64,000 bases of DNA from Parapedobacter koreensis (lineage in GTDB: Bacteria > Bacteroidota > Bacteroidia > Sphingobacteriales > Sphingobacteriaceae). The stretch is from positions 62,001 to 126,000 of the forward strand of contig NZ_FNZR01000007.1 of NCBI RefSeq assembly GCF_900109365.1, written 5' to 3'. Positions 1-64,000 of the stretch are shown here, one piece after another. Under the pieces are notes generated by a model, which saw only the letters and a list, made by a program, of their open reading frames with translations, ran no database searches and was not told the origin of the DNA. The stretch's first letter is position 1, and every line of letters starts with the position of its first letter. A program made the translations under genes and the position numbers.

Positions 1-154
1 TTCTTTCAATATCATTATTCGTCCGTATTCCTGAACTTTTCCAAACGTTCCTTCGCCGAGGGAATAATACAATTATGTAAATCGTCAGCAAAAAGTGGGC
101 CCAAAAAGGTAAAAACTAAGGGGAGATTTTTAGGTACTACTCAAAAATATACTA

Positions 155-400
155 CTACCTCGCCGCCTGTAAATCCCGGGGATGCGTCTTCCCCTTCGGG
201 GCTTTCATATCGTTGGCTACTTTTTTGACTTTTACTTTGGAATAAATCTGCATTGTCCGGACGCTGCCGTGTCCGAGCATGTAGCTCACCGTTTCGATAG
301 GTAGCCGTATTCCAGCGTAACCGTGGTGGAGAATGTATGGCTGCGGATTTGGCTAGGACTTTCAGAGCATGGTTTACGATCTGATACAGGGCAAAAAAAC
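155..400 (-). pseudogene. Tyrosine recombinase C-terminal remnant, frameshifted
   Basis: Two reverse-strand frames together read as the C-terminal end of a Bacteroidota tyrosine recombinase. One frame gives SHTFSTTVTLEYG, matching the RHTFATT box of the family. About 1 bp of frame loss near 300-306 moves the match to another frame, which gives LPIETVSYMLGHGSVRTMQ followed by IYSKVKVKKVANDM. That segment is the usual LGH...T..Y end of the catalytic domain; in this frame the family's active-site Tyr corresponds to the Tyr of QIYSK. It ends at a stop at 155-157. The N-terminal and core regions with the first catalytic Arg are absent. The remnant lies downstream of tRNA-Pro, a common integration target, so it is probably a relic of an integrated element. 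No att duplication was seen. Confidence 0.7.
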
Positions 401-547
401 CATAAATGATTAATTTATAGGGTTTTGATTCCAAATGACACTCTTGTTGGCGGGATTGACTGCGTCCCGCAGACCCGCACGCAATGGCCGCAGCCATCCC
501 TGTCGGGGTGAGGTCTCAACCAAAATAGCTAGCACTACGTGCCTAAA

Positions 548-602
548 CATTCCAATAAAAAGGGCCGCTCAAGCAAACTTGGCGGCCCTTTTTATTGGAA
601 TG
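548..602 (-). terminator. Long perfect hairpin, probable tRNA-Pro terminator
   Basis: Arms 548-568 and 582-602 are perfect 21-bp inverted repeats around a 13-nt loop. The stem has a GC core (GGGCCGC) flanked by A/T runs, so either strand reads stem plus U-rich tract. It sits about 30 bp downstream of the tRNA-Pro 3' end. A smaller hairpin (CCTGC-GAAA-GCAGG, about 607-620) lies between them. Confidence 0.7.
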
Positions 603-634
603 TCTCCCTGCTTTCGCAGGAACTTCATTTTAGT

Positions 635-711
635 TGGTCGGGATGGCGGGATTCGAACCCACGACCTCCAGCACCCCATGCTGGCGCGATACCTGGCTAC
701 GCTACATCCCG
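635..711 (-). tRNA. tRNA-Pro (anticodon GGG)
   Basis: The reverse strand folds as a full cloverleaf. A 7-bp acceptor stem (CGGGATG/CATCCCG), a D-arm, and an anticodon stem CCAGC/GCTGG enclose the loop ATGGGGT, giving anticodon GGG. The T-arm carries GGTTCGAATCC. Discriminator A and a genome-encoded CCA follow the acceptor stem (635-637). Position 32 of the loop reads A rather than the usual pyrimidine; the overall fold still supports a functional tRNA-Pro. Confidence 0.93.
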
Positions 712-720
712 AACGGGGTG

Positions 721-751
721 CAAACTTAGCTAAAATTGTATTTATATGCAA
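721..751 (-). promoter_or_regulatory. Promoter of tRNA-Pro
   Basis: On the reverse strand, TTG (749-751) and TAAGTTTG (721-728) are separated by exactly 20 bp. This matches the Bacteroidota housekeeping consensus TTG-N20-TAnnTTTG. The -7 box ends 9 bp before the mature tRNA 5' end. Confidence 0.8.
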
Positions 752-814
752 GTTATAAAAACTGAATATAAATACAATTTTTATCGATAGCTCATCAACT
801 GCTGAAGAACGGTA

Positions 815-1531
815 TCAACTATTTTTATCACCAATATACTTATAAAAAGTATCGCGATAAGTATCACCTACCGGAATGATCTTGCCTTCAATGAAAATGC
901 GACCTCGCTCAATGCTGGCTATCTTATCAAGCGCCACGATGTACGAGCGGTGAACACGCACAAAACGGTTGGCGGGCAGGATATCCTCCATTTTTTTCAT
1001 GTTTTGGAGCGTCACGATACGTTCATCGGGTGTATAAATGGAAATATAGTCTTTTAGTCCTTCTATATATAGAATGTCCTCAAGATCGACACGTTGGATT
1101 TTATGTTCGGTCTTGACGAAGATAAAATCTACCGCATCGTTTGGCATAGCTGGCATTACCGGTTGTTGTACCTTGGCTGGTTTATTATTAAGTATTTTCT
1201 GCACCGAACGATAGAATCGATCAAAGGCAATGGGTTTTAACAGATAATCCACTACGTTGAGGTCATAGCCATCCAATGCATATTGCGGATAGGCTGTGGT
1301 GAGGATGACATCGCATTTGCCATTAATAATTTTAAGAAATTGTATACCTGTCAATTCCGGCATCTGCACATCCAAAAATACCAGATCTACTTCACCATTC
1401 TGTACCAGGGTGAGTGCTTCAATCGCATTGGTGGTGCTGGCTACCAGCGTCAGTTCGGGCACTTTGGCTACATAATCCGAGATGATGTCCAGTGCCAGCG
1501 GCTCGTCGTCTACGGCTATACATCTTACCAT
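815..1531 (-). CDS. LytTR-family response regulator
   Basis: The 238-residue protein has a receiver domain at about residues 3-115, with acidic pair D8/D9, phospho-acceptor D54 in FLDVQMP and the conserved Lys in LLKPI. A C-terminal LytTR DNA-binding domain follows at about 135-235 (motifs HRSYIVALDKI and IPVGDTYR). It belongs to the AlgR/AgrA/LytR class, which is phosphorylated by a His kinase and binds paired 9-bp direct repeats. It lies 18 bp downstream of the LytS-like kinase gene, so the two form one operon. A near-ideal LytTR double repeat at 2668-2697, upstream of that operon, is its likely binding site. Confidence 0.93.
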   Translation of the reverse strand: MVRCIAVDDEPLALDIISDYVAKVPELTLVASTTNAIEALTLVQNGEVDLVFLDVQMPELTGIQFLKIINGKCDVILTTAYPQYALDGYDLNVVDYLLKPIAFDRFYRSVQKILNNKPAKVQQPVMPAMPNDAVDFIFVKTEHKIQRVDLEDILYIEGLKDYISIYTPDERIVTLQNMKKMEDILPANRFVRVHRSYIVALDKIASIERGRIFIEGKIIPVGDTYRDTFYKYIGDKNS

Positions 1532-1549
1532 GGGGCAATCATTTTGGGA

Positions 1550-2566
1550 TTATAAATATATGAAAAGTTCGCTACTGTAATACGTGTCTGACTCAATAAT
1601 GTTGATGGTATGCCTGCCGGGATATCCCAGCTGGAGCCTACGCTTCAGATTAGTGAGCCCGACACCTTTGGTTTGATCCTTGTTGAGCTGGCTTTTGGCA
1701 TTTTCAGCCTTGAAATGCAGGCGACCATTGTGCACTTCGATATCGATACGGATGGGTTTATTGGCATCGGTGGACACGCCATGTTTAAACGCATTTTCGA
1801 GAAATGAAATCAATAACAATGGCATGATGCGATGGTCGGTTTCATCCATAGCTACATGGAGCTCTACATAAACATTTTCTTTGAACCGCAGCTTCTGCAG
1901 TTCGATGTAGTTTTTCAGGTAGTTGATCTCTTCTTCCAATAATACGGTCTCCTCATTACTTTCATAAAGCATGTATCGCATGATTTCGGATAGTTTGAGG
2001 ATGGCTTCAGGGGTTTTGTCTGACTTCTGGTAAGCAAGGGAATAGATATTATTCAATGAATTGAACAGAAAATGGGGATTGATTTGTGATTTCAGAAAGG
2101 CTAATTCGGCATTGAGTTTTTCGTTTTCCAGACTCTTACGGTGCTCCCGATGCTTGAAATTGGAAGAAATGATGAACACTGCCGTACTCAATAACATGAA
2201 AAACAACCCAGTAATTAATGCTGCTACCGTATATTGTACGGGTGTCAGTAATTGTTCTTCGTTTTTTTGATTCCGGTATTTCAAAATAACATCTTCATAA
2301 TGCAGGGCAATGGCGTATTTCAGGGTTATCGATACCAATAGGATAATAAGGATATAAAATGCTGCACGCCCATAGTGATTGCCTCCTATAAAAAGCGGAT
2401 TGACAAAGAAGTAGTGGACGTAAAAGATAACCATGTTTAATGCACCGTACAACAAGATCAAAATAGCTGTTTCCTCGGGGTGTTCCCTAGCACTGATAAA
2501 AAACAATACGACCAATGTGACCACCCAAACGAGCCCATGGATCAGAATAGCTCTATTTTTAAGCAT
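1550..2566 (-). CDS. LytS-like sensor histidine kinase (His_kinase family)
   Basis: The 338-residue protein starts with four hydrophobic segments (about 8-25, 33-55, 67-88, 111-134) and has no obvious sensor domain outside the membrane. The cytoplasmic part carries the His_kinase box SQINPHFLFNSLNN with His165 and a HATPase region ending in GVGLTNLKRRL. This is the Bacteroidota four-TM LytS/YpdA-like type that signals to LytTR regulators, here the gene 18 bp downstream. A TATATTTG -7 box (2572-2579) ends only 6 bp before the annotated ATG, so the transcript would be leaderless or nearly so unless another promoter is used. The start otherwise fits the first TM segment. Confidence 0.92.
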   Translation of the reverse strand: MLKNRAILIHGLVWVVTLVVLFFISAREHPEETAILILLYGALNMVIFYVHYFFVNPLFIGGNHYGRAAFYILIILLVSITLKYAIALHYEDVILKYRNQKNEEQLLTPVQYTVAALITGLFFMLLSTAVFIISSNFKHREHRKSLENEKLNAELAFLKSQINPHFLFNSLNNIYSLAYQKSDKTPEAILKLSEIMRYMLYESNEETVLLEEEINYLKNYIELQKLRFKENVYVELHVAMDETDHRIMPLLLISFLENAFKHGVSTDANKPIRIDIEVHNGRLHFKAENAKSQLNKDQTKGVGLTNLKRRLQLGYPGRHTINIIESDTYYSSELFIYL

Positions 2567-2571
2567 AATCG

Positions 2572-2579
2572 CAAATATA
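2572..2579 (-). promoter_or_regulatory. -7 box TATATTTG of the LytS/LytTR operon
   Basis: The reverse strand shows TATATTTG immediately upstream of the kinase start. No TTG is present at the expected 20-bp distance, so the promoter may need an activator; the LytTR repeats lie about 90 bp upstream. Confidence 0.45.
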
Positions 2580-2667
2580 AGGTAAGCCTGTCAATATCAC
2601 CACACAGATAGACAAACACCCTGCTTGCATCGGCCAACACCCCATTCCAAAGGACGAATGCCTTGAT

Positions 2668-2697
2668 TCCGTTGGTCTACAAAATCCGACCGTTGGT
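2668..2697. promoter_or_regulatory. LytTR-type operator: two 9-bp direct repeats, 12-bp spacer
   Basis: TCCGTTGGT (2668-2676) and ACCGTTGGT (2689-2697) repeat with a 21-bp period, two helical turns. Both match the LytTR-domain binding pattern [TA][AC][CA]GTTN[AG][TG] at every position, and the 12-bp spacer is the canonical one. The repeat extends to 11 bp (CCGTTGGTCTA). It lies between the LytS/LytTR operon and the divergent 59-residue ORF, about 90 bp from the start of either, so it could serve one or both. Confidence 0.72.
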
Positions 2698-2788
2698 CTA
2701 AAACTTTTTTATCGAAAAACAGGAATTGGTTTCTTTGTATCGTGTATTTGACAGGTGTGATGGTATAATCTTGCAAACATAAAAGAAA

Positions 2789-2968
2789 ATGAAAAAGTTT
2801 ATTGGCAACATTTCGCCCTTTCTACTACTGGTGATTCCCTTTTTTGTAGCCTTGCTATTGGTGGCTGGGCAAGCAGGTAGAGAAGTCATCCAAGAGCGCA
2901 TACAGTTGAATGCTTCATTCATTTCTTTGCCGGATGTGAATGTTTTTAAGGTATTGATATGGCGATAG
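2789..2968 (+). CDS. Small membrane peptide (59 aa), function unknown
   Basis: This short ORF starts MKKFIGNISPFLLLV. It has a hydrophobic segment at about residues 9-27, then some 30 residues that are partly charged, ending VFKVLIWR before a TAG. The N-terminus looks like a single membrane anchor or an uncleaved signal. A box resembling the -7 element (TAATCTTG, 2766-2773) and a purine-rich AAAAGAAA sit just upstream. The LytTR double repeat begins about 120 bp upstream, so it is a candidate target of the LytTR regulator. The same frame continues beyond the stop into the truncated binding protein, so the TAG could alternatively be a lesion within a larger gene. I do not recognise a family. 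Confidence 0.5.
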   Translation: MKKFIGNISPFLLLVIPFFVALLLVAGQAGREVIQERIQLNASFISLPDVNVFKVLIWR

Positions 2969-2977
2969 TGTGGCGAC

Positions 2978-3637
2978 TTGCTTACCTTTGCTTCCATGCA
3001 AAGCCCATTTTTATCGCTGCACAGTGTCTTGGAAGCGCTGCAACTTGACGTTGCTTGTATTCCCTTGCTTGAACAAGCTCCTCTATATGACGAACTTGTT
3101 CGTGCCAACACACCCCAAGCCGTCTTCTCCGCTATACGTACCATTGGTGATGTCCTGAATGCACAACAACCCGCCAATCAACTGGCGGAGAGCCTCGAAG
3201 ATCGCATCAATATTATTATTCACAAACTCAAATTTATCGCCGACGAGAATAAGCCCAAGGTACTTATACTCCATGACGTATCGCCTATGCAGGTGGCAAC
3301 CGACGAATACCTGGCTAATCTCATTCAAACTGCTGGCGGTATCAACTATCATACAGACACGCCATTAGTGACATGGAATCCAGATGTAATCATTATCATC
3401 AATGACAAACCCATGTCGCAATTGTTGGATGAATTGCCGAAGGTTTTTTCTGACTCCATATGGGCATCTGTAAATGCCATAGCCAACAACAATGTATACA
3501 TCATTCATCACCGCGATTATCTGCGCCGGCCGGGAGCGCTAATCGCCGATGATACTGAAATACTGGCTGAAATCTGCTACCCGAAATATTTCGTTTTCGG
3601 ACGTGACGAAGATGCCTGGATGAAGTTTGAATGGTAA
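2978..3637 (+). pseudogene. ABC transporter substrate-binding protein (BtuF/TroA-like), N-terminus missing
   Basis: The 219-codon open frame reads as the C-terminal two-thirds of a helical-backbone (BtuF/FhuD/TroA-type) metal or cofactor binding protein. It has a long linking helix (about 55-85, AESLEDRINIIIHKLKFIA), a second lobe beginning KPKVLILHD, and the family's ending ILAEICYPKYFVFG. There is no signal peptide or lipobox and roughly 80 N-terminal residues are missing. An in-frame TAG lies at 2966-2968, and the only usable early start is TTG. Either this is a deletion remnant, or a cytoplasmic fragment is translated. It runs to within 4 bp of the convergent thrC stop. Confidence 0.6.
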
Positions 3638-3641
3638 TGCA

Positions 3642-4949
3642 TCAAGGATTCGATAGCAAGTAACTTTTGAACGCTTTAAAATCGACATCCAATTCCACCA
3701 CCTCCTTGTGCCTTCCTTCCAATAGCTGAACCTGACGCGGTACGACAATCCGGGCTGCAATCTCCTGGGGAAACACTTCGGGAAATTTGCAAGGATGTGC
3801 CGTGGATAGAAAGATGGCCGCGTATTCACCTGGAAACTGCTGGCAATAGGCTTCGGCAGCCAGCCAAGCAATAGCAGTATGTGGGCAAGCGACGTAATGA
3901 TAGCGATCAAAAATCGCCTGGATAGCCAATCGGGTGTCCGTGTCTGTAAAAGCGTACGAAGTGACCACTTGTTTTAACATTTGGTTATCGTGCCCAAATA
4001 AGTCCATAATACGCACCCAATTGCTCGGGTTGCCCACGTCCATTGCATTGGCCAACGTCTGAATGGATGGCTGTGGCTCGTAACAACCTGTATCAAGAAA
4101 ACGTGGGACGGTATCATTCACGTTAGTAGCCGCAATAAACCGCTTGACAGGCAATCCCATCTTGTAAGCCAACAAGCCTGCGCCAATATTGCCAAAGTTG
4201 CCACTGGGCACAGAAAACACCACATCTTTAATGCCTTGCGTCAACAGCTGGGCATAGGCATGGAAATAGTAAAACGTTTGTGGGATAAGCCGTGCAATAT
4301 TGATGGAATTGGCTGACGTAAGTCGAAGTGTCGATTTCAACGATGGATCGTTGAATGCCTCTTTGACCAATGCTTGGCAATCGTCGAAGGTCCCATCTAC
4401 TTCGATAGCCCTGATGTTTTGCCCATTAGTCGTCAACTGTAGTTCCTGCACGGGGCTTACCTTTCCTTTTGGATAGAGTATGGTAACCCGCGTACCCGGT
4501 ACACCCAGAAATCCTAACGCTACAGCTCCCCCCGTGTCGCCTGATGTAGCTACCAATACATCCAATATGCGATCGTCATCAGCCGAAAGAAAGGCCATTA
4601 CCCTGCTCATGAAACGGGCACCGAAATCCTTGAAGGCCAAAGAGGGGCCGTGGAACAATTCCAGTACGGCTAAGCCACTATCCAAGGGGCGGACGGGTGC
4701 CTCGAAGTCAATCGCATCTTCGACGATCTTACGTAGCTCGGCTTCAGGAATGTCATCACCAACCAATGCTTTGGCTACAGTAAAGGCAATATCCTGCAAT
4801 GAATATTGCTGAAGATTTTTAATGAAGTAAGCGCCTAACTGTGGAATCGCCTCGGGCATATACAGTCCCTTGTCCACTGGAAGGCTATTGAAAACCGCCT
4901 CTTTGAACGATACGCGTAGATCGCGGTTGTTTGTGCTATATAATTGCAT
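3642..4949 (-). CDS. thrC: Threonine synthase
   Basis: The 435-residue PLP enzyme converts O-phosphohomoserine to threonine. It shows the N-terminal STNNRDLRVSFKEAV segment, the PLP-lysine motif HGPSLAFKDFGARF (Lys near 114), the phosphate loop TSGDTGGAVALGF and a C-terminal CPHTAIAWLA stretch. Length and motifs fit the shorter bacterial ThrC class. It is the last gene of the thrABC operon, starting 4 bp after the thrB stop, so translation is probably coupled. Confidence 0.96.
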   Translation of the reverse strand: MQLYSTNNRDLRVSFKEAVFNSLPVDKGLYMPEAIPQLGAYFIKNLQQYSLQDIAFTVAKALVGDDIPEAELRKIVEDAIDFEAPVRPLDSGLAVLELFHGPSLAFKDFGARFMSRVMAFLSADDDRILDVLVATSGDTGGAVALGFLGVPGTRVTILYPKGKVSPVQELQLTTNGQNIRAIEVDGTFDDCQALVKEAFNDPSLKSTLRLTSANSINIARLIPQTFYYFHAYAQLLTQGIKDVVFSVPSGNFGNIGAGLLAYKMGLPVKRFIAATNVNDTVPRFLDTGCYEPQPSIQTLANAMDVGNPSNWVRIMDLFGHDNQMLKQVVTSYAFTDTDTRLAIQAIFDRYHYVACPHTAIAWLAAEAYCQQFPGEYAAIFLSTAHPCKFPEVFPQEIAARIVVPRQVQLLEGRHKEVVELDVDFKAFKSYLLSNP

Positions 4950-4953
4950 GTTT

Positions 4954-5910
4954 TTAATCCCTTAGTTCTCTTGGCCCTTCCATGTTTATTCCCGATACAT
5001 AGCCGTTGCTCCCAATACCTTGCTCGGTCAAATGAGTCTGAATAATTGACGTGACGTATGTTGCCTGTTCCGCGCTCCGCGCAAAAGCGAATACGGATGG
5101 CCCCGACCCGGAAATGCCAAAGCTCAATGCCCCAGCTTCCATGGCCAACCGGCGCATCTCATAAAATTCAGGTATAAGGATAGCCCGCGTAGGCTCAATG
5201 AGTACGTCTTGCATGCTACGCCCGATGAGTGCGTAGTCGTCGGTAAAGAGTCCGGCCACCAATCCTGCAATATTGCCCCACTGTGTCACGGCGTCTTTAA
5301 GGGCCACTTTCGTCCGTATCATTTGGCGTGCATCACGCGTGGGCACATCAACATGAGGGAATACTACCGAAGCATGCAATGCCGGAGGGACTGGGAGTGC
5401 CACCACGTCTACCGGGTCATATCCCCTAATCAACGTAATGCCGCCCAATAACGCGGGTGCCACATTGTCTGCGTGGCCATGGCCGCAGGCCAACTCCTCG
5501 CCTTGCATGGCAAAAGGCAATAATTCCCGCCGCGAGAGGGGACTGCCCAACAGGGTGTTAATCGCATATAGTCCCGCTACAGTGCTTGCCGCACTCGAAC
5601 CTAGGCCGCTGCCAATCGGCATGCGCTTGTGCAATTCCATGTCTATACCGATGTTTGTCCGCCCGATGTGTTGAAGAAAAGACACTACACTGGCGCTTAC
5701 TGTATTCTTTGATACTTGACGGGGTAATCGGCCATCGTCACCGGTGATATTTACCAAACGTACACCTGGCTCCTCAACCCTCCGTATAATCACCTCATCA
5801 CCGGGATCGTACAAGGCAAAGCCCAGCACATCAAATCCGCAAACCATATTGGCTACCGTAGCCGGTGCAAACACATGCACGGTATCCCGTTCCATGGAGA
5901 CTGTCTTCAT
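4954..5910 (-). CDS. thrB: Homoserine kinase
   Basis: The 318-residue GHMP-family kinase phosphorylates homoserine before ThrC acts. The ATP-binding motif PIGSGLGSSAAS is at about residues 94-105, and the GHMP C-terminal motif SFGISGSGPSVFAFA is at about 260-275. The N-terminus VHVFAPATVANMVCGFD is typical of ThrB. An internal ATG six codons in (MERDTV) is an alternative start. It lies between thrA (44 bp) and thrC (4 bp). Confidence 0.95.
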   Translation of the reverse strand: MKTVSMERDTVHVFAPATVANMVCGFDVLGFALYDPGDEVIIRRVEEPGVRLVNITGDDGRLPRQVSKNTVSASVVSFLQHIGRTNIGIDMELHKRMPIGSGLGSSAASTVAGLYAINTLLGSPLSRRELLPFAMQGEELACGHGHADNVAPALLGGITLIRGYDPVDVVALPVPPALHASVVFPHVDVPTRDARQMIRTKVALKDAVTQWGNIAGLVAGLFTDDYALIGRSMQDVLIEPTRAILIPEFYEMRRLAMEAGALSFGISGSGPSVFAFARSAEQATYVTSIIQTHLTEQGIGSNGYVSGINMEGPRELRD

Positions 5911-5954
5911 TTCTTTATAAGGATATCATTTACGTTTAACGTCTTGCTGCAAAC

Positions 5955-8402
5955 TCATGCTCCCACATTTACCAAATCGGCAAAAACCCCCGCTGCGGTG
6001 ACTTCCGACCCAGCTCCGGGGCCCTTTACCACAAGCGGTCGATCCTTATACCTTTCTGTGGTGAAGGAAATGATGTTGTCACTTCCCGACAGTGCAAAAA
6101 ATGGATGATTCGCATCGACCAGTTCCAATGCTATCGATACCTGTCCGTTTTCCAGTTTACCAATGTAGCGAAGTACTTTATTTTCTCGCAGAGCCTTCGC
6201 CCTCAGGTTGCCAAAATGCTCATCTGCCGCTTTCAATTCGCGGTAGAATTCGTCCACGGAAGCCGCTTGAATGCAAGCGTCTGGCAGTATAGCCCCTAAT
6301 TGGACATCTTCGGGTTCAAGCGCATACCCTGCATCCCTCGCCAGTATCAACATTTTACGCATGAAATCTGTACCTTTAAGATCATCACGCGGGTCAGGTT
6401 CTGTATATCCCAATTGCTGCGCAGTTTTCACTACATCGTGGAACGATACCGTACCTGCGAAATTATTAAAGATGTATGATATCGTGCCTGACAATATGGC
6501 TTCGATGCGCACAATGCGATCACCGCTCATCATTAAATCCCGCAGTACCCGAACAATGGGCAAACCCGCTCCGACATTGGTTTCATAAAAAAAATCCACA
6601 CCATGTCTACGGGCGGTATCCTTTAATATCCGATATTGGCTATACCTGCCTGAATTGGCTATCTTGTTGCAGGTGACGATGGAAATGTTGGATTGGAATA
6701 TGGTCTCGTAATAGCGGACAGGTTGCTCACTTGCCGTATTGTCTATAAACACACAATTTGGCAGGTTCATTTGCTTCATCCTGGCCACAAATAACTCCAA
6801 ATCAGCCTGTTCACCAGCATTTTGCAATTGTTCTTTCCATTCTGCCAGGCTTATGCCCTCGCTGTCGAAAAGCATTGTGCGCGAATTGCTAAGCCCCACT
6901 ATTTTTACCTCGATGTCATTATTATCCAACAGAAATCCATACTGCTCTTGAATCTGCCGGAATAAAGTGGAACCAATGTTTCCTGTGCCGACATTGAAAA
7001 CATGCAATGTTTTATTCAATTGCGCAAAGAAAGCGTCGTGCACGGCATTCAATGCTTTGGCAAGGTCGGATTGGCTGATGATTACTGAGATGTTGTACTC
7101 GGAGGAGCCCTGGGCAATTGCCCGGACATTAATACCGTTTCGACCCAGCGCGTGGAAAAGCCGGCCGGACATACCGGGGGTATGTTTCATGTTTTCGCCA
7201 ACGATGGCCAGTATGGACAAACCATCTTCAATCTCGGGTGCCGATAGCTTGTTGGCCTTTAATTCCAACTCAAACTCACTGCAAATCAACCATTCGGCAC
7301 GCTGCGCGTCGGCCGGATGTACAGCAAACGTAATGCTGTGTTCGGATGATGATTGGGTAATCAGCACCACATTGATCTGCTCCTTGGCCAGCAACGTAAA
7401 TAGCCGCCCGCTGAAGCCCGCCCGGCCTATCATGCCGCTGCCTACCAAATTGATGACACTAATGGCAGAAATGGAAGATATGCCTTTAATCGGCAATGCC
7501 GTATTGCCACTGTCGTGCTGGATGGTCGTACCGGCAAAATCCGGATTGAATGTATTGCGGATAACAATGGGAATCTTCTTCAGGAAGGCTGGAATCATCG
7601 TGGGCGGGTAAATGACCTTGGCACCGAAATAGGATAACTCCATGGCCTCGGTATAGGAAAGTATGGGTAGCGAAAAAGCTTTTTTTACGATGCGCGGATC
7701 AGCAGTAAGCATGCCATCCACGTCGGTCCAAATTTCGATAGTTTCAGCGCCAAGTGCCGCGCCGATAATGGCAGCGGTGTAATCGCTGCCCCCCCTACCC
7801 AATGTGGTGACCCTGCCTTTTTCACTGGATGCAATAAAGCCGGTCACGAAGAGCAATTTACCGGGATTTGCGGCAACAAATGCCTGTATAAGCTGTTCAG
7901 ATAGCACTTGGTCTACATGTGCGCTTCCAAAGTGGCTGTCCGTCTGGATAAGTTGTGTCGCATCTACGAACAGCGATTCGGGAAAATATTGTTCGGCAAC
8001 TTTGCTGACCAAAAACGCTGAACACCGCTCACCGTAACTCAATATTAGGTCTTTACTTTGTAAACTCAGCTCACGGAGGTTGTAAATGCCTTGCAGAAGA
8101 TCTTCCAGTTCATTGAAATAAATCTTTAATTTGGTGAATACCGGATTTTGGGACTTTACCGCAATCAACTGCTTGACTACCGCAAAATGGCGTGTTTCCA
8201 TCTCCTGTAATCCCTGGATAAAATTCCCGCCCTCGGCTGCCTCCGTCGCCAGGTGCGTCAGCAGGTTGGTTATCCCGCCCATTGCTGACAACACAACTAA
8301 TGGGCGTTCGCCTGATTCATGGGATTTCCGCACGATTTCGAGTACTGCTCGGATGCCATCAACAGCACCAACGGATGTACCACCAAACTTAAGTATCTTC
8401 AT
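5955..8402 (-). CDS. thrA: Bifunctional aspartate kinase / homoserine dehydrogenase I
   Basis: The 815-residue fusion catalyses the first and third steps from aspartate to threonine. The aspartokinase starts MKILKFGGTSVG, has GRGGSDYTAAIIGAAL near 204 and EIWTDVDGMLTADPR. Two ACT-type regulatory segments follow (about 310-450, including GENMKHTPGMSGRLF and INVRAIAQGSSEYNIS). The homoserine dehydrogenase begins about 465 with the NAD(P) loop NVGTGNIGSTL and includes ILSGTISYIFNNF and GYTEPDPRDDLKGTD. The order kinase-ACT-ACT-dehydrogenase and the length match ThrA. It is the first structural gene after the threonine leader, so its transcription is probably attenuated by charged tRNA-Thr. Confidence 0.97.
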   Translation of the reverse strand: MKILKFGGTSVGAVDGIRAVLEIVRKSHESGERPLVVLSAMGGITNLLTHLATEAAEGGNFIQGLQEMETRHFAVVKQLIAVKSQNPVFTKLKIYFNELEDLLQGIYNLRELSLQSKDLILSYGERCSAFLVSKVAEQYFPESLFVDATQLIQTDSHFGSAHVDQVLSEQLIQAFVAANPGKLLFVTGFIASSEKGRVTTLGRGGSDYTAAIIGAALGAETIEIWTDVDGMLTADPRIVKKAFSLPILSYTEAMELSYFGAKVIYPPTMIPAFLKKIPIVIRNTFNPDFAGTTIQHDSGNTALPIKGISSISAISVINLVGSGMIGRAGFSGRLFTLLAKEQINVVLITQSSSEHSITFAVHPADAQRAEWLICSEFELELKANKLSAPEIEDGLSILAIVGENMKHTPGMSGRLFHALGRNGINVRAIAQGSSEYNISVIISQSDLAKALNAVHDAFFAQLNKTLHVFNVGTGNIGSTLFRQIQEQYGFLLDNNDIEVKIVGLSNSRTMLFDSEGISLAEWKEQLQNAGEQADLELFVARMKQMNLPNCVFIDNTASEQPVRYYETIFQSNISIVTCNKIANSGRYSQYRILKDTARRHGVDFFYETNVGAGLPIVRVLRDLMMSGDRIVRIEAILSGTISYIFNNFAGTVSFHDVVKTAQQLGYTEPDPRDDLKGTDFMRKMLILARDAGYALEPEDVQLGAILPDACIQAASVDEFYRELKAADEHFGNLRAKALRENKVLRYIGKLENGQVSIALELVDANHPFFALSGSDNIISFTTERYKDRPLVVKGPGAGSEVTAAGVFADLVNVGA

Positions 8403-8470
8403 TTCATTGCCAGCTTAAGCAAAATACCTGCTGTTTTTTAATAAGTAATTTGTACGTTCAAAACCCTTAA

Positions 8471-8507
8471 AATTAAAAGCGCCTCCCTGTATTCGAGGAA
8501 GGCGCTT
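8471..8507 (-). terminator. Threonine-operon attenuator (intrinsic terminator)
   Basis: On the reverse strand the arms AAGCGCCT (from 8507) and AGGCGCTT (to 8477), extended by partly paired TCC/GGA, form a GC-rich hairpin followed by TTTTAATTTT. It lies between the leader peptide stop (8542) and thrA. The 5' arm contains CTTCC, complementary to GGAAG that overlaps the leader-peptide 3' end (8545-8549), a possible antiterminator pairing. Confidence 0.88.
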
Positions 8508-8541
8508 CATGTCTTTATTGGCTAACAATTACCACATGCAA

Positions 8542-8604
8542 TCACTTCCCCCGGGTTTTCCCCCCGGTAGTGGTCGTGGATGTCGTAATCGCGGTATATC
8601 TCAT
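8542..8604 (-). CDS. thrL: thr operon leader peptide, 20 aa with eight threonines
   Basis: The short reverse-strand ORF starts MRYTAITTSTTTT and continues GGKTRGK before TGA. Eight of its 20 codons are Thr (four consecutive) and one is Ile. The layout is promoter, leader, hairpin with U-tract, thrA: the classic arrangement of ribosome-mediated attenuation, as in enterobacterial thrL. Stalling at Thr codons when charged tRNA-Thr is scarce would free the downstream RNA to form an antiterminator. The Thr run is about 45-60 nt from the leader end, close enough for stalling to affect pairing of the GGAAG segment. The composition strongly disfavours chance. Confidence 0.9.
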   Translation of the reverse strand: MRYTAITTSTTTTGGKTRGK

Positions 8605-8626
8605 TATTGTTTTATAATTTCCGTGA

Positions 8627-8657
8627 CAAAGGAAAATCTTTATTTTCAAATTATCAA
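8627..8657 (-). promoter_or_regulatory. Candidate promoter of the thr leader-thrABC operon
   Basis: The reverse strand reads TTG (8655-8657), a 20-bp spacer and TTCCTTTG (8627-8634), one mismatch from TAnnTTTG. Transcription would start about 15 bp upstream of the leader peptide ATG, giving a short 5' end as expected for attenuation. Confidence 0.6.
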
Positions 8658-8732
8658 GAAAAAAGTCATTTTTTTAAAAATCCTACATTTTTTAAGAAAT
8701 CTAAAACAAATTCATAGATCTTATTTTTTCTC

Positions 8733-8763
8733 TTGCTCGAATGAAATTTTTACCATAGCTTTG
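8733..8763 (+). promoter_or_regulatory. Promoter of the NlpC/P60 gene
   Basis: TTG (8733-8735), 20-bp spacer, TAGCTTTG (8756-8763): a perfect match to the Bacteroidota consensus. The expected start leaves a 5' untranslated region of roughly 65 nt before the ATG at 8837. Confidence 0.75.
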
Positions 8764-8836
8764 CGAACCATCGGGCATAATGTACAGTGCCAAGATGAAC
8801 AATCAACGTCTGCATGTTTAAGAAAAAGGCAGTTTA

Positions 8837-9421
8837 ATGAAGAAAAAAACATTAGTAGCTTGTATGCTATTTGCTTGCTTATTTGCCGTATCGCAAGCAC
8901 AGACCTTAACCGAACAGCCGGTAGCAAACCCGTCGGATCCGGATAACTTAGCGAAAGATTATTTCTCCCAAATAATGGGTGTAGCTGTTTCGGCGACGAC
9001 CAATACAAAACTATACCAATTTATCTATGAATGGATAGGCACCCCCTACCGCTTGGGTGGTAAAACAAAAAAGGGTGTTGATTGCTCTAAATTTGCTTAT
9101 GAGCTTTATGACAAGGTTTTCAATACCACGTTAGGTCATAATAGCCGCAACATCTACACGCAAGTAGATCCCATCCGAAAGGAAGAATTGAAGCCGGGGG
9201 ATCTGGTATTTTTTAAAATAAGGAGCCGCAGCATCACCCACGTCGGTGTATATATCGGCAATGATAAATTTGCCCACGCTTCATCTAGTCGCGGCGTAAT
9301 GATAAGTGATCTGAATGAGGCCTATTGGAAACGCTACTATTATAATGGCGGCAGGATGCTTACGGCAGCAGCTGAACCAACTTCTGAAGGGGGAGACACG
9401 CAGCAGCCGACCATAAACTAA
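8837..9421 (+). CDS. NlpC/P60-family cell-wall endopeptidase
   Basis: The 194-residue exported protein has a signal peptide (MKKKTLVACMLFACLF, cleavage after SQA-Q near 22), a short linker and an NlpC/P60 cysteine-peptidase domain at about 58-175. Visible active-site residues are Cys83 in GVDCSKFAYEL, and two His in the second half, H135 in ITHVGVYIG and H147 in KFAHASSS. The family cleaves peptide bonds in peptidoglycan stems, mostly D-Glu to diaminopimelate. There is no SH3 domain; the C-terminal 20 residues are Glu/Thr-rich and low in complexity. It stands alone with its own promoter and terminator. Confidence 0.92.
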   Translation: MKKKTLVACMLFACLFAVSQAQTLTEQPVANPSDPDNLAKDYFSQIMGVAVSATTNTKLYQFIYEWIGTPYRLGGKTKKGVDCSKFAYELYDKVFNTTLGHNSRNIYTQVDPIRKEELKPGDLVFFKIRSRSITHVGVYIGNDKFAHASSSRGVMISDLNEAYWKRYYYNGGRMLTAAAEPTSEGGDTQQPTIN

Positions 9422-9472
9422 AAGCACCTCGCGATACTCAATTGCTAATTCCTTAAAAACCGTATTTATAAC

Positions 9473-9506
9473 ATCCGTACACACACTTTTATGTACGGAT
9501 TTTTTA
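9473..9506 (+). terminator. Terminator after the NlpC/P60 gene
   Basis: Inverted repeat ATCCGTACA (9473-9481) and TGTACGGAT (9492-9500) with a 10-nt loop, followed by six T. It lies about 50 bp after the stop. Confidence 0.8.
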
Positions 9507-9543
9507 TTTGCATGAGTAATCCGCTTTTTTAGCGTCTTTCAGT

Positions 9544-9574
9544 TTGAAGCCCTCATGAATATTCCCTATTTTTA
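9544..9574 (+). promoter_or_regulatory. Candidate promoter of the phosphoribosyltransferase gene
   Basis: TTG (9544-9546), 20-bp spacer and TATTTTTA (9567-9574), one base off TAnnTTTG. It lies 30 bp upstream of the ATG. Confidence 0.5.
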
Positions 9575-9603
9575 CCGGGCTATTTCACTGTAAAAACCAG
9601 CAT

Positions 9604-10116
9604 ATGTCTGAAAAAAAAGTTTTGATTCTCAACCAAGAGCAAATACAAAAAAAAACTATCCGTATTGCTTATCAACTACTTGAAGACAATTTTGAAGAGG
9701 ATTCCCTGGTGCTGGTGGGTATAGCAGACCGTGGTTATGTATTTGCGCAACGGCTTAAGGCATTACTCGAACAAATCTCCGCACTTCATATCCAACTCAT
9801 CAAAGTTACATTGGATAAGACGAGCAGCACGTTGGCTGCGCAAACGGATATCCCTATTGAACAGGCAAAAAACAAGGTTGTTATTTTGGTAGATGACGTG
9901 CTAAACAGCGGCCGCACGCTAGCCTATGGTATGGGTGTCTTCTTTGATGTACCGCTCAAAAAGATGCGAACAGTAGTATTGATTGATCGAAGCCACCATA
10001 AATTCCCAATTTTCAGCGATTTTTCCGGATTAAAATTATCCACTATCCTAAAGGAACACGTCACTGTGACGCTTCACGAATTTGATGGCGGTGAAGACGC
10101 CGCGTGGCTTCTATAG
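9604..10116 (+). CDS. PyrR-like phosphoribosyltransferase
   Basis: The 170-residue type I phosphoribosyltransferase has the PRPP-binding motif VVILVDDVLNSGRTLAYGM at about residues 93-111. GIADRGYVFAQRL at about 39-51 resembles the first substrate loop, and a PyrR-like segment DRSHHKFPI follows at about 133-141. The family includes PyrR (pyrimidine attenuation protein and uracil phosphoribosyltransferase) and hypoxanthine enzymes. The DRSH segment favours the PyrR branch, but no pyr genes are adjacent, so the substrate cannot be told. Convergent with the MltD-like gene. Confidence 0.82.
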   Translation: MSEKKVLILNQEQIQKKTIRIAYQLLEDNFEEDSLVLVGIADRGYVFAQRLKALLEQISALHIQLIKVTLDKTSSTLAAQTDIPIEQAKNKVVILVDDVLNSGRTLAYGMGVFFDVPLKKMRTVVLIDRSHHKFPIFSDFSGLKLSTILKEHVTVTLHEFDGGEDAAWLL

Positions 10117-10172
10117 AAGACAACCTATCCCTTAAGCAAGCTTAATGTAATGGTGTTTACCAAAAAATATAT

Positions 10173-11597
10173 TTAATCAACTTTGATTTTCAGTGTCATA
10201 CCTGGCTTTATCTTATTATTTTTCAAACCATTAGCCGCTTTGATAGCCGACACGCTGGCACCCCGATGTCGCTGGGCAATATCGGACAGCGTATCTCCTT
10301 TTCTCACCTTATAGGAAAGATATTCCCGCAAGTCCCCTTTTTCCGAAGTCAGGGATGCCTGACGATGGACATCCAACCGCTGGCCAGGTACTATAATATT
10401 CTTTTTGATGCTGTTCCACACACGTAAATCCTGCACCGTGACACCATAGCGTTTGGCAATGCCGTCCAGTGTCTCACCTTTGCGCACCCGATGGGTAAGT
10501 GTTTCTTGACCGACATTTGTTGAATTCGCCGCATTCATCAAAGTTGGTGTCCCACTTGGGTTATTTAATGCAGCATATAGTGCCGAATATGCCTCAGGCT
10601 GCACTTCCGGCAATATCAATCTTTTCGGAAATTCTGGGCTACCATTTACGATTCCTCGTTTATATGCAGGATTCAGGGATTTTATGATGTCTTCATCAAT
10701 ATCCAACGCTTGGGCCACACCTCCAAAAGGGATAAACTTCTGTACCCAGACGGTCTCCGTAGTCGACCTGATATCGTCTACCTCAACAGGCTCGATACCA
10801 TGTTCTTTATGGTAACCCAACATGTAGGTCATTGCAATAAATGCCGGCACATAATTGCGCGTTTCACGTGGTAAATAAGCACTAATCGCCCAATAGTCCG
10901 GATTGGTCAATCCGGAACGCTGGATTGCCCGCAGTACATTTCCTTTACCGCAATTGTAAGAAGCGATAGCTAACAACCAATCGCCAAATTCGTTGTATGC
11001 ATCCGATAAATAAGCAGCAGCCGCATAACTTGCTGCTATCGGATCTTTTCGCTCGTCGATATAAGTATCCATAGCCAAATTATACACCCGAGCAGTGGCA
11101 TACATAAATTGCCACAAACCCGTAGCTCCTACCCTAGATACCGCATGGGGATTCAATGCTGATTCAACAATGGATAGGTACTTAATTTCATCAGGCACAC
11201 CGGCCTCTGCAAAAACCTGTTCGTAAATCGGAAAGTAATATTGGCCGAGCCCCATCATTCGGGAAAGGTATCCTTTATACCGATCGGTACTGTACACGTC
11301 TATGTAAGACTGTACCTGGGTATTGTATGTAAGGGGTACCGTTTTCTGCAAATAGGCTAATCGTCCCTCAACCGTAGTAGGCACAAACTTCAGGATTGGA
11401 GGCGTATCAAACTCCTCTTCAAGATGGACGAAATGTACACTATCCGCAATCAGATCAAGCTGATCGCTGATATAATTAGCAATATTATTTTGCGCTAAGG
11501 TATCTGAAAGTGAGTCTAGGGGGGCTGTTTTCGAAAGTGCCAGCTGAGCACATAAAACACCACTTACGGCGATTGCCGAAATTTGTTTTAATTTCAT
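10173..11597 (-). CDS. mltD: MltD-like membrane-bound lytic murein transglycosylase
   Basis: The 474-residue exported protein has an N-terminal signal (MKLKQISAIAVSGVLCAQLA), an SLT domain at about 118-260 and two LysM repeats near 368-411 and 429-473. The catalytic Glu is E145 in LSIVESALNPHAVS, followed by the family motif GATGLWQFM and IASYNCGKGNVLRAI. LysM motifs HRVRKGETLDGIAKRYG and YKVRKGDTLSDIAQRH bind glycan. It cleaves the MurNAc-GlcNAc bond to form anhydromuropeptides. The gene lies downstream of tatA but is separated from it by a strong terminator. Confidence 0.94.
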   Translation of the reverse strand: MKLKQISAIAVSGVLCAQLALSKTAPLDSLSDTLAQNNIANYISDQLDLIADSVHFVHLEEEFDTPPILKFVPTTVEGRLAYLQKTVPLTYNTQVQSYIDVYSTDRYKGYLSRMMGLGQYYFPIYEQVFAEAGVPDEIKYLSIVESALNPHAVSRVGATGLWQFMYATARVYNLAMDTYIDERKDPIAASYAAAAYLSDAYNEFGDWLLAIASYNCGKGNVLRAIQRSGLTNPDYWAISAYLPRETRNYVPAFIAMTYMLGYHKEHGIEPVEVDDIRSTTETVWVQKFIPFGGVAQALDIDEDIIKSLNPAYKRGIVNGSPEFPKRLILPEVQPEAYSALYAALNNPSGTPTLMNAANSTNVGQETLTHRVRKGETLDGIAKRYGVTVQDLRVWNSIKKNIIVPGQRLDVHRQASLTSEKGDLREYLSYKVRKGDTLSDIAQRHRGASVSAIKAANGLKNNKIKPGMTLKIKVD

Positions 11598-11770
11598 GTT
11601 TTCGTTAGTAGGTATCTACGCCATAAAGTCTTCTTAAGACTAGCTTATAGCCATTCAGTTTAACAATCAAGTATCATTGGTTAAGTATATTCTACGTTGA
11701 AAAACGCGCATATTTAGGTTTTTATTGTATAGCCGAAAAATAAAAGGCACAATCATATCGAATCTATTCC

Positions 11771-11822
11771 AAAAAAAATGAGACTTTATGCCAAAACATC
11801 GCGCGCTTGGCATAAAGTCTCA
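11771..11822 (-). terminator. Terminator after tatA
   Basis: Arms 11779-11794 and 11807-11822 form a perfect 16-bp stem with a 12-nt loop. On the reverse strand a run of eight T follows. It ends transcription of the TPR-DUF4292-LytM-tatA group before mltD. Confidence 0.88.
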
Positions 11823-11841
11823 CCTCATATTGGACATATCC

Positions 11842-12036
11842 TTAGTTGTTTTCCTCTACTTTTTCCTTGGGGCTTTCCTTCTGTCCTTCTTTGAACTCAC
11901 GGATACCACGTCCCATTCCCCTCATCAGCTCTGGAAGCTTACGCCCACCAAACAACAAAAGCAGCGCCACCACAATCAATATGATTTCTGGGGTTCCAAG
12001 AAATAGCAATACTGAATTTAACATAATCGTCAACAA
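11842..12036 (-). CDS. tatA: Twin-arginine translocase subunit TatA/TatE
   Basis: The 64-residue protein has the family layout: short N-terminus, one TM helix (about 11-25, GTPEIILIVVALLLLFGGRKLPEL), then an amphipathic helix (MRGMGRGIREFKEGQ) and a charged tail. The FGGRKLPEL hinge with FG and P is diagnostic. TatA multimers form the pore for folded proteins. No tatB or tatC is in the window, as is usual in Bacteroidota. Located after the LytM-like gene with a 124-bp gap. Confidence 0.95.
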   Translation of the reverse strand: MLTIMLNSVLLFLGTPEIILIVVALLLLFGGRKLPELMRGMGRGIREFKEGQKESPKEKVEENN

Positions 12037-12160
12037 TTTAAATTACCTAATCCATCCTGCTTTGCAGAGTGGATTTTACAAATGTACGTATAAATATTTT
12101 CATCCGAATAATTTATTTTTAATTAGAGTGGCAGGGTCATACAGGCTTTATTTGCATAAA

Positions 12161-13456
12161 TTATTTCGCCAACCAAGGCTCCGGATTTATTGGAGCAGTT
12201 CCTTCCCAAAGCTCAAAATGTACTTCCGAGGTGCCGTCAGTTGGGTCTATCGAAGCCGTTCCCAGGGTTTGTCCCCGTTGAACGGTTTGCCCACGCTTAA
12301 CCGCTAAACTGCCCAAGTTCTGATAAACCGAAAAATACTTGCCATGCTGTACAAGGACGAAATAAACGCCGGTCATGTTTCCTACGGTACGTACCGTCCC
12401 ATCAAAAATCGCCTGCACGGGGGCATTATTACTTGTTCGAATCTTAATGCCTGAATTATTTACCGTGACATTTCTACCGACGGTATGCCGTCCAAACCCT
12501 TGTGTGATAAATCCCTGCTGTACCGGCCAGGGCAGTCGGCCGCGATTGCCCGCAAAATCAGCTGAAAGTTTTGCCGCTGCCGGCGTGTTGGCCAACACTT
12601 CCGTGTCACTTTTACGAACTGCGGGATTTTCAGCCTCCACCTCCTTTACCGTTTTTCCGGTCCGTTCGGCTTCGAGAGCCAGCGCCGCCTGCCGTGCTTC
12701 TTCTTCCAATCTCCGTTGTTCTTCAATCTCGCGCTGAATGGCCGTCCGTATTGCCCTTGCCAGACGTTCATCCTCCTGCTGCTTCTTCTGCAACTCCTGC
12801 TTAAACTGCTTTTCCTGCTGCGTAAGTGCCTGCAAAATTTTGGATTCGGCTCCCTGCTCCTGGGCGATCACTTTGCGTTCCCCTTGCTGTTCGGCAAGCA
12901 GGGATGCCTGTTCTTTTTTATTCGCCTCCAGCTGTGCTACCTTCAATGCAATCGCTTTTTGCGTATCGTCTATTTCTTTTGCCCGTTCTTTACGGGATTC
13001 ATTAAACTGCTGTAAATATTTTACCCGCTTGAATGCTTGGTTAAAGTCTTTCGATGCAAAAATGAACATCATTTTATTGTGGGCATTCCTATTGCGGAAA
13101 GCAAACAACACCATATTTTCATAATCTTTCCGCAATTTGGCCAATTGGTTACGCAGATTCTGAATAGTTTTATTATGCGAAGCAATCTGGTTATTAATCA
13201 ATTTAATTTCGCTATTGATGGTGCTTATTTTCTGTTCACGCAACCGCAACTGCACATTTAGCGCATTCACTTGTTTAAGAGATAAACTCCGATCGCTCGA
13301 TGTCGTTTTTAAGCTTTGATTGATCTGCTCGATCTCCCGGTTCAGGCGCTCCCGTTGCTTTTTAAGTTCGGCGCTGCTTTGCGCAACACAGACCGCTTGC
13401 GCCATGAAGAAAAAAACAAATACGCTTAAAATACTCCTAATAAAATTCATCAACAT
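12161..13456 (-). CDS. EnvC-like murein hydrolase activator (degenerate LytM/M23)
   Basis: I start this at the ATG at 13456 because GGAGG precedes it and a signal peptide follows (MNFIRSILSVFVFFFMAQA). The longer open frame to 13531 adds 25 residues with no signal. A long coiled coil (about 25-255) leads to a C-terminal LytM domain (about 325-430). Of the M23 zinc ligands, the first His/Asp pair is replaced (NSGIKIRTS instead of HxGxD), while VHFELW keeps one His. Loss of these ligands is the hallmark of EnvC/NlpD-type activators, which turn on amidases without cutting peptidoglycan. It follows the DUF4292 gene. Confidence 0.88.
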   Translation of the reverse strand: MLMNFIRSILSVFVFFFMAQAVCVAQSSAELKKQRERLNREIEQINQSLKTTSSDRSLSLKQVNALNVQLRLREQKISTINSEIKLINNQIASHNKTIQNLRNQLAKLRKDYENMVLFAFRNRNAHNKMMFIFASKDFNQAFKRVKYLQQFNESRKERAKEIDDTQKAIALKVAQLEANKKEQASLLAEQQGERKVIAQEQGAESKILQALTQQEKQFKQELQKKQQEDERLARAIRTAIQREIEEQRRLEEEARQAALALEAERTGKTVKEVEAENPAVRKSDTEVLANTPAAAKLSADFAGNRGRLPWPVQQGFITQGFGRHTVGRNVTVNNSGIKIRTSNNAPVQAIFDGTVRTVGNMTGVYFVLVQHGKYFSVYQNLGSLAVKRGQTVQRGQTLGTASIDPTDGTSEVHFELWEGTAPINPEPWLAK

Positions 13457-13534
13457 CCTGCCTCCATAAATCGTGTCATTCAGCCAAATATCGTTTGCGA
13501 AGGTAATAAAACTAGCCCGATAATCATGCAATCG

Positions 13535-14326
13535 CTATTGGATTTCCTTGTACCGGGAAGGAATGTCAAAAGGCATGGACAATACTTCATCATATGCTAC
13601 CCGTGTATAATTCATCGCCGACTGTAACTTAAGCCCTTCTGCCGTGACGGAAATATTCACCTGATAAGGAAATGTCAATTGGCCGGATTCCTGGTAGTTG
13701 GCATAATGTGCTTCCAACCGTTGGCGGCGCGCAACTTCATTTAATGAATTGCTCATTGTTCGATAACTCGCGTCTACCTGTACCGCATACATTAAATTAT
13801 TGATCTGCCCACGCAACAAATGGTTTCCATCTATCGCCCAAACCTCAGTATCGTGGCCGACAGCCTGCTTAATCACATTGCCTATCAACAGTCGCTGCAA
13901 ATTTGAAAAATCCAATTCGTCGCTGGTAAAATTATGGAGGTAATCGAATGGTTTTTTCATGTATTCGGACTGCAAGCGGTTGATGATTTGGACACTGTCC
14001 GGTGTAATCAGCACCCTGCCCGCTTCAATTCCCATTAGCGCTGTAACGGAAATCCAAATGGCCTTGTCTCGTTCGATACGCACATTCGCGGTAACATCAT
14101 AGTTGTCCTTGTTAATAACTATTTGGCTTTTAGCACGACCGCTGAATGTTGTAAAATACAATTCGCGTTGAACCACGTTGTCAAGGATGTTTGTCCGTTC
14201 GGCGCGGGATACGCGCCTTTCGTTCTTTTCTCCAACTGTAACCAATCGCTTTTTGGGAGCACAGGAAACCACAGCGACCAAAGCAATGAAGAAAATTGTT
14301 CCCCTAATCAATGTACTGTTTCGCAT
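13535..14326 (-). CDS. DUF4292 lipoprotein
   Basis: I choose the ATG at 14326 because it starts a lipoprotein signal (MRNSTLIRGTIFFIALVAVVSC). The lipobox Cys is near residue 22, while the upstream extension lies entirely inside the preceding TPR gene. The product is about 263 residues, with a mainly beta pattern (FTTFSGRAKSQIVINKDNYD, AIWISVTALMGIEAGRVLI), which fits the DUF4292 family of Bacteroidota lipoproteins with a LolA/LolB-like look. The gene overlaps the TPR stop by 23 bp and is followed by the LytM-like gene. A role in envelope lipid or lipoprotein handling is an inference. Confidence 0.8.
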   Translation of the reverse strand: MRNSTLIRGTIFFIALVAVVSCAPKKRLVTVGEKNERRVSRAERTNILDNVVQRELYFTTFSGRAKSQIVINKDNYDVTANVRIERDKAIWISVTALMGIEAGRVLITPDSVQIINRLQSEYMKKPFDYLHNFTSDELDFSNLQRLLIGNVIKQAVGHDTEVWAIDGNHLLRGQINNLMYAVQVDASYRTMSNSLNEVARRQRLEAHYANYQESGQLTFPYQVNISVTAEGLKLQSAMNYTRVAYDEVLSMPFDIPSRYKEIQ

Positions 14327-16061
14327 CAATCTTTTTGGATAGTTTATCAATATCCTTGCCAACCGATTGAGAAATGGTTCGCGCCTTTTTCCATTGCGTG
14401 ATTGCACCATTGGTATTTCCAAGCTGGGCCAGTATATCACCGTAGTGCTCCAGTAAAGTATCAGATACTACCTCGGAGTGTTTGATGGCCCTTTCTATCC
14501 AAACCAATGCCTCATTATATTTTCCTTGCTGGAACAACACCCACGCATAAGTATCTTCATAGGAGGCGTAATCGGGCATGATTTCGTTTGACTTTTTTGA
14601 CATATCGGCAGCCATCGCCAGCTTTTCCTTACGCATCGCTAAGTAGTAGGCGTAGTTATTGAGCGCATAGGCATTCGTGCTGTCCAATGTAATAGCCTCT
14701 TGATAGGCAACGTCAGATTCCGCGTGCATTGATAACGCGTTGTAAATATCACCAAGGTTACTGTAAACTTGAGTTAGTAAGGGCGTATGCGTTTCATCGG
14801 CGTTGTTTAATGCCGCTTCTAAATACGCACGGGCTTCCTGATAGTTCTTATTCCCAAGAAAACCATGGCCGGTGAAAAACAACATCAATGGATGATTGGC
14901 AAACAATTGTAACGCCTCTTTCCCGTGTGCTTCTACATCATCATACCGGCCCATTTGGAGCTCCACTTGCAGCAGTTGCTGCCAAACACCTTCAATATAC
15001 CTGTTTTTATCCAGCGCGTCCAGGTACGCCTGACGTCCCTGTTCCGGCTGCTGCAGTTGCACGTAAATATCTCCCTTTACTGCATGTGCCTTGGCCTCCC
15101 GTGGGTAAGTCTCGGCCAATAAATCCGCTAAGCCCGTCAAATACTTGGCATCGATTGGATGATCGTGCTCGTTAATGGCGGTATAAAGTATACCGGCTTT
15201 GGCATCGATATCCAACTTGTCACTCAGGAAAGCCTGCCGCAGGAAATCGTAGGCCTGCCGCTGCTTGCCCATGGCCAAATAAGTGTCGGATTTACTCAAC
15301 AAGACAAGCGGCTCATTCGGAAAGATTCCTGCAACACTATCTAATAAAGCAAGGGCTTTTTTAGGTTCTTCAATATCAGTATACAATTCGGCAAGCAGAA
15401 TATAGCCTTTGCTCTCCGCAGGCTTTTTAGCAGCAAGCAGTTCCAATTCCTTGATTGCCGATAGCGTATCGCCCTGCGCCAAATAAATTTGGTGTTTAGC
15501 CAGGTATTGATCGTTCGTTTCCCCAAACTTACCGGCTATCGTATCCCACGTCGCCAACGCATCTTCGTACTGTTTATCCAGGTATAACGTATAAGCCTTG
15601 TCATGATAATTGGATGCTTTATTGGGATTAAGTGTAATGAGTTTGTCAAATACGGGCGGCATTCCCTTCACATTTGCAGTCTTTTTATAGACATCTAACA
15701 ACATCGTCCAATACCACTCATTCTCCGGATGGAGTTCTGCAGCACGCTTTGCCGCACGTTCGGCAGCCGCATAATCTTTGTTTTCAAAATAAATTCTTGC
15801 CAATTCGAAATGGGCCGCATCGTTGTCTGGCTGCAAGCGCACCAGTTTATCAAATGTATTTTCTGCAGCAGCTAACTGACCGGAAGACTTCTGTTGTATA
15901 CCTTGGAAGTATAATTCCTTAATCAACAGGCTATCGCCTACACTGAGGACTTTGGGCACAGCAACTTCCTCTTGGGCACAAACAACACTTCCCATGAACA
16001 CCAGCCATCCAATTACCACTATCCGTCGAAAAACACACACCTTTATTATTACTTGCCCCAT
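14304..16061 (-). CDS. Exported tetratricopeptide-repeat protein
   Basis: The 585-residue protein has an N-terminal signal (VVIGWLVFMGSVVCAQ, cleavage near residue 29) followed by about ten TPR units spanning roughly 50-570. Recognisable units include AENTFDKLVRLQPDNDAAHF, AERAAKRAAELHPENEWYW and ALVWIERAIKHSEVVSDTL. It is likely a periplasmic or outer-membrane scaffold. It heads the group TPR-DUF4292-LytM-tatA. The synteny with cell-wall proteins suggests a role in envelope assembly, but the sequence does not show which. Confidence 0.88.
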   Translation of the reverse strand: MGQVIIKVCVFRRIVVIGWLVFMGSVVCAQEEVAVPKVLSVGDSLLIKELYFQGIQQKSSGQLAAAENTFDKLVRLQPDNDAAHFELARIYFENKDYAAAERAAKRAAELHPENEWYWTMLLDVYKKTANVKGMPPVFDKLITLNPNKASNYHDKAYTLYLDKQYEDALATWDTIAGKFGETNDQYLAKHQIYLAQGDTLSAIKELELLAAKKPAESKGYILLAELYTDIEEPKKALALLDSVAGIFPNEPLVLLSKSDTYLAMGKQRQAYDFLRQAFLSDKLDIDAKAGILYTAINEHDHPIDAKYLTGLADLLAETYPREAKAHAVKGDIYVQLQQPEQGRQAYLDALDKNRYIEGVWQQLLQVELQMGRYDDVEAHGKEALQLFANHPLMLFFTGHGFLGNKNYQEARAYLEAALNNADETHTPLLTQVYSNLGDIYNALSMHAESDVAYQEAITLDSTNAYALNNYAYYLAMRKEKLAMAADMSKKSNEIMPDYASYEDTYAWVLFQQGKYNEALVWIERAIKHSEVVSDTLLEHYGDILAQLGNTNGAITQWKKARTISQSVGKDIDKLSKKIDAKQYID

Positions 16062-16065
16062 AACT

Positions 16066-16096
16066 TTGAAAAATCAATTTTATTATCGTACCTTTG
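16066..16096 (+). promoter_or_regulatory. Promoter of the rplM-rpsI-rpsB operon
   Basis: TTG (16066-16068), 20-bp spacer, TACCTTTG (16089-16096): a perfect consensus. The RNA leader before the GTG start of rplM would be about 50 nt. Confidence 0.82.
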
Positions 16097-16151
16097 CAAA
16101 CCCTTAAATGAGGGGCTAAATATATTTATTAATTATTTCAAAACAAAGCAA

Positions 16152-16595
16152 GTGAATACGTTAAGTTACAAAACTGTCTCTGCCAACAAAAGCACCGTCA
16201 ATAAGGAGTGGATTGTTGTTGACGCTGAAGGCGAGATTTTGGGGCGCTTGTCATCTGAGATTGCCAAGGTAATCCGGGGAAAACACAAGCCTTCGTTCAC
16301 CCCACACGTAGACTGCGGCGATAACGTGATCGTGATCAATGCAGACAAAGTTAGGTTGACTGGCAACAAGCTCGAAGAGAAGGTGTATAGCCGTTACACC
16401 GGTTACCCGGGCGGCCAGCGTTTCAATTCTCCGAAGCAGCTGCTGGCGAAGCATCCCGAACGCATTCTGGAAAAAGCCATACGCGGTATGCTACCCAAAA
16501 ATCGCTTGGGACGCGCCTTGTTCAAAAACCTGTATGTATATGCAGGCAACGAACATCCCCATGCAGCGCAAAATCCAAAAACTGTTAAATTCTAA
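16152..16595 (+). CDS. rplM: 50S ribosomal protein L13
   Basis: The 147-residue protein begins at the GTG at 16152 (V/M-NTLSYKTVSANK); the longer open frame upstream crosses the promoter and is rejected. Family motifs include WIVVDAEGEILGRLSSEIA, GDNVIVINADKVRLTGNK and the C-terminal YVYAGNEHPHAAQNP. L13 is an early assembly protein of the large subunit. It is followed by rpsI after 11 bp, the standard pairing. Confidence 0.97.
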   Translation: MNTLSYKTVSANKSTVNKEWIVVDAEGEILGRLSSEIAKVIRGKHKPSFTPHVDCGDNVIVINADKVRLTGNKLEEKVYSRYTGYPGGQRFNSPKQLLAKHPERILEKAIRGMLPKNRLGRALFKNLYVYAGNEHPHAAQNPKTVKF

Positions 16596-16606
16596 GGAGC
16601 AAAGAA

Positions 16607-16993
16607 ATGTCAACAACTAACACTTCAGGAAGAAGGAAAACTGCAGTTGCCCGCATTTACTTATCAGCTGGCAGCGGCAACATTACCGTAAACGGTAAAG
16701 ACTATAAAGAGTATTTCCCCACATTGCCATTGCAATACATCGTCACCCAAAGCACGGAAGTAGCCGGTGCGACAGGTAATTACGATGTGAAAGTTAACGT
16801 AGCCGGAGGGGGTATCAAAGGGCAAGCGGAAGCTGTTCGCCTGGCGATAGCCAAAGCGCTCATTGAGCTCAATCCCGAGGTGAAACCTGCATTGCGCGCG
16901 AAAGGTTTGGTAACCCGTGATGACCGGATGGTAGAACGTAAGAAACCCGGACGTCGCAAAGCACGCAGGAAATTCCAATTCAGTAAACGTTAA
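16607..16993 (+). CDS. rpsI: 30S ribosomal protein S9
   Basis: The 128-residue protein shows the S9 pattern GRRKTAVARIYLSAGSG near the N-terminus, GQAEAVRLAIAKAL in the middle and the basic tail PGRRKARRKFQFSKR, whose last Arg reaches the P-site tRNA. AAGGAGCAAAG precedes the ATG, closer to a canonical ribosome-binding site than most genes here. Between rplM and rpsB. Confidence 0.97.
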   Translation: MSTTNTSGRRKTAVARIYLSAGSGNITVNGKDYKEYFPTLPLQYIVTQSTEVAGATGNYDVKVNVAGGGIKGQAEAVRLAIAKALIELNPEVKPALRAKGLVTRDDRMVERKKPGRRKARRKFQFSKR

Positions 16994-17013
16994 TTTTTTA
17001 AGGAGAACAAAAA

Positions 17014-17886
17014 ATGGCAAGAACAACATATCAAGAGTTATTGGATGCAGGTGTGCACTTTGGCCACCTTACCCGCAAGTGGGATCCGAAAATGGCTAAG
17101 TACATTTTCATGGAACGCAACGGCATCCACATTATTGATTTAAATAAGACCCTCAGCAAGTTGGAGGAAGCTGCTTCCGCAATCAAGCAAGTGGTCAAAT
17201 CAGGACGGAAAGTATTGTTTGTAGCAACGAAGAAGCAAGCCAAAGACATCGTTGCTGCCCAGGCTAAAGCCGTAAACATGCCTTTTGTGACCGAACGTTG
17301 GCTAGGTGGCATGCTTACCAATTTTGCTACGGTACGCAAGTCCATTAAAAAAATGTCCAATATCGATAAGATGACCAAGGATGGCACGTACGATGTATTA
17401 TCAAAGAAAGAAAAACTGATGATCCAACGTGAGCGTATCAAATTGGAAAACCTGTTGGGCGGTATTGCCGACTTGAATCGCTTGCCGGCAGCACTCTTTA
17501 TTATCGATGTCAAGAAAGAACACATCGCTGTAAGCGAAGCCTTGAAATTGAACATTCCTACATTCGCCATGGTGGATACCAATTCGGATCCGACAAATAT
17601 CGATTTCCCCATACCTTCCAATGATGATGCTACGAAATCCATTAGTCTCATTACGGAAATTATTGGAAAAGCGATTCAGGAAGGACTTGAAGAACGGAAG
17701 CGCGACAAAGAGGAAGAGGCTGAACGGGAAGCTGCAACAGCTAAGGCCAAAATTGATAGCGGTGAAGAGCCGGAAGCCGATACCAAGGAGCCAAAGGCTG
17801 ACGCTGATGCTTCGGGAAAACGTCCGCGTAAAACAAAAATAGAAGCTACAGCCGAAGCAGACGACGATACGCAAGACGGAGAATAA
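17014..17886 (+). CDS. rpsB: 30S ribosomal protein S2 with long acidic C-terminal tail
   Basis: The S2 core (about 1-225) carries LLDAGVHFGHLTRKWDPKM and FVTERWLGGMLTNFATVRKS. Residues about 228-290 form an extra Glu/Asp/Ala/Lys-rich, low-complexity tail (KRDKEEEAEREAATAKAK, EEPEADTKEPKADADA), so the 290-residue length exceeds the usual 240 or so. AAGGAGAAC precedes the ATG. It follows rpsI by 20 bp and is closed by a hairpin before tsf. Confidence 0.96.
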   Translation: MARTTYQELLDAGVHFGHLTRKWDPKMAKYIFMERNGIHIIDLNKTLSKLEEAASAIKQVVKSGRKVLFVATKKQAKDIVAAQAKAVNMPFVTERWLGGMLTNFATVRKSIKKMSNIDKMTKDGTYDVLSKKEKLMIQRERIKLENLLGGIADLNRLPAALFIIDVKKEHIAVSEALKLNIPTFAMVDTNSDPTNIDFPIPSNDDATKSISLITEIIGKAIQEGLEERKRDKEEEAEREAATAKAKIDSGEEPEADTKEPKADADASGKRPRKTKIEATAEADDDTQDGE

Positions 17887-17894
17887 TCCTACGG

Positions 17895-17966
17895 AAGCCG
17901 GATGGTAAACAGGGGGTTTCGGAAGCATTATTTTTCCGTTAACCAATTGCCTTCCGGCTTTTTTAT
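17895..17966 (+). terminator. Terminator or attenuator between rpsB and tsf
   Basis: AAGCCGGA (17895-17902) pairs with TCCGGCTT (17953-17960), followed by a T run. Inner segments TGGTAAAC and GTTAACCA extend the stem. It may reduce read-through into tsf. Confidence 0.7.
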
Positions 17967-18019
17967 AGGTACTTTGCAGGAGTCAAATATATTCGTAAAC
18001 ACAAATAAGAAAAAATAAC

Positions 18020-18859
18020 ATGTCCACAGTACAAATTTCAGCATCGGATGTAAATAAACTGCGCCAACAGACCGGCGCGGGTATGATGGATTGCAAAAAA
18101 GCCTTAATCGAAGCCAACGGTGATTTTGAAGCAGCTATCGATTATTTGCGTAAAAAAGGTGCTAAAGTGGCCGCAAGCCGTCAAGATCGCGATTCGAATG
18201 AAGGTGTGGTCATCGCAAAAACAACCGATGATGGCAAGAAAGGAATCATCATCGAGTTGAATTGTGAAACAGATTTCGTAGCTAAAAACGCTGATTTCAT
18301 CGCTTTTGCGGAAAGCATTGCCAACACAGCCGTAAACCAAGCCCCCGAGTCGCTTGATGCATTGAAGCAGTTGGAGATAAACGGCATAAGGATTTCCGAT
18401 TTATTGCTTGACCAAACAGGAAAAATCGGCGAAAAAATAGATGTTTCCAAATATGAAACCGCCGAAGCTGAAAAGGTAGTAGCCTATATACACGGTAATT
18501 ACCGCTTAGGCGTGCTGGTCGGTCTTAATCATACCGCTGAAGGTGCTGACGAAGCAGGCAAGGACGTAGCAATGCAGATTGCAGCCATGAATCCTGTAGC
18601 CATCGATAAGGGCGATGTAGATGCCCGTACCATTGAACGTGAATTGGAAATTGCTAAAGAACAAATCCGCGCTGAAGGCAAGCCAGAGGATATGGTGGAA
18701 AAAATTGCGCAAGGAAAACTGAATAAATTCTACAAAGAGTCCACTTTGCTCAATCAAGAATTTGTGAAGGACTCCTCCAAAAACATTGCCCAATTTTTGG
18801 ACAGTGTTTCCAAAGGATTAACGGTGACCGCCTTTAAAAGGGTGCAATTGGGTGCTTGA
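18020..18859 (+). CDS. tsf: Elongation factor Ts
   Basis: The 279-residue exchange factor for EF-Tu starts with the UBA-like N-terminus ASDVNKLRQQTGAGMMDCKK and AIDYLRKKG. Signature GIIIELNCETDFVAKNADF and the second subdomain DVAMQIAAMNPVAI follow. All family parts are present. It sits 133 bp after rpsB, separated by a hairpin, and ends at a strong terminator. Confidence 0.97.
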   Translation: MSTVQISASDVNKLRQQTGAGMMDCKKALIEANGDFEAAIDYLRKKGAKVAASRQDRDSNEGVVIAKTTDDGKKGIIIELNCETDFVAKNADFIAFAESIANTAVNQAPESLDALKQLEINGIRISDLLLDQTGKIGEKIDVSKYETAEAEKVVAYIHGNYRLGVLVGLNHTAEGADEAGKDVAMQIAAMNPVAIDKGDVDARTIERELEIAKEQIRAEGKPEDMVEKIAQGKLNKFYKESTLLNQEFVKDSSKNIAQFLDSVSKGLTVTAFKRVQLGA

Positions 18860-18891
18860 TTCTCCTGTTGCTTTCCACCTATTGGATAAAC

Positions 18892-18935
18892 AAACACCTC
18901 CTTTATAACTACTCGTTTTAAGGAGGTGTTTCTGT
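18892..18935 (+). terminator. Terminator after tsf
   Basis: AAACACCTCCTT (18892-18903) and AAGGAGGTGTTT (18920-18931) form a 12-bp stem with a 16-nt loop, followed by CTGTTT. Note that the stem holds a perfect AAGGAGGT, sequestered by pairing. Confidence 0.8.
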
Positions 18936-19217
18936 TTGACTTGCAACCGCTTTGCTTCAAATTACTTATTGAGCAATAAATCATGCTAATAAGATAGCCG
19001 ACCCGTCGATACCGTGGGTTATGTTGCAAAAAATCTTTTTTTCTACATATTAAAGTCAATTTATCAATTATTGTTACTACTTTAACAATAAAGTTTGCTA
19101 ACTTGGAATGGGAATTATATGGATTCTTATTAACGTTGAGTTAAAAAAACAAATAGTAGTAACGGAGAAAACTGTGTTTAATAAAAATAAATTCCATTAG
19201 ATTAAAATCTGATAAAC
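18936..19217. other. Intergenic region before the lone receiver gene
   Basis: This AT-rich 280-bp stretch has no convincing ORF or perfect promoter. A small hairpin (ACCC/GGGT around 19005-19020) precedes a T run. TAACTTGG near 19096 is a poor -7 match. A promoter for the receiver gene must lie here but I cannot fix it. Confidence 0.4.
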
Positions 19218-19679
19218 ATGGATAAAAAAATTTCAGTTTTATATGTGGATGACGAGGAGAATAATTTGATTTCTTTCAAGGCTACATTTCGCCTGAGATA
19301 TAAGGTATATACGGCATTGGGTGGTATCGAAGCCATTCAATTAATTAAAGAACGTCCGATCGATGTGGTCATTACTGACCAACGCATGCCACAAATGACC
19401 GGAGTTGAATTTCTGGAAGAGGTCATCAAGGTCAACCCAAATCCGATGCGAATCCTGCTCACCGGTTATGCGGATATGAGTGCAGTGGTAGATGCAGTCA
19501 ATAAAGGTAAGATTTTCCACTACCTCAGTAAGCCTTGGAGTGAAGAAGAATTGGACGAAACCATCCAACGGGCTTATGAAATTTACTCCGAAAGAGAAAA
19601 AATAAAAGAGTCTTTTTCCAAACTTGAAGTGACCAACGAACAACTCGAATTTTTACTTAGGCAAAAACTTCTTTCTTAG
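19218..19679 (+). CDS. Stand-alone receiver (CheY-like) response regulator
   Basis: The 153-residue protein is a receiver domain (about 5-125) with acidic D11/D12, phospho-acceptor D54 in VVITDQRMPQM and the conserved Lys in LSKPW. A short helical tail (about 128-153, EREKIKESFSKLEVTNEQLE) probably forms a coiled coil. There is no output domain. Its receiver is strikingly like that of the convergent receiver-kinase hybrid (shared DDExNNLISFKATFR, VDAVNKG and KPW), so the two arose by duplication. It is likely a phosphorelay partner of the neighbouring kinases. Confidence 0.9.
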   Translation: MDKKISVLYVDDEENNLISFKATFRLRYKVYTALGGIEAIQLIKERPIDVVITDQRMPQMTGVEFLEEVIKVNPNPMRILLTGYADMSAVVDAVNKGKIFHYLSKPWSEEELDETIQRAYEIYSEREKIKESFSKLEVTNEQLEFLLRQKLLS

Positions 19680-19695
19680 CAGCTATTTTGCAACT

Positions 19696-20781
19696 TTACT
19701 TACTTGGAATAATCGCCGTAAATGTGGTTCCCTGCCCCTCGATAGAAGTCACTTCTATTTCGCCTTGAAGTTTGGCCAACGCGCTTTTGACATTGTAAAG
19801 CCCAAAGCCTGTCCCCTCCGCTTGGTCATTTCCCCTGAAAAATAGCTTAAAAATATCGCCAATATCTTGTTCTGCGATACCAATTCCGGTATCACTTACT
19901 TGTATAGCTGCCTTGTTGTCTTCCACGACAACCGACAATTGCACCAGTTTATAATCATTGTCCCGCTTTTGATATTTAAATGCGTTGGACAGCAAATTAT
20001 GCAAAATAAGTTTCAGCGCTGTTTCGTCGTTTTTAAACACTTCATTTTGGCTGCTGCTAATCTTAAATTCGACATTATTATTCCGTGTATAAATGCTGTA
20101 GAAATTTTGCAGGTATTCGAATAATGCCTCAAAGTTAATTTCGGTAATGGTAAGCTCGCCACGTTTCAACAAGTAATAATCATGGAGGCTATTTATGTAG
20201 GAGTTTAGCTTCAATACCGAGCTTTCCATCAATGCGAGGATTTCGTGGATCCGCTCCACAGAATCAAACTCCAAAGCCAATTTTATCGCCGACAACACCC
20301 CTGTCAATGGATCCCTAAGGTCATGACTCACGCTGTAGGCGAATTTGTCTAGCTCGTCATAAGCTTTCTGGAGTTCTTCATTCCTGATGTCCAGCATCGA
20401 GTTAGCGATATAAAATTTGTTGGCTTCCTCGATTGAAGAAATGATCTCTTCCTCTAGCCATGGCTTCCGCACAAACCTAAAGATATGTCCTTTGTTTACA
20501 GCGTCTACCACAGTTTCCATATCTGCATAGGCGGTCAATAAGATCCGAATGGGTCTTGGAAACTCATGCTTCATTTTGTATAAAAAGTCAATCCCCATTT
20601 CGCCGGGCATCCGTTGGTCGCAAAAGATAATTCGAATGTCTGGGTTTGAACGCAATATTTCACGGGCCTCTTCGGTATTGATTGCCGTGTATATTGGATA
20701 ACGGTACCTAAACGTGGCTTTAAAACTGATTAGGTTGTTGGCCTCGTCATCAATGTAAAGTATTTCCGGGGACTTAAGCAT
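19696..20781 (-). CDS. Receiver-histidine kinase hybrid (soluble)
   Basis: The 361-residue protein has an N-terminal receiver (about 6-125; D11/D12, D55 in IIFCDQRMPG, Lys in VRKPW), a linking coiled coil and a histidine kinase core. H153 lies in SVSHDLRDPLTG, and the ATP-binding part shows LILHNLLSNAFKYQ, VSDTGIGIAEQDI and GTGFGLYNVKSAL. There is no membrane segment. Receiver-first kinases usually have their kinase activity switched by phosphorylation from another kinase, here plausibly the 7TMR-DISM kinase 78 bp upstream in the same direction. Confidence 0.93.
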   Translation of the reverse strand: MLKSPEILYIDDEANNLISFKATFRYRYPIYTAINTEEAREILRSNPDIRIIFCDQRMPGEMGIDFLYKMKHEFPRPIRILLTAYADMETVVDAVNKGHIFRFVRKPWLEEEIISSIEEANKFYIANSMLDIRNEELQKAYDELDKFAYSVSHDLRDPLTGVLSAIKLALEFDSVERIHEILALMESSVLKLNSYINSLHDYYLLKRGELTITEINFEALFEYLQNFYSIYTRNNNVEFKISSSQNEVFKNDETALKLILHNLLSNAFKYQKRDNDYKLVQLSVVVEDNKAAIQVSDTGIGIAEQDIGDIFKLFFRGNDQAEGTGFGLYNVKSALAKLQGEIEVTSIEGQGTTFTAIIPSK

Positions 20782-20859
20782 AAAGCTATGGAAAGTTTAT
20801 ATGGCCAATGAAGCTAAAAAACAAAAATAAACATAAATGGTTTGAATAAAGAAAAACAC

Positions 20860-23013
20860 TTAGTGCAATTGTTGCTTAAGTGGGATTACCAATATAAAAT
20901 TTGTCCCTTCACCCACCTCCGATTCAATCTTTATCTCACCTTGATGCTTCTTAATCGTGTTATATGCAATGGACATACCCAATCCCGTTCCCTCACCAAC
21001 TTCTTTGGTTGTGAAAAAAGGTTCAAATATTTTTTCGCGTACCCCAGCAGGCATCCCTGTCCCATTGTCCTTGATTGATATGTATACGTTCACTGAATCT
21101 ACCTCCGTTTTAATCTCCAAAAGGCCACCCGATTTCCCATCAAATTTCTTATTAATGGCATACAGTGCATTGGTAATAATATTTAAAAATACCTGGTTTA
21201 GCTTTCCAGGATAACATTCAACGAAAGGCAATTCGGCATAATGCTTAGCCACCCGTACCCCTTCCTTAACGACACTGTTTAAAATGACCAGTGTCGATTC
21301 CAATCCTTCATTGATATCCGCAAACTTCAACGAATCTTCATCAACCCTTGAAAAAATGCGTAGGCTTTTTACAATTTCAGCCGTCCTATTTGCTCCTTCA
21401 TGCATGCCTTTTAGCAGAAAATCAATTTCTTCTTTAAGGTAATCAAAATCCAGTTCATCTTTGTGTGCATTAATGTACCGTTCTTTCTCCTCGACAGGGG
21501 AATCCGATAATGCAATTTTTTCAATCTCGTCCAATGTATTCCAAATCATATTGATATCGCGTCTCAACGGCGCCACATTGGAAGTCACGAAATTAATCGG
21601 GTTGTTGATCTCGTGCGCAACCCCAGCGGTGAGTTGGCCAAGAGAGGCCATTTTTTCCGCCTCGACCAATTGTGCCTGTGTCTCCTTCAAATGTGTCAAG
21701 GTCTTTTGCAACGATTCATTTGACTCCTTCAAGGCATATGTGCGCTCCTCGACCCGCTGTTCGAGTATGATGTTCTGCTCGCGTATCAGCTTTTCATTTT
21801 CCTTGGAGATCAATAGCGCTTGCGTCTGTGACTCTTCTTTTTCCTTCCGATATGTATTGATCTTTGCAGCCAAAGCAAAGGACAATAACACAGCTTCAAT
21901 GGCCGAACCTATCTGCACGGATCGCAATGTGAAAAAATTATACGGCAAAATATCGTAATCCTTAAGTACATATACAATAACACTAATCAAAAAAACACAC
22001 CACGCAAAAAGAAAATACTTCGTTTGCTCGTACTTATGCCTGGACAATTGAAAGGCTAATATCACTACTATCATCGAACCGAACCCTGCGACAACATTGA
22101 CAATACGATAGGCAATCAAAGGGAAACCAATAATCAAAATAACAATTGCCAATAAGTAACCAGCCAGAAACAGGTTCAATAACTTATTGAACTTAGGTGA
22201 GTCCTGCGCAGTTTGTAAAAAAGACTTAACAAAAAATATTGCGCCAATCCCGGACATTGCGCCAGAAAATGTAATCATATTGGCAGATAACCAATCGTTC
22301 TCAATCGGCAGAATACGACCGATAAAGCCCATGATAGCAGCTTGGGCTATTGTCACCCAAAAGATATAATTTACATATACGAAATAATGGGTTTCCCTCG
22401 TTGAGAAAAACAAAAAAAGATTATATAAGATCATAGACAGCATGACCCCAATATAGGCGGCCGATAAAATATCGACCGTCGATAATATTTCTACAAGATT
22501 CTTGGGTGTATGGATGGCTATGGGAACCTGTAATTGCTTGTTGCTATATAACTTGAGGTAGCAAGTAGCCGATGCGCCATGCGCCAATGGTACATCAAAC
22601 AAAAAAAATTGGTGCCGATAGGCCCTTGTCCGCAACGGATCGCCCGATTTAATATGCAAACTATCGACTTGTCCATTATTAACCCTATAAAACGTCACCT
22701 CATCGATCGCTGTATGGGACAGGCTGACAATAAGGTTGTCTGCATCCGTATTGTTTTGCAGCACAAACTTCACCCAATTATTTGCACTTCCCGTACCCAA
22801 ATTGGGTACAGACCTATTTATCGGTTTAAATAACGTTGGGTTCGACTGGATATCTCCCAATGTCAGCTGCCTGGTAGAATCCTGAAATATGGAAAGGTAT
22901 TTTCCAATATATTGATTTTGTCCGTTCTCTGTAAACTGAATTGCGCTTTGGGAAAAAACGGAGGGGATAGAACTGATTATTAAGAGGAATGTTGATAATA
23001 AGTTGCTGCACAT
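20860..23013 (-). CDS. 7TMR-DISM sensor histidine kinase
   Basis: I start at the ATG at 23013, 11 bp after the ThiF-like stop, because it begins a signal peptide ([20 protein letters not shown]); the longer frame overlaps ThiF. The 717-residue product has an extracellular 7TMR-DISMED2 beta domain (about 25-165), seven TM helices (about 175-385, from [17 protein letters not shown]), a coiled coil (about 395-455) and a kinase core. The kinase core has [49 protein letters not shown] and [17 protein letters not shown]2 domains resemble carbohydrate-binding folds, so the ligand may be sugar-like or another small molecule. It is probably co-transcribed with the ThiF and GNAT genes. Confidence 0.93.
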
Positions 23014-23024
23014 GGTCGTAACAC

Positions 23025-24125
23025 TTATGCTATATATTGCTCCATATCCATATAATATCTCCCTGACGAAGTAAATTCGTTTAGCAATATGCGCCTGCAT
23101 ACATCCGTTGTGATAGCTCCTCCCAAAACAACAGCAGACGCCAATTGCGGCCAAGATGATATTGTCCGTTTTATTTCCGGAATTGATCTTTTCATTCGTT
23201 CAGATAATTTGTCCGCATCCACAATCTTCATGAGGTATTTTAGTCTTTCAATTTCCGAAAGCTCTCGAAGTTTTTCCGGGGTCAAATCATCCGCTAGCCC
23301 ATGGAGGATCGGCCTATCCGGATTTAGGTCAAACCTTTCGATATCAAGCATACCCCTATCGTTGGTATCCATCACCACAGGGATTCCCAGCTCACGTGCC
23401 TTGAACCTGCTTTCAATTTTCACTTCAAAGCTATCACATACTTCGATAAGCAAATCGAGTTGGCCACCATCGGTAAAAAAGGATGTGTAGTTCGTCGTAT
23501 TCAGGCCGCTAGGGAAGATTGACACCTCTAAGTAGGGATCTATTTCCGCAATCTCTCGCGCGGCAATGATGACCTTGGGTACCGACAAGTTAAATACGCC
23601 GGATCGTATCCTATTCAAGTTGCTCAAATCCAGTTCATCAAAATCTGCAAGACGCAACTCTCCGCAGATTCGCTCCATGGCTATCGTCAACGCGATGGAT
23701 TGCCCTACAGACAACCCAACAATGCCAAGCTTTTTGGTCGCGAGTGTATCACGTTCGGCTTGAGTGATCTTATATTGATTCCGGTTTGTCCTTACCTCAA
23801 TGAATTCTGCCTCATCAAGTAAATGCACCAAGGTTTTTCGCCAGGGGTAATAGACCCAAACACCATATTCTGTCATCGATCTCCCCGCCAGCAACTCGTG
23901 AATATGAAAGTCATACTCCACTTCGGAGAGCTGGCCCGATGGATACCGGCATCGGACAAGTTCCTTCAATTGTCGTTTGATCTCATCACTTTCAAAGACC
24001 ATTCCCCCCCCGCTTCGTAGGCTTTCAAGCTTAACCCGGTCTTCCGTATATTGGGTCCTGAAAAACGATGGCCTGTACGTATGCATCGCATTGGAAACAC
24101 CTGAAGTCTCGTCCTGTTTTGACAT
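23025..24125 (-). CDS. E1/ThiF-like adenylyltransferase, Rv1355c-like, without nitroreductase
   Basis: The start at 24125 gives TGAaATG directly after the GNAT stop, so the two are translationally coupled; the 9-codon longer frame overlaps GNAT. The 366-residue protein has an uncharacterised N-terminal part (about 1-130, with RCRYPSGQL and YGVWVYYPWRKTLVHLL). An E1-like Rossmann domain follows: LGIVGLSVGQSIAL (134-146), LADFDELDLSNLNRI and EVCDSFEVK. The glycine loop is GLSVGQ instead of GxGGxG. No CxxC zinc pair or clear catalytic Cys is visible, so adenylation without thioester transfer is likely. From memory the N-terminal motifs resemble the actinobacterial Rv1355c group, which adds a nitroreductase domain absent here. 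Substrate unknown. Confidence 0.8.
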   Translation of the reverse strand: MSKQDETSGVSNAMHTYRPSFFRTQYTEDRVKLESLRSGGGMVFESDEIKRQLKELVRCRYPSGQLSEVEYDFHIHELLAGRSMTEYGVWVYYPWRKTLVHLLDEAEFIEVRTNRNQYKITQAERDTLATKKLGIVGLSVGQSIALTIAMERICGELRLADFDELDLSNLNRIRSGVFNLSVPKVIIAAREIAEIDPYLEVSIFPSGLNTTNYTSFFTDGGQLDLLIEVCDSFEVKIESRFKARELGIPVVMDTNDRGMLDIERFDLNPDRPILHGLADDLTPEKLRELSEIERLKYLMKIVDADKLSERMKRSIPEIKRTISSWPQLASAVVLGGAITTDVCRRILLNEFTSSGRYYMDMEQYIA

Positions 24126-24126
24126 T

Positions 24127-24939
24127 TCACATGATTTGGATATCATCTTCATTAAAGCTAACCGGATCTTTGGTCGGTTTCTTTAAGTTCATGATGACCT
24201 TTTCTAAATCCCATTTATCCAGGTTTGGTATATTAGTCTGGTAATGGATTTCGATTCGCTTATTCCTTAATTCTTCTATTCGTACGACATCCCTATTTTC
24301 CCGCAGTTGCATTATCGCATTTACATTTTCTTCACTTGCATGTCGCAGGGTATTCAAATCTTTCAGAATCATCGTGGTTGCAAGCAAATCAAGTTTAGGG
24401 TAATAAAATGTACCCTTGTTGCCTATGCTAGTTTCAATCTGGTAACCAACACTTTCCGTCAGCTTAACGGTATAGGGCGCGCAAAGCGCAAACAGTGATG
24501 TAATACCAATCTGTTGAGAAATCGCAATAGCTGCCCTGGTGAGAAAAATACTTCCTACACCATAACCGGCAATTTCGCGGGAGTTCCACAATCCGCACCC
24601 CTCCCCTGTTCCTTGCTGTGCATACTTCCAAACCAAATCGTAAACTGCGGGATCCATTGCCCCCGTTGCTTGCTCAATGGGTAAAGGCTGGCTTCCTCCC
24701 GCTACATGGATACGAGCACCTCCATAGACTTTTTCACCGTCAAGTGATTCAACAATAAGCACGAAAGCCGCCGGATTATACATCCAATCATTCTTGGATG
24801 ACGTCACTTTTGTAACTCCAATATTGGTGAGCACACGCGTATGCCCCTCAATAAAAAGTTCACACGTCTTGGGATCATCAATAGCCCGGAAGGCTCTCAA
24901 CCTCACAACGGGGTGTTCCTTATTTAAAACTAAAGACAT
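24127..24939 (-). CDS. GNAT-fold acyl/acetyltransferase, autoinducer-synthase-like
   Basis: The 270-residue protein shows GNAT features: a beta strand with YGGARIHVAG (R76 conserved-looking), WNSREIAG (118-125), the acyl-CoA loop region GYGVGSIFLTRAAIAIS (125-141) and SLFALCAPYTVKLTESVGY. The order Arg, then W-x-SR, then a helix is reminiscent of LuxI-type acyl-homoserine-lactone synthases, which are also GNAT folds, but identity is too low by eye to assert that. The last 75 residues are extra and charged. It is the first gene of the GNAT-ThiF-7TMR kinase operon. Acyl donor and acceptor unknown. Confidence 0.72.
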   Translation of the reverse strand: MSLVLNKEHPVVRLRAFRAIDDPKTCELFIEGHTRVLTNIGVTKVTSSKNDWMYNPAAFVLIVESLDGEKVYGGARIHVAGGSQPLPIEQATGAMDPAVYDLVWKYAQQGTGEGCGLWNSREIAGYGVGSIFLTRAAIAISQQIGITSLFALCAPYTVKLTESVGYQIETSIGNKGTFYYPKLDLLATTMILKDLNTLRHASEENVNAIMQLRENRDVVRIEELRNKRIEIHYQTNIPNLDKWDLEKVIMNLKKPTKDPVSFNEDDIQIM

Positions 24940-24969
24940 GAAGTAAATTGCAGCTTATTCTCCAACAAA

Positions 24970-24977
24970 CAAAAATA
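24970..24977 (-). promoter_or_regulatory. -7 box TATTTTTG upstream of the GNAT operon
   Basis: The reverse strand shows TATTTTTG ending 30 bp before the GNAT ATG. No TTG at 20 bp was found, so this is a partial match and the operon may need an activator. Confidence 0.45.
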
Positions 24978-25245
24978 ATGAATAAAGTCAGTTGTTATGC
25001 TATTTATACTTTAATTAAAAGTTTAGATGACAAATTGTTTCTCATAAGATAAAAAACAGTTATCTCCTTCCCAAGCAACTTTCCAACGGACTAAAGGTAG
25101 CATTAAAAATAAAAAAATAAAATGCTTTGTAAGTGAAAATAAAAGAAATGACGATAATACCTTAAACCAAAGAACATTAAGTTCCTAATCCTAAATAACC
25201 CAGTTCCAATCTATATGAACCGGGATTACTTGGGCTACTTACCGT
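24978..25245. other. AT-rich intergenic region
   Basis: I see no ORF with coding character, repeat or RNA fold in this stretch; AT-rich runs dominate. A minor GTTC/GAAC inverted repeat near 25203-25221 is not convincing. Confidence 0.5.
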
Positions 25246-25284
25246 TAATAAAAATAGAGCGCACGGGGCGCTCTATTTTTATTA
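25246..25284 (-). terminator. Terminator after tRNA-Met
   Basis: Perfect 17-bp stem (25246-25262 with 25268-25284), 5-nt loop, GAGCGC core and A/T-rich ends. It lies 22 bp past the tRNA 3' end. Confidence 0.85.
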
Positions 25285-25306
25285 GTAACCATAAAAAGTC
25301 TTTGAG

Positions 25307-25380
25307 TAGCGGGGAGCAGGATCGAACTGCCGACCTTAGGGTTATGAATCCTACGCTCTAACCATCTGAGCTACCCCGCC
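25307..25380 (-). tRNA. tRNA with anticodon CAT (Met-type)
   Basis: The reverse-strand cloverleaf has acceptor stem GGCGGGG/CCCCGCT (one G-U pair), D-arm AGCTCAGATGGTTAGAGC, and anticodon loop TTCATAA giving CAT. The T-arm GGTCGGCAGTTCGATCCTGC and discriminator A follow. The Watson-Crick-like first pair excludes the initiator tRNA; elongator Met is most likely, but a lysidine-modified Ile(CAT) cannot be excluded by eye. CCA is not encoded. Confidence 0.9.
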
Positions 25381-25394
25381 AAAAAATTAGTTTG

Positions 25395-25402
25395 CAAATA
25401 TA
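25395..25402 (-). promoter_or_regulatory. -7 box TATATTTG of tRNA-Met
   Basis: Reverse-strand TATATTTG ends 15 bp before the mature tRNA. No TTG was found at 20 bp. Confidence 0.5.
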
Positions 25403-25480
25403 GTTTATTTTCCTTTTCTTTAGAAAAAAAGTTGAGAAAGTACAAATACGTCAAGTAAACGCATAATTATCATCATTGGC

Positions 25481-25858
25481 ATGACAGAAAAAATCAAATT
25501 CCAGCTGGAATACGAAATCAAGTCTTCACCAAAAATCTTATTCTCCTTCTTACATGAGCCTAATGCACTGTCACAATGGTTTGCTGATGATGTAACATAC
25601 AAGGACGGGGTCTATGAATTCAGTTGGGACGACGAACAACACACTGCCAAGCTCATCAGCCTTAAAGAAAATAAGCTAGTAAAATACAAATGGATAGATG
25701 ACGAACCGTACCATTTCGAAATGGAAATCGTACAGGATGAACTCACCAATGACGTGGCTCTTGCCATCACTGATTTTGCATGGGAAGAAAATCTCAACGA
25801 CCGCAAATTGATTTGGAATAACCAAATTGAATACCTCCAAAGTGTAATAGGTGCCTAA
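25481..25858 (+). CDS. START-like (SRPBCC) domain protein
   Basis: The 125-residue protein begins MTEKIKFQLEYEIKSSPKIL, followed by LHEPNALSQWFADDV, the pattern of AHSA1/SRPBCC small-molecule-binding folds that fill their length with one beta-helix grip domain. No signal or membrane segment. The family includes lipid and ligand carriers and Hsp90 activators; the ligand here is unknown. It precedes the LptF/G permease gene by 42 bp. Confidence 0.8.
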   Translation: MTEKIKFQLEYEIKSSPKILFSFLHEPNALSQWFADDVTYKDGVYEFSWDDEQHTAKLISLKENKLVKYKWIDDEPYHFEMEIVQDELTNDVALAITDFAWEENLNDRKLIWNNQIEYLQSVIGA

Positions 25859-25865
25859 AAAGTGT

Positions 25866-25873
25866 TACCTTTG
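25866..25873 (+). promoter_or_regulatory. -7 box TACCTTTG upstream of the LptF/G gene
   Basis: TACCTTTG lies 28 bp before the ATG at 25901. No TTG at 20 bp was found. Confidence 0.45.
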
Positions 25874-25900
25874 TAAAGCGGTTATTGGGGGCGCTTGTCA

Positions 25901-27412
25901 ATGAAAAAAATCCATCTTCTTATCCTTAAAGCGTTTATCAGGCCATTCATCGTGACTTTTTTTATCGTGATGTTTGTTCTGCTGATGCTATTCCTTTTTA
26001 AATACATTGACGATTTGATTGGAAAGGGGTTTGAGTGGTATGTCATCCTTGAATTATTGGCCTATCAATCGGCCGTACAGATTTCCATGGCCATGCCGCT
26101 CTCCATGTTGCTCTCCTCCATCATGACTTTTGGCAATTTGGGGGAAAGTTATGAACTGGTAGCCATCAAAGCGGCAGGAATCTCACTTCGGAAAGCGATG
26201 ACGCCACTGTTCATCTTGGTAGGGCTATTCAGTGGGGGTGCTTTTCTATTCAGTGATTATATATTGCCCGTAGTAAACCTAAAAATGGGGGCCCTGCTAT
26301 ACGATGTCCGTATCAAACAAGCTGACTTCCTTATTAAACCCGGCATCTTCAATAATACTATTCCCGGGTACTCCATTCGCGCAAAAGGAAAAAGTAAGGA
26401 TGGGAAAATGCTATATGATCTGATGATATACGATCATAAGTCAAGTACCACGGCAAGCAATGTCCTCTTGGCTAAAGAGGGGTACATTTATAATTCTCCC
26501 GACAATAATACCATGATTCTAAAACTTAAGGATGGTATACGCTATGAAGATAGCAGGGCAAGGAATTCGAAGGTATATAACCCTCGTCAGCAATTCACAC
26601 GGTTTCACTTTGATGAAACCGAACAGAAATTTGACATGTCCGCTTTCCAAATGAAGCGCACGGACGAAAATCTGTTTAGAAGTCACCATATGATGCTCAA
26701 TTTAAAGCAGCTAAAGCAATACACAGACTCCAATGTCGTGCAAATGGATAGCTTACGGAATACCGTATTTAAGGAGATACAATCGTATTATTATCATTTC
26801 AATGATTATTATAAGGCCAAAGATAGTTCGTCGCTAATACCCCCTATTATTAAGTACGAACACGGATTCATTGAAACTATCCCTTCTGATAAGCGCAATA
26901 TGGCAATCAATAGTGCCATGAACCAAGTGCGGTACATTAAGGATGTACTTAATATTAAAGCCAATGAGGATACCTTTTATCGTGACAAAGACATTCGCTA
27001 CAACATTGAGTTTCAGCGCAAATTCACATTAGCTGTCTCCTGTCTATTGCTGTTTTGCATCGGGGCTCCTTTGGGAGCAATTATTCGAAAGGGCGGCCTT
27101 GGACTTCCCGTAGTGATGGCTATCATTTTTTTCCTTATTTACCACATCATCTCCACGGTAAGCGAAAAATCAGCCAAAGAGGGCAATATCGACACCTTTT
27201 GGGGCATGTGGATGGCCATTTTTGTCTTGTCTCCGCTTGCTGCTTTCCTTGCTTACAAAGCAGCCACGGATTCTGCTTTATTTGATATTGAACAATACCG
27301 GCTAAAGGCAGAAAAAATGCTATCTTGGATAAAACGCCGGATAGGCATCCGTCGTCGAGAAGCCATGCATACCGGCAAATCTTTACATGATGATTATACA
27401 TTATCTTCATAA
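25901..27412 (+). CDS. LptF/LptG family lipopolysaccharide export permease
   Basis: The start at 25901 (MKKIHLLILKAFIRPFIVTF) matches the family N-terminus. The 503-residue protein has TM helices at about 16-36, 58-78 and 100-122, then a periplasmic beta-jellyroll region (about 130-360). Three more TM helices follow (about 370-395, 402-420 and 430-450, including LLLFCIGAPLGAIIRKGGLGLP). YjgP/YjgQ permeases work with LptB and LptC to extract LPS from the inner membrane. The periplasmic part is longer than in enterobacteria, as common in Bacteroidota. The last 40 residues are basic and cytoplasmic. Confidence 0.9.
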   Translation: MKKIHLLILKAFIRPFIVTFFIVMFVLLMLFLFKYIDDLIGKGFEWYVILELLAYQSAVQISMAMPLSMLLSSIMTFGNLGESYELVAIKAAGISLRKAMTPLFILVGLFSGGAFLFSDYILPVVNLKMGALLYDVRIKQADFLIKPGIFNNTIPGYSIRAKGKSKDGKMLYDLMIYDHKSSTTASNVLLAKEGYIYNSPDNNTMILKLKDGIRYEDSRARNSKVYNPRQQFTRFHFDETEQKFDMSAFQMKRTDENLFRSHHMMLNLKQLKQYTDSNVVQMDSLRNTVFKEIQSYYYHFNDYYKAKDSSSLIPPIIKYEHGFIETIPSDKRNMAINSAMNQVRYIKDVLNIKANEDTFYRDKDIRYNIEFQRKFTLAVSCLLLFCIGAPLGAIIRKGGLGLPVVMAIIFFLIYHIISTVSEKSAKEGNIDTFWGMWMAIFVLSPLAAFLAYKAATDSALFDIEQYRLKAEKMLSWIKRRIGIRRREAMHTGKSLHDDYTLSS

Positions 27413-27451
27413 GTAACGTATTTTTGTCAGGTTTTTATTTAAGGAGACCCA

Positions 27452-28672
27452 ATGAGCATTAGGTTAAATACGATTGAAGAAGCAATTAGCGATATCAAGT
27501 TAGGAAAAGTAGTAGTCGTAGTAGATGACGAGGATCGTGAAAATGAGGGAGATTTCATCACAGCAGCACGCAATGCTACACCTGAAATAATTAATTTCAT
27601 GGCTACCCACGGCCGGGGATTGGTGTGTGTACCCCTTACCGAGGAGCGATGTAAAGCGCTTAACTTGAACCTGATGGTTGGGAATAATACGGCAGTCTAT
27701 GAGACTAATTTTACTGTCTCCGTCGATTTGCAAGGCTATGGTTGCACGACAGGGATTTCGGCCTCCGACCGCTCCAAAACAATAAAAGCGCTAATTAATC
27801 CGGACATAAAGCCCGAAGAATTTGGCCGACCCGGGCATATTTTTCCCTTAATCGCAAAAGACGGCGGCGTACTACGACGTGCCGGGCATACCGAGGCTGC
27901 TATTGATTTAGCCCGCCTTGCGGGATTTGAACCTGCTGGTGTATTGGTCGAAATTCTCAAAGATGACGGCGAAATGGCCCGGCTGCCTGACCTGATTCAA
28001 GTAGCTAATCATTTTGATCTGAAGATTATTTCGATTAAGGATTTAATTGAATATCGACTGGAGAAAGACAGCCTCATTACCCGTGAAGTCTCTGTAAACC
28101 TGCCTACCCAATGGGGCCAGTTTAATCTGATGGCTTATACGCAGAAAAATACCGGAGAGCAACATATCGCGCTCTATAAGGGTGAGTGGACGCCTGATGA
28201 ACCCATTTTAGTGCGCGTACACAGCTCTTGTGTCACCGGAGATATCTTCGGATCGTGCCGCTGTGATTGCGGGCCGCAACTTCACCGTGCCATGCAGATG
28301 ATCGAAGAAGAAGGACGAGGGGTGGTTGTATACATGAATCAGGAAGGCAGGGGCATCGGGCTTATCAATAAATTGCACGCTTACAACCTGCAAGAAAATG
28401 GCTTAGACACGGTAGATGCCAACCTCGAACTGGGCTTCAAACCCGACCATCGGGATTATGGTGTTGGAGCCCAGATATTAAGGGACTTAGGTGTTACCAA
28501 GATGCGTTTAATGAGCAATAATCCCACGAAACGCGCAGGCCTTATCGGCTACGGCTTGGAGATTGTGGAAAATGTCCCCATAGAAATCGAGGCGAACCCT
28601 TATAATGAACGGTATTTACGTGCCAAGCGAGATAGGATGGGGCATACCATCATGAAGGATCCGCTTCCATAA
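27452..28672 (+). CDS. ribBA: Bifunctional DHBP synthase / GTP cyclohydrolase II
   Basis: The 406-residue fusion supplies both branches of riboflavin synthesis. The RibB part (about 1-205) shows [23 protein letters not shown] and [12 protein letters not shown]. The RibA part (about 210-400) has [20 protein letters not shown] with zinc cysteines, [18 protein letters not shown], and the end [16 protein letters not shown]. No FMN riboswitch fits the 39-bp gap upstream. It overlaps the convergent Wzz gene by 23 bp. Confidence 0.96.
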
Positions 28673-29741
28673 TCTGGCGGTATACCCGCCTGATCAGTAA
28701 AACCAGACATGTCAAAAAACCACCAAGGAAGCCGCCGATGATGATGGCCATAACTTTGCCCACTTTATTATCTTCAAGTGGCAAAATCGGCCGATCTAAT
28801 ATTTGAATAATTGGCTTTTCGTTCCTTAACGTAATTTTGGCCAATTCCTGATTTTTAACTAATTCTTTTAATATTTCCGTATTTGCCTGTACATCGACTG
28901 TACGCTTCTGCGAACCGACACGCAGCCTTTGAAATGCACGATTAGGGCTTGGGTTAGCATCCGTAGCATCAGCAACCCCCTCAATAGCTGCATTTAATTC
29001 GGCTCTCACGGAATCAACCTGATGGGTAAGTACTTCCAGGTTCTCTGTAGAGCGTAAAGTCTTGGTTTGAATATAAAAATCAGACGCATTCTGTATTAAT
29101 GTCTCCGCAAATGCTTTCGCAAAAGCCTCGTCTGTACTCTCAAAAGTAACACCAATAATATTTAATCGTTTATCTTTCTTGGATATCTTTAAGTGTCGCT
29201 TGTTGATTTTGTCATAAAATCCAGCCATCAAGCTGTCTTGAAGATATATTCCGACGGTATCTTTAAACACAAAAGCATTAAGTCGCGGATTTTTTGCCCA
29301 CTTTTTAGACAAATCATTAATTCTAATATAGTGATTAATCAACAAATCCGTTTTGCCACTTAGATGAACTTCAGAGAGCAACGTTTTGTCTATCATTGAC
29401 CGCGACCGAAGAAATTCAATAATGTTGTCACCTTGAAAAAAGCCTCCAGAGCTACCCAAATCTCCCAATGCCAGCCCCAACTGGGATAATATTCCTGAAG
29501 CCGCACCCAATCCCATGCCCCCTCCTCTGTCCTCATCTACTACAAAATAAATTTGAGCTTTATATTTTGTTGGGCCATATATGGTATATAGCAGAAATGC
29601 TGTTGAACCGACAAATAAACCAAGCAATATTACCAACCAATTCCTGATCATTAATTGGAAGTAACTACCAACCGCTAAAATGATATCCTTCAGATTGGTA
29701 TCATTGTCCCGTGTAGGTTTTTGCTGATCGTTCTCATGCAT
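28650..29741 (-). CDS. Wzz-type polysaccharide chain-length/co-polymerase protein
   Basis: The 363-residue protein has TM segments at about 33-54 and 328-350 around a large extracytoplasmic region with Wzz (VDEDRGGG) and GNVR-like ([19 protein letters not shown]) parts. The C-terminus is only about 13 residues past the second TM, so there is no tyrosine-kinase domain. It would set polymer length and contact the export protein encoded upstream. Last gene of the exopolysaccharide operon; its 3' end overlaps ribBA by 23 bp. Confidence 0.9.
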
Positions 29742-29820
29742 AGGCTATCCTTTCCAACGGGTATCCAACTATTGAATGATGTCGTAGGATTCCTCTTTCA
29801 TATGAAACAAAGAAATCATA

Positions 29821-32346
29821 TTATCTGAACAGGCTAATAATAATCGCCCCCAAAGATGCAAGACCAGTCCCCATACCTAACCATTGTTGTGGCGTCATCG
29901 GGGGTTTGACTTCCCGTTGAGGAACAAAAATTTCCGCGCCCGGCTTAATAGGAGGATAGTTATTAAAAAATAAAAACCGATTGGTACTCTTCACGGATCC
30001 ATTGGCATACAGTACGTAAGAGCTTTTTCGTAAAGCCCGCGAAGAGAAACCACCCGCCTGTGAAATATACTGTTTAAAACCTTTTGACGGTGAATAAACA
30101 GCGGTAGATGGAGCTAGTACTTCACCTGAAATCTTAACGGTCTGCAATTCCTTAGGCACACGGATAATGTCACCATCTTCTAAGATCAAATCTCCCCGAT
30201 TTCCTGGGTTTTTAATAATTTGTTCCAAGTTAATGCCGACGTAATTATTTTCAATATTGTTATTTGCATTTGTTTGACCAACCACACCAACATCACTTTG
30301 TAATTGCTGCAGCGCTTGCATTCGGCTACGTTCTTCTCGTATTTGAGACTCCCGCTCAATTCTTTCTGTCGCTGTTGTCGTCATCAGGGTCGAATCACCT
30401 GATGCTATTAGTCCGCCCCGCTTTAACGAAGCTCCATCAATATGGGCATACGGCGTAAATCCACCGGCACGTTTAATTATATCTGAAACCCGCTCATCCT
30501 TTCGAGTAATTGTATATAATCCTGGATAGAGAACTTCTCCCTCAATTCTTACCATTCGTTGCGTTTCATAACCCGCCGCTGTACGGATAATGACTTTATC
30601 AAAGGGCATGAGTACAAAATCCTGTCCACTCTTGCTTAGTCCTTTGTCTGCATCTATTTGAAAAACCTCTGCTATCCGTGCTGATTGCGATAAGGCATCT
30701 GCATTCTTTACTTGCCTTGATACCTCAATACGATTAGCTGTAGCACTTTCACGAAAACCTCCGGCCTGCATGATTAAACTTTGCAATGTCATTCCCTCAG
30801 CATATGCAAATTGGCCCGGCATACGGACTTCACCATCAATTTCGACAATATAAGCTTCGCGCAAATCGAATATGGAAGAAATAGTAACGACATCCTCCCG
30901 CCTTAATTCAATATCAGGTTCGGTACCGGCCAAGATTCCCGATACACTAAATGACAATTGTTCAGTTTGAAAATCGTCTTTCAAACGCCTGATATATCCC
31001 CGATTTAAAAAGGCATCTTCCCTTAGTCCTTCAGCTTTCTTTATCAGCATGGATAATGTCAATCCCGGACTTAACTCATAGTCTCCCGGCCTAAATACCG
31101 AGCCATGAATAGCTACCCTATTCTCAAACCGTTTTAAAACACGCTCAACGATGTATTTATCCCCGGATTGGGGTAAATACTGGGAAAACTGACTGCCTAA
31201 TAAATCCTCAATACGCTGTTCCCTATTCGTATATTTTACTACTTTAATGCGAGCTTGGTAGGCATCTTCCCTAAAGCCACCGGCATAGGCCAACAAGTCT
31301 GCAAAAGTTTCCCCTTCTTTGGTTTCAAAAATGTTCGGCCTTTTGACCGCACCTTCAAATTCGACCCTGTTGATATAAGGCGGCACCATCAAGACATCTT
31401 GATCTTGTAGCATGACATGGCTATCAAATGTGCCCTTCATCAATATATCATAAATGTCCAAATAAGCAACGACCTTCCCGTTGCGTATGAGCCTTATATC
31501 ACGAAATGAACCATTAACGGTTGGGCCTCCCGAAAAATACAACGCATTGAAGGGCGTTGCCACAGATGGCAATGTGTACGTACCAGGACGTTCAATTTCA
31601 CCCGTAAGAATCACTTTAATACTTCGTATATTACCAAGGGAAACATTCACTCGTGTTGCACCTGAGCGTATTGCCGAATACACATTACTCAATTCACGGC
31701 TGATTTTATCTGTTGCTTCATCAATACTGAGGCCTGAAACGGCAACAATGCCGACATAGGGTATATTAATATTGCCTTCGGGCGAAACCGCCAAGCTGTG
31801 GCTTTGCTCAGATCGCCCATAAATATCAACCAATATTTGATCACCTGGCCCTATGATATAGCCCCTTGGTGTCGGTAATTGAAGGTTAGGCTCAAACGTA
31901 GGTGTCACAGCACTGAATAATTCAGCACCAAATATTCTTAGACGGAGACTATCTTCTGCACTTAATGCCGAGGAATCGGCTAGTTGCAACGTGCTATCCG
32001 TGAGTACGGTATCTCCTTTATATAGCCTTTGGCTATCTCTCGTGCTCACGGGAGTATGAGAAGTGCTGGCCCCACCCCTCAATTCTTCTATCCGTGTTCT
32101 TAACTTTTGAATTTCGCTCGCCGGCATCCCTCTTTGAGCAGCCATCTGTTCCATCTCCATCTCTGACAGTCCGGATGACTCCGCTTGCTTCATATAAGCT
32201 CTAATCTGAGCATCAGACAACTCATCGACATTTACACTTGAAAGGTCGTTCATATTAATCCCTTGACCATAGCTGCGATTGCTCCCTACAACTATAGCAA
32301 AAAACACTATAATCATCCCCAAAAAACGACAGTAATTCACCTTCAT
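29821..32346 (-). CDS. SLBB-repeat polysaccharide export protein (Wza-like)
   Basis: The 841-residue protein has a signal peptide (FLGMIIVFFAIVVGSNRSYG). A helical region with EMEMEQMAAQRGMPASEI, then a Poly_export domain follow (about 155-240, RGYIIGPGDQILVDIYGR). About six SLBB-type repeats come next, visible as GEIERPGTYTLP, GAVKRPNIFETKEG, HGSVFRPGDYELSPG, DGEVRMPGQFAYAEG, EGEVLYPGLYTITR and SGEVLAPSTAVYSP. A short C-terminal hydrophobic segment (GMGTGLASLGAIIISLF) may anchor it in the outer membrane, as in Wza. No lipobox is seen. Confidence 0.92.
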   Translation of the reverse strand: MKVNYCRFLGMIIVFFAIVVGSNRSYGQGINMNDLSSVNVDELSDAQIRAYMKQAESSGLSEMEMEQMAAQRGMPASEIQKLRTRIEELRGGASTSHTPVSTRDSQRLYKGDTVLTDSTLQLADSSALSAEDSLRLRIFGAELFSAVTPTFEPNLQLPTPRGYIIGPGDQILVDIYGRSEQSHSLAVSPEGNINIPYVGIVAVSGLSIDEATDKISRELSNVYSAIRSGATRVNVSLGNIRSIKVILTGEIERPGTYTLPSVATPFNALYFSGGPTVNGSFRDIRLIRNGKVVAYLDIYDILMKGTFDSHVMLQDQDVLMVPPYINRVEFEGAVKRPNIFETKEGETFADLLAYAGGFREDAYQARIKVVKYTNREQRIEDLLGSQFSQYLPQSGDKYIVERVLKRFENRVAIHGSVFRPGDYELSPGLTLSMLIKKAEGLREDAFLNRGYIRRLKDDFQTEQLSFSVSGILAGTEPDIELRREDVVTISSIFDLREAYIVEIDGEVRMPGQFAYAEGMTLQSLIMQAGGFRESATANRIEVSRQVKNADALSQSARIAEVFQIDADKGLSKSGQDFVLMPFDKVIIRTAAGYETQRMVRIEGEVLYPGLYTITRKDERVSDIIKRAGGFTPYAHIDGASLKRGGLIASGDSTLMTTTATERIERESQIREERSRMQALQQLQSDVGVVGQTNANNNIENNYVGINLEQIIKNPGNRGDLILEDGDIIRVPKELQTVKISGEVLAPSTAVYSPSKGFKQYISQAGGFSSRALRKSSYVLYANGSVKSTNRFLFFNNYPPIKPGAEIFVPQREVKPPMTPQQWLGMGTGLASLGAIIISLFR

Positions 32347-32502
32347 ACTCTTCTTAAATACTTGATTTATCGGTTATATCTTCAAAAATCCAAAACCTAT
32401 AAAGTTACATTTACTTGCATTCGACAAAGAAACTGATTTTTTTCCATAGTTGAATGCCTAGCCCATTATTTTCGCCTACTGTTCAATTGACTTTTCAATC
32501 TA

Positions 32503-34206
32503 TTAAAATCTATAAATGACACTGGTTCTAAAATGCCAGTTTGATTTATCCATTCGTTCAAACGCCCAGAACCCTTCATTTGAATCTTGCAATTGATTTA
32601 AATAGTTAAACGCATTTGAATACCGCAATTTACCTGAAACAATAAACTTATTAAAGTCCCACGTACCTAAAGCAGCAATGCCTAAATCTACCCAAGGCCT
32701 TCTCACATCTCGATATGCCCGATAAAATAAATCATTATTATTGGTTAAGCGCTCCGCCTGCAATCCCAATTGTTTTAATCCGCGCAGCCAGCTGATACCT
32801 ACCGACTGCATGTTACTCCCGGGACCTATTCCAGCTCCCAGCACTTGGCCCATGTTTGTATATCCGTCTCTCACACGGTAGTCTGTATACCAAGACGGGC
32901 TATTGCGCACATTTTGAGTTCGAGTTTTTTCTAATTGTGTCCCTTCAACCTCGACCTGAATCATATCGCTATTAGGCGTCTGTAGTGGAATTAATTTTCT
33001 GAACCCAACAACGTATGCGCGTGAATGATCCAATTCTACCAGCAAATCACGCTGGTTCCAAGGAGGATCTGTGCGCCCATATTCAAAATAAATTTCAGCA
33101 TTGCCTTTTGGCATTACCCACCGGGCAAAAATTGACGCATAGACATCCCTATTCATTCGATCTTCCCTCCCTTGCATCTTATCCGGATCATTGAATGCGC
33201 TCTTTGAGCCTGGCCCCAGTAATGGCAAATAACCTTTGAGTCCACCACCCAAGTTTTCACTATACACAATAAAGCTTCTTGTAAGTCCTATAGATAATCC
33301 TGATAGCCATTTGGGTTGATACGCAAGTACAATACCAGAGATGTAGCGCCAATCATCAGGTTTGGGATTATAATATTCGTTCACAAACTGCATCTCATCC
33401 ATTGGAGCAGGAGTATACCCTGTGGAAGGCAATTTCCCCGCGATCAATTGTCCTTCAAACGAACCAATTCCAGTCTGTATAGGCCGTGTGGTATTTAACG
33501 TCAGGTGAAAGAAACCCGGGGCATTATTACTCATCAACAATGAATTTTGTCTTCCCGGCCCCCACCAGATATTTTCAGTTGATACACCTAATGATAGCGA
33601 CTGGTAATTAAATCGAATACTACTTTGGCCTGGAAACAATTTTGTATATCTCCCATTTCCATAGTATTCCGGCAAGTCAATGTGATTATTCAAATCATAC
33701 CATATCGACCAAATAAATTGGTTATCGCCCCGATATCCCGGATTTTGGCTATTGGCTGCTGTTACAAATTCAGGTCGCAGCTGTATGGAAAACCATTTAT
33801 ACTCTGCATATACTCCCACACTCAGCGATGTTTGATAGCCTTTTGAAGGAATCATTGATCCATCGTTCCAACCATAACGATAATTAGAGTTTATTTGCTG
33901 TTCCCATACTATCGGCATCAATTGAACCTTCCCCTTTCCATTAAAGAAGTATTTAATGCTTGTTGGTGATGCTTTACCTGCTCTCAACGTTTCGAAATAG
34001 ATATCATCGCGTTTAAGTGCATTATTTGTCAACGGTCTCACGGAAAAAGAAAGCGAAGAATCAACCATTCCCAAAAGTTGCTCCCTTCTAAGTTGTTCTT
34101 CAAGCACAGGAAACCCCACAGGCATGACTTGCGCCTGAAGATGTTGTATACTACTTACACTTATTATTAATGTATAGATGGCAAGATACCGCAAAACCCT
34201 ATGCAT
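32503..34206 (-). CDS. Wzi-family capsule assembly outer-membrane protein (copy 1)
   Basis: The 567-residue beta-barrel protein has a signal peptide (about 1-25, ending HLQAQ) and the conserved start MPVGFPVLEEQLRREQLLG. Wzi-type barrel motifs WWGPGRQNSLLMSNNAPGFFH and aromatic-ended strands follow; it ends HFRTSVIYRF, a terminal Phe typical of outer-membrane insertion. Wzi binds nascent capsule at the cell surface. It is a tandem paralogue of the next gene, with shared strand motifs throughout. Confidence 0.9.
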   Translation of the reverse strand: MHRVLRYLAIYTLIISVSSIQHLQAQVMPVGFPVLEEQLRREQLLGMVDSSLSFSVRPLTNNALKRDDIYFETLRAGKASPTSIKYFFNGKGKVQLMPIVWEQQINSNYRYGWNDGSMIPSKGYQTSLSVGVYAEYKWFSIQLRPEFVTAANSQNPGYRGDNQFIWSIWYDLNNHIDLPEYYGNGRYTKLFPGQSSIRFNYQSLSLGVSTENIWWGPGRQNSLLMSNNAPGFFHLTLNTTRPIQTGIGSFEGQLIAGKLPSTGYTPAPMDEMQFVNEYYNPKPDDWRYISGIVLAYQPKWLSGLSIGLTRSFIVYSENLGGGLKGYLPLLGPGSKSAFNDPDKMQGREDRMNRDVYASIFARWVMPKGNAEIYFEYGRTDPPWNQRDLLVELDHSRAYVVGFRKLIPLQTPNSDMIQVEVEGTQLEKTRTQNVRNSPSWYTDYRVRDGYTNMGQVLGAGIGPGSNMQSVGISWLRGLKQLGLQAERLTNNNDLFYRAYRDVRRPWVDLGIAALGTWDFNKFIVSGKLRYSNAFNYLNQLQDSNEGFWAFERMDKSNWHFRTSVIYRF

Positions 34207-34231
34207 GACGTGGTATATTTAATTGACAATG

Positions 34232-35968
34232 TTAAAACTGGTAAAACAATCCAACTTGGAACTGAAGATTGAATTTATCCTGTTCGTCAAAACTCCAATA
34301 GTTACGAATCTCAGGCTTTTCTTCCAGCTCATATTGGTAGTTCATGGCCTTGATAAAATGAAGCTGGCTACTTATCAAAAGATTTTTATAGTCCCATTCA
34401 CCATATAACGCCATGCTGATATCTACCCAATTTCTACGCATATCATCCGAAATTCGATAAAAAAAATCGTTATTGTGCACATATCGCTGAAACTGTACTC
34501 CCAGTTGCTTCATCTCCCTAATCCAGGAGAAATTTAATGTTTGCAGATTACTCCCCGGGTCGATACCCGCGCCAATTAGCTGGCCAAGATGGGTATACCC
34601 ATGGCGTACCCCACCATGCCTATACCATGGCCCCCCCCTTCGGATATCTTCGGTCTTCGAACCTTCCGTTTGGGCCACTTCTAAATTAACATTCAGGTAA
34701 TCCGTACCAAGCCAATTCAATGGCGTCAATTTCCTGAACCCAAATATATATGATCTGGAATGTTCCAGTTGAACAACCAAATCCCGAGAGTCCCAAGGAT
34801 GATCATTTCTTCCGTACTCAAAATACGCCTCTGCGTTCGCTGCTGGTATCACCCAGCGCACAAACATGTTCAACAACTCATCTCTCGCGATGCCTTCTCC
34901 TTCATTCAATGCACTATCTTGTTCTTCGCTATACGAAGATTTAGACGTCGGTGCAAAAAAGGGCAAATAATTCGCTATTTTACCTTCCAATGATTCGCTA
35001 TACATCATGAAAGCCCGGGAAAAGCCTATGGAGAGCCCTGGAAGCCATTTGGGCTGATACGTAAGTACAAGCCCCGACAGGTATCGCCAATCATCCGATT
35101 TTGGCCGGTAATAATTATCAAAATGGTCTGGATTTCCGCTTGGTGTTGGCAGATACCCGGATTCCTCCAATCGCCCAGCGATTAATTGTCCTTCAAATGC
35201 TCCTATAGGCGTCTTCACCGGTCGGGTCGTATTTAATGTCAAGTGAGCAAATCCAGGTGCAGTATTGCTCATCATTAAAGAATTATATAATGACGGCCCC
35301 CACCAAAGATTCTCAGATGACAGACCGATTGACACGGGATCGAAATTTAGTCGGATGCTACTCTGCCCAGGCAGAAACTTGGAATACCACCCTTCGCCAA
35401 ACCGCTCAGGTTTATCCATAGAGTTGCCAATGGCAACGTACCATTGCGACCACTCGCGAGCTGATTTTCCATTATATCCCTGATAGGCTTTGTTTTGTGC
35501 CAGCACATATTCAGGCCTGAGCTGGATACTCAAAAACTTGTATTGCATATAAATCCCAGCGGCAGCCATGGTCTGATAACCCGCTGAAGGTATCATTGCT
35601 CCGTCATTCCATCCGTAGGGAATTGTTGTATTGATTTGGTGTCTCCATTGAACGGGCAAAATATGCACCTTCAAGGTGTCTCCTGTGGTGAAATTATAAA
35701 TACTTTTGTCGCGAACTGCTACTACACCATTTGGTTTATAAATATTCAATCGCTGAATAACAGCATTGGTTAACGGACGAATCGAAAATGAAACAGTGGA
35801 GTCCAATCTGCCCAACAATTGCTCCCGCCTATAAAAATCTTCCAATAATGGCGTACCAACCGGCAACGACTGCGCCCAACCAGTGCCATAAAAGACGGAA
35901 AGCATTATTGCGCTAAGCACATAATTCACGCAATACCTACGATGGTATGTAATCTTGGTCAAAAGCAT
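34232..35968 (-). CDS. Wzi-family capsule assembly outer-membrane protein (copy 2)
   Basis: The 578-residue protein has a signal peptide (ending TGWAQ near 33), the start LPVGTPLLEDFYRREQLLG and SFSIRPLTNAVIQRL. Barrel motifs match copy 1, including LWWGPSLYNSLMMSNTAPGF, and it ends LQFQVGLFYQF. The gap to copy 1 is 25 bp. Identity is high enough to indicate an old tandem duplication, but the two differ throughout, so they may bind different polymers or work as a pair. Confidence 0.9.
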   Translation of the reverse strand: MLLTKITYHRRYCVNYVLSAIMLSVFYGTGWAQSLPVGTPLLEDFYRREQLLGRLDSTVSFSIRPLTNAVIQRLNIYKPNGVVAVRDKSIYNFTTGDTLKVHILPVQWRHQINTTIPYGWNDGAMIPSAGYQTMAAAGIYMQYKFLSIQLRPEYVLAQNKAYQGYNGKSAREWSQWYVAIGNSMDKPERFGEGWYSKFLPGQSSIRLNFDPVSIGLSSENLWWGPSLYNSLMMSNTAPGFAHLTLNTTRPVKTPIGAFEGQLIAGRLEESGYLPTPSGNPDHFDNYYRPKSDDWRYLSGLVLTYQPKWLPGLSIGFSRAFMMYSESLEGKIANYLPFFAPTSKSSYSEEQDSALNEGEGIARDELLNMFVRWVIPAANAEAYFEYGRNDHPWDSRDLVVQLEHSRSYIFGFRKLTPLNWLGTDYLNVNLEVAQTEGSKTEDIRRGGPWYRHGGVRHGYTHLGQLIGAGIDPGSNLQTLNFSWIREMKQLGVQFQRYVHNNDFFYRISDDMRRNWVDISMALYGEWDYKNLLISSQLHFIKAMNYQYELEEKPEIRNYWSFDEQDKFNLQFQVGLFYQF

Positions 35969-36020
35969 ATCTTTCTGCTTGCTATGATATGTGGATAAAT
36001 ATTCTCAAAGTCAGCCTCAA

Positions 36021-37172
36021 TTATGATGACGTCACATGCATCACCTTTATTAGCTGCTCAAGGTACACTGCTAAAATCTTAACTTCTGAAAAATCTTTTT
36101 CTACCTTCTTCCTTGCATTTTTCCCCATTTCTTTTTTATATACCAAAGGGAGCCTGACAAAAGCTTCCATCTTTGCCACTAAAGAGGAAACGTCCTTGGG
36201 CTCGGTTAAATAACCAGTCTCACCATCCTTTACGACTTCCCTACAACCTATTGTATTGGTTGTAATTGCGGGAACCTCCATGCTTGCCGCTTCCAATAAA
36301 CATCGCGGCATACCTTCATTGTAATACGAGGGAAATACCAGGCAATTCGTATTTTCTAAATAAGGACGTACGTCATCCGTTGCCCCCAAATATCGAATAA
36401 TCTGTTTACTTTCCCATAATCTTATTGTTTCTATTTTGATGGCTGATGGATTAAGGACATTCGCAAAACCAAGTAGTTCGCCCTCAACTTGTAATCCTCT
36501 TTGTTTGAGCTGTTCGATTGCCTTTACAAAATCCTCAACCCCTTTTTCGTAAAGAAACCGACCTGTGTATAAAAATTTGACGGTCTTATCGTCAGGATAA
36601 GGAACAAACCTTCTAAAATACTCAATATCAACCCCCTCACCTGACAATAATAGTGTTTTCTGCTCCGTAAGAATGTTATTCTTGATAAAAAAAGTCAGAT
36701 CATCGTTATTTAAAAACCAGGTCTTCACCGAATGCTTTAATGCAAATCGGTAAAACATTTTGATGACAGCGGACAAAATTCCTTTTTTGGCCAGCCCGTG
36801 ACCTAAACCAGTAATAACGGCTATCGTGGGAATTTGAAGGGATTTAGTCGCCAAAAGGCCATAAATATTGGGCTTTATTGTGTAAGTAAAGAGAAAATCT
36901 GGACGTATAATCTTAAGTATTTGCCTTAACTCCCGATATAATAAATAATCACCTAATGGATTAGTGCCCTTAGCATTTAAACACGTTAAAGGTTTAAATT
37001 GGATACTAAAAGCCGCGAACTTATCCGCATAATCATCATATGGAGCAACAACATAAATTTCGGCACCGTAGCTTGCTAACATTTTCATCACTCCCAACCT
37101 AAAGTTGTACATACTCCAAGCAGTATTGGCTATAAACCCAATTTTTTTCCCTTGTAATAACTGATTTTTCAT
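36021..37172 (-). CDS. Glycosyltransferase family 4
   Basis: The 383-residue GT-B enzyme has the N-terminal half with NTAWSMYNFRLGVMKMLASYG and VITGLGHGLAKKG. The nucleotide-sugar half has LYTGRFLYEKGVEDFVKAI and the E-x7-E motif SYYNEGMPRCLLEAASMEVP. GT4 enzymes usually retain the anomeric configuration. Donor and acceptor are unknown. It lies between the Wzi gene and a GT2 gene in the polymer locus. Confidence 0.9.
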   Translation of the reverse strand: MKNQLLQGKKIGFIANTAWSMYNFRLGVMKMLASYGAEIYVVAPYDDYADKFAAFSIQFKPLTCLNAKGTNPLGDYLLYRELRQILKIIRPDFLFTYTIKPNIYGLLATKSLQIPTIAVITGLGHGLAKKGILSAVIKMFYRFALKHSVKTWFLNNDDLTFFIKNNILTEQKTLLLSGEGVDIEYFRRFVPYPDDKTVKFLYTGRFLYEKGVEDFVKAIEQLKQRGLQVEGELLGFANVLNPSAIKIETIRLWESKQIIRYLGATDDVRPYLENTNCLVFPSYYNEGMPRCLLEAASMEVPAITTNTIGCREVVKDGETGYLTEPKDVSSLVAKMEAFVRLPLVYKKEMGKNARKKVEKDFSEVKILAVYLEQLIKVMHVTSS

Positions 37173-37174
37173 TT

Positions 37175-38053
37175 TCAGGCTTGGGTAATTATATTCAATG
37201 ATTGGATCTTCATAATTTGCTCATTGAGATGTTGCTGTTCCTTCAAATCCAACGCTGTATTCCTATTCGCTGTCAGTACATCTTGCTTATTTAACCACCC
37301 CATGAATATATAAGCGTAAGATTTTAAATATGTCTTTACAATCTCCCACTGTAAAGCAGGGTAAGTCAATTTTCCTTTTCCATAAACAGAAAAAATCATC
37401 CTTAATGTACGCATGCTGGACAGGTAGTTTTTGATGTTAACCCTTCCTTCCCGAATAATGTATAAATATTCGGGAATTCGTTTAAAATTGGAAAATTTAT
37501 AGGTCCTACACCACAATTCATAATCCTCTGCTCGAACATAAGCCGGATCATATGGGTTATTTCTAAACCATTCTTTTCTGCCAAGAATTGATGCGTGTAA
37601 CAACAATGCATGCTTAAGCACATCTTTTGGAGTATTACGGATAGGTAAGGCCCCTCGTTTACCTATAGGCTTATTTGACGTATCAATGGTATAAGCCGCG
37701 GTATCCACTAAATCAGTTTCTGGGTACCTAACCATGAATGCCACTTGTTTCGCAATACGATCTGGCATCATTAAATCATCCGCGTCCATACGGGCAATGT
37801 ATTGGCCTTTGGCCAGTTCACTTACTTGGTTTAAACGGTATACTAGGCCTCTATTTTCTCGATCGTCCACTAATCGAACTCTAGGATCTTTAATGTGTTC
37901 AACCAACTGCAACGAACCGTCTGTTGAGCCGTCATTTAATAGAAGAAGCTCCCAATCATTAAACGTTTGTGCATAAACTGACTTTATTGCGTCGAGTAGG
38001 GTTTCCTTGTTATTATAAAATGGAATGGCAATGGTTACCAACGGTGCTATCAT
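37175..38053 (-). CDS. Glycosyltransferase family 2
   Basis: The 292-residue GT-A enzyme opens VTIAIPFYNNKETLLDAI and has LLLNDGSTDGSLQLV and the metal-binding DADD in YIARMDADDLMMPDRI. It is a soluble inverting transferase typical of polymer loci. The start overlaps the preceding transferase stop by 4 bp. Confidence 0.9.
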   Translation of the reverse strand: MIAPLVTIAIPFYNNKETLLDAIKSVYAQTFNDWELLLLNDGSTDGSLQLVEHIKDPRVRLVDDRENRGLVYRLNQVSELAKGQYIARMDADDLMMPDRIAKQVAFMVRYPETDLVDTAAYTIDTSNKPIGKRGALPIRNTPKDVLKHALLLHASILGRKEWFRNNPYDPAYVRAEDYELWCRTYKFSNFKRIPEYLYIIREGRVNIKNYLSSMRTLRMIFSVYGKGKLTYPALQWEIVKTYLKSYAYIFMGWLNKQDVLTANRNTALDLKEQQHLNEQIMKIQSLNIITQA

Positions 38054-39234
38054 GGTTTAATCCTCAAAAGTTGAACTTGATCATCAAATTTGCGCTGGAT
38101 CTTTTCAATTGAAAAATAGGTTTGCAATTCGTTCATTCCTAAGAGATATCTATCGTATTCGTCGTCATTTTTTCGAATCAGTCGCTGCACATTATCCACT
38201 ATTTCTTCATAATGCTCACATAAGATGCCCGGCTTCACCTTACATAAGCCAAAAAGATATTCAAAATACTTATTCTTTAAACATATGATAGGTAATCCGA
38301 AGGCTATTGCATCCATGATAGCTCCGCTACTGACTAAGCTATACTGATCATCAGTATACATAAAAATTGCATAGTGCATAGCCGAACACTGTTCTTCATA
38401 TTTTTTCGTCTCAACAAACACTGACTGGCGCTGATATTCAACATAATTGTTTTGAAAAGGCAAAATTTCTGGGAGCACTTGGCCATTAATTACGAAAGCA
38501 GCTTTTCCAGCTGACACACTGTTTGCATATTGCTTTGCTAGAGCAAAAAACAGATGCGAATTCTTTGCCAATTTAGCTGTTCCAAGATGGCCAAATACAA
38601 TTTTGTCGGTAGGCCGATTAGGAAATTTTATATGTTTTTTGTGATAAGGATGAGGTATGCTTAATACCGCAACAGGTTCAATCTGGGTACCGCCTACCAG
38701 TTCATTTTTTATTAATTCATTAAGCACCAAGAATTTTCTATTTGCTAACCGCATCCTAAGTGCTTTATCAAGCGCCAATTTATAAATCTTATCTATTAAT
38801 TTACGACCAGGTCTTTCTTTTATTAGTTGAAGTTCTCCATGCAATGTGATAATAACTTTGACATCTTTTGAAATAAACCATTTTAACCAAATGTGAACAA
38901 AAACGTTCGTTAAAGGAGACATTGATGAAAAAAAAATAAGTGATACCTTTTTTTTCGTCGCTTTCCTTATTAAACCAATGGTTGCAAAACACTCTAAAAG
39001 AATTTTTATGATCCACCTGATTTTTTGCTTTTCTTGTGGTTCCAAAACAGTTATCGGCGAAAAATAGTAATTTGTGTTTTCGCTCAAGACCTCTGATAGT
39101 TCTTTCCAATGTGAAAGAGAAGCATAGCAATGAATATTGTGTGAGGGGCAGGCTTTTGCAATGAGTTGAACCAACTGACTATTAATGAACGCATGCTCAC
39201 CCTTCGTTTTATTCGTTTCACAAAAATATATCAT
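38050..39234 (-). CDS. Putative GT-B glycosyltransferase
   Basis: The 394-residue protein has a GT-B-like layout: KVIITLHGELQLIKERPG, an interdomain IVFGHLGTAKLAKNSHLFFAL and a C-terminal donor region SSGAIMDAIAFGLPIICLKN. Motif conservation is weak, so the family (GT4-like) and linkage are uncertain. AT-rich, like its neighbours. It lies 2 bp after the EpsG/Wzy-like gene. Confidence 0.68.
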   Translation of the reverse strand: MIYFCETNKTKGEHAFINSQLVQLIAKACPSHNIHCYASLSHWKELSEVLSENTNYYFSPITVLEPQEKQKIRWIIKILLECFATIGLIRKATKKKVSLIFFSSMSPLTNVFVHIWLKWFISKDVKVIITLHGELQLIKERPGRKLIDKIYKLALDKALRMRLANRKFLVLNELIKNELVGGTQIEPVAVLSIPHPYHKKHIKFPNRPTDKIVFGHLGTAKLAKNSHLFFALAKQYANSVSAGKAAFVINGQVLPEILPFQNNYVEYQRQSVFVETKKYEEQCSAMHYAIFMYTDDQYSLVSSGAIMDAIAFGLPIICLKNKYFEYLFGLCKVKPGILCEHYEEIVDNVQRLIRKNDDEYDRYLLGMNELQTYFSIEKIQRKFDDQVQLLRIKP

Positions 39235-39236
39235 GG

Positions 39237-40355
39237 CTAATAACGAAGCGGATCGTAGAATTCATCGAAAACAGTATGAAAAGGCACATATAAATCCATA
39301 TAGGGAGACATAAATAAATATAGCCGAAAGGCTCCAAAAATCGTCAACAGAAATAAAAAAAATGCTTTGAGCTTGAAATCGTTAAGCGATGTAAGTAAAT
39401 AGGCCAATAGGAAAATTTCCAAATATAAAAAAGGCAACGCCAGTCTCGTAACCACAGGAACACTTAGAATAAAAATGAAATAAATCATGTTTCCAAAAAT
39501 AAGCAGATTTAAAAATCCCTCATACCGGAATCGGATACGTTTTGAAACATATTTTTTCCCATAAATTAATAGCGGCAATATAAAAGCTCGTTTTAAAATT
39601 CCTAATGCATACGATAAATAGGGATTAGTATGGCTAGTTTCTAATCCTTCGTCCCCATATTGCAGCAGCTTTTCGGCCATGGAAGCTTCAACGCCCACCA
39701 ATCGAACTACCAATTCGATTGCCCATCCTGAAATGCCAACCAAACCAATCAAAAAACCCGCAATCAGTAAGATGTAACGCCACAGGTCTGACCATTTAAA
39801 ATGATAAAGCCAATAGGCTATAAGAAACAAAATAGAGGACACATGAATAAGGCTCGCCAACACGATTAATATTGCAAATGCCCAAAACCTTTTCGTTTCG
39901 ATATACTTCAATCCACACAAACAAATGGACACTGCCGTAAACTGCCGTACAGATAAGATATCCGCCAAGTAGTAACAGTAATATAGAAATAATAAAATGA
40001 ATAAGATAGGAGTATGCCGACTGAAAACAAGCCCCTTGAGACCGATGGTAACAACAGCCCAAAAAAACAACACCACAGTGTAGCTCCAATCCAATCTCGA
40101 CATAAATAAATTTATATAAGTAAATCCAGGCTCGAATAAATTCACTTCCGAACCGTAAACAAAATGGGTGATGTTGTCATAAAAAGTATAATAGGAGTTC
40201 CAATCCGGCCCTGTATCCCATCTAATCCCACCAACGATAATTAGCAATATGATTATACAGGAAAATAACAATTTTTTATGATGTTCATCTACTTCCACCA
40301 AGTCTAGCACACAAAAAACAGCTAACAGGAGGAATATGATGATGTAAATGGCCAC
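39237..40355 (-). CDS. EpsG-family O-antigen/polysaccharide polymerase (Wzy)
   Basis: The 372-residue protein has about ten hydrophobic helices and the EpsG signature GGIRWDTGPDWNSYYTFYDN near residues 42-61. EpsG proteins polymerise repeat units on undecaprenyl pyrophosphate at the outer face of the inner membrane. The very AT-rich composition is usual for wzy genes and suggests transfer. Confidence 0.85.
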   Translation of the reverse strand: MAIYIIIFLLLAVFCVLDLVEVDEHHKKLLFSCIIILLIIVGGIRWDTGPDWNSYYTFYDNITHFVYGSEVNLFEPGFTYINLFMSRLDWSYTVVLFFWAVVTIGLKGLVFSRHTPILFILLFLYYCYYLADILSVRQFTAVSICLCGLKYIETKRFWAFAILIVLASLIHVSSILFLIAYWLYHFKWSDLWRYILLIAGFLIGLVGISGWAIELVVRLVGVEASMAEKLLQYGDEGLETSHTNPYLSYALGILKRAFILPLLIYGKKYVSKRIRFRYEGFLNLLIFGNMIYFIFILSVPVVTRLALPFLYLEIFLLAYLLTSLNDFKLKAFFLFLLTIFGAFRLYLFMSPYMDLYVPFHTVFDEFYDPLRY

Positions 40356-40367
40356 AGCTATCTAAGT

Positions 40368-41324
40368 TTATTGTTGATTCATCTTGATTCTTTTGAGACA
40401 GCATTTTAGCTCACAGTAGCTAAGATATAGCCAAACCCATATCGTCAAAAACGTTATTTCAATAGCTTGTAGTGCTTCTTTCCCAATTTTTACTTTCTCT
40501 TTGAATGTCAATGCCGTCGAACAGAATGGCAAATCCAATATCCAACGCAATTTCTGGAAAGTAGAGCTGTTATCTTTGATATCGTGTGCATCAAAAAACC
40601 TTACTACCCATTGGACAAAATCAATCTGAGCATTGACTTTCCTGAAAAGAATAGGTTTATCATCCCATGTTGTTATATTCAAATTACTTTTTCGCCACTT
40701 AACAATTGCCCCGGGAATCGTTTTAATGGATGTCTCCTGCCCAAAATTCATCCAACTTGCATCGTCCGAACACCACCCCAAATCAAAATTGATAAAACCT
40801 CCTTTTTTTTCATAAACGGACCTCTTAAAGATACACTCAATTGCAAAACTGCTCAATTGATACGTTATCTTTTGTAAAAAAAAATCCGCTACATTAAGCG
40901 TTGCGGGAAAGATGGTTGGTTTTTTCAGAACCCAACCATGCTGATCGATAATTGAAGCATTGAAACGCACAATATCACAATTTTTATCTTTTTCGATATA
41001 CTTGTAAAATGTCCTAACACAACTTACATCCATAATATCATCATCCGAAAACAACCAAATCCATTCTTCATCCTGAATTAAATCCACGCATCGTTTCCAA
41101 TGTGCCACTAAGTCTTGACTTCCTAGATTATTCTCAAAGCGATAGTAAACCAGGTCGATCCTGTCTGTAAATTCACTAACAATATGTTTTAAATCAAAAG
41201 GACTATTGTCATCTCCAATATATAATTTGAAACGTATATCATCCTGATCAGCGATACTTTGAAGCGTGTCTCTCAAAAATTCAGGCTTATATGCCGGCAA
41301 TACAATGGCCAATTTATGCTTCAT
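40368..41324 (-). CDS. Glycosyltransferase family 2
   Basis: I start at the ATG at 41324 (MKHKLAIVLPAYKPEFL), preceded by AGAGAAAG; a GTG five codons upstream is an alternative. The 318-residue enzyme shows LYIGDDNSPFDLK, the acidic metal motif WLFSDDDIMDVSC, and a C-terminal hydrophobic stretch (about 285-305) that may lie on the membrane. It overlaps the flippase gene by 11 bp. Confidence 0.86.
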   Translation of the reverse strand: MKHKLAIVLPAYKPEFLRDTLQSIADQDDIRFKLYIGDDNSPFDLKHIVSEFTDRIDLVYYRFENNLGSQDLVAHWKRCVDLIQDEEWIWLFSDDDIMDVSCVRTFYKYIEKDKNCDIVRFNASIIDQHGWVLKKPTIFPATLNVADFFLQKITYQLSSFAIECIFKRSVYEKKGGFINFDLGWCSDDASWMNFGQETSIKTIPGAIVKWRKSNLNITTWDDKPILFRKVNAQIDFVQWVVRFFDAHDIKDNSSTFQKLRWILDLPFCSTALTFKEKVKIGKEALQAIEITFLTIWVWLYLSYCELKCCLKRIKMNQQ

Positions 41325-42780
41325 ACTTTCTCTTGACACGGTTTATTATACGGGAAACTGTCGTTAACATATCCAATATTATGGCGTTTCTCCATATCCA
41401 GTATTGAATAAAGAAATAAAACAATGCAGAAAGCAGAACTCCTGAAAACAAGGCTACAATCGCATTCAAATTAGCATAACGAATTAAGTAATATATCGGT
41501 ATAAAAATCAATGATGATACCCAGGCCTTAATTGGCAAACTCCAATCCGGTGCAAAATTGATTATCCGAATAGCAAATCTAGCTAATAGGATTAAGACGA
41601 TAAATTCTGCGACGAATGCAGCAATTGAAGAGCCAATGTACCCAAATCGGGGAACTAATGTAAAGTTGGCAATTAAACTGACTATCATTCCCGTCACAGC
41701 CGCTTTGAAAAAAAGGCGCTCATTATTGGATGGATTGAGAATCTGCATGCCAAAAATATTGCTATACCCGATAACAGCTACTGTTGGCGCAATGATTTGT
41801 AATGCATACGTTGCAGGCATAAATTCATTACCCGCAAATAGTATAATAATTTCACCAGCATAAAGCATTAACCCTGTAACGATGGGAATGCTGAATAACG
41901 ACACATAGGAAAAGGATTTAGTAAGCAAAGCTTTTATTTGGCCGTGATTCTGTTCATGGAACTGTTTCGAAAGCTGGGGAATCATTACCATCGTAACAGC
42001 AGTTAGCACAGTAATGATTAAACGAGATAATTTTATCGAGGTTGAATAATAGCCTACCTCGACATCATCCTTAATAAAACCGAGGATCACGGTATCGAAC
42101 ACGGTATAAACATGGATAACCAAACTAAACGAGAAAATAAACAACATGGGCTTCAAATGCCGTTTAAGCTTCAAATTGAAAAATGTCAACGTTATGATGT
42201 TGCGTGCATAATAAATATTAATTAACATTGATGCTAACCCACCAAAGAAAACAATAAAATAGTATATGGTTACATCATTTGCTTCATTCACAAATAAGTA
42301 AATCAAGATAATAGACAATAATTTTGAAAATACACCTCTAATGGTAATTAGCTTGAATTGTTCTACACCTTGAAACAGCCATTCCATAGTAAAAACCTGC
42401 ACAATCATAATTCCCACACTTATCGTGAATAGTCTACGATAAGCATTTAGTTCGCCAATAGTCATAAAAATCAGTATGTAAACGATGGTTAAGACCACTG
42501 TAGCAAGGCTATGGATAAGTATGATTTCACTGAAAATTTTAGACCTAATTGTATAGTCATGTTTATACTTTGCAATTTCCCGCACGCCATAAACAGGTAT
42601 TCCCAACGCTGCCATCATAACAAAATATTGGGTGAAACTCTCCACAAAACCAATACTCCCCATGCCCCCCGGCCCAAGTATTCTAGATACATAGGGAAAT
42701 ATAAAAATGGGGAATAACAACTGGCTAACAGCCAAAACAATATTATAAGCTGCGTTTTTCTTTATAGTATTCACCGCCAT
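41314..42780 (-). CDS. Wzx-type oligosaccharide flippase
   Basis: The 488-residue protein has 12-14 TM helices. It starts NTIKKNAAYNIVLAVSQLLFP and contains YVSRILGPGGMGSIGFVESF and LYAGEIIILFAGNEF, all usual in the MATE-like Wzx/PST family. It flips the undecaprenyl-linked repeat unit. First gene of the operon, with a 5' region of about 90 nt. Confidence 0.92.
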   Translation of the reverse strand: MAVNTIKKNAAYNIVLAVSQLLFPIFIFPYVSRILGPGGMGSIGFVESFTQYFVMMAALGIPVYGVREIAKYKHDYTIRSKIFSEIILIHSLATVVLTIVYILIFMTIGELNAYRRLFTISVGIMIVQVFTMEWLFQGVEQFKLITIRGVFSKLLSIILIYLFVNEANDVTIYYFIVFFGGLASMLINIYYARNIITLTFFNLKLKRHLKPMLFIFSFSLVIHVYTVFDTVILGFIKDDVEVGYYSTSIKLSRLIITVLTAVTMVMIPQLSKQFHEQNHGQIKALLTKSFSYVSLFSIPIVTGLMLYAGEIIILFAGNEFMPATYALQIIAPTVAVIGYSNIFGMQILNPSNNERLFFKAAVTGMIVSLIANFTLVPRFGYIGSSIAAFVAEFIVLILLARFAIRIINFAPDWSLPIKAWVSSLIFIPIYYLIRYANLNAIVALFSGVLLSALFYFFIQYWIWRNAIILDMLTTVSRIINRVKRKYEA

Positions 42781-42874
42781 TGGATTAATTTCATCACTTC
42801 ATTCCGACCAATTTAATCGTATGGCCAACATACTACACGTTGTTTGGTCTTTTGCAAAAGTAAGCGAAAGATGA

Positions 42875-42907
42875 CAAATGTACTTACATTAGCCGAAAAC
42901 TCGGCAA
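42875..42907 (-). promoter_or_regulatory. Candidate promoter of the exopolysaccharide operon
   Basis: The reverse strand reads TTG (42905-42907), 22-bp spacer and TACATTTG (42875-42882). A GCCGA/TCGGC inverted repeat (42892-42905) lies in the spacer and might be an operator. A second -7 match, TACTTTTG, lies about 20 bp closer to the gene. Spacing is 2 bp over the optimum. Confidence 0.4.
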
Positions 42908-42977
42908 GCAACGAAAAACCTTCAACATGGCCGAGTGTTAGAATTAGAACAAGAATAGAAACATCATAACATTCCAA

Positions 42978-44408
42978 ATGAACAAAAAACTCATTATAAC
43001 ACAAGCCTACATCAACGGCAAATTCATCAAAGGCCGCAAATCCTTCGATGTCATCAATCCTGCCACCGGTGAAATCATCGCTTCCGTGCCCGACCTCACC
43101 ATAGCGGACTGCCATGCCACCATTGACCATGCGCACGACGCATGGCCATCATGGCGCGATACGGAATCAACCGTACGCGCCAACACGGTACGTAAATGGT
43201 ACGAGCTCATTATCGCCAATAAACAGGACCTTGCGCGCATCATGACGATGGAAAGTGGCAAACCCTTCACCGAAAGCCTCATTGAGGTGGATTATGGAGC
43301 ATCCTTTGTGGAGTGGTTTGCCGAAGAAGCGAAACGTATCTATGGTGAAACCATCCCTGCCCCAAAAACAGGGCAGCGACTACTTACCATTCGGCAGCCC
43401 GTGGGAGTGGTTGCAGCCATCACCCCCTGGAATTTCCCTTTGGCCATGATTACCCGTAAGGTGGCCCCGGCATTGGCCTGCGGATGCACGGTCGTACTCC
43501 GTCCAGCCTCACAAACACCACTTACCGCCTTAGCGATGGCTCAATTAGCACATGAAGCTGGATTCCCTGCCGGGGTATTCAATGTCGTCACTGGCAAGGA
43601 TAGCAAAGGCATGGGCACGGAATTAGCCACCAATGATAAAATAAGAAAAATATCATTCACCGGTTCAACGGAAGTAGGTCGCTCACTAATGGCCCAGGCA
43701 GCAGAAACCATCAAAAAAGTGTCTTTCGAGCTTGGTGGTAATGCACCTTTCCTTGTCTTCGATGACGCTGATGTCGATGCAGCTGTGCAAGGAGCCATTG
43801 CAGGCAAATTCCGTAATTCCGGCCAAACCTGTGTGTCTATCAACCGATTTTTCGTGCAGGATGCGGTATTTGACGATTTTGCCAAGAAATTGACAACCGC
43901 CGTCAAAAAACTAAAAGTGGGAAATGGCCTCGATGAAGGCGTACAGGTAGGACCGCTCATCAGCCAAGATGGGCTGGAAAAGGTAAAAAAGCATGTAAAA
44001 GACGCCGTTGACAAGGGAGCGAAGTTGCTGGCGGGCGGCAAACCAAAGAAAGGACTCTTCTATCATCCCACCGTTTTAGCGGATGTCAGCCCTTCTTCCC
44101 TCATTGCTGGGGAAGAAACGTTCGGTCCGGTATGTGCCCTGTTCCGATTCAACACCGAAGAGGAAGGCATCGCTATGGCCAACGACACGGAGTTCGGCCT
44201 TGCTTCCTATTTTTATAGTAAGGATGTAAATCGTTGTTGGCGCGTAGCCGAACAACTCGAAGCAGGTATGGTGGGTATCAATACCGGATTACTTTCCAAT
44301 GCAGCGGCACCTTTTGGTGGTGTCAAGCAATCCGGTATCGGGCGAGAAGGTTCAAAGCATGGGCTTGACGAGTATACGGAAATCAAATACCTCTGCTTTG
44401 GCGATTAA
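42978..44408 (+). CDS. gabD: Succinate-semialdehyde dehydrogenase type aldehyde dehydrogenase
   Basis: The 476-residue NAD(P)-dependent ALDH has the cofactor motif ITPWNFPLAMITRK, GSTEVGRSLM, the catalytic Glu in FELGGNAPFLVF, and the catalytic Cys in NSGQTCVSINRF. Arrangement and the C-terminal GIGREGSKHGLDEYTEIKYL favour the SSADH branch. It may oxidise other short aldehydes. It shares an intergenic region with the exopolysaccharide operon and overlaps hemJ by 4 bp. Confidence 0.9.
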   Translation: MNKKLIITQAYINGKFIKGRKSFDVINPATGEIIASVPDLTIADCHATIDHAHDAWPSWRDTESTVRANTVRKWYELIIANKQDLARIMTMESGKPFTESLIEVDYGASFVEWFAEEAKRIYGETIPAPKTGQRLLTIRQPVGVVAAITPWNFPLAMITRKVAPALACGCTVVLRPASQTPLTALAMAQLAHEAGFPAGVFNVVTGKDSKGMGTELATNDKIRKISFTGSTEVGRSLMAQAAETIKKVSFELGGNAPFLVFDDADVDAAVQGAIAGKFRNSGQTCVSINRFFVQDAVFDDFAKKLTTAVKKLKVGNGLDEGVQVGPLISQDGLEKVKKHVKDAVDKGAKLLAGGKPKKGLFYHPTVLADVSPSSLIAGEETFGPVCALFRFNTEEEGIAMANDTEFGLASYFYSKDVNRCWRVAEQLEAGMVGINTGLLSNAAAPFGGVKQSGIGREGSKHGLDEYTEIKYLCFGD

Positions 44409-44941
44409 TCGCGATCCCGGATTTTCTTGTATATCTTCACCGCCAGCATCAGCATGATAGACAGCAAGAGCAGTCCCAACACGCCGTATATCCAGTTGAT
44501 TGCGCTCTTGAGCACTACTGCAAAAACAATAGCAAAAAGTATCACCGTCGCCAGCTCGTTCCACATGCGGAGCCGTATCGATGTCCATCGGTTTGTTTCA
44601 TGCTTAAGCCTGAACATGATGCGTTGGCAGATGAAATGATAGGCCACCAGGCCAAGGACAAAAGTCAGTTTCACGTGCATCCATCCCGCCTGCAACAGCC
44701 CCGGCACTACATAGAGCATGGTTAGCCCGGCCACAATGGCCAAGTACATAGATGGCGTAGTGATGATCCACCATAGCTTACTTTCCATTACCACAAATTG
44801 CCGATGCAAGACATCGTATTCCTGCGTCGGTTTCTGTTTAGCCTCTGTATGGTAGATAAACAGCCGGACCATGTAAAACAACCCCGCCATCCAAGTAATG
44901 ACGAAAATAATGTGTACCGCTTTAGCGTAAAGGTATAGCAT
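44405..44941 (-). CDS. hemJ: HemJ-like protoporphyrinogen IX oxidase
   Basis: The 178-residue protein has four TM helices and conserved HemJ features: His near 10 in KAVHIIFVITWMAGLFYM and the Lys in GWMHVKLTFVLGL. HemJ oxidises protoporphyrinogen IX late in haem synthesis. The start shares one base with the hemE stop (TAATG). CopD-like and UPF0093 proteins look alike, but the hemE neighbour favours HemJ. Confidence 0.88.
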   Translation of the reverse strand: MLYLYAKAVHIIFVITWMAGLFYMVRLFIYHTEAKQKPTQEYDVLHRQFVVMESKLWWIITTPSMYLAIVAGLTMLYVVPGLLQAGWMHVKLTFVLGLVAYHFICQRIMFRLKHETNRWTSIRLRMWNELATVILFAIVFAVVLKSAINWIYGVLGLLLLSIMLMLAVKIYKKIRDRD

Positions 44942-45978
44942 TAAAACCTAAATTCTTTCACCACCTCAATCGCGTATTTCACGTTGTCAAACGGAATATC
45001 CGGCATGATACCGTGCCCCAGGTTGAAGATGAAGCCATCTTGCCCGCGCATACGTTCGAATAGATGCAGGATTTTCTCCCGGATGACCTTTTTGTCGGCA
45101 TACAGCACAAACGGATCCAGATTGCCCTGCACGGCCACACCGTGCGGTAGGCTATCTTTTACGTGCCTCAAGTCCGCATTCCAGTCTACGGAAACCACAT
45201 TCGGCTTCGCTTCAGCCATCAACGGAGCGAATACCGAACTCCCCTTGCAAAACGAAATTACCGGCACACCAGCCCTGTTTAACTTCGAGAAGATATACGT
45301 ATTATAATGATGTGCAAACGTCTTGTAGTCATCCCAAGATAGCGCCAATGCCCAACTGTCAAACAGTTGCAAGGCATTTATCCCAGCGGCAATCTGCAGG
45401 TTGAGGTAATCGACGGTCACATCGGCAATCTTTTGCAAGATGAAATGGGCCAGCTCGGGTTCGTTGTGAAGCAACAATTTCGTACGTTTGAAATCTTTCG
45501 ATGAGCCGCCCTCCACGAGGTAACTCAATACCGTAAATGGCGCACCCGCAAAACCAATCAACGGAATACGGCCTTGCAAACGTTGCCGAATCACTTGGAT
45601 GGCATCTCCGACATACTGTAGTTTATCCACCACATCCGTACGCAATGTTTCCGCATCGGCTCTGTTGCGTACAGGATTGGCAAATTGGGGGCCTACTCCC
45701 TGTTCAAAGCTCAGCTGCCCGCCCATGGCTTCTGCGGTAACCAAAATATCTGAAAACAAAATAGCAGCATCCACTCCCAGCAAATCCACGGGAAGCATTG
45801 TCACGTCTGCCGCTATTTCGGGAGTTTTACACATCTCAAGAAAGGAATACCTATTCTTGATATCCCAGTATTCCTTCATAAATCGGCCCGCTTGGCGCAT
45901 TATCCACACGGGCGGTCGTTCGGTAGGCTGCGAAAAAGCAGCCCGGATAAGTAAATCGTTTTGCAAACCAGTTGTCAC
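44941..45978 (-). CDS. hemE: Uroporphyrinogen decarboxylase
   Basis: The 345-residue enzyme removes four acetate carboxyls to give coproporphyrinogen III. It shows the signature PPVWIMRQAGRFMKEYW near the N-terminus, AILFSDILVTAEAMG and FAGAPFTVLSYLVEGG, and ends with FNLGHGIMPDIP. It follows the TPR gene by 3 bp and is coupled to hemJ. Confidence 0.96.
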   Translation of the reverse strand: MTTGLQNDLLIRAAFSQPTERPPVWIMRQAGRFMKEYWDIKNRYSFLEMCKTPEIAADVTMLPVDLLGVDAAILFSDILVTAEAMGGQLSFEQGVGPQFANPVRNRADAETLRTDVVDKLQYVGDAIQVIRQRLQGRIPLIGFAGAPFTVLSYLVEGGSSKDFKRTKLLLHNEPELAHFILQKIADVTVDYLNLQIAAGINALQLFDSWALALSWDDYKTFAHHYNTYIFSKLNRAGVPVISFCKGSSVFAPLMAEAKPNVVSVDWNADLRHVKDSLPHGVAVQGNLDPFVLYADKKVIREKILHLFERMRGQDGFIFNLGHGIMPDIPFDNVKYAIEVVKEFRF

Positions 45979-45981
45979 AAG

Positions 45982-46497
45982 TTAATCTTTGGGTATTTCG
46001 TTTTCGATTTTATTGATGATTTGTGCGACACGTGAAGTCACTTCCAGCTTCCTTGCCAAAGCCACATAGGCTTTCACCCGTTCAAAATCGTGCTTTCGGA
46101 GGTTGATATTGGCCAAGTTTACCAAAATGATAGCCTTGTCGTTTGGCCGCCGGAAAGGCAGCCGTGAGGCAATCTGGAAATGCCGTTCGGCAGCCTCATA
46201 GTCCTCGGCTTTCAAGGCAAGGTTGCCGCTCATAAATTCGTAGTAATTACGCCTTCCCTTACGGAGGTATTCAGGCTTTTTGATATCGGCGAGCAATCGC
46301 CTCGCCTTATCGTAATCTTGATTTTGAAACGCCTGGGTAGCGATAAATACCGTACCTTCCCGGTAATGGCTCCACGTCAGGTAACCCATCACCCCAGCAA
46401 TCATCACTGCAAGTTGAATGGCACGCATATACACTGCACCGACCAATAATAAAAATGCTATCACCAACACCGCGGCACGTGCCTTGGACGTCATCAT
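45982..46497 (-). CDS. Membrane-anchored TPR protein
   Basis: The 171-residue protein has two hydrophobic stretches at the N-terminus (about 7-42) followed by TPR-like helices (about 55-155: AFQNQDYDKARRLLADIKK, AEDYEAAERHFQIASRLP). The start overlaps the response-regulator stop by 4 bp (ATGA), so it is coupled to it. It may serve as an accessory of the sensor or as a scaffold in haem metabolism. Family not identified. Confidence 0.78.
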   Translation of the reverse strand: MMTSKARAAVLVIAFLLLVGAVYMRAIQLAVMIAGVMGYLTWSHYREGTVFIATQAFQNQDYDKARRLLADIKKPEYLRKGRRNYYEFMSGNLALKAEDYEAAERHFQIASRLPFRRPNDKAIILVNLANINLRKHDFERVKAYVALARKLEVTSRVAQIINKIENEIPKD

Positions 46498-47210
46498 GAG
46501 GCCTGCGGATTGTCGGTGAATTTATAGCCCACACCACGGATGGAGTGGAAATACATCGGATGTTTTTGGTCAGGCTCAAAATATTTCCGGAAGGTAAGAA
46601 TAAAGTTGTCGATGGTACGTGTAGATGGGTATACATCATAGTTCCATACCGTCTCCAATATCTGTTCGCGCGAGACAGCCTCATTGCGCCGTTCAATCAG
46701 TAGCTTGAGCAGCATCGTTTCCTTTTTCGTAAGCGACGTCACGGCACCGTCTGCATGGTGCAATTCAAATGAATTGAAGTAAATGGTTTTATCACCGATA
46801 GTATACGAATTGAGTTCTTTCAAGTCGTCGCCCTTCATTCCTCTTCGCACCAATATACCTACGCGCAGGATGAGTTCTTCCAGGTTGAAAGGTTTCACGA
46901 GGTAGTCGTCCGCGCCCTTACGAAGCCCGGTGATCCGATCTTCGCTGCTGTTCTTGGCCGTAAGGAACATGATAGGTACTTCTGTATTCTGCAACCGGAT
47001 AGTCTCGGCAACCTGAAACCCATCAATCTCAGGAATCATGACGTCTAGTATCACCAAGTTGAAGCGTTCTTCTTTGAATATTTTCAAGGCTTTTTTCCCG
47101 TCCGCTGCCGTCGAAACCCGGTACCCTTCCAGTTCCAGGTTAAGCTTGATGGCATCCAGCAGGTGCTCCTCGTCTTCCACCAATAAAATCCGATGCTTAG
47201 TTTGTTGCAT
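46494..47210 (-). CDS. OmpR-family response regulator (RprY-like)
   Basis: I use the ATG at 47210 (MQQTKHRILLVEDEE), which overlaps the kinase stop by 14 bp. The 238-residue protein has a receiver with phospho-acceptor D56 in LVILDVMIPEIDGF and the Lys in DYLVKPFNLEE, then an OmpR winged helix (about 130-235, REQILETVWNYD, STRTIDNFILTFRKYF, IRGVGYKF). Together with its kinase it resembles the RprX/RprY type of Bacteroidota. Confidence 0.92.
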   Translation of the reverse strand: MQQTKHRILLVEDEEHLLDAIKLNLELEGYRVSTAADGKKALKIFKEERFNLVILDVMIPEIDGFQVAETIRLQNTEVPIMFLTAKNSSEDRITGLRKGADDYLVKPFNLEELILRVGILVRRGMKGDDLKELNSYTIGDKTIYFNSFELHHADGAVTSLTKKETMLLKLLIERRNEAVSREQILETVWNYDVYPSTRTIDNFILTFRKYFEPDQKHPMYFHSIRGVGYKFTDNPQAS

Positions 47211-48078
47211 AATGGTTGCTAAATATAACTTCAAAAATACTTCCCGATGGGGTATTATCTTTCACTTTAATCTGCGCGCGGTGTCGCTCCAACACCGTCT
47301 TTACAATATATAATCCGAGTCCGGTGCCCTTAGTTTTTCGGGTATCTTCATTCCCTACGCGGTAGAACTTATTAAAGATAAGCCGCTTTTCATTGTCCGC
47401 TATTCCGATGCCATGATCAGCCACACTGAATATTACCTGATCATCGTCTTTGGCGAGTTTCACGAACACATGGGCGCACGGCGGGGAATATTTCACCGCG
47501 TTCTCAATAAGATTGGTCACCACATTGGTAATGGCAAACCGATCGCCTTCTATCCGGATATTCGATTGCAATTCCGTTTTAATGACCTGCGTTGTGCACG
47601 AATGGATTTGAAGTCTTCCGGCAACGCTTTTGACCAATTCCGTAAGGTCTATCTGTTCTTTGGGAAAATTATAACGCAAATCTTCCAACTTGGTTGCAAT
47701 CAACACATTGCCAACCAAATCATCAAGCCGTTCGATATCCTTCAAGGAGTTGGAAAGGAATTGATCCCGCTGTTCTTTACTGAGATCCCGTTTTACAATA
47801 GTCTGGATAGCCAACTTAATCGCTGCAAGCGGCGATTTGAGCTCATGGGTCACCGCCAGCAGAAAGTTCTGTTGTTGTTGCTGTATTTTGTGCTCACGGA
47901 CAAATGCCTTTTTCAGTTTGAGTGCCCCGACGACGAAGATCAACATAAAAAAAATCCCCTCGCCGATAATCATGATTTTCCGGCTGGGCTGGGCCTCAAT
48001 AAGCAATACTCCCCACCAAATCAGCTGTGCAGTAGCATAAAAAACAAGAAAATAAAACAATACTAAAGGTTTTCGCAT
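47197..48078 (-). CDS. Sensor histidine kinase (RprX-like), short sensor
   Basis: I start at 48078 (MRKPLVLFYFLVFYATAQLI). The 293-residue protein has two TM helices (about 5-25 and 34-55) with almost no periplasmic loop, so it may sense the membrane or a partner. The kinase core has H78 in LLAVTHELKSPLAAIK, NVVTNLIENAVKYSP, DHGIGIADNEKRLIFNKFY and GTGLGLYIVKTVL. First gene of the five-gene operon with the regulator, TPR, hemE and hemJ. Confidence 0.92.
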   Translation of the reverse strand: MRKPLVLFYFLVFYATAQLIWWGVLLIEAQPSRKIMIIGEGIFFMLIFVVGALKLKKAFVREHKIQQQQQNFLLAVTHELKSPLAAIKLAIQTIVKRDLSKEQRDQFLSNSLKDIERLDDLVGNVLIATKLEDLRYNFPKEQIDLTELVKSVAGRLQIHSCTTQVIKTELQSNIRIEGDRFAITNVVTNLIENAVKYSPPCAHVFVKLAKDDDQVIFSVADHGIGIADNEKRLIFNKFYRVGNEDTRKTKGTGLGLYIVKTVLERHRAQIKVKDNTPSGSIFEVIFSNHYATN

Positions 48079-48218
48079 AGCAAACTCCTGAAAAGCAAAC
48101 ACAAAAGTATTGATTTACATCCGTTAATCACAAACCAAGGGCAACATTATGACAATAATACGAAACTCCGGGGAACTCTGGCCTTCGGGTTCCCGGCTTC
48201 TGACTTAAACAAAATCCG

Positions 48219-48226
48219 TATCTTTG
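48219..48226 (+). promoter_or_regulatory. -7 box TATCTTTG of the HAD gene
   Basis: TATCTTTG ends 4 bp before an ATG at 48230 and 13 bp before the ATG at 48239. A transcript starting 4-7 bp after the box could not translate from 48230, which favours 48239. No TTG was found at 20 bp. Confidence 0.5.
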
Positions 48227-48238
48227 TCCATGCACAAT

Positions 48239-48931
48239 ATGAGCAAAAAGGATATCTTCTTTGATTTAGACCACACCATCTGGGATTTCGAAAAAAATGC
48301 CGAAGAGACCTTATTGGAATTATTTGACACCTATCGCTTCAATGCCTTCGGTTTTGGGGCGGCAGCCGTATTTATTGAAACCTATAACCGGAACAACCAT
48401 CGGCTCTGGGCGCTATACCACCATGGCAAAATCACCAAAGCAGAACTTCGTGAGGCACGTTTTGCCGATACATTTACGGAGTTAGGGGTAGACCCTACGC
48501 TATTTCCCAAGGCCTTTGAAATCGACTACCTGCGGCTTTGCCCGCAAAAGACCAACCTTTTTCCCCATGCGCATGAAACATTGGGTTATTTGCAGGAGAA
48601 ATACACATTACACCTAATTTCAAATGGTTTTGGCGATGCCGCAGAGACCAAAGTTACCAAGTGTGATCTAAAAAAATATTTTTCGACCATCGTGATTTCT
48701 GAAGCCGTGGGTGTCCATAAGCCCCATCCCAAAATTTTCCATCATGCCATTGCCAACGCCAGAACAGCTATTCCTCAAAGCGTAATGATTGGCGATAGTC
48801 TTGATGCTGACGTACGTGGTGCACAGAATGTCGGGATGGATGCAATATATTTTAATCCCAATAAAAGCGAAGTTCCTGAAGACGTTAAACAAAGTATTAC
48901 CGCACTGGATGAGCTAAAAACCCTTTTTTGA
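48239..48931 (+). CDS. YjjG-type HAD hydrolase (nucleotidase)
   Basis: The 230-residue protein has HAD motif I in DIFFDLDHTIWDF (D9, D11), motif II in LISNGFGDA, motif III Lys in VGVHKPHPKIF and motif IV GDSLDADVRGAQ. The FDLDHTxWDF form is typical of YjjG nucleotidases, which dephosphorylate noncanonical pyrimidine nucleotides. The start at 48239 is chosen from the promoter position; upstream ATG at 48230 adds three residues. Confidence 0.87.
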   Translation: MSKKDIFFDLDHTIWDFEKNAEETLLELFDTYRFNAFGFGAAAVFIETYNRNNHRLWALYHHGKITKAELREARFADTFTELGVDPTLFPKAFEIDYLRLCPQKTNLFPHAHETLGYLQEKYTLHLISNGFGDAAETKVTKCDLKKYFSTIVISEAVGVHKPHPKIFHHAIANARTAIPQSVMIGDSLDADVRGAQNVGMDAIYFNPNKSEVPEDVKQSITALDELKTLF

Positions 48932-48956
48932 GCAACATTAACTTACTTTTCCACTA

Positions 48957-51434
48957 TTAAAACTGCTCTCCGCCACCATTAAAATCATCCTCCATTCCAT
49001 TATTCCGGCGTTCTTCGCGTTCAAAATCCTGCCGTCCAAATCGATAGTTAAGTGTGACCATGAACATACGGCGCATGCCCCGATTTTCAAAATAACGGTA
49101 AAACTGTTGTGTTTGCGTGTATCCGCCCCATCGCCGTTGATTGAATAGGTCGCGTACGTTAAACAGGATACTCGCTTTCCTGTCCAGCACATCCCACCGG
49201 ACACCTGCATTTACGACAAACTGTTCGATGCCCTTCCCCTGTGCCATGACGCGGGGTGCTTGGTATTCTGCCCGTGCCTGGGCCGACAGGCTCGACATGA
49301 TCCGGTAGTTCGCGGTGACATTCGCGTTCCAGTTGAAGCCTTCCGTCGGGTCGATGTTGAACGCTTCGCTGCCGTGAAACCGGGTATGGAATAAATTAGC
49401 ATTGAACATTGCGTCTACTTTTTTACTGAAATCGACCTTCGAAATCAATTCCAGGCCGGCTGCTTCGTTGCGGCTGATATTCTGCCATTGCGAAAACGTT
49501 ACACCGTCCATTCCCTCCACGGTGGTAATGATGGGTTGTACCACATCATTCACCCTCCGATAATATGCCGATGTGGTAAGCATCACGGCATCCCAAAATT
49601 TAGCATAACTCAGTTCAAATGAATGAATATCTTCTGGCAACAGGTTGGGATTGCCCTGCTGGATATTCATCGGATCCGACACGTCGATAAAAGGGTTGAC
49701 TTGCCAGCCCCGGGGTCTGCTGACCCTCCGTGTGTAGCTCGCCTGCAGTTGGTTGCCTTCCCCAAACTCTTGCGTAAGGAAAATACTGGGATAAATCCGG
49801 AAATAATCCAACCGCCCGGTAGCGGAGCGATCGGTAGGCGCAATATCTGGATCAAACGATAGGTATTCCGTATTTAAGTAAGCCTGTTCCGCACGTAATC
49901 CTACCTGAATGCCGAACTGCTCTGTTAGCTTGCGTTGATAATTGGTATATAATGCATGCACGATGCTTTCCATATTGAAATCATTGCTAATCGCATAATC
50001 GGGAAGCATCTCCCCCGCTCCTGAGTCAAGATATTCAGAACGCTGGGTATCGTCAGAACGCCGGATAATCGATCGATAGCCTGCCTCTAATTTATTGTCT
50101 TCGCCAAAGGGGCGCACATAGTCCAATTGCAGGTTGAGGTTTCTACCATCTTCACTGGTATTATTCACTCGCAGATCTTGTACTGCTGAAGGATCTGTAA
50201 ACGTTTGATCAAATACATTCACGCCTTCTTCGCTGTCCCGCCCGAAGGCGACATTGGCCACGATTTCCTCACCTTCACGAACAAACTCGTGTTTTAAATC
50301 AAAATTGAGATCAAATCCGATATCGTCTTCGTCTTGCCTTGAAAACCGGCTGCTTGTACCGCTTAGCTCGGGGTGGCCAAAATAGGAATAAAACATATCG
50401 TCGTTGCGCGCATTACCCCTAAGGCTCAAATTACCGGAAAATCCGATTAATGTTTTATCGGTAACGTAGTAATCCGTGCCCAACCGGACACTATGGTTCA
50501 ATCCCAAGTGATTGCTTTCGCTCGAATTCTCCGTTAGGCTATTGTTCGAAAACTGCCGGGTACTGTTCAACCCATCACCCACATTATTACGGCGATTGAA
50601 ATTATAGTTGCCGAAATAATTGAATTTCTCATTCCGCAAATTCAGGTTGAACCCAGCATTGTAATTGTCATATGAGCCTGCAGAAGCGTTTACACCACCA
50701 TTGAATCCACCCCTCGCTTCTTTTTTCAACACAATATTAATAATACCCGATTGGCCTTCGGCATCGTAGCGCGATGAAGGATTGGTCACTACTTCAATAC
50801 GTTCTATAGAGTTGGCTGGCATAGCTTGCAAAAGCTGTGTGATATCACTCCCGGCCATGGCAGATTCCCGCCCGTCGATCAAGACACGCACACTGCTTGA
50901 ACCCCTCAGGCTTACACTACCATCCACATCTACCTGCAGGGATGGTACATTGGCCAACAGATCTGATGCTGTACCTCCTACACTGATGGTGCTTTGGGCG
51001 ACGTTGAATATTTTCCGATCGATGCCCAATTCCATCGCCGGGGGCGTACCTTGCACCACTACCTCTTCCAGCAATTCGCCGGAAGGCTTCAACGAAATAT
51101 TTCCCAAATTGATATCCCTACCCGCTTGGACGATAATACCCGATCGCAGGTAATCTTCATACCCGATATAAGTAATACGGACGGCATATGTACCCGGCGC
51201 TACATCAGTAAATTGGATTTTACCGTCATCAACCGTTTGCATCCCTTTAACATAGGACATTGATTCCTGTCTCAACAGCGCCGCACTGGCAAAGCCCACC
51301 GGTTCGTTGGACGAACTGTCAATCACGACAGCCGATATGGCAGCGTTTTTTACTTGAGCTATTATTTCCACAGGCGATGCAAAAACAGCCAATAAAAAAA
51401 TGTACGCGTTTTTTATGCGATATGCAAAATCCAT
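48957..51434 (-). CDS. Outer-membrane beta-barrel TonB-receptor-like protein
   Basis: The 825-residue protein has an N-terminal signal (about 1-27), a carboxypeptidase-regulatory-like domain (about 28-110, VVIDSSSNEPVGFASAALL) and a plug domain (about 115-235: LLANVPSLQVDVDGSVSLRG, IERIEVVTNPSSRYDAEGQ). A barrel to the end follows (FMVTLNYRFGRQDFE). This is the OMP_b-brl family, common in Bacteroidota. No SusD partner is adjacent, so it is not a standard glycan-uptake pair. It may import a peptide, metal or cofactor. The final 25 residues are Asn/Glu-rich. Confidence 0.88.
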   Translation of the reverse strand: MDFAYRIKNAYIFLLAVFASPVEIIAQVKNAAISAVVIDSSSNEPVGFASAALLRQESMSYVKGMQTVDDGKIQFTDVAPGTYAVRITYIGYEDYLRSGIIVQAGRDINLGNISLKPSGELLEEVVVQGTPPAMELGIDRKIFNVAQSTISVGGTASDLLANVPSLQVDVDGSVSLRGSSSVRVLIDGRESAMAGSDITQLLQAMPANSIERIEVVTNPSSRYDAEGQSGIINIVLKKEARGGFNGGVNASAGSYDNYNAGFNLNLRNEKFNYFGNYNFNRRNNVGDGLNSTRQFSNNSLTENSSESNHLGLNHSVRLGTDYYVTDKTLIGFSGNLSLRGNARNDDMFYSYFGHPELSGTSSRFSRQDEDDIGFDLNFDLKHEFVREGEEIVANVAFGRDSEEGVNVFDQTFTDPSAVQDLRVNNTSEDGRNLNLQLDYVRPFGEDNKLEAGYRSIIRRSDDTQRSEYLDSGAGEMLPDYAISNDFNMESIVHALYTNYQRKLTEQFGIQVGLRAEQAYLNTEYLSFDPDIAPTDRSATGRLDYFRIYPSIFLTQEFGEGNQLQASYTRRVSRPRGWQVNPFIDVSDPMNIQQGNPNLLPEDIHSFELSYAKFWDAVMLTTSAYYRRVNDVVQPIITTVEGMDGVTFSQWQNISRNEAAGLELISKVDFSKKVDAMFNANLFHTRFHGSEAFNIDPTEGFNWNANVTANYRIMSSLSAQARAEYQAPRVMAQGKGIEQFVVNAGVRWDVLDRKASILFNVRDLFNQRRWGGYTQTQQFYRYFENRGMRRMFMVTLNYRFGRQDFEREERRNNGMEDDFNGGGEQF

Positions 51435-51567
51435 ACGGTTTGAACATATTAGTATCTGAAGATTCTTGCCGCAAAGATTATGCTTTAATCGCTGTCATCT
51501 GCGCACAGTAACCGTATTATTACAGCGTGGGAACTGCTTCGGCTACATTGTTACTTATATTAGGGAG

Positions 51568-51849
51568 TCACTCGATACTTACCGTAAGCCCTTCCGATTT
51601 AAGAATTTTCCGATATACATCTACTTCCGTGTACGTGCCTTCCAACACGGCACATTTCCCCTCGCTATGCACCTTCCACGCAATTTTCTCGGCTTCAGTT
51701 TCTGTATATTGCAAGTGTTTCATCAAACAATTGATCACATGTTCGAAGGTATTGGTATCGTCATTCCAAAGGATGAGCCGATGGGCTGGCGTGACAGCGG
51801 CCAACACCTCGTCAAGCGTATAGGTTTCTTCTTGCGTTTCAACCGTCAT
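51568..51849 (-). CDS. clpS: ClpS adaptor
   Basis: The 93-residue protein has the ClpS core: LILWNDDTNTFEHVINCLMKH with the N-degron pocket residues (NDD, then His-Val), the ETEAEKIAWKVHSEGKCAV segment, and VYRKILKSEGLTVSIE at the end. ClpS hands N-end-rule substrates to a ClpA-like unfoldase; no clpA is in the window. Divergent from the KAS III gene with 71 bp between starts. Confidence 0.93.
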   Translation of the reverse strand: MTVETQEETYTLDEVLAAVTPAHRLILWNDDTNTFEHVINCLMKHLQYTETEAEKIAWKVHSEGKCAVLEGTYTEVDVYRKILKSEGLTVSIE

Positions 51850-51920
51850 AATGCAAATCTACGGCTTTTTATAAAAATTTCCGTACAATTGCATGAGGTA
51901 AGTTAAAAAGCGAAGACGGG

Positions 51921-52973
51921 ATGCACATGTACCAATCAAGAATAGCCGGAGTAGGATATTATGTTCCTAAACATAGATACACCAATCATGATCTGACTCG
52001 TTTCATGGACACAAGTGATGAATGGATACAGGAGCGAACGGGCATAAAGGAACGCCGTTTTGCCGATCGATTTGGGGAAACGACCACAACCATGGCTATT
52101 GAGGCCGCTAAAATTGCTATCGAACGGGCAGGCACAACGGCGCAAGACATCGATTTCATTGTGTTTGCCACACTGAGTCCCGATTATTACTTCCCCGGTT
52201 GCGGTGTACTGTTGCAACGCGAAATGAACATGCGTGAAATCGGTGCATTGGATGTACGAAATCAATGTTCTGGATTTATATACGCGCTGTCCGTGGCCGA
52301 CCAATTTGTCAAGACCGGTATGTATAAAAATGTGTTGGTTGTGGGAAGTGAGAAGCATTCGTTTGCTATGGATTTCCAAACCCGTAGCCGCAACATATCG
52401 GTTATTTTTGGGGATGGTGCCGGCGCGGTGGTGCTCCAGCCCACAAGCGAGTCTAATAAAGGAATCTTAAGCACGCATCTACATAGCGACGGAGCCGAAG
52501 CCGAACAATTGGCTATGTTCTATCCCGGCGCACACGCCAACAAGTGGGTGAAAGATAAACCGCCATTCCCAGAGCAGGAGCTCGGTGGACTTTTCCTTAC
52601 CACGGAGCAATTGGAAAGTGGCGCGGCCTTGCCTTATATGGATGGCCAGGCCGTATTCAAAAAAGCGGTGGTTAAATTTCCGGAAGTGATAAAGGAAGCT
52701 TTAGCCGCCAACAACCTTTCGGAAAGAGACATCGATTTGCTCATACCCCACCAAGCAAATCTTCGCATCAGTCAATACGTGCAGAAACTCCTTGGATTAG
52801 ACGATAGCCAAGTGTTCAATAACATTCAGAAATATGGCAATACAACAGCAGCTTCGGTACCTATCGCCTTATGCGAAGCTTGGGAAGCTGGGAAAATTAA
52901 GGACGGGAATTTAGTATGCCTTGCTGCTTTCGGATCGGGGTTTACGTGGGCAAGTTCATTAATTAAGTGGTGA
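51921..52973 (+). CDS. fabH: 3-oxoacyl-ACP synthase III (KAS III) family
   Basis: The 350-residue thiolase-fold enzyme has C116 in DVRNQCSGFIYAL, a His in LLIPHQANLRISQ and an Asn in QKYGNTTAASVPIAL, the KAS III triad. The N-terminus ends with SDEWIQERTGIKERRFAD. KAS III condenses acetyl-CoA or a branched acyl-CoA with malonyl-ACP. It lies apart from other fab genes, so a branch making unusual or secondary lipids is possible. An ATG two codons in is an alternative start. Confidence 0.9.
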   Translation: MHMYQSRIAGVGYYVPKHRYTNHDLTRFMDTSDEWIQERTGIKERRFADRFGETTTTMAIEAAKIAIERAGTTAQDIDFIVFATLSPDYYFPGCGVLLQREMNMREIGALDVRNQCSGFIYALSVADQFVKTGMYKNVLVVGSEKHSFAMDFQTRSRNISVIFGDGAGAVVLQPTSESNKGILSTHLHSDGAEAEQLAMFYPGAHANKWVKDKPPFPEQELGGLFLTTEQLESGAALPYMDGQAVFKKAVVKFPEVIKEALAANNLSERDIDLLIPHQANLRISQYVQKLLGLDDSQVFNNIQKYGNTTAASVPIALCEAWEAGKIKDGNLVCLAAFGSGFTWASSLIKW

Positions 52974-52980
52974 TATTGAA

Positions 52981-54921
52981 TCATCCCACTGAATCCAATG
53001 CTTCAAATGGTGAATTTTTGCTAACAAATTCGGGAACAATCTCTTTCATTTTGCGAACCACACCACTGCTGTTTTTACGTTCATTAATCGCGATTAGCTC
53101 ATAGATGACACGTTTAGCTTGTTCAAAATCCATAGAATTTACGCGAGCGATATGGATCTTATCGTGATGCGTAGGCAAAACCTTCTCTCCGTCGTTTAAC
53201 AATTCTTCGTACAACTTTTCGCCACTGCGCAATCCTGTATAAACAATTTCGACATCTTTATCGGGCTTCAGGCCGGCAAGTTGAACCATTTTACGAGCCA
53301 AATCGACGATTTTTACAGGCTTACCCATATCAAACACATAAATTTCCCCACCATTCCCCATCGTGCCTGCTTCCAATACCAATTGCACCGCTTCGGGTAT
53401 CGTCATGAAATACCGGGTAATTTCAGGATGTGTCACTGTAATTGGCCCCCCTTTTTCGATCTGTGCGCGAAAACGTGGAATAACCGAGCCGTTTGAGCCT
53501 AAGACATTTCCAAAGCGCGTAGTGATAAAACGTGTTCCCTTTACCGTCTGGGTGATTCCGGTAGCGGTATCTACCAATTGCAACGATTGTTGCCCATCCA
53601 GGCTTTGTGTGTAAATTTCTGCAATACGTTTGGATGCCCCCATCACATTCGTTGGGTTGACTGCCTTATCCGTAGAAATCATTACAAATTTCTTCACACC
53701 GAAAAGCACGGCCAAATCAGCGACATTCTTCGTTCCGCCTACGTTGGTGCTTACCGCCTCTCCGGGGTTTCGCTCCATCATGGGTACATGCTTATATGCT
53801 GCAGCATGATACACCAATTCAGGCCGGTAATCATTGAAGATTTGGTGCATGCGTTCCAAATTGCGGATATCTGCTATGGCCACAACTACATTACTCGAAG
53901 GGAATTTTTCCTCAATCTCCAATTGTATCTCATGCATAGGAGATTCCGCTTGATCACATAGGATAAGCATCTGGGGTTCATAACGCAATACCTGACGGAC
54001 TATTTCAGAGCCAATTGAACCAGCCGCGCCGGTGATCAAGATACGTTTACCGCATAGGTCGTCACAGACCCTGTCGTTGTTGATCTTGATGGGGGCGCGC
54101 TGTAATAGATCCTCTATCCGCAGGTTCTTTATTTGCTGCAACCGCAACCTGCCAGATATCCACTCCGATGCAGGTGGGATAGTGAGCACTTTGATGCCCA
54201 GTCGCAAACAACGCTCTACAATCACCTTTTTATCCCTGGTTCCTAAGTGATCTTTTACGAAAATCATTTGGTCGATAGCGTAGCGGTCTTTCAATGCCGC
54301 AAGGTCTTTTACATGGTAGACACGTTTCCGTTCAATATAGCTATTAAGCTTACCCCTATTCGTATCGATAAAACCGATGATCACAAATTTAGATTCTGTA
54401 CTGTTCTCAAGCGCCTGTTTAGCCATAATCGCGTTCTGATCAGCACCATATATTAATACCCTCACGGTGTCCACATCGCGCACTTTTCGCATGAGCATGA
54501 AATAAATGCTCTTTACAGTGATGCGCAACATGATAAGAAAAGAAGTAGCGATGAAAAAGTTAATTAGCATGACTAACCCCAATTCGCTATCCTTTATGTT
54601 CCATAATGTAGCAAGGATCAAATAGGCAACGACTACATAGGTTACGGACGTGATGAGCATGGCGGAAAAGATCTTAAGCATATCCCGCGTATCCGAATAC
54701 CGGATCAACCCGGTATGTATCCGCATTAAGAAAAATACCGGCAATGCGATACCGCTGTAAATCGTCGTATACACGAAAAAATGACCCCGGATAATATCAT
54801 GGAAATTAAACTGCTTGGCAATAAAATAAGAAAGCATGAATGACCACGTCAGCACCAGAAGATCCAACAACAATATTGCCCAACGTGGTACGGTTTTGAA
54901 GCGAAGTATAAGTTCTTTCAT
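52981..54921 (-). CDS. Membrane-bound NDP-sugar 4,6-dehydratase/epimerase (CapD/WbpM/FlaA1 type)
   Basis: The 646-residue protein has four N-terminal TM helices (about 13-34, 45-65, 80-105, 113-135) and a CoA-binding-like region (about 145-260). A short-chain-dehydrogenase domain (about 290-590) has the NAD loop ITGAAGSIGSEIVRQ and MMERNPGEAVSTNVGGTKN. The reactive segment MISTDKAVNPTNVMGASKR has Met at the usual Tyr position, characteristic of this family. It makes UDP-4-keto-6-deoxy sugars for surface polymers, so it may supply the locus at 28.6-42.8 kb although it lies 10 kb away. Confidence 0.92.
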   Translation of the reverse strand: MKELILRFKTVPRWAILLLDLLVLTWSFMLSYFIAKQFNFHDIIRGHFFVYTTIYSGIALPVFFLMRIHTGLIRYSDTRDMLKIFSAMLITSVTYVVVAYLILATLWNIKDSELGLVMLINFFIATSFLIMLRITVKSIYFMLMRKVRDVDTVRVLIYGADQNAIMAKQALENSTESKFVIIGFIDTNRGKLNSYIERKRVYHVKDLAALKDRYAIDQMIFVKDHLGTRDKKVIVERCLRLGIKVLTIPPASEWISGRLRLQQIKNLRIEDLLQRAPIKINNDRVCDDLCGKRILITGAAGSIGSEIVRQVLRYEPQMLILCDQAESPMHEIQLEIEEKFPSSNVVVAIADIRNLERMHQIFNDYRPELVYHAAAYKHVPMMERNPGEAVSTNVGGTKNVADLAVLFGVKKFVMISTDKAVNPTNVMGASKRIAEIYTQSLDGQQSLQLVDTATGITQTVKGTRFITTRFGNVLGSNGSVIPRFRAQIEKGGPITVTHPEITRYFMTIPEAVQLVLEAGTMGNGGEIYVFDMGKPVKIVDLARKMVQLAGLKPDKDVEIVYTGLRSGEKLYEELLNDGEKVLPTHHDKIHIARVNSMDFEQAKRVIYELIAINERKNSSGVVRKMKEIVPEFVSKNSPFEALDSVG

Positions 54922-55189
54922 ATAAGATTGATAATTGTAGCCGTTCCTAACCCCTACTCTTCACTTGCTTAACGAACGATCGCAATCCACTTTTTGCTAC
55001 AACATGTGTACAATAATAATAAAAAGCTGACTAAAAACATCTCCCAGCACGTAGTTTCCATTTGCTCAATAACCCTGCCAAAGGGCATATCAGCCTCTTT
55101 TAAAATTAATAACGCAAAAGTATACGAATTGTTTATCAAAACATATACCTAATAATAGGTATTCTTTCTTTGTATTATCCAGTAAAAAC
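54922..55189. other. Intergenic region upstream of the CapD-type gene
   Basis: A reverse-strand TACTTTTG (55115-55122) fits a -7 box but has no TTG at 20 bp, and it would leave a long untranslated leader of about 190 nt. I see no ORF, repeat or RNA structure that stands out. Confidence 0.4.
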
Positions 55190-55218
55190 AAAAAAGGGCA
55201 ACAAGTGCCCTTTTACAA
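55190..55218 (-). terminator. Terminator of the ATP synthase operon
   Basis: AAAAGGGCA (55192-55200) pairs with TGCCCTTTT (55206-55214), loop of 5 nt. On the reverse strand T-rich sequence follows. Located 21 bp after the atpG stop. Confidence 0.8.
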
Positions 55219-55234
55219 AATATGATAATGACGG

Positions 55235-56119
55235 TTATCCGTTAGACAATGCTGCTGCCCCGCTCACGATTTCCGTGAGTTCGGTGGTAATCGCGGCTTG
55301 GCGCGCTTGATTATACGATAATTTAAGTGATTTCAATAGCTCTCCCGCATTATCAGTAGCCTTGTCCATCGCTGTCATCCGTGCGCCATGTTCGGACGCA
55401 TGTGAATCCAGTATTGCTTTATAAAGTTGTACCTTAATGGCTTTCGGTATCAATCCTTCAATGATTTCCTCCTTGGACGGTTCAATAATATAGTCCACCT
55501 CTGCTTTTGGTTTCCCCGATTTCACAGACCCGGGCAATAAGGGTAGCAATTGTTCGGTAGTCAGGATTTGGACAGCCGCATTCTTAAACCGGTTATACAC
55601 CAGATCCACCTTGTCATATTCACCGTCTGCAAAGCCTTTCATAATGACATCAGCAATCTTCGAAGCGTTTTCAAAATCCAGGGCTGTAAATAAATCATTG
55701 TGGTCGCCCACCACCTGATATTTACGTTTCAAGTAGTAATCCTGAACCCGCTTGCCAATAGCAATGATGCGTACATTCCCGGCTTGCAATTGCTCGCTGT
55801 ATCGTTCAGTGATCAATTGATTGGCCGTCTTGATAGCATTGGCATTGAACGCCCCTGCCAATCCCCTATTGGAGGCAATGACGACCACCAACACCTTATT
55901 GGGCTTACGGTCCATTGTATAAGGAGAGATCCCGCCTTCTACACTGGCAGATACATTAGCCAGGATTTCCCTTAGCTTCTCTGCGTAAGGGCGTAGTTGT
56001 ATGATGGCGTTGGTTGCCCGCTTCAACTTAGCTGCTGAAACCATTTTCATGGCCTTCGTAATTTGCTGTGTAGAAGTGACCGATGTGATCCGGTTCCGTA
56101 CTTCCTTTAAGTTTGCCAT
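55235..56119 (-). CDS. atpG: ATP synthase gamma subunit
   Basis: The 294-residue protein shows the N-terminal rotor helix LKEVRNRITSVTSTQQITKAMKMVSAAKLKRA and the C-terminal helix NAGELLKSLKLSYNQARQ with ITTELTEIVSGA. It forms the central stalk turning in the alpha-beta ring. Last gene of the operon; atpD and atpC do not follow, as usual in Bacteroidota where they form a separate locus. Confidence 0.96.
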   Translation of the reverse strand: MANLKEVRNRITSVTSTQQITKAMKMVSAAKLKRATNAIIQLRPYAEKLREILANVSASVEGGISPYTMDRKPNKVLVVVIASNRGLAGAFNANAIKTANQLITERYSEQLQAGNVRIIAIGKRVQDYYLKRKYQVVGDHNDLFTALDFENASKIADVIMKGFADGEYDKVDLVYNRFKNAAVQILTTEQLLPLLPGSVKSGKPKAEVDYIIEPSKEEIIEGLIPKAIKVQLYKAILDSHASEHGARMTAMDKATDNAGELLKSLKLSYNQARQAAITTELTEIVSGAAALSNG

Positions 56120-56152
56120 TTTTTTAGACTATAGACGTTATGTCTAACTTAT

Positions 56153-57727
56153 TCAATACTTATCCGCTAACTCTTTAGCTACCTTTTCCAATACGTCGGT
56201 GAGCTCATCTGTAAATTTCCCCTCTTTTAATGCTTTTAACACTTCGGGATGGCGCAATTCCAACTGGTGGAGGTATTCCGTCTCAAAACCCTTCACCTTG
56301 TTTACAGGAACGTTACGGAATAAGCCTTTCGTACCAGCATAGATGATGGCTACTTGTTTTTCTACAGCCACCGGCGAAAACTGGCCTTGTTTTAGGATTT
56401 CTACGTTGCGCACACCTTTGTCCAACACAGCTTTAGTGGCCGCATCGAGATCCGATCCAAATTTAGAAAATGCTTCCAATTCCCGGTATTGAGCTTGATC
56501 AAGCTTCAATGTGCCGGCTACCTTCTTCATCGATTTGATTTGGGCATTACCGCCGACGCGTGATACGGAGATACCCACGTTGATGGCTGGGCGTACGCCT
56601 GCGTTGAACAGGTTGGACTCCAGGAAAATCTGTCCATCCGTAATGGATATCACGTTGGTGGGGATATAAGCCGATACGTCACCCGCTTGGGTTTCGATGA
56701 TTGGCAGTGCTGTAAGCGACCCACCGCCCTTGACCAATGGCCTAATGGATTCGGGCAAGTCGTTCATCTGGCTCGCGATGCTGTCAGATGAAGTGATTTT
56801 AGCAGCCCGTTCCAACAGTCGGCTGTGCAGGTAAAATACGTCACCCGGATAGGCTTCGCGGCCCGGTGGACGACGAAGCAATAAAGACACCTCACGATAA
56901 GCTACTGCCTGCTTGGACAGGTCATCATAGATGATCAATGCCGGACGGCCGGTGTCCCGGAAAAACTCACCGATGGCCGCTCCAGCCATGGGCGCATAGA
57001 ACTGCATCGGTGCCGGATCAGCAGCAGATGCGGAAACCACAATCGTATAAGGCATTGCCCCATTCTCTTCCAAGGTACGGACAATATTTGCCACAGTGGA
57101 ATTTTTCTGACCAACCGCTACATAAATACAATATACTGGCTCACCTGCGTCATAAAATTCTTTTTGGTTGATAATCGTATCGATACATACCGCTGTCTTT
57201 CCGGTCTGGCGATCGCCGATAACCAATTCCCGTTGGCCACGGCCAATCGGAATCATCGCATCAATAGCCTTGATACCGGTTTGTAGCGGCTCGTTTACCG
57301 GTTGACGGTAAATAACGCCCGGCGCTTTCCGTTCAATGGGCATTTCGTAGGTTTCGCCGATGATTGGACCTTTGCCGTCAATCGGCTGACCCAAGGTATT
57401 TACTACACGACCCAGCATGCCTTCACCTACTTTGATGGATGCGATCCGACGTGTACGTTTGATGGTATCTCCTTCCTTGATCTCGTCAGACTGGCCAAGC
57501 AACACGACACCTACGTTATCTTCTTCAAGGTTCAGTACAATGCCTTGCAAGCCATTTTCAAATTCAACCAGTTCGCCAGACTGGACTTTCGTTAAGCCAT
57601 ATATCCGCGCAATACCGTCGCCAATCTGCAATACGGTACCCACTTCCTCAAGCTCGGCTTCTGATTTGAAGCCCGACAATTGCTCTCTCAAAATTGCCGA
57701 TACTTCATCGGGTCTTACCTCTATCAT
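56153..57727 (-). CDS. atpA: ATP synthase alpha subunit
   Basis: The 524-residue protein has the P-loop [28 protein letters not shown] with the conserved Arg finger region, and [20 protein letters not shown]. It binds nucleotide without catalysing ATP synthesis. The catalytic beta subunit is not in this window. A 117-bp gap separates it from atpH, larger than others in the operon. Confidence 0.97.
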
Positions 57728-57844
57728 TTTAATGTTATTAGGGGTTTCTCTTTTAATTTTCTATAACTGTACTTCCAATACATCAATAGAACAAGGAGTA
57801 TCCAAAATCTAATCTCTGTTGTCTATTGTCTAACGTCTCAACAC

Positions 57845-58393
57845 TCAATTCACAACCTGTGCATCGAAGTGGCGTTCCAACTTCTTCAATTTACCTGCGA
57901 TGCTAGCATCAATCTGCCTATCACCCACTTTTACCACAAAACCGCCAATCAACGAAGGATCCACATTGTTTTGCAATATCACTTCCGCATTGATTTCGCT
58001 GGCAATCACCTTTTGCAACGTGTCCAGGTTTTTCGTTGACAACGCCGTTGCCGAAGTAACCGTTGCATGGACGATGCCCTTCACTTCATTATACTCGCGG
58101 ATAAATTCCTGTGCCGTGGCATATAAAATACCCGCACGGCCTTTACGCACCATAATATGGAAAAAGGCAGTGATTGAGGGATGTATTTTATCGCCAAACA
58201 GGGCGTCCAGGATATTGCTTTTCTTATCCTGCTTCATGATGGGATTTTTGAGTACAGCTTGCAATTCCTTGTTGGTGCGCAACACGGCTACAAACTGCTC
58301 CATATCCCGTTTCACGGTTTCCAGGTTTCCCTGTTCCTGTGCTAAATCGATGAGTGACTTAGCGTACCGTGATGCAACTTTAAACTCTGACAT
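57845..58393 (-). CDS. atpH: ATP synthase delta subunit (OSCP)
   Basis: The 182-residue protein has the N-terminal VASRYAKSLIDLAQEQG and C-terminal VDPSLIGGFVVKVGDRQIDAS, both delta family signatures. It joins the peripheral stalk to F1. Between atpF (30 bp) and atpA. Confidence 0.94.
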   Translation of the reverse strand: MSEFKVASRYAKSLIDLAQEQGNLETVKRDMEQFVAVLRTNKELQAVLKNPIMKQDKKSNILDALFGDKIHPSITAFFHIMVRKGRAGILYATAQEFIREYNEVKGIVHATVTSATALSTKNLDTLQKVIASEINAEVILQNNVDPSLIGGFVVKVGDRQIDASIAGKLKKLERHFDAQVVN

Positions 58394-58423
58394 ATCGATA
58401 TGCGGTTAGCTCAGGGCTACTTC

Positions 58424-58924
58424 TTAATTCAATTTCACGTCTTTGAGCAAATCAGACACCAATGCTTCCTGCTTGCGTTCGTCCTCAAACTCTTTTTGGA
58501 GTACCTTACGGGCGATTTCCAGCGAAAGTGAAGAGACTTGGTTTTTCACCTCGGCCAATGCCCGTTTTTTCTGGTCATCGATTTCTTTCCGGGCTTGTTC
58601 AATCAGTTTTGCCCCTTCCGCTTGGGCAAGGTGCTTTGCATCCGCTACAATCTGGTCTTTCAACTCCTTAGCTTCCTTCAGGATGACATCACGTTCGGCA
58701 CGGGCCGCTTTCAGTAATTGCTCATTCTCATTGGTTAGGCGGGCCATTTCTGCTTTCGCCTTTTCAGCAGACGTCAGCGCGTCTTCAATGGATTTTTCAC
58801 GTTCGCCAATGGCTTCCATAATGGGCTTCCATGCAAATTTGCGCAAAAGCAATAATAATAAAAGAAATGCGACAAATGTCCAAAATACCAATCCAATGCT
58901 CGGATTACCAATATCAAAACTCAT
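58424..58924 (-). CDS. atpF: ATP synthase b subunit
   Basis: The 166-residue protein has one N-terminal TM helix (about 8-28, GLVFWTFVAFLLLLLLLRKF), then a long charged coiled coil. The stalk portion shows EKAKAEMARLTNENEQLLKA. It forms the peripheral stalk as a dimer. Confidence 0.95.
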   Translation of the reverse strand: MSFDIGNPSIGLVFWTFVAFLLLLLLLRKFAWKPIMEAIGEREKSIEDALTSAEKAKAEMARLTNENEQLLKAARAERDVILKEAKELKDQIVADAKHLAQAEGAKLIEQARKEIDDQKKRALAEVKNQVSSLSLEIARKVLQKEFEDERKQEALVSDLLKDVKLN

Positions 58925-59018
58925 ATAGGGTCTTTAAATTTGATTTCTTTTAAATGAAGGCCGGACACAGGACCAACCGTCAGGTGCCCGGCCTTTGATT
59001 CAGTTCCTTCGTACAGGA

Positions 59019-59240
<222 letters not shown>

Positions 59241-59271
59241 TTAATGTATATTTAATATAAGGATTCACAAA

Positions 59272-60357
59272 TCAATGATGCTCCTCTACCGCCATACCGA
59301 TAAACAGCGCGGTAAGCAACGTAAAGATAAAAGCCTGCAATGCCGCCACCAGCAATTCCAATACATTCATAAATAGCACAAAGGCAAGCGAAACAGGTGC
59401 GATGGCCAACGACTTGAATACGAAAATTAGTGAAATTAAACTGAGGATGATGATATGACCCGCCGTGATGTTGGCAAATAGACGGATCATCAATGCAAAC
59501 GGCTTGGAGATGACCCCGACTAATTCCACGGGAATCATGATGGGATACAACCACCAGGGTACATCCGGTAATAAGATGTGTTTCCAGTAGTATTTATTAC
59601 CGCTGAAATTGACCACTACCAGTACAATCAAGGCCAGCACAAACGTCACCGCTATATTTCCCGTTACATTCGCCGCTCCCGGAAAAATCGGTATCAACCC
59701 CAACAAATTATTGATCCAAATGAAAAAGAATATCGTGAGCAGCAAGGGCATGAAACGGGCATATTTATGCCCAATGTTGGGGCGAGCAATATCATCCCGC
59801 ACGAAAAGGATGACGGGCTCCAAAAAAGATTGTAGCCCTTTTGGTGCTTTGGCTCCTCGTTTTTTATAAGCCTGTGCGACGGATGTAAACACCAACAGCA
59901 AAAGAATGACAGACAAAAACATCGAGGCCACGTTTTTGGTAATCGAGAAATCCCATACCTTCTTGGATGCTTCCTCATCCACTCCACCTGCAGTATTCAC
60001 CACTTGGATTTTTTTCTTATCCACCAGCCGGTAGTTATAATACGTTCCATGGTAATCATGCTCGCCATGGTGAAACTCAGAAGACAGGAAAAATTCAAAT
60101 CCCTTATCGGTATACAAAATTACGGGAAGTGGAATCGAGGTGTGTCCCCAAAGGTGCCAATCATGTGCATCACTGATGTGCTCCATAATCATATTGGTAG
60201 GCTCAAATTCTTCTTCAGCATGCGCTCCATGGCTTGTTGCAGCTATGGTATCAGCAGTAGCAGTATCGGCAGCTTGTACAGCGGAAAAGGTCGTTAAAAC
60301 AGCAAATATTGCTATGAAGCTTATTTTTTTTGAATCGAAAAAGTGCCTAAAATCCAT
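59272..60357 (-). CDS. atpB: ATP synthase a subunit
   Basis: The 361-residue protein is about 90 residues longer than the E. coli form. It has a probable signal peptide (SFIAIFAVLTTFSAVQA) and a His-rich soluble N-terminal extension (about 30-135), as seen in Bacteroidota. The TM core has the essential Arg in PFALMIRLFANITAGHI. It forms the proton half-channels against the c ring. Confidence 0.95.
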   Translation of the reverse strand: MDFRHFFDSKKISFIAIFAVLTTFSAVQAADTATADTIAATSHGAHAEEEFEPTNMIMEHISDAHDWHLWGHTSIPLPVILYTDKGFEFFLSSEFHHGEHDYHGTYYNYRLVDKKKIQVVNTAGGVDEEASKKVWDFSITKNVASMFLSVILLLLVFTSVAQAYKKRGAKAPKGLQSFLEPVILFVRDDIARPNIGHKYARFMPLLLTIFFFIWINNLLGLIPIFPGAANVTGNIAVTFVLALIVLVVVNFSGNKYYWKHILLPDVPWWLYPIMIPVELVGVISKPFALMIRLFANITAGHIIILSLISLIFVFKSLAIAPVSLAFVLFMNVLELLVAALQAFIFTLLTALFIGMAVEEHH

Positions 60358-60371
60358 CTATTCCCAATTTT

Positions 60372-60761
60372 TTACGTCTGATTTTGGTCGCGCAAGTTAC
60401 GTAACAAACATATAACTTCAAAGAGGGTAAACAAGAAATATAACGAAAAAAAGTTAAGTGCTGTAAGCAGCTTATTTTCAGGGAATTTAATTATCAGAAT
60501 GGCAACTATTGTCAAGCATGCAAATAGCTTCAGAAAAAGGCCACCAATAAGGCTGTAAATGGATAATTCCCCGCCTTTACGAATACCCAAATCACTCAGC
60601 AGGTAAGCAGCCAGTGTAAAGGCGAATACCACGAAAAAAAGCAACCAGAAATGCGGGCTAAGCACCGCTCCTGTTTCAAATGTATGCTGCAAAGCCAGCG
60701 CCACTACTGCCATAAGCAACGCAAAGAGGTGGTAATATAGGATAAAGCGCCCAAGTCCCAT
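60372..60761 (-). CDS. AtpI-like small membrane protein
   Basis: I start at 60761 (MGLGRFILYYHLFALLMAV), where the ATG lies one base after the dapF stop; the longer frame overlaps dapF. The 129-residue protein has four TM helices (about 8-26, 34-56, 66-90, 98-120). Its position immediately before atpB is that of AtpI, which helps assemble the c ring, but sequence similarity to AtpI is not visible by eye. The C-terminal tail is basic. Confidence 0.7.
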   Translation of the reverse strand: MGLGRFILYYHLFALLMAVVALALQHTFETGAVLSPHFWLLFFVVFAFTLAAYLLSDLGIRKGGELSIYSLIGGLFLKLFACLTIVAILIIKFPENKLLTALNFFSLYFLFTLFEVICLLRNLRDQNQT

Positions 60762-60762
60762 G

Positions 60763-61554
60763 CTACCACGAAATCTCGCCCTTAAAAACGAACTCGGCAG
60801 GCCCTTCCAAAAAAACATATGTAAAATGTTCGCCGGTTTTGGTGAAACGGATGGTTAGGTTGCCCCCGGCTACGCGAATGGGTGTTTCCATTTCCCCGTT
60901 ATGTCCTTCATGCCATGCCATGGCCAATGCCACGGCCGTTGCACCCGTACCACACGCCAAGGTTTCATCCTCCACCCCCCGCTCATAGGTACGCACGTAG
61001 TAGCCATTGTTTTCAGCTTGTACAAAGTTCACATTAACACCTTCGTTGCGGTAGGTGTCGCTATAGCGTATCTTACGCCCCTCATCAAACACGGGAAAAG
61101 CATCCAAATCCTGCACTAATTTTACGTAGTGTGGCGATCCCGTATTTAATACATAGGCATCGCCGTCTTGTTTGACCGCATCGACATCTATCATTTGCAA
61201 GCTTATCCAACCTACGTTGTTGGCATGGATACGGGCATGGTGCAGGCCATCTGCTGCCAAAAAGTCAGTCTCACTACCAATCACCCCCAAATCCTGCGCA
61301 AATGCTACAATACAGCGGCCGCCATTGCCACACATGCTTCCTTCATAGCCATCAGCGTTGTAGTAAATCATTTCAAAATCATGCACTGCCACGTCCTGCA
61401 ATAACATTAACCCATCAGCCCCGATGCCGAATCTTCTATCGCATAGACGGCGTACCAAATCCACGTTATTCCGGTCAAATAGTCCATTTCGATTGTCAAA
61501 GACAATAAAATCATTGCCTGCCCCCTGATATTTATAGAATGTATGCGTTTCCAT
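60763..61554 (-). CDS. dapF: Diaminopimelate epimerase
   Basis: The 263-residue enzyme interconverts LL- and meso-diaminopimelate for lysine and peptidoglycan. Both active-site cysteines appear: GSMCGNGGRCIVAFA and ETLACGTGATAVALAMA. The N-terminus FYKYQGAGNDFIVFDNR is typical. First gene before the ATP synthase genes, with the AtpI-like ORF coupled to it. Confidence 0.96.
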   Translation of the reverse strand: METHTFYKYQGAGNDFIVFDNRNGLFDRNNVDLVRRLCDRRFGIGADGLMLLQDVAVHDFEMIYYNADGYEGSMCGNGGRCIVAFAQDLGVIGSETDFLAADGLHHARIHANNVGWISLQMIDVDAVKQDGDAYVLNTGSPHYVKLVQDLDAFPVFDEGRKIRYSDTYRNEGVNVNFVQAENNGYYVRTYERGVEDETLACGTGATAVALAMAWHEGHNGEMETPIRVAGGNLTIRFTKTGEHFTYVFLEGPAEFVFKGEISW

Positions 61555-61572
61555 GTATTTTTATTGACGATT

Positions 61573-61580
61573 CAAAGATA
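61573..61580 (-). promoter_or_regulatory. -7 box TATCTTTG of the dapF-ATP synthase operon
   Basis: Reverse-strand TATCTTTG ends 18 bp before the dapF ATG. No TTG at 20 bp. Confidence 0.5.
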
Positions 61581-61670
61581 GGGATATCACCCCACATTAT
61601 GCTGGCTTTTATACAAAGCAAGCTGCTTTCTAGCTTTAACATTATTTAACAGAAAAGTGCTGCCATCCGT

Positions 61671-61702
61671 TTGCTTTAGAGTCGTAAATGGTATTACATT
61701 TG
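61671..61702 (+). promoter_or_regulatory. Promoter of the HtrA/DegP gene
   Basis: TTG (61671-61673), 21-bp spacer, TACATTTG (61695-61702). The predicted start near 61709 lies beyond the ATG at 61688 but before the one at 61754, which supports the latter as the real start. Confidence 0.7.
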
Positions 61703-61753
61703 AACAGCTTTTTACGAAAAGCAAAATTTCGACTTATAACGATAGGAATTAAG

Positions 61754-63319
61754 ATGAAAAAATTAGGATTAACATTCTTAACCGCACTTGTAGGAGGCTT
61801 GATAGCTGTGGGCGGTTATAAACTGTTTGAGCACAAACAGGAAAGTAAGATGTCATTTGAAGAACGGCAACAATTGCATTATGCCAGCAATCCGGTCCCA
61901 AATGTGGTTTCGTCTACAGGAAATCCGGATTTCACCCAAGCGGCAGCGATGGTTGCACCAGCGGTCGTACACATTACAACGACGTACCCCGGACGCCAAA
62001 GAGGATCTGGCGGTGGAGAAGACCCAATGGATTTATTCGAAGAATTTTTTGGCATGCCCCGACAGCGGCAACAGCGTTCGCAACCGCCTGCCCAAGCTAC
62101 CGGATCTGGCGTGATTATCTCTGAGGATGGCTATATCGTCACCAACAACCACGTGGTGGAAGATGCCAACAAAATCGAGGTACAACTAACCGACAAGCGC
62201 GTAGTAGAAGCAAAAATCATTGGCCGTGATCCGAACACGGATCTCGCTTTGATCAAAATCAGCGAAAAAGGGCTTCCTTTTGTACGCTTCGGCGATTCAG
62301 ATGATGTGCGCATTGGCGAGTGGGTATTGGCTGTAGGCTATCCGCTGGGGCTGGAATCAACGGTGACGGCAGGTATCGTCAGCGCCACCGGGCGCTCCAC
62401 CGGCATCATTGCCCGCGAATTGCAGCAACGCCAGTACCAGCAACGGGGTTATCCGCAATCCAGCGAAGAGCCCCTGCTGAATACAGCCGTAGAATCGTTC
62501 ATACAGACTGATGCCGTCATCAACAAAGGAAATAGTGGCGGCCCCTTGGTCAATGCCAATGGCGAACTTATCGGCATCAACTCCAACATTATGACCCCAA
62601 CGGGCACCTATGCTGGATATGGCTTTGCGGTGCCTGTCAACCTCGTTAAGAAAATTGCCGACGACTTTATCAAATTCGGCATGGTGAAACGGGGCTTAAT
62701 AGGCATCTCCTTTACGGAGCTTAATCCCGCAACTGCCAAAGAACTGGAAATAAGCGATGTAAACGGCCTTTATGTCAACGATGTTGTTCCAAGCGGCGCA
62801 GCGGAAGATGCCGGCCTTAAAAAAGGCGACATCATTACCAAGCTGGACGGTCGTGTCATCGCTTCTTCCTCCGATTTACAAGAGCGCGTATACCGATTGC
62901 GTCCTGGCGATAAGGTCAGACTTACTTACAAACGGGATAACAAGGAGCGCGAGGTGACCGTGACGCTTAAAGAAGACACCCGTGCAACGGAGAGTGCAAA
63001 AGAAGAAAGTGAGGCAAAACGCAGCGCTACTGAAATCTACAATAAGTTGGGTGCTGGATTTGTACCCGCTACCGACGCCAAGAAAAAAGAATTGGGCATT
63101 TCTTCCGGTGTAGTGGTTACCCAAGTTCATCAAGGCGGACTGTTTGACTATTTCAACGTACAGCGCGGCTTGGTTATTACACACATCAATGGCAAACCGG
63201 TAAACAGCGCAGATGACGTAGAAGCGGCACTAGCCGACTCCCAAAGAGGCATTGTACGCATTGTGGGTGTACCGCAGCGCGGCAGCCGCGTAGAGCTGAA
63301 CGTACCAATCGAATACTAA
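61754..63319 (+). CDS. HtrA/DegP-type periplasmic serine protease with two PDZ domains
   Basis: The start at 61754 (MKKLGLTFLTALVGGLIAVGG) follows a promoter and opens an N-terminal signal or anchor. The 521-residue protein has a trypsin-like domain with triad His in TNNHVVED, Asp in NTDLALIKI and Ser in NKGNSGGPLV. Two PDZ domains follow (about 305-395, LYVNDVVPSGAAEDAGLKKG, and 430-515, VVVTQVHQGGLFDYFNV). A Gln/Arg-rich loop (MPRQRQQRSQPPAQ) precedes the protease core. It removes misfolded envelope proteins. Confidence 0.95.
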   Translation: MKKLGLTFLTALVGGLIAVGGYKLFEHKQESKMSFEERQQLHYASNPVPNVVSSTGNPDFTQAAAMVAPAVVHITTTYPGRQRGSGGGEDPMDLFEEFFGMPRQRQQRSQPPAQATGSGVIISEDGYIVTNNHVVEDANKIEVQLTDKRVVEAKIIGRDPNTDLALIKISEKGLPFVRFGDSDDVRIGEWVLAVGYPLGLESTVTAGIVSATGRSTGIIARELQQRQYQQRGYPQSSEEPLLNTAVESFIQTDAVINKGNSGGPLVNANGELIGINSNIMTPTGTYAGYGFAVPVNLVKKIADDFIKFGMVKRGLIGISFTELNPATAKELEISDVNGLYVNDVVPSGAAEDAGLKKGDIITKLDGRVIASSSDLQERVYRLRPGDKVRLTYKRDNKEREVTVTLKEDTRATESAKEESEAKRSATEIYNKLGAGFVPATDAKKKELGISSGVVVTQVHQGGLFDYFNVQRGLVITHINGKPVNSADDVEAALADSQRGIVRIVGVPQRGSRVELNVPIEY

Positions 63320-63344
63320 ACAACAAATAGGGATATAAAACACC

Positions 63345-63378
63345 AAAAAAATCCCGGCTGGCATGCCGGGATTTTTTT
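63345..63378. terminator. Bidirectional terminator between htrA and the bacilliredoxin gene
   Basis: Perfect 14-bp stem (63345-63358 with 63365-63378), 6-nt loop, CCGGC core with A/T runs at both ends, serving both convergent genes. Confidence 0.88.
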
Positions 63379-63412
63379 ATAATTCAAAAATTTAAAAAAG
63401 CAACAAAAGAAA

Positions 63413-63823
63413 TTAGCAATATTCGTCGAACGCTGCCACCAGGTTATCGGCAATCATCTGAGCCGGACGGCCTTCAATCTGGTGCCTTTCAATCATATGT
63501 ACCAGCTTACCATCTTTAAACAGCGCCATGGCGGGTGAGGAAGGCGGGTAAGGCAACATATAAGAACGGGCTTTGTCCACCGCGTCTTTTTCCATACCAG
63601 CAAACACAGTCACCGTTTTACCAGGACGTTTTTCGTTTTTAACCGCAGTGATAGCAGCTGGGCGTGCGTTAGCCGCTGCACAACCGCATACGGAATTTAC
63701 CACTACAAATACGGTCCCTTCCTGCTTAATGGCCGTATCAACTTCTTCCGGGGTTTTCAATTCTTCAAAGCCGACATCGGTCAGCTCTTTGCGCATCGGC
63801 GCTACCAAGTATTCGGGATACAT
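63413..63823 (-). CDS. Bacilliredoxin (BrxA/BrxB, YphP/YqiW family)
   Basis: The 136-residue thioredoxin-fold protein has the family CGC motif in VNSVCGCAAANARPAA (C46, C48), and an extra Cys at the very C-terminus (FDEYC). KARSYMLPYPPSSPAMALF and HQIEGRPAQMIADNL complete the signature. In Firmicutes these remove bacillithiol from proteins; in Bacteroidota the thiol partner is less clear. It has its own perfect promoter. Confidence 0.92.
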   Translation of the reverse strand: MYPEYLVAPMRKELTDVGFEELKTPEEVDTAIKQEGTVFVVVNSVCGCAAANARPAAITAVKNEKRPGKTVTVFAGMEKDAVDKARSYMLPYPPSSPAMALFKDGKLVHMIERHQIEGRPAQMIADNLVAAFDEYC

Positions 63824-63867
63824 CGTGTTCAGTCCTTTCTATTTAGTTTGTAAATCCAATTAAAATG

Positions 63868-63898
63868 CAAAGATAAGGCACAGTAACTCCTTAAGCAA
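63868..63898 (-). promoter_or_regulatory. Promoter of the bacilliredoxin gene
   Basis: Reverse-strand TTG (63896-63898), 20-bp spacer, TATCTTTG (63868-63875): a perfect consensus, with AAAGGA 9 bp before the ATG. Confidence 0.82.
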
Positions 63899-63951
63899 AT
63901 CCCGAGCTTCAAATGAATGTCAGAATTTGCAGGCCAGTGCACAGGCTCCGC

Positions 63952-63982
63952 TTGTTATTCGTTTTAAAAACAGCTATCTTTG
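63952..63982 (+). promoter_or_regulatory. Promoter for a gene beyond the right edge
   Basis: TTG (63952-63954), 20-bp spacer, TATCTTTG (63975-63982). It points rightwards out of the window; the gene itself is not seen. Confidence 0.75.
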
Positions 63983-64000
63983 CCCGCTATTATTCATCAT

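Follow-up and report, generated by a model that had tools for sequence, protein, structure and literature searches.

A five-gene cassette of Parapedobacter koreensis probably represents a self-sensing synthase-receptor system of the autoinducer type, in which an acyl amino acid signal would be read by the cassette's own 7TMR-DISM kinase. The reading draws on the predicted chemistry of the two enzymes, on their conserved position beside the kinase in Bacteroidota, and on the joint divergence of the synthases with the sensor half of that kinase.

Gene content and predicted chemistry

The DNA analyzed, hereafter the window, is a stretch of 64,000 nucleotides from a genome of 5.5 Mb. Its five cassette genes (Table 1) and their joints were placed by sequence and Pfam checks exactly where the earlier note on this DNA had put them. 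The GNAT stop TGA is followed by a single base, a, and then by the ThiF ATG at 24125 (TGAaATG), and the kinase ATG at 23013 lies 11 bp beyond the ThiF stop TAA at 23027-23025. The 3' ends of the lone receiver and hybrid kinase genes meet, tail to tail. The flanking genes in the window are tsf and SRPBCC, and the cassette contains no exporter gene, no DNA-binding output gene, and no oxidase gene.

Table 1. Features of the cassette, with positions in the window
Feature	Position	Strand	Basis
Lone receiver, 153 aa	19218-19679	+	Pfam Response_reg, 72.4 bits
Hybrid receiver-histidine kinase, 361 aa	19696-20781	-	Pfam Response_reg, HisKA, HATPase_c
7TMR-DISM kinase, whole gene	20860-23013	-	Pfam 7TMR-DISMED2, 7TMR-DISM_7TM, HisKA, HATPase_c
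Kinase half, conserved: HisKA and HATPase_c, residues about 401-717	20860-21810	-	Pfam, congener identity
Kinase sensor half, variable: signal peptide region, DISMED2, 7TM, residues about 1-400	21811-23013	-	Pfam, fold match, identity profile
ThiF-like adenylating cyclase (predicted), TrzS/Rv1355c type without the flavin oxidase half, 366 aa	23025-24125	-	NCBIfam NF005901, alignment
GNAT-fold acyltransferase, predicted N-acyl amino acid synthase, 270 aa	24127-24939	-	AF2 model and homologues

Searched alone, the GNAT of the window matched no Pfam and no NCBIfam family. Its AF2 model (pLDDT 92, 70 sequences) adopted a GNAT fold, and the top structural matches were FeeM (Z 16.7, rmsd 2.7, 179 residues aligned), an N-acyl amino acid synthase, and BjaI (Z 16.4, 202 residues aligned), one of the acyl-homoserine-lactone synthases. 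Some generic GNATs scored within 1 Z of these two, so the substrate is not fixed by the fold alone. FeeM and BjaI were likewise reported as the nearest structures of TyzA (PMC10404671). The likeness to LuxI that the earlier note had read from the sequence was borne out by the fold but not by sequence matching, as Pfam Autoind_synth matched none of 28 GNAT family members, whose best weak matches were Acetyltransf_1 and FeeM; membership in the LuxI family was rejected for this lack of a match. A ribosomal-protein acetyltransferase, the outcome that the note had held against its own proposal, was also rejected, with RimI-type folds (Z 13.1) ranking below FeeM and BjaI.

Comparison of the GNAT with candidate TrzA, the neighbor gene in Rhodococcus, by hhalign gave an E value of 8e-4 at a probability of 24%. 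Homology to the Mycolicibacterium neighbor of the Rv1355c gene (L114) failed, L114 looking unrelated; the neighboring GNAT of Streptomyces (L117) gave no profile match, and a plasmid search with the GNAT as query returned no matches. A Streptomyces plasmid gene, in which a GNAT domain with a weak FeeM match is fused to a ThiF of the Rv1355c family, backs the pairing of both enzymes.

The ThiF protein passed Pfam ThiF (48.6 bits, cut-off 28.1) and is 41-42% identical to actinobacterial Rv1355c proteins. Its proposed Rv1355c likeness was upheld by the NCBIfam Rv1355c/TrzS family NF005901 (481.9 bits versus a cut-off of 476) over the ThiF half only, as the match covers profile positions 7-339 of 722 and the window protein lacks the fusion of a ThiF cyclase to a flavin-dependent oxidase that the family calls for. 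It is predicted to work as a ThiF half, not as a full TrzS. The window protein retains the residues that are invariant in the family. Among these is C230-D231, unchanged across an alignment of 27 proteins, two of them actinobacterial Rv1355c proteins (residues 202 and 212); D231 aligned with the family's invariant Asp and is the putative counterpart of the ATP-contacting D217 of TrzS (M. smegmatis numbering, approximate). The modified GLSVGQ-type loop and the absent E1-type catalytic Cys were indeed present as traits, yet they are not peculiar to this ThiF, being common to the aligned TrzS-type proteins, and ring closure would probably need no E1 thioester Cys.

Rv1355c is TrzS, which makes N-acyl tryptazolones together with the acyltransferase TrzA (PMC12856293). 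TrzS combines a ThiF-like cyclase, which closes N-acyl tryptophan into an oxazolone, with a flavin oxidase; D217A abolishes the cyclization, and the oxidase-deficient enzyme accumulates the saturated cyclized intermediate (PMC12856293). Characterized relatives of Rv1355c proteins also make N-acyl oxazolones (PMC12856293, PMC10404671).

The best-fitting chemistry for the window would be formation of an N-acyl amino acid and then its ATP-driven cyclization, without desaturation. Judged from its fold and neighbors, the GNAT would attach an acyl chain to the amino nitrogen of an amino acid, and the ThiF-like enzyme, as a member of the TrzS family, would adenylate the carboxylate and close the ring to a saturated 5-oxazolone; as the protein has no flavin oxidase half, desaturation is not expected. 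An unsaturated oxazolone would be expected from sister loci with a ThiF-oxidase fusion, and a methylated N-acyl amino acid, perhaps a methyl ester, from those with a SAM methyltransferase. Ring closure or methylation would neutralize the carboxylate, and the product could then diffuse. The DISMED2-7TM sensor, to go by its co-divergence with the synthases, would recognize the product of its own cassette, and the domains of the kinase suggest that a phosphorelay leads from it to the hybrid kinase and to the lone receiver.

The most exposed part of this scheme is a free saturated oxazolone as the ligand, because such oxazolones are chemically labile. They are reactive acylating agents, and adenylation of carboxylates by ThiF-type enzymes is known from several pathways; both facts would suit a route in which the N-acyl amino acid is activated by ThiF and then coupled to an amine (amide or peptide), instead of or via the oxazolone, the conjugate being the signal. 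We consider such a conjugate very unlikely, since oxidase-disabled TrzS yields the saturated cyclized intermediate (PMC12856293), the very activity expected of a lone ThiF half.

Gene order and the middle slot in Bacteroidota

Loci were gathered by GNAT or ThiF similarity only, and kinase similarity was never used. A same-strand 7TMR-DISM sensor was found within 4.5 kb in 109 of the 115 Bacteroidota loci having enough downstream sequence; the other six were without the kinase. Of 60 related genomes, drawn from Sphingobacteriaceae and from sampled members of the class, 34 had a GNAT homologue; a PF07695 gene lay beside the GNAT in 33 of these, and in the exception the GNAT sits on a 4.2-kb contig. 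The window genome encodes a single PF07695 protein, and the sampled related genomes carry one to a few PF07695 genes each (ten in one). The 109 loci and the 33 genomes exclude chance adjacency of GNAT and kinase. The order recurs in many Bacteroidota families, where the earlier note had suggested looking across Sphingobacteriaceae and related families, and the homologues were not scattered without kept adjacency, the pattern that would have told against the proposal.

Throughout Bacteroidota, the layout comprises a receiver, the GNAT and ThiF genes in either order, the 7TMR-DISM kinase, and the hybrid kinase, the last being present in most cassettes and the lone receiver being kept beside most. 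Many loci have an extra small receiver-like protein after the hybrid kinase; the window has none. A long Rv1355c-family match was detected in about a fifth of the sampled Bacteroidia genomes (52/295).

Among 103 distinct cassettes, the middle slot held ThiF alone in 50, a ThiF-oxidase fusion in 46, and a class I SAM methyltransferase without ThiF in 7; false ThiF matches near hybrid kinases in the methyltransferase loci, which came from the reference ThiF L110, were disregarded. The ThiF slot is exchangeable with the ThiF-oxidase fusion or the methyltransferase.

Joint divergence of synthases and sensor half

The architecture of DISMED2, 7TM, HisKA, and HATPase is complete in the window kinase as determined by Pfam, and the model of the N-terminal domain had the RetS periplasmic domain as its top fold match. 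Within Parapedobacter, the kinase half, hybrid kinase, receiver, and flanking genes were 73-97% identical, and the sensor domain mostly 17-44%. Identity between the window and seven congeners was 88-97% for the flanking tsf and SRPBCC, 83-92% for the receiver, 80-92% for the hybrid kinase, and 77-91% for the kinase half, but only 49-55% for ThiF, 41-71% for GNAT, 33-54% for 7TM, and 20-36% for DISMED2; congener L092, whose kinase half is more distant and whose locus setting differs, was left out. The identity profile showed a step at kinase residues 360-400, where the 7TM domain ends. Two congeners with similar GNATs (86%) had similar sensors too (62 and 84%). The best control came from 7TMR-DISM kinases of the genus apart from any GNAT, which were 64-87% identical in the sensor versus 80-88% in the rest; in three further histidine kinases of the same species, identity was 48-86% N-terminally versus 67-91% in the kinase part. 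Fast-evolving sensors in general were rejected as the entire explanation, the unlinked same-genus kinases behaving differently.

Across 169 close pairs, defined by kinase halves at 70% identity or more, GNAT identity tracked that of DISMED2 (rho 0.67) and 7TM (rho 0.57), but not that of the hybrid kinase (rho -0.06), and partial Mantel tests on up to 103 loci pointed in the same direction. In the kinase-half tree Parapedobacter was monophyletic (support 94), but such a clade was rejected for the GNAT tree (p-AU 2.9e-6) and the sensor tree (2.5e-4), p values that are only indicative because the pair and tree tests draw on related, overlapping, and hence non-independent pairs. This result indicates that the cassette and the sensor half were swapped across genera, whereas the kinase half stayed. 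Synthase and sensor thus vary jointly between conserved flanks, and the pattern matches, on these analyses and with a caveat of linkage, pherotype cassettes of synthase and receptor, of which comQXP is an example.

The slot type followed the sensor as well. On the trees of 103 loci, it required 12 changes for the sensor, 25 for the GNAT, and 27 for the kinase half. The sensors of the seven methyltransferase loci formed one clade (support 100), their GNATs being scattered as shuffled labels would be and their kinase halves scattered too. At matched GNAT and kinase identity, mean 7TM identity was 54.7% for cassettes of the same slot type versus 39.7% for those of different type. These data bear on a reading in which the product is an antibiotic, surfactant, or membrane lipid, and the kinase answers an outside cue and governs production without sensing the product. 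Such a role would suit the absence of a DNA-binding output from the cassette, and oxazolones and N-acyl tyrosines are known lipids whose roles are antimicrobial or unknown (PMC12856293, PMC12479983). We nevertheless judge it unlikely, since the synthases co-diverge with the sensor half, not with the kinase half or the hybrid, and the sensor follows the methyltransferase variant across unrelated GNATs.

Gene order permits physical linkage to be separated from functional matching of synthase and sensor only in part. Where the tailoring gene adjoins the kinase, slot type changed 5 times on the sensor tree versus 12 on the GNAT tree; where the GNAT adjoins it (ThiF-GNAT-kinase order), the changes numbered 11 versus 11, with 15 for the kinase half. 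Given the equal numbers with the GNAT in between, linked exchange of neighbors may account for part of the signal. Co-exchange might then be mere physical linkage, a hypervariable block recombining without ligand matching between flanks that are conserved enough for homologous exchange, and ThiF type tracking the sensor and GNAT trees equally in that order fits this explanation. We regard it as quite unlikely, given that the adjacency is long-lasting across many families and that unlinked same-genus 7TMR-DISM kinases are not hypervariable, which places the linked sensor under unusual change.

The preferred reading is still that the kinase senses the product of its own cassette. The earlier proposal of a small "acylated or adenylated" signal built by the two enzymes for the kinase gains support in its acylated form from the gene order (109/115), the FeeM/AHL-synthase-like fold, TrzS membership, and the fact that the sensor half is the only part of the kinase to co-diverge with the synthases; the closest chemistry, N-acyl amino acid formation followed by oxazolone closure (OxzAB, TyzACB, TrzAS), does not point to an adenylated product. 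On a broader claim our opinion is evenly divided, namely, that charge-neutral N-acyl amino acids (oxazolones, unsaturated oxazolones, and methylated forms) and co-evolving 7TMR-DISM kinases make up a Bacteroidota-wide quorum-sensing class whose cassettes are swapped between species.

Relation to known systems

To our knowledge, the ligands of 7TMR-DISM receptors are mostly unknown, and the physiological role of oxazolone lipids is a major unresolved question according to the authors of the TrzAS study (PMC12856293). The cassette joins the two questions and makes both testable in ordinary soil bacteria; if the reading is true, Bacteroidota would possess a chemical communication system of their own, with dialects that can be exchanged. 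Every part comes from an established family. In the open-access papers searched, we found no description of the combination, of the forms that lack the oxidase or carry a methyltransferase, or of the joint exchange of synthases and sensor, and none of 7TMR-DISM with quorum sensing, acyltransferases, or N-acyl amino acids in Bacteroidetes. By its genes, the cassette appears to belong with synthase-receptor signaling, although it is not a proven quorum-sensing system.

TrzAS (Rv1356c-Rv1355c), TyzACB, and OxzAB likewise have an N-acyltransferase gene beside a ThiF-type cyclase. The likeness to TrzAS extends to the window ThiF, which exceeds the Rv1355c family cut-off, and to sister Bacteroidota loci, which carry the full ThiF-oxidase fusion. 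In contrast to TrzAS, the window ThiF is without the oxidase half, and a 7TMR-DISM kinase and receivers belong to the cassette; no such kinase was annotated at the four actinobacterial Rv1355c-type loci inspected. FeeM and LuxI-type BjaI rank first for the predicted GNAT fold, but identity is 8-14%, no SAM-lactone chemistry is implied, there is no LuxR partner, and a tailoring enzyme takes the place of self-lactonization. RetS/LadS-type kinases share the DISMED2, 7TM, HisKA, and HATPase domains, and the RetS domain matches the sensor model best; the window kinase differs in being linked to its own putative ligand synthases and in its hypervariable sensor half. Finally, as in comQXPA of Bacillus competence quorum sensing, for which pherotype polymorphism has been reported for comQXP (PMC4408185), synthase and receptor genes vary together as pherotypes, whereas the present cassette belongs to a Gram-negative phylum and would pair a 7TMR-DISM receptor with a predicted acyl amino acid small molecule, not a modified peptide.

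Surroundings of the cassette and an additional receiver-like protein

In most of the other Parapedobacter genomes compared, the cassette site is bordered by tsf, rpsB, and an LptG-like gene. Many cassettes carry an extra receiver-like protein of 130–141 aa after the hybrid kinase, and no such protein follows the hybrid kinase in the window cassette.

Features located in the window and in comparison loci (L), those from Bacteroidota having been retrieved by GNAT or ThiF similarity
Feature	Location	Remarks
tRNA-Met gene	window 25306-25380	upstream of cassette, same strand
Flavobacteriales cassette	L153:7064-11038	single ThiF-oxidase gene, GNAT gene on either side
GNAT-ThiF fusion gene, Streptomyces plasmid	L116:5128-6996	FeeM-like GNAT domain, TrzS-type ThiF
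Extra receiver-like protein	L067:4266-4688	3′ of hybrid kinase
Extra receiver-like protein	L077:13163-13588	3′ of hybrid kinase
Extra receiver-like protein	L080:12205-12606	3′ of hybrid kinase

Variant GNAT and ThiF arrangements

The double-GNAT cassette of L153 is possibly a two-signal locus. On the Streptomyces plasmid, a beta-ketoacyl-ACP synthase III gene comes next after the fusion gene. The 7TMR-DISM kinase was absent near the GNAT and ThiF pairs at L140, L174, L100, and L134, and a different gene occupied its position at L140 (621 aa) and L174 (481 aa).

Methyltransferases in the ThiF slot

At seven loci (L065, L067, L068, L072, L073, L088, and L091), a class I SAM methyltransferase takes the ThiF slot between GNAT and kinase. 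Three members compared with NCBIfam all fell under every cut-off and are UbiE/MenG-like.
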